This document shows, in pieces, positions 1-5,557 of a stretch of 5,557 nt of DNA (its first letter is position 1; every line of letters begins with the position of its first letter). This DNA comes from an uncultured Chromatiaceae bacterium. Lineage in GTDB: Bacteria > Pseudomonadota > Gammaproteobacteria > Enterobacterales > Alteromonadaceae. Location: assembly GCA_946482615.1 (NCBI GenBank), contig CAMLSF010000216.1, positions 1-5,557 of the forward strand, given 5' to 3'. A program made the translations under genes and the position numbers. The notes beneath the pieces were generated by a model. That model was not told where the DNA came from. It searched no databases and saw only the letters and a list, made by a program, of their open reading frames with translations.

Positions 1-72
1 TGGATGCTACTGGGTTCGCACCAGTCCGCCTTGGTCTTTTGTAAAGAGTGCGATGGTTTTTTATCGAAGTGA
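1..72 (-). pseudogene. Degenerate tRNA-Val-like 3' segment, copy 1 (cut by window edge)
   Basis: Read on the minus strand, this segment ends in an acceptor-like 3' strand AGCATCC plus discriminator A, identical to the tRNA-Val genes nearby; its CCA would lie just off the window. The T-arm is damaged: the loop reads TGCGAAC instead of TTCGAAC, which breaks the conserved TTCGA. Upstream in the transcript is an anticodon-like CTTTACAAAAG core and an ATCGC stretch, but no 5' acceptor strand (GGATGCT) and no normal D arm, so it cannot fold as a cloverleaf. It is a 75-bp near-duplicate of the next copy. It could be a tRNA pseudogene or a functional spacer RNA; the sequence does not decide. Confidence 0.7.
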
Positions 73-79
73 TGGTGGA

Positions 80-151
80 TGGTGGATGCTACTGGGTTCG
101 AACCAGTCCGCCTTGGTCTTTTGTAAAGAGTGCGATGGTTTTTTATCGAAG
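80..151 (-). pseudogene. Degenerate tRNA-Val-like 3' segment, copy 2
   Basis: This lies directly downstream, in transcription order, of the tRNA-Val gene at 155-230. It retains an intact T-arm (ACTGG, loop TTCGAAC, CCAGT), the acceptor 3' strand AGCATCC, the discriminator A and CCA. The region that should form the anticodon arm reads CTCTTTACAAAAG, and the 5' half of a tRNA is replaced by an unrelated AT-rich stretch (ACTTCGATAAAAAACC). There is no 5' acceptor strand, so it is a 3'-half tRNA mimic. It probably lies in the same precursor transcript as the real tRNAs, where its CCA end may be recognised by 3'-processing enzymes (inference). Confidence 0.72.
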
Positions 152-154
152 TGA

Positions 155-230
155 TGGTGGATGCTACTGGGTTCGAACCAGTGACCCCCGCCTTGTAAGG
201 GCGATGCTCTCCCAGCTGAGCTAAGCATCC
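155..230 (-). tRNA. tRNA-Val (anticodon UAC), gene A
   Basis: A complete 76-nt tRNA on the minus strand with encoded CCA at 155-157. The acceptor stem pairs GGATGCT (224-230) with AGCATCC (159-165), with discriminator A. The D arm has GCTC/GAGC, the anticodon loop is CTTACAA (anticodon TAC, valine), and the T-arm is ACTGG with loop TTCGAAC and CCAGT. The sequence is identical to gene C (516-591). It is the fourth and most promoter-distal intact tRNA visible in the operon, and is followed by two degenerate tRNA-like copies. Confidence 0.98.
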
Positions 231-253
231 TGGGAATTTAGTACTGAAAACTA

Positions 254-320
254 TGGTGGACGCTACTGGGTTTAATCCAGTCACAGCCTGTTCTTTATAA
301 AGTGCGGCGATGCGCTCTTT
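254..320 (-). pseudogene. Degenerate tRNA-Val-like 3' segment, copy 3
   Basis: This lies just downstream, in transcription order, of tRNA gene B. It carries CCA (254-256), discriminator A, and acceptor 3' strand AGCGTCC, the same C-G acceptor variant as tRNA B rather than the AGCATCC of the other genes. A T-arm stem ACTGG/CCAGT survives, but the loop is ATTAAAC and has lost TTCGA. The anticodon-like core is CTTTATAAAG. A GCGCATCGCC stretch matches the D-arm/anticodon junction of the real tRNA, but the 5' acceptor strand and 5' D arm are absent. The shared acceptor variant suggests that tRNA and tail evolved or duplicated as one unit. Confidence 0.75.
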
Positions 321-327
321 AAGAAGA

Positions 328-403
328 TGGTGGACGCTACTGGGTTCGAACCAGTGACCCCCGCCTTGTAAGGGCGATGCTCTCCCAGCTGAGCTAAGCG
401 TCC
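328..403 (-). tRNA. tRNA-Val (anticodon UAC), gene B, acceptor-stem variant
   Basis: A complete 76-nt minus-strand tRNA with encoded CCA at 328-330. It is identical to genes A and C except for a compensated change in the acceptor stem: GGACGCT (397-403) pairs with AGCGTCC (332-338), so the 4-69 pair is C-G instead of T-A. The anticodon loop is CTTACAA (TAC, valine). Because both sides of the pair changed together, the gene is clearly under selection and functional. It is preceded by CCCA at the mature 5' end, as are genes A and C. Confidence 0.98.
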
Positions 404-441
404 TGGGACTATTCATTGTTACACCTGGGCATCTAAGAAGA

Positions 442-507
442 TGGTGGATGCTACTGGGAACAAACCAGCCGCAGCCTCTTCTTTGTAAAGGGTGGCGATG
501 CACTCTT
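442..507 (-). pseudogene. Degenerate tRNA-Val-like 3' segment, copy 4
   Basis: This lies just downstream, in transcription order, of tRNA gene C. It shows CCA (442-444), discriminator A, acceptor 3' strand AGCATCC and a T-arm-like stem GCTGG/CCAGT whose loop TTTGTTC has lost TTCGA. Further upstream in the transcript are CCCTTTACAAAG, which resembles the anticodon loop with TAC preserved, and GTGCATCGCC, matching the D-arm/anticodon junction. No 5' acceptor strand is present. It aligns well with copy 3 (254-320), so these two form one subfamily and copies 1-2 another. Confidence 0.75.
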
Positions 508-515
508 TAAATAGA

Positions 516-591
516 TGGTGGATGCTACTGGGTTCGAACCAGTGACCCCCGCCTTGTAAGGGCGATGCTCTCCCAGCTGAGCTAAGCATCC
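516..591 (-). tRNA. tRNA-Val (anticodon UAC), gene C
   Basis: A complete 76-nt minus-strand tRNA with encoded CCA at 516-518. The acceptor stem is GGATGCT (585-591) with AGCATCC (520-526), the anticodon loop CTTACAA gives anticodon TAC (valine), and the T-loop is TTCGAAC. It is identical to gene A. It is second in the operon, separated from gene D by a 57-nt spacer that contains no tRNA-like remnant. Confidence 0.98.
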
Positions 592-648
592 TGGGCATAA
601 CAACATGACTACAACGATTTAATCATCTCTTGGAGAATTTCAAAAAGA

Positions 649-724
649 TGGTGGATGCTACTGGGATCGAACCAGTGACCCCCGCCTTGTAAGGGCGATG
701 CTCTCCCGGCTGAGCTAAGCATCC
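649..724 (-). tRNA. tRNA-Val (anticodon UAC), gene D, promoter-proximal
   Basis: A complete 76-nt minus-strand tRNA with encoded CCA at 649-651. The acceptor stem is GGATGCT (718-724) with AGCATCC (653-659), and the anticodon is TAC (valine). It differs from genes A and C at two loop positions: D-loop T17 is C, and T-loop position 59 is T (loop TTCGATC). Neither affects a stem. It is the first gene of the operon, about 10 nt from the predicted transcription start, and lacks the CCCA 5' flank seen before the other three. Confidence 0.98.
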
Positions 725-742
725 ATCGTGTGGTCGGCCGTC

Positions 743-770
743 ATTATAGGGGGCTCGGTTTTTGTGTCAA
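743..770 (-). promoter_or_regulatory. Strong sigma70 promoter of the tRNA-Val operon
   Basis: On the minus strand, a perfect -35 TTGACA (765-770) and a perfect -10 TATAAT (743-748) are separated by 16 bp. Upstream of the -35, 771-786 is AT-rich (AAAGCTAAAAATATTA) and resembles an UP element. Downstream of the -10 the discriminator GACGGCC is GC-rich. In stable-RNA promoters of gammaproteobacteria such GC-rich discriminators go with ppGpp/DksA control, so stringent and growth-rate regulation is inferred. The start is predicted near 734-736, about 10 nt before tRNA gene D. Confidence 0.9.
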
Positions 771-842
771 TAATATTTTTAGCTTTGTGAACCGTATGCT
801 TTAAAAGTAAGCAGTTAAATCTTTTGTCACATCACAGCTTCG

Positions 843-858
843 GCCGTGCAATCACGGC
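843..858. other. Perfect small inverted repeat in the gltX upstream region
   Basis: GCCGTG (843-848), spacer CAAT, CACGGC (853-858): a perfect 6-bp inverted repeat with a 4-base centre. It overlaps the -35 region of the proposed gltX promoter. It could be an operator half-site pair, a weak hairpin, or chance; nothing else in the sequence distinguishes these. Confidence 0.4.
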
Positions 859-874
859 TTTGCATTGGTACAAT
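846..874 (+). promoter_or_regulatory. Candidate gltX promoter
   Basis: A good -10 TACAAT (869-874, five of six matches) lies 17 bp after a weak -35 GTGCAA (846-851, three of six). The predicted start is around 881, leaving a leader of roughly 28 nt before the gltX ATG. No better plus-strand pair was noticed in the 725-908 gap, which is shared with the divergent tRNA-Val promoter. Confidence 0.4.
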
Positions 875-908
875 AGCGCCCAATTTTTTGGCCTTCAGTG
901 GATTTTTT

Positions 909-2318
909 ATGTCTATAGTTACTCGTTTCGCGCCAAGCCCTACAGGTTATCTGCACGTTGGTGGCGCCCGTACCGCTTTGTACAGCTGGCTGCATGCACG
1001 TAAAACCGGCGGTACTTTTATCCTGCGTATTGAAGACACAGATTTAGAACGTTCATCTCAGGAATCTGTGGATGCCATTTTAGAAGGTATGGAATGGTTA
1101 GGTCTGGATTACGACGACGGTCCTTATTATCAAACCAAACGCTTTGATTTATATAAAGAAGTGGTCGCTCAGCTGCTGGCTGAAGGCAAAGCCTACAAGT
1201 GCTTCTGTACTGTGGAAGAAGTGGATGCGATGCGCGAAGCGCAAATGGCAGCAGGTGAAAAACCAAAATACAACGGCATGTGGCGTGATCGTACCGACCA
1301 TCCGGTAGGTAAGCCTTATGTGATCCGCTTCAAAAACCCGCTGGACGGCGTGGTGGTGATTGACGATTTAATCAAAGGCCGTATTGAAATTGCCAACGCT
1401 GAGCTGGACGATTTAATTATTGCCCGTAGTGACGGCACGCCAACTTATAACCTGACAGTGGTGGTCGATGACTGGAAAATGGGTATTACCCACGTTATTC
1501 GTGGTGACGACCATGTCAACAACACACCACGTCAGATGAATATTCTGGCGGCTTTAGGCGCAGAAATTCCTAAGTATGCTCATGTGCCTATGATTTTAGG
1601 TGACGATGGTAAACGTCTGTCCAAACGTCATGGCGCTGTTGGCGTCATGCAGTACCGTGACAACGGTTTCCTGCCAGAAGCTCTGATCAACTATTTAGTG
1701 CGTTTAGGCTGGTCTCATGGCGATCAGGAAATTTTCAGCAAAGAAGAACTGGTGCAGTTGTTTGATTTAGCCGACTGTAACCGTGCTCCTTCGGCCTTTA
1801 ACACTGACAAGCTGATTTGGTTAAACCAGCACTATATGAAAACGCTGGCACCAGACTATGTGGCAAGCCATTTAGCCTGGCATATCGCCGATCAGAAACT
1901 GGATATCAGCACAGGCCCGGCCCTGACTGAACTGGTGAAAGTGCAGGCTGAGCGGGTAAAAACTTTAAAAGAGCTGGTGGAAGTCAGCCGTTATTTCTAC
2001 GAAGACTTCAGCGAGTTTGAAGAAAACGCTGCGAAAAAACACTTACGCCCTGTCGCAGCTGAACCTTTGGTTGCAGTTCAGACAAAACTGGCAGAGCTGA
2101 ATGACTGGTCAGTAGCAGCTTTACATCAGGCTATTAACGATGCGGCCGAAAGTTTAGGTTTAGGCATGGGCAAAGTAGGTATGCCTTTACGTGTGGCTGT
2201 CACAGGTGGTGGTAACTCACCAGCTTTGGATGCCACCTTAGCCCTGATTGGCAAAGATCGGGTGTTAAAACGCATCAGCATGGCTCTGGAGTACATCAGC
2301 AACAGAGCTGGTGATTAA
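909..2318 (+). CDS. gltX: Glutamyl-tRNA synthetase
   Basis: A cytoplasmic class I aminoacyl-tRNA synthetase that charges tRNA-Glu with glutamate using ATP. The protein has 469 residues (E. coli GltX has 471). The N-terminal Rossmann domain carries the HIGH-type motif in [13 protein letters not shown] (residues 7-19), and the KMSKS-type loop is KRLSKRHG (235-242). The C-terminal part (about 320-469) is the helical anticodon-binding domain, including the PLRVAVTGG segment. The ATG at 909 is chosen because the family begins directly with the strand leading into FAPSPTG; an in-frame GTG at 846 would add 21 residues lacking family character. The ribosome binding site AGTGGA (897-902) is weak. Zinc-site residues Cys98 and Cys100 are present, but the second pair known in E. 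coli (Cys125, His127) is replaced by Trp125 and Asp127. It is divergent from the tRNA-Val operon and followed by its own terminator. Confidence 0.98.
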
Positions 2319-2387
2319 TCTGCCCTTTGCACCTGAAGCTGCTGTCCTGGCGACTGCGGCTTCCAGCCCGCAAGGGATAAATCGTAG

Positions 2388-2415
2388 GGGCGACCTTGAT
2401 GGTCGCCCGTCTTTT
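2388..2415 (+). terminator. Rho-independent terminator after gltX
   Basis: A perfect 8-bp GC-rich stem GGGCGACC (2388-2395) / GGTCGCCC (2401-2408) with loop TTGAT is followed by GTCTTTT. It sits about 70 nt after the gltX stop and before the next plus-strand gene, so gltX is probably monocistronic. The palindrome resembles dispersed GTAGGGGCGACC-type intergenic repeats, so it may be a repeat element serving as a terminator. Confidence 0.8.
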
Positions 2416-2501
2416 ATCAATCAAATGCCAAAACACTAAATTCAGTCAGTGCTCATGTGTGAGTGGCAGAATATGCATTTTTCTAAGAAGGGTTATACAA
2501 C

Positions 2502-3281
2502 ATGCGTTTAGTAGTCGCATTGTCAGCGGTGCTGTTGTGTTCAGCAGTCTCTGTTCAGGCACAGGAGTTTCAGAAAAAACACGGTGAAGAAGAAACCACT
2601 ATTCCGCCCTGGGCTGGTGATGTTGAGGTGGGTGTAGTGCTCAGTCGCGGTAACACCGAAGCCACTGCTGTGCGGACCAACGCTGAATTAAAACACGAGC
2701 TGGAAGATTTCCGTAACAAGTACTTTATCCAGACCTTGTTACAACGTAATACCCAAACCAACAGCGCTACGGGTGAAAAAGAAGACAACACCACAGGTCA
2801 GCGGGTTGGGGTTACAGCACAAAGTAACTATAAGTTTTTCCGCTCAGACAGCAGCTTGTTCGGCCGTGCCGCTTATTTAAATGACCGTTTTGGTGCTTTC
2901 CGTGAACAATCTTCTGTGGCTGTGGGTTATGCCAACAGGTTGTATGAAAATGGTCAGAACTACTTAGACTTCGAAACAGGTCCGGGTATGGCGTATGACA
3001 GACCATCCGAAGGCGAAAGTAACTCAGGTATGATTTGGTATGCCGCTGGTAACTTTGAGTATCACTTCTCTGAAACCAGTAAGTTCAAACAAACTCTGGA
3101 ATACGCTATTTCATTAGATGGTCATAACACCAGCTACACCAGCCGTAGTGCTATCACAGCTCAAATCAATAACGAGCTGGCTTTGCGTTTAAGTCTGAAT
3201 ATTAAGTACGACTCAGATGTAGGTGTGGATAAGAAAAGCACAGACTCAGAAACCGCAGCTTCAATCGTCTATTCGTTCTAA
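2502..3281 (+). CDS. DUF481/YdiY-family outer-membrane beta-barrel protein
   Basis: A 259-residue exported protein of the DUF481 family, which includes E. coli YdiY, often annotated as a putative salt-induced outer-membrane protein. Its molecular function is not established. Residues 1-20 form a Sec signal peptide with a hydrophobic core and probable cleavage after VQA (20). After a short charged/Pro linker (25-38), the family-type start GDVEVGVVLSRGNTEA (39-54) is followed by alternating polar/hydrophobic strands rich in Tyr, Phe, Asn and Ser. The protein ends in IVYSF; a terminal Phe with alternating hydrophobics is the usual signal for BAM-assisted barrel insertion. Cys13 is not in a lipobox (preceded by LL), so it is not a lipoprotein. 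The start is supported by AAGAAGG (2485-2491) upstream of ATG. It is separated from gltX by a terminator and converges on serA. Confidence 0.88.
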   Translation: MRLVVALSAVLLCSAVSVQAQEFQKKHGEEETTIPPWAGDVEVGVVLSRGNTEATAVRTNAELKHELEDFRNKYFIQTLLQRNTQTNSATGEKEDNTTGQRVGVTAQSNYKFFRSDSSLFGRAAYLNDRFGAFREQSSVAVGYANRLYENGQNYLDFETGPGMAYDRPSEGESNSGMIWYAAGNFEYHFSETSKFKQTLEYAISLDGHNTSYTSRSAITAQINNELALRLSLNIKYDSDVGVDKKSTDSETAASIVYSF

Positions 3282-3283
3282 CC

Positions 3284-3309
3284 AGTGTCAGAGCCTTGGC
3301 TCTGACACT
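3284..3309. repeat. REP-like palindrome 1 (12-bp perfect stem)
   Basis: AGTGTCAGAGCC (3284-3295) and GGCTCTGACACT (3298-3309) form a perfect 12-bp inverted repeat around TT, starting two bases after the stop of the DUF481 gene. There is no T-run on either side, so it is not a classic intrinsic terminator, although it could mark or protect the mRNA 3' end. It shares the TCAGAGCC...GCTCTGA core with the palindrome at 3380-3403. Confidence 0.85.
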
Positions 3310-3379
3310 CATATCGCTGGATAAAACACAACGCAGATTAAGAACACTAGTTGAAGATTTGGAGTGGTAAGTCCATCCA

Positions 3380-3403
3380 GGGTCAGAGCCTAAGCTCTGA
3401 CCC
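3380..3403. repeat. REP-like palindrome 2 (10-bp perfect stem)
   Basis: GGGTCAGAGC (3380-3389) and GCTCTGACCC (3394-3403) form a perfect 10-bp inverted repeat with loop CTAA, eight bases beyond the serA stop. It has the same TCAGAGC/GCTCTGA core as the palindrome at 3284-3309, with different outer bases (GGG/CCC instead of AGTG/CACT). There is no downstream T-tract on the minus strand, so a terminator role for serA is possible but not typical. Confidence 0.85.
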
Positions 3404-3411
3404 AAATCAGA

Positions 3412-4638
3412 TCAGTGTAAAACGCGGGCGCGTAAAGTCCCTGGAATAGCCTTCAACTCATTCAGGGCCAGTTCGTGGTCCAGTGAATCTATGTCGATCA
3501 CCACATAACCAATTTCAGCATTGGTTTGCAGATACTGACCCGAAATGTTGATGCCGTGTTTGGCAAAAGCTTCGTTGATTTTGGTCAGCATACCAGGCTG
3601 GTTTTTGTGGATATGCAGTAAACGTGAACGGCCTTTGTGTTCTGGCAGCGACACTTCCGGGAAATTCACTGCCGACAGGGTAGAACCGTTGTCGCTGTAT
3701 TTCACCATCTTGCCGGCCACTTCAAAGCCGATATTCTCCTGCGCTTCCTGAGTAGAACCACCAATATGTGGCGTCAGGATCACGTTGTCGAATTCGCGCA
3801 GTGGGGATAAGAACTCTTCATCATTGCTGGTCGGTTCCACCGGGAATACGTCAATGGCGGCACCGGCCAGCTTTTTCGCTTTCATCACAGCAGCTAAAGC
3901 GTCGATATCAACCACAGTGCCGCGGGACGCGTTGATCAGAATGCTGCCTGGTTTCATCAGATCCAGTTCTGCTTCGCCTATCATATTTTTGGTCTGAGCC
4001 GTTTCAGGCACATGCAAAGTCACCACGTCTGAAGTTTTCAGCAAAGTGCCAAAATCAACTTGTGTGGCGTTCCCTAATACCAGCTTGTCTTCGATATCGT
4101 AAAACTGCACCCGCATACCGATGTTTTCCGCCATGATGCTCAGCTGAGTACCAATATGACCGTAGCCTATAATACCTAAGGTTTTACCACGGGCTTCAAA
4201 AGACTGAGTGGCGGTTTTTTGCCAGACCCCACGGTGCGCCGCCGCATTACGCTCGGGAATACCGCGCAGCAGCATAATGATTTGACCTAATACCAGTTCA
4301 GCCACAGAGCGGGTGTTGGAAAAAGGGGCGTTAAAGACCGGAATACCACGCATCAGGGCTGCCTCTAAATCCACCTGATTGGTGCCTATACAGAAGCAGC
4401 CAATAGCGGCCAGTTTAGTGGCTGCGTCCAGCACTTTTTCAGTCAGTTGGGTGCGTGAGCGAATACCAATAAAATGCACGTCACGGATTTTTTCAATCAG
4501 TTCAGCTTCATCCAAAGAGGTCTTCAGATACTCAATGTTGCTGTAACCCTGGTTCTTAAAGCTTTGCACCGCACTTTGGTGCAAACCTTCCAGTAACAGG
4601 ATCTTGATCTTGTCTTTGGGCAGCGAAAATTTTTCCAT
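3412..4638 (-). CDS. serA: D-3-phosphoglycerate dehydrogenase
   Basis: This enzyme oxidises 3-phosphoglycerate to 3-phosphohydroxypyruvate with NAD, the committed step of cytoplasmic serine synthesis. The protein has 408 residues (E. coli SerA has 410) and is collinear with it throughout. The split substrate-binding domain surrounds an NAD-binding Rossmann domain (about 108-298) with GYGHIG at 158-163. The catalytic Arg239 (NASRG), Glu268 (VEP) and His291 (TPHIGG) correspond to E. coli Arg240, Glu269 and His292. The C-terminal ACT domain (about 339-408) retains His344, Asn346 and Asn364, the serine-contacting residues of the E. coli enzyme, so feedback inhibition by serine is expected. The ATG is preceded by AGAGAAG (4643-4649). 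It lies 32 nt after rpiA in the same direction with no terminator between, so co-transcription is likely. Confidence 0.98.
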   Translation of the reverse strand: MEKFSLPKDKIKILLLEGLHQSAVQSFKNQGYSNIEYLKTSLDEAELIEKIRDVHFIGIRSRTQLTEKVLDAATKLAAIGCFCIGTNQVDLEAALMRGIPVFNAPFSNTRSVAELVLGQIIMLLRGIPERNAAAHRGVWQKTATQSFEARGKTLGIIGYGHIGTQLSIMAENIGMRVQFYDIEDKLVLGNATQVDFGTLLKTSDVVTLHVPETAQTKNMIGEAELDLMKPGSILINASRGTVVDIDALAAVMKAKKLAGAAIDVFPVEPTSNDEEFLSPLREFDNVILTPHIGGSTQEAQENIGFEVAGKMVKYSDNGSTLSAVNFPEVSLPEHKGRSRLLHIHKNQPGMLTKINEAFAKHGINISGQYLQTNAEIGYVVIDIDSLDHELALNELKAIPGTLRARVLH

Positions 4639-4670
4639 TTTACTTCTCTTTAACTTGTTGCAATTTAAAT

Positions 4671-5327
4671 TCAGTTTAAGACCTGTGTGCCTTGCGCCGT
4701 TCCCACGAGGACTATATCTGCCGCACGGCGGGCAAAAATACCGTTGGTAACTACGCCGACCAGGTTGTTGATTTGTTGTTCTAATTGTTCTGGTGCTGTG
4801 ATGCTAAGGCCATGCACATCTAAAATAATATTGCCGTTGTCGGTCACTACGTTTTCACGCCAGACAGGGCGACCACCCAACTTTTCCAGCTCGCGCGCCA
4901 CATAAGCACGGGCCATAGGAATGACTTCAACAGGTAAAGGAAATTTGCCGAGCACATCCACTTGTTTGGTTTGATCGACAATACAAACAAACTTTTCCGC
5001 CACTGCTGCGACAATTTTTTCGCGGGTAAGGGCTGCACCACCGCCTTTAATCATATGTTTTTGCGGGTTAATTTCGTCGGCACCGTCTACATAAATGGCA
5101 AAACTTTCGACTTCGTTTAAATCCAGCACCCTAATGCCTAAAGCACGCATTTTTTCCGTGGATTGCACTGAGCTGGAAACAGCACCTCTGATTTGATCTT
5201 TGATCGTCGCCAGCGCATCAATAAAGTGATTGACGGTAGAACCTGTGCCCACACCTACAATAGTGCCAGGTGTTACATAATCTAAGGCTGCCCAGGCAGC
5301 GGCTTTTTTCATCTGATCTTGAGTCAT
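4671..5327 (-). CDS. rpiA: Ribose-5-phosphate isomerase A
   Basis: This enzyme interconverts ribulose 5-phosphate and ribose 5-phosphate in the non-oxidative pentose phosphate pathway, supplying ribose for nucleotides; it is cytoplasmic. From the chosen start the protein has 218 residues (E. coli RpiA has 219). GVGTGST (25-31) is the phosphate-binding loop. YVDGADEIN contains Asp81 and Asp84, and [11 protein letters not shown] contains Lys94 and Glu103, the active-site residues at the same numbers as in E. coli. [10 protein letters not shown] (128-137) is also typical. The start ATG at 5327 (MTQDQMKKA) matches the family N-terminus, but its Shine-Dalgarno is poor; an in-frame ATG at 5363 would add 12 residues. 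It is downstream of fau and directly upstream of serA, an rpiA-serA adjacency also found in E. coli. Confidence 0.97.
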
Positions 5328-5371
5328 GAGGGTACCGTTTCTTGTTTTAATGCGTTTAGCCATACAGATGG

Positions 5372-5399
5372 ATAGTAGCCGAAAAGGGGGATCGGGCAA
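5372..5399 (-). promoter_or_regulatory. Candidate promoter of rpiA-serA
   Basis: On the minus strand, -35 TTGCCC (5394-5399, four of six) and -10 TACTAT (5372-5377, four of six) are separated by 16 bp. The start would fall near 5364-5366, giving a leader of about 38 nt to the rpiA ATG at 5327. It lies in the 115-nt gap after fau. The match is moderate, and read-through from fau is also possible because no hairpin terminator is visible in the gap. Confidence 0.4.
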
Positions 5400-5442
5400 A
5401 AGGGGCAAAAGGAAAAAGAGCTGAAAGAATTTTAGTATTTAC

Positions 5443-5557
5443 TTATTGTTCACTAAAAGTACGAAAACGGCTTGGGGTGCAAATCGCCGGCAGTGGAATA
5501 TCCCAGGCTTCGACTGGCACTGAGTCCACTTGCTGGCAATCATGAGCTAAGCCAATC
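5443..5557 (-). CDS. fau: 5-formyltetrahydrofolate cyclo-ligase, C-terminal end (partial)
   Basis: The last 37 codons plus TAA of a minus-strand gene whose start is beyond the right edge. The product contains IGLAHDCQQVDSVPVEAWD, followed by IPLPAICTPSRFRTF, which fits the C-terminus of the 5-FTHF cyclo-ligase (YgfA/Fau) family: a GLA.DCQ strand, then a Pro/Trp-Asp loop, then a P...I.TPSR segment. The enzyme converts 5-formyl-THF to 5,10-methenyl-THF with ATP, returning it to the one-carbon pool. Supporting context is that fau lies near serA/rpiA in E. coli too. The family assignment rests on this short tail and the neighbourhood, so a little uncertainty remains. Confidence 0.85.
   Translation of the reverse strand, partial: IGLAHDCQQVDSVPVEAWDIPLPAICTPSRFRTFSEQ

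Follow-up and report, generated by a model that had tools for sequence, protein, structure and literature searches.

The stretch of DNA analysed here (5,557 nt, referred to in full as the window) carries an array of four minus-strand tRNA-Val(tac) genes, which were identified with both ARAGORN and cmscan and are preceded by a predicted sigma-70 promoter (Table 1). About one chance site is expected in the promoter scan at a lower threshold; the array promoter is a full match in both hexamers. The first two genes are separated by a plain spacer, while inner segments A and B, each resembling the 3′ half of a tRNA, lie between the following genes, and tail segments C and D trail the last one. The window is Rheinheimera-like, its GltX being 97% identical to that of R. 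faecalis YR1 and three other records. Three of the four window proteins could be named (GltX, phosphoglycerate dehydrogenase, and RpiA), all of them housekeeping proteins, and the fourth is unnamed. This fourth protein (259 aa, 2502–3281) had no NCBIfam match at E ≤ 1e−10 and, judged by eye, has a secreted or outer-membrane look with a signal peptide. Two short palindromes seen by eye (3285–3308 and 3380–3403, based on GTCAGAGCC/GGCTCTGAC) sit between its gene and that of phosphoglycerate dehydrogenase and resemble terminator or REP-like hairpins. Furthermore, a 167-aa reading frame lies on the minus strand (503–3) and is open at the window edge.

Table 1. Promoter, tRNA genes, spacer, and segments of the tRNA-Val array, in order of transcription.
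Feature	Position	Strand	Basis or remark
Predicted sigma-70 promoter TTGACA-16-TATAAT ahead of the array	743..770	−	12/12 hexamer positions match
tRNA-Val(UAC), first	649..724	−	ARAGORN, cmscan, 65.5 bits
Plain spacer of 57 nt without segment, after first tRNA-Val	592..648	−	sequence
tRNA-Val(UAC), second	516..591	−	ARAGORN, cmscan
Inner segment A	442..515	−	predicted hairpin 1 515–480, hairpin 2 476–446, CCA 444–442
tRNA-Val(UAC), third	328..403	−	ARAGORN; acceptor pair C4-G69 replaces U4-A69
Inner segment B	254..327	−	predicted hairpin 1 327–292, hairpin 2 288–258, CCA 256–254
tRNA-Val(UAC), fourth	155..230	−	ARAGORN, cmscan
Tail segment C, weakly structured	80..154	−	predicted fold, z −0.7 to −0.9
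Tail segment D, tandem copy of C	1..72	−	window edge falls before its CCA

The initial annotation described three of the four tRNA-Val genes as each followed by a 3′-half segment and a fourth segment as a duplicate of the last. Both observations were confirmed. Within the window segments, which are units of 72–75 nt, the 3′ 20-mer of the own tRNA was found again at 18, 19, and 20 of 20 positions. In the shuffle control with 20 shuffles per spacer, comprising the window and its relatives, a best match of at least 15/20 was reached in none of the 126 inner and in two of the 61 last tRNA-Val spacers. Segments C and D are near-identical (99% over 81 nt in register). The 5′ acceptor strand, said to be missing throughout, is absent from all window segments, but this side is not always lost in relatives, as a tail copy of locus L017 keeps a degenerate 5′ half. 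Sequence comparison also revealed that the window segments share one body; the argument that random decay should not spare the same 3′ part in every copy is therefore weak on its own, since the copies are not independent witnesses. In segment B, the acceptor allele is AGCGTCC, as in the third tRNA-Val, and the tail segments of locus L002 carry the C4-G69-type 3′ allele of that tRNA, which none of the four L002 tRNA-Val genes shown has. This allele sharing points to conversion between the segments and the 3′ ends of the tRNAs, and recombination within the array, as put forward earlier, is plausible.

Folding predictions for unmodified, protein-free RNA gave two hairpins for the inner segments. 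In hairpin 1, a tRNA-derived strand (GAGAGC or GAGCGC) is paired with GCUCUUU or CGCACUUU, the latter including the TTTACAA core. TTTACAA/TTTATAA had been read as an anticodon-like core; instead, it is the predicted 3′ strand of this hairpin, with the partner AAAGAG.GC just upstream and compensatory changes, one of which is a U-A to C-G double change between segments A and B. Hairpin 2 is a lengthened T-arm, in which the kept acceptor strand is predicted to pair with a new strand that lies immediately 5′ of the T-stem (GGCTGCG, GGCTGTG in segments A/B) and substitutes for the true 5′ acceptor strand. Such pairing of the kept 3′ end with a new strand was predicted in A, B, and other inner relatives and is mostly absent in tail copies. 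The fold of segment A, which has orthologues in loci L001, L003, and L004, reached a z of −1.6 to −1.8, and that of segment B about −2.9. In L008, hairpin 2 is less regular, and its partner strand pairs with UCCACC, thus including part of the CCA. The CCA end was also predicted to be partly paired in segments of L005, L012, and L015, and the median fraction of unpaired CCA was 0.73 for inner and 0.99 for tail copies. We also considered whether hairpin 2 is a natural minihelix of acceptor and T-arm whose CCA stays free, that is, a minimal RNase P substrate. This reading is unsupported as a general feature and was dropped because the CCA end is part-paired in the four loci named and because exchanging acceptor strands among inner segments across clades failed to favor the own strand (−3.42 versus −3.54 kcal mol−1 for own and swapped strands; own better than the mean swap in 13/22). 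The latter failure arises because the hiding strand pairs in different registers.

Among the 80 fetched gltX loci and the window, 66 loci hold tRNA-Val, of which, judged by a 12-mer criterion, 31 contain one or more segments and 35 contain none. The 31 loci comprise 88 segment rows, including the doubtful L043 (a 20-nt stretch) and L056 (1089 nt from the last tRNA) as well as a duplicated end in the window, an artefact that was scored as a segment of its own, whereas the copy at the window edge was left uncounted. By a 20-mer criterion, 20 of the 126 inner tRNA-Val spacers and 22 of the 61 last ones contain a copy, compared to 2/79 for tRNA-Glu, 0/42 for tRNA-Ala, 0/2 for tRNA-Leu, and 1/7 for tRNA-Asp (an N-run artefact). 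The units of Rheinheimera and Alishewanella are mostly 73–87 nt long, with some longer ones, and form tandem series interleaved with intact tRNAs. Presence and copy number differ between close relatives; in L002, the window-type segment lies behind the last tRNA only, with 10 tandem copies.

We searched 20 genomes with a covariance model of inner-type segments, scoring up to 150 first-look candidates in each. The matches above 43.9 bits, the score of a plain tRNA-Val, lie on contigs with tRNA-Val arrays, and weaker matches include tRNA-Lys arrays. In a family survey, at least 16 of 295 genomes matched at E ≤ 3e−7, which is a lower bound from 15 candidates per genome and strict filters (genome G014 with the segment-bearing locus L016 was missed). 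Nearly all loci fetched in the model survey carry tRNA-Val, while L100, a short piece, shows no tRNA. The link of the matches to tRNA-Val loci argues against a dispersed element. In a literature search, we recognised nothing on segments in valine tRNA arrays. Integrases often target and duplicate tRNA 3′ halves, and this preference would fit attachment-site scars, in which the body of an integrated island or phage was deleted and only a tRNA 3′ end remained. However, the size range, tandem order, and interleaving of the Rheinheimera and Alishewanella units, the housekeeping nature of the three named window proteins, and the conserved and structured inner body make this origin very improbable.

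The rtT-like layout proposed in the initial annotation is borne out by E. coli K-12, where the Rfam RtT model matched between the two tRNA-Tyr genes tyrT and tyrV and, in the stretch examined, also at two places behind tyrV. The rtT/RttR element (RF00391) thus shows the same alternation of tRNA and repeat with trailing copies as the window. Like the Val units, an RtT unit ends in the 3′ end of the neighbouring tRNA with CCA (that of segment D falling outside the window), and in the RtT consensus the kept 3′ end is paired with a new strand (GGGGAAGG with CCUUCCCC), as is also predicted for segments A and B, although the strand exchange across clades does not support it. In the same test, the own strand was best in 5 of 17 RtT units. 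However, the Val units have a near-normal T-loop size and an extra upstream hairpin, and their tail copies are mostly unstructured, whereas the RtT-type units examined are 143–185 nt long with several hairpins inserted at the place of the T-loop. The suggested independence from RtT also agrees with the Rfam model: cmscan of the window at E ≤ 1 returned the four tRNAs and one chance TCV_H4 match but no RtT, and the Val loci L017, L008, L024, L049, and L167 gave no RtT at E ≤ 0.1. In addition, A. jeotgali has both, with Val segments and a true RtT behind tRNA-Tyr (L161, 57.1 bits at a gathering cut-off of 45).

RtT matches at E ≤ 1e−3 were obtained in at least 66 of 369 gammaproteobacterial genomes, at least 24 of them above the cut-off, both numbers being lower bounds from 8 candidates scored per genome. 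In 18 of 24 RtT loci (the four best and 20 hand-picked, mostly tandem ones), a neighbouring tRNA-Gln, Ser, Arg, or Tyr is trailed by a copy of its 3′ end, based on matches of at least 13/16. By eye, several of 15 RtT-type units (from among L239–L258) hold an inverted T-arm copy near their start, which amounts to a large foldback. A study on Actinobacillus pleuropneumoniae reports RtT-family RNAs with Northern signals beside tRNA-Asn and tRNA-Lys and describes RtT as released from tRNA transcripts (PMC4986893), and in another work, rtT-like elements are linked to BIMEs (PMC2965389). The tRNA-Other of Bacillus cereus is also tRNA-derived and was proposed to form a structural element within a regulatory RNA; in contrast to the repeated 3′-half array within a tRNA operon, it is a single pseudo-tRNA at a genomic island (PMC3399842).

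Against this background, the segments could be rtT-like functional RNAs, that is, stable CCA-ended small RNAs acting in trans as a sponge, as a decoy for tRNA-end enzymes, or as a modulator of the stringent response. The leuZ 3′ external transcribed spacer sponge is likewise a by-product of tRNA precursor processing; unlike the Val segments, it is not known to derive from a tRNA 3′ half. While the shared layout, the Northern signals of the RtT family in A. pleuropneumoniae, the tRNA-specific ends of the RtT-type units behind tRNA-Gln, Ser, Arg, and Tyr, and the slow evolution of the segment core described below are in favor of such RNAs, the window has no match to the RtT model and tail copies mostly lack structure. 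Moreover, the partly paired CCA predicted in several inner relatives is a poor fit to a CCA-end decoy, and presence and copy number vary among close relatives. We therefore consider a role in trans possible but rather doubtful.

Constraint on the segments was assessed from paired changes and from divergence. Among nine inner-type sequences, a set that includes one tail copy (L005), five pairs of hairpin 1 were changed on both sides compared to 0–2 in slid controls, and 86% of the cells pair compared to 35–52%; the counted structure came from single-sequence folds, which biases the slid control in its favor. Letter shuffles reached the observed six both-side pairs of both helices in 19 of 500 cases. 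For the six window-clade segments, pair counts were no higher than in shuffles. Because the two clades align badly, RNAalifold gave a consensus of hairpin 2 alone (7 pairs) from 16 inner-type segments and none at all from 40 segments. Divergence was compared in 12 loci, of which 62 of 66 pairs have a gltX 4-fold identity below 0.7 (mean 0.43). In these 62 pairs, a 24-nt core without tRNA counterpart reached a mean identity of 0.73, the spacer behind the segment 0.55, and shuffles 0.45, with the best-matching segment pair chosen per locus pair. The core identity exceeded the spacer identity in 60 of the 62 pairs, which share branches and are hence not independent counts.

These data bear on the view that the segments are neutral pseudogene debris, whose apparent conservation would stem from young age and from gene conversion with tRNAs and with each other. 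Debris would account for acceptor alleles that track the host tRNA, such as AGCGTCC in segment B, for tail copies that look unconstrained in folding, and for the tandem expansion in L002. However, the core is alike between species with strongly diverged 4-fold sites and, being absent from the tRNA, cannot owe its conservation to conversion with it. The compensatory pairs of hairpin 1 and a self-folding beyond shuffles, seen in inner copies only, further weaken this explanation for the inner copies, and overall we regard it as unlikely. According to the initial annotation, segment-free relatives with intact tRNA arrays, or drift at neutral rates with no RNA product, would leave only simple debris: segment-free loci were indeed frequent, as counted above, but the core diverges more slowly than the adjacent spacer. 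Hence, inner copies are constrained beyond the adjoining spacer, whereas tail copies look unconstrained in folding, and the earlier interpretation as a whole is partly supported.

In Rheinheimera and Alishewanella, a z of −2 or lower was obtained for 13 of 15 inner but only 2 of 32 tail segments; in the other groups, this applied to 1/3 inner and 0/26 tail segments. These counts omit duplicates, rows containing N, rows outside 60–150 nt, and the window artefact. Segment-free spacers reached this value in 6 of 23 cases. The kept acceptor 7-mer was unpaired with a median of 0.37 in inner (22) and 0.73 in tail copies (51 rows, one of which is the window artefact and another a chance row of L092). 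Invasion was expressed as the predicted pairing between this acceptor strand and the 5′ strand of the tRNA that follows, with the segment and the first 48 nt of that tRNA folded together. For inner segments, it was 0.25 compared to 0.78 after shuffling of the body with the last 20 nt kept, and the actual value was lower in 21 of 22 cases. When tail segments of the same genome were placed at the inner position, invasion rose to 0.67, the inner segment being lower in 13 of 16 comparisons. With one common context per genome, inner segments gave 0.30 versus 0.77 for shuffled bodies (lower in 20/22), while tail segments gave 0.71 versus 0.70 (lower in 11/44; two rows were dropped and five had no context).

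Not all loci follow this pattern. Inner relatives in L102 (0.997) and L012 (0.989) are uninsulated, and those in L093 (0.72), L007 (0.70), L092 (0.63), and one L017 copy (0.47) are weakly insulated. Further exceptions are the tail copy of L005, which keeps the fold (z −5.0), and the inner orthologue of segment A in L001, whose fold is mostly lost (z −0.9). In contrast, five distinct tail copies of L002 have a z of only −0.45 to −1.2, compared to −3.1 and −3.4 for the inner orthologues in L003/L004, and tail copies of L007 and L017 with inner-like bodies fold weakly as well (z −1.15 and −1.5). Position is in part confounded with lineage, and branches are shared among the loci. The dependence on position is best described as a tendency of the predicted folds.

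From these predictions, we conclude that the inner 3′-half copies of this Rheinheimera-like bacterium probably evolved a self-folding that spares the folding of the next tRNA. The repeats would descend from a shared truncated ancestor, a copy of the tRNA-Val 3′ end without the 5′ acceptor strand, and would spread and turn over by unequal recombination and gene conversion. They would be transcribed together with the tRNAs from the one strong promoter and then removed during precursor processing. As the kept acceptor 3′ strand is complementary to the 5′ strand of the next nascent tRNA, it could invade the latter, and this risk would be the reason why inner copies evolved new partner strands, which may conceal the kept tRNA strands within two local hairpins and thereby make these copies folding insulators. 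Behind the last tRNA, copies would be free of this need, and most of them lack the fold. Thus, the repeat may be tolerated where it is harmless and reshaped where it is harmful, with misfolding as the presumed target of selection. To this full account, rtT-like repeats spread by array recombination with inner copies constrained as folding insulators, we give an even chance. However, the predicted native fold of the next tRNA is often lower with the segment than without it; insulation therefore fails to explain why segments are kept at all. Their persistence could stem from a small-RNA role or from recombination pressure alone.

If the insulator account is correct, rtT-like repeats, whose role is unsettled, would gain a rule by which the position in the operon decides on the need to fold, and tRNA operon spacers would be selectable against mispairing with the next tRNA. 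Copies of tRNA 3′ ends extend beyond valine. Among 381 tRNAs examined in six Alteromonadales genomes, 43 have a copy of the own 3′ end (at least 15/20 positions) behind them. The fetched tRNA clusters of the individual genomes gave 7/65, 6/63, 10/64, 9/70, 7/46, and 5/79, where the Colwellia row counts one six-tRNA locus twice and the corrected 9/58 was used in the total; some tRNA matches, mainly single-gene loci, lie outside these clusters. Copies of the 5′ 20-mer numbered 2, 1, 1, 10, 1, and 3 in the same genomes, and one shuffle per spacer gave none in all six. Shewanella departs from the 3′ bias, as several copies retain the 5′ side too, with inserts in loops. The isotypes with 3′ copies are Val, Glu, Met, Tyr, Pro, Phe, His, Lys, Asn, Gln, Leu, Ser, Gly, Asp, and Arg. 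Hence, rtT would be no curiosity of tyrT but part of a range of tRNA-specific 3′-end repeats behind many isotypes. As a tentative generalisation, to which we give clearly less than an even chance, Alteromonadales and other gammaproteobacteria would share a general set of mostly unnamed tRNA 3′-end repeats with RtT as one member. These would obey one position rule, with self-folding shielding the nascent 5′ strand of the following tRNA, and operon spacers would be shaped by the co-transcriptional folding of their neighbours.

Copies of 3′ ends behind the parent tRNA, for many isotypes, were seen in loci L149, L151, L161, and L164 of A. jeotgali, in L181, L184, L194, and L197, and within L199–L214, L219–L237, and L265–L304; short loop inserts are frequent. 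The inserts in tRNA-derived segments of isotypes other than Val appeared enriched in CTCT[CT] (8/32; shuffle mean 1.2, maximum 7 in 2000 shuffles), a motif picked after looking at the inserts and a lead only; a hand-picked count of 10 of 18 is biased and was set aside. In two held-out genomes, it occurred in 2 of 10 inserts (shuffle mean 0.34, p 0.04), both in tRNA-Met. Examples of inserts are found in L164 (Pro), L204 (Asn), L151 and L197 (Met), and L184 (Asp).
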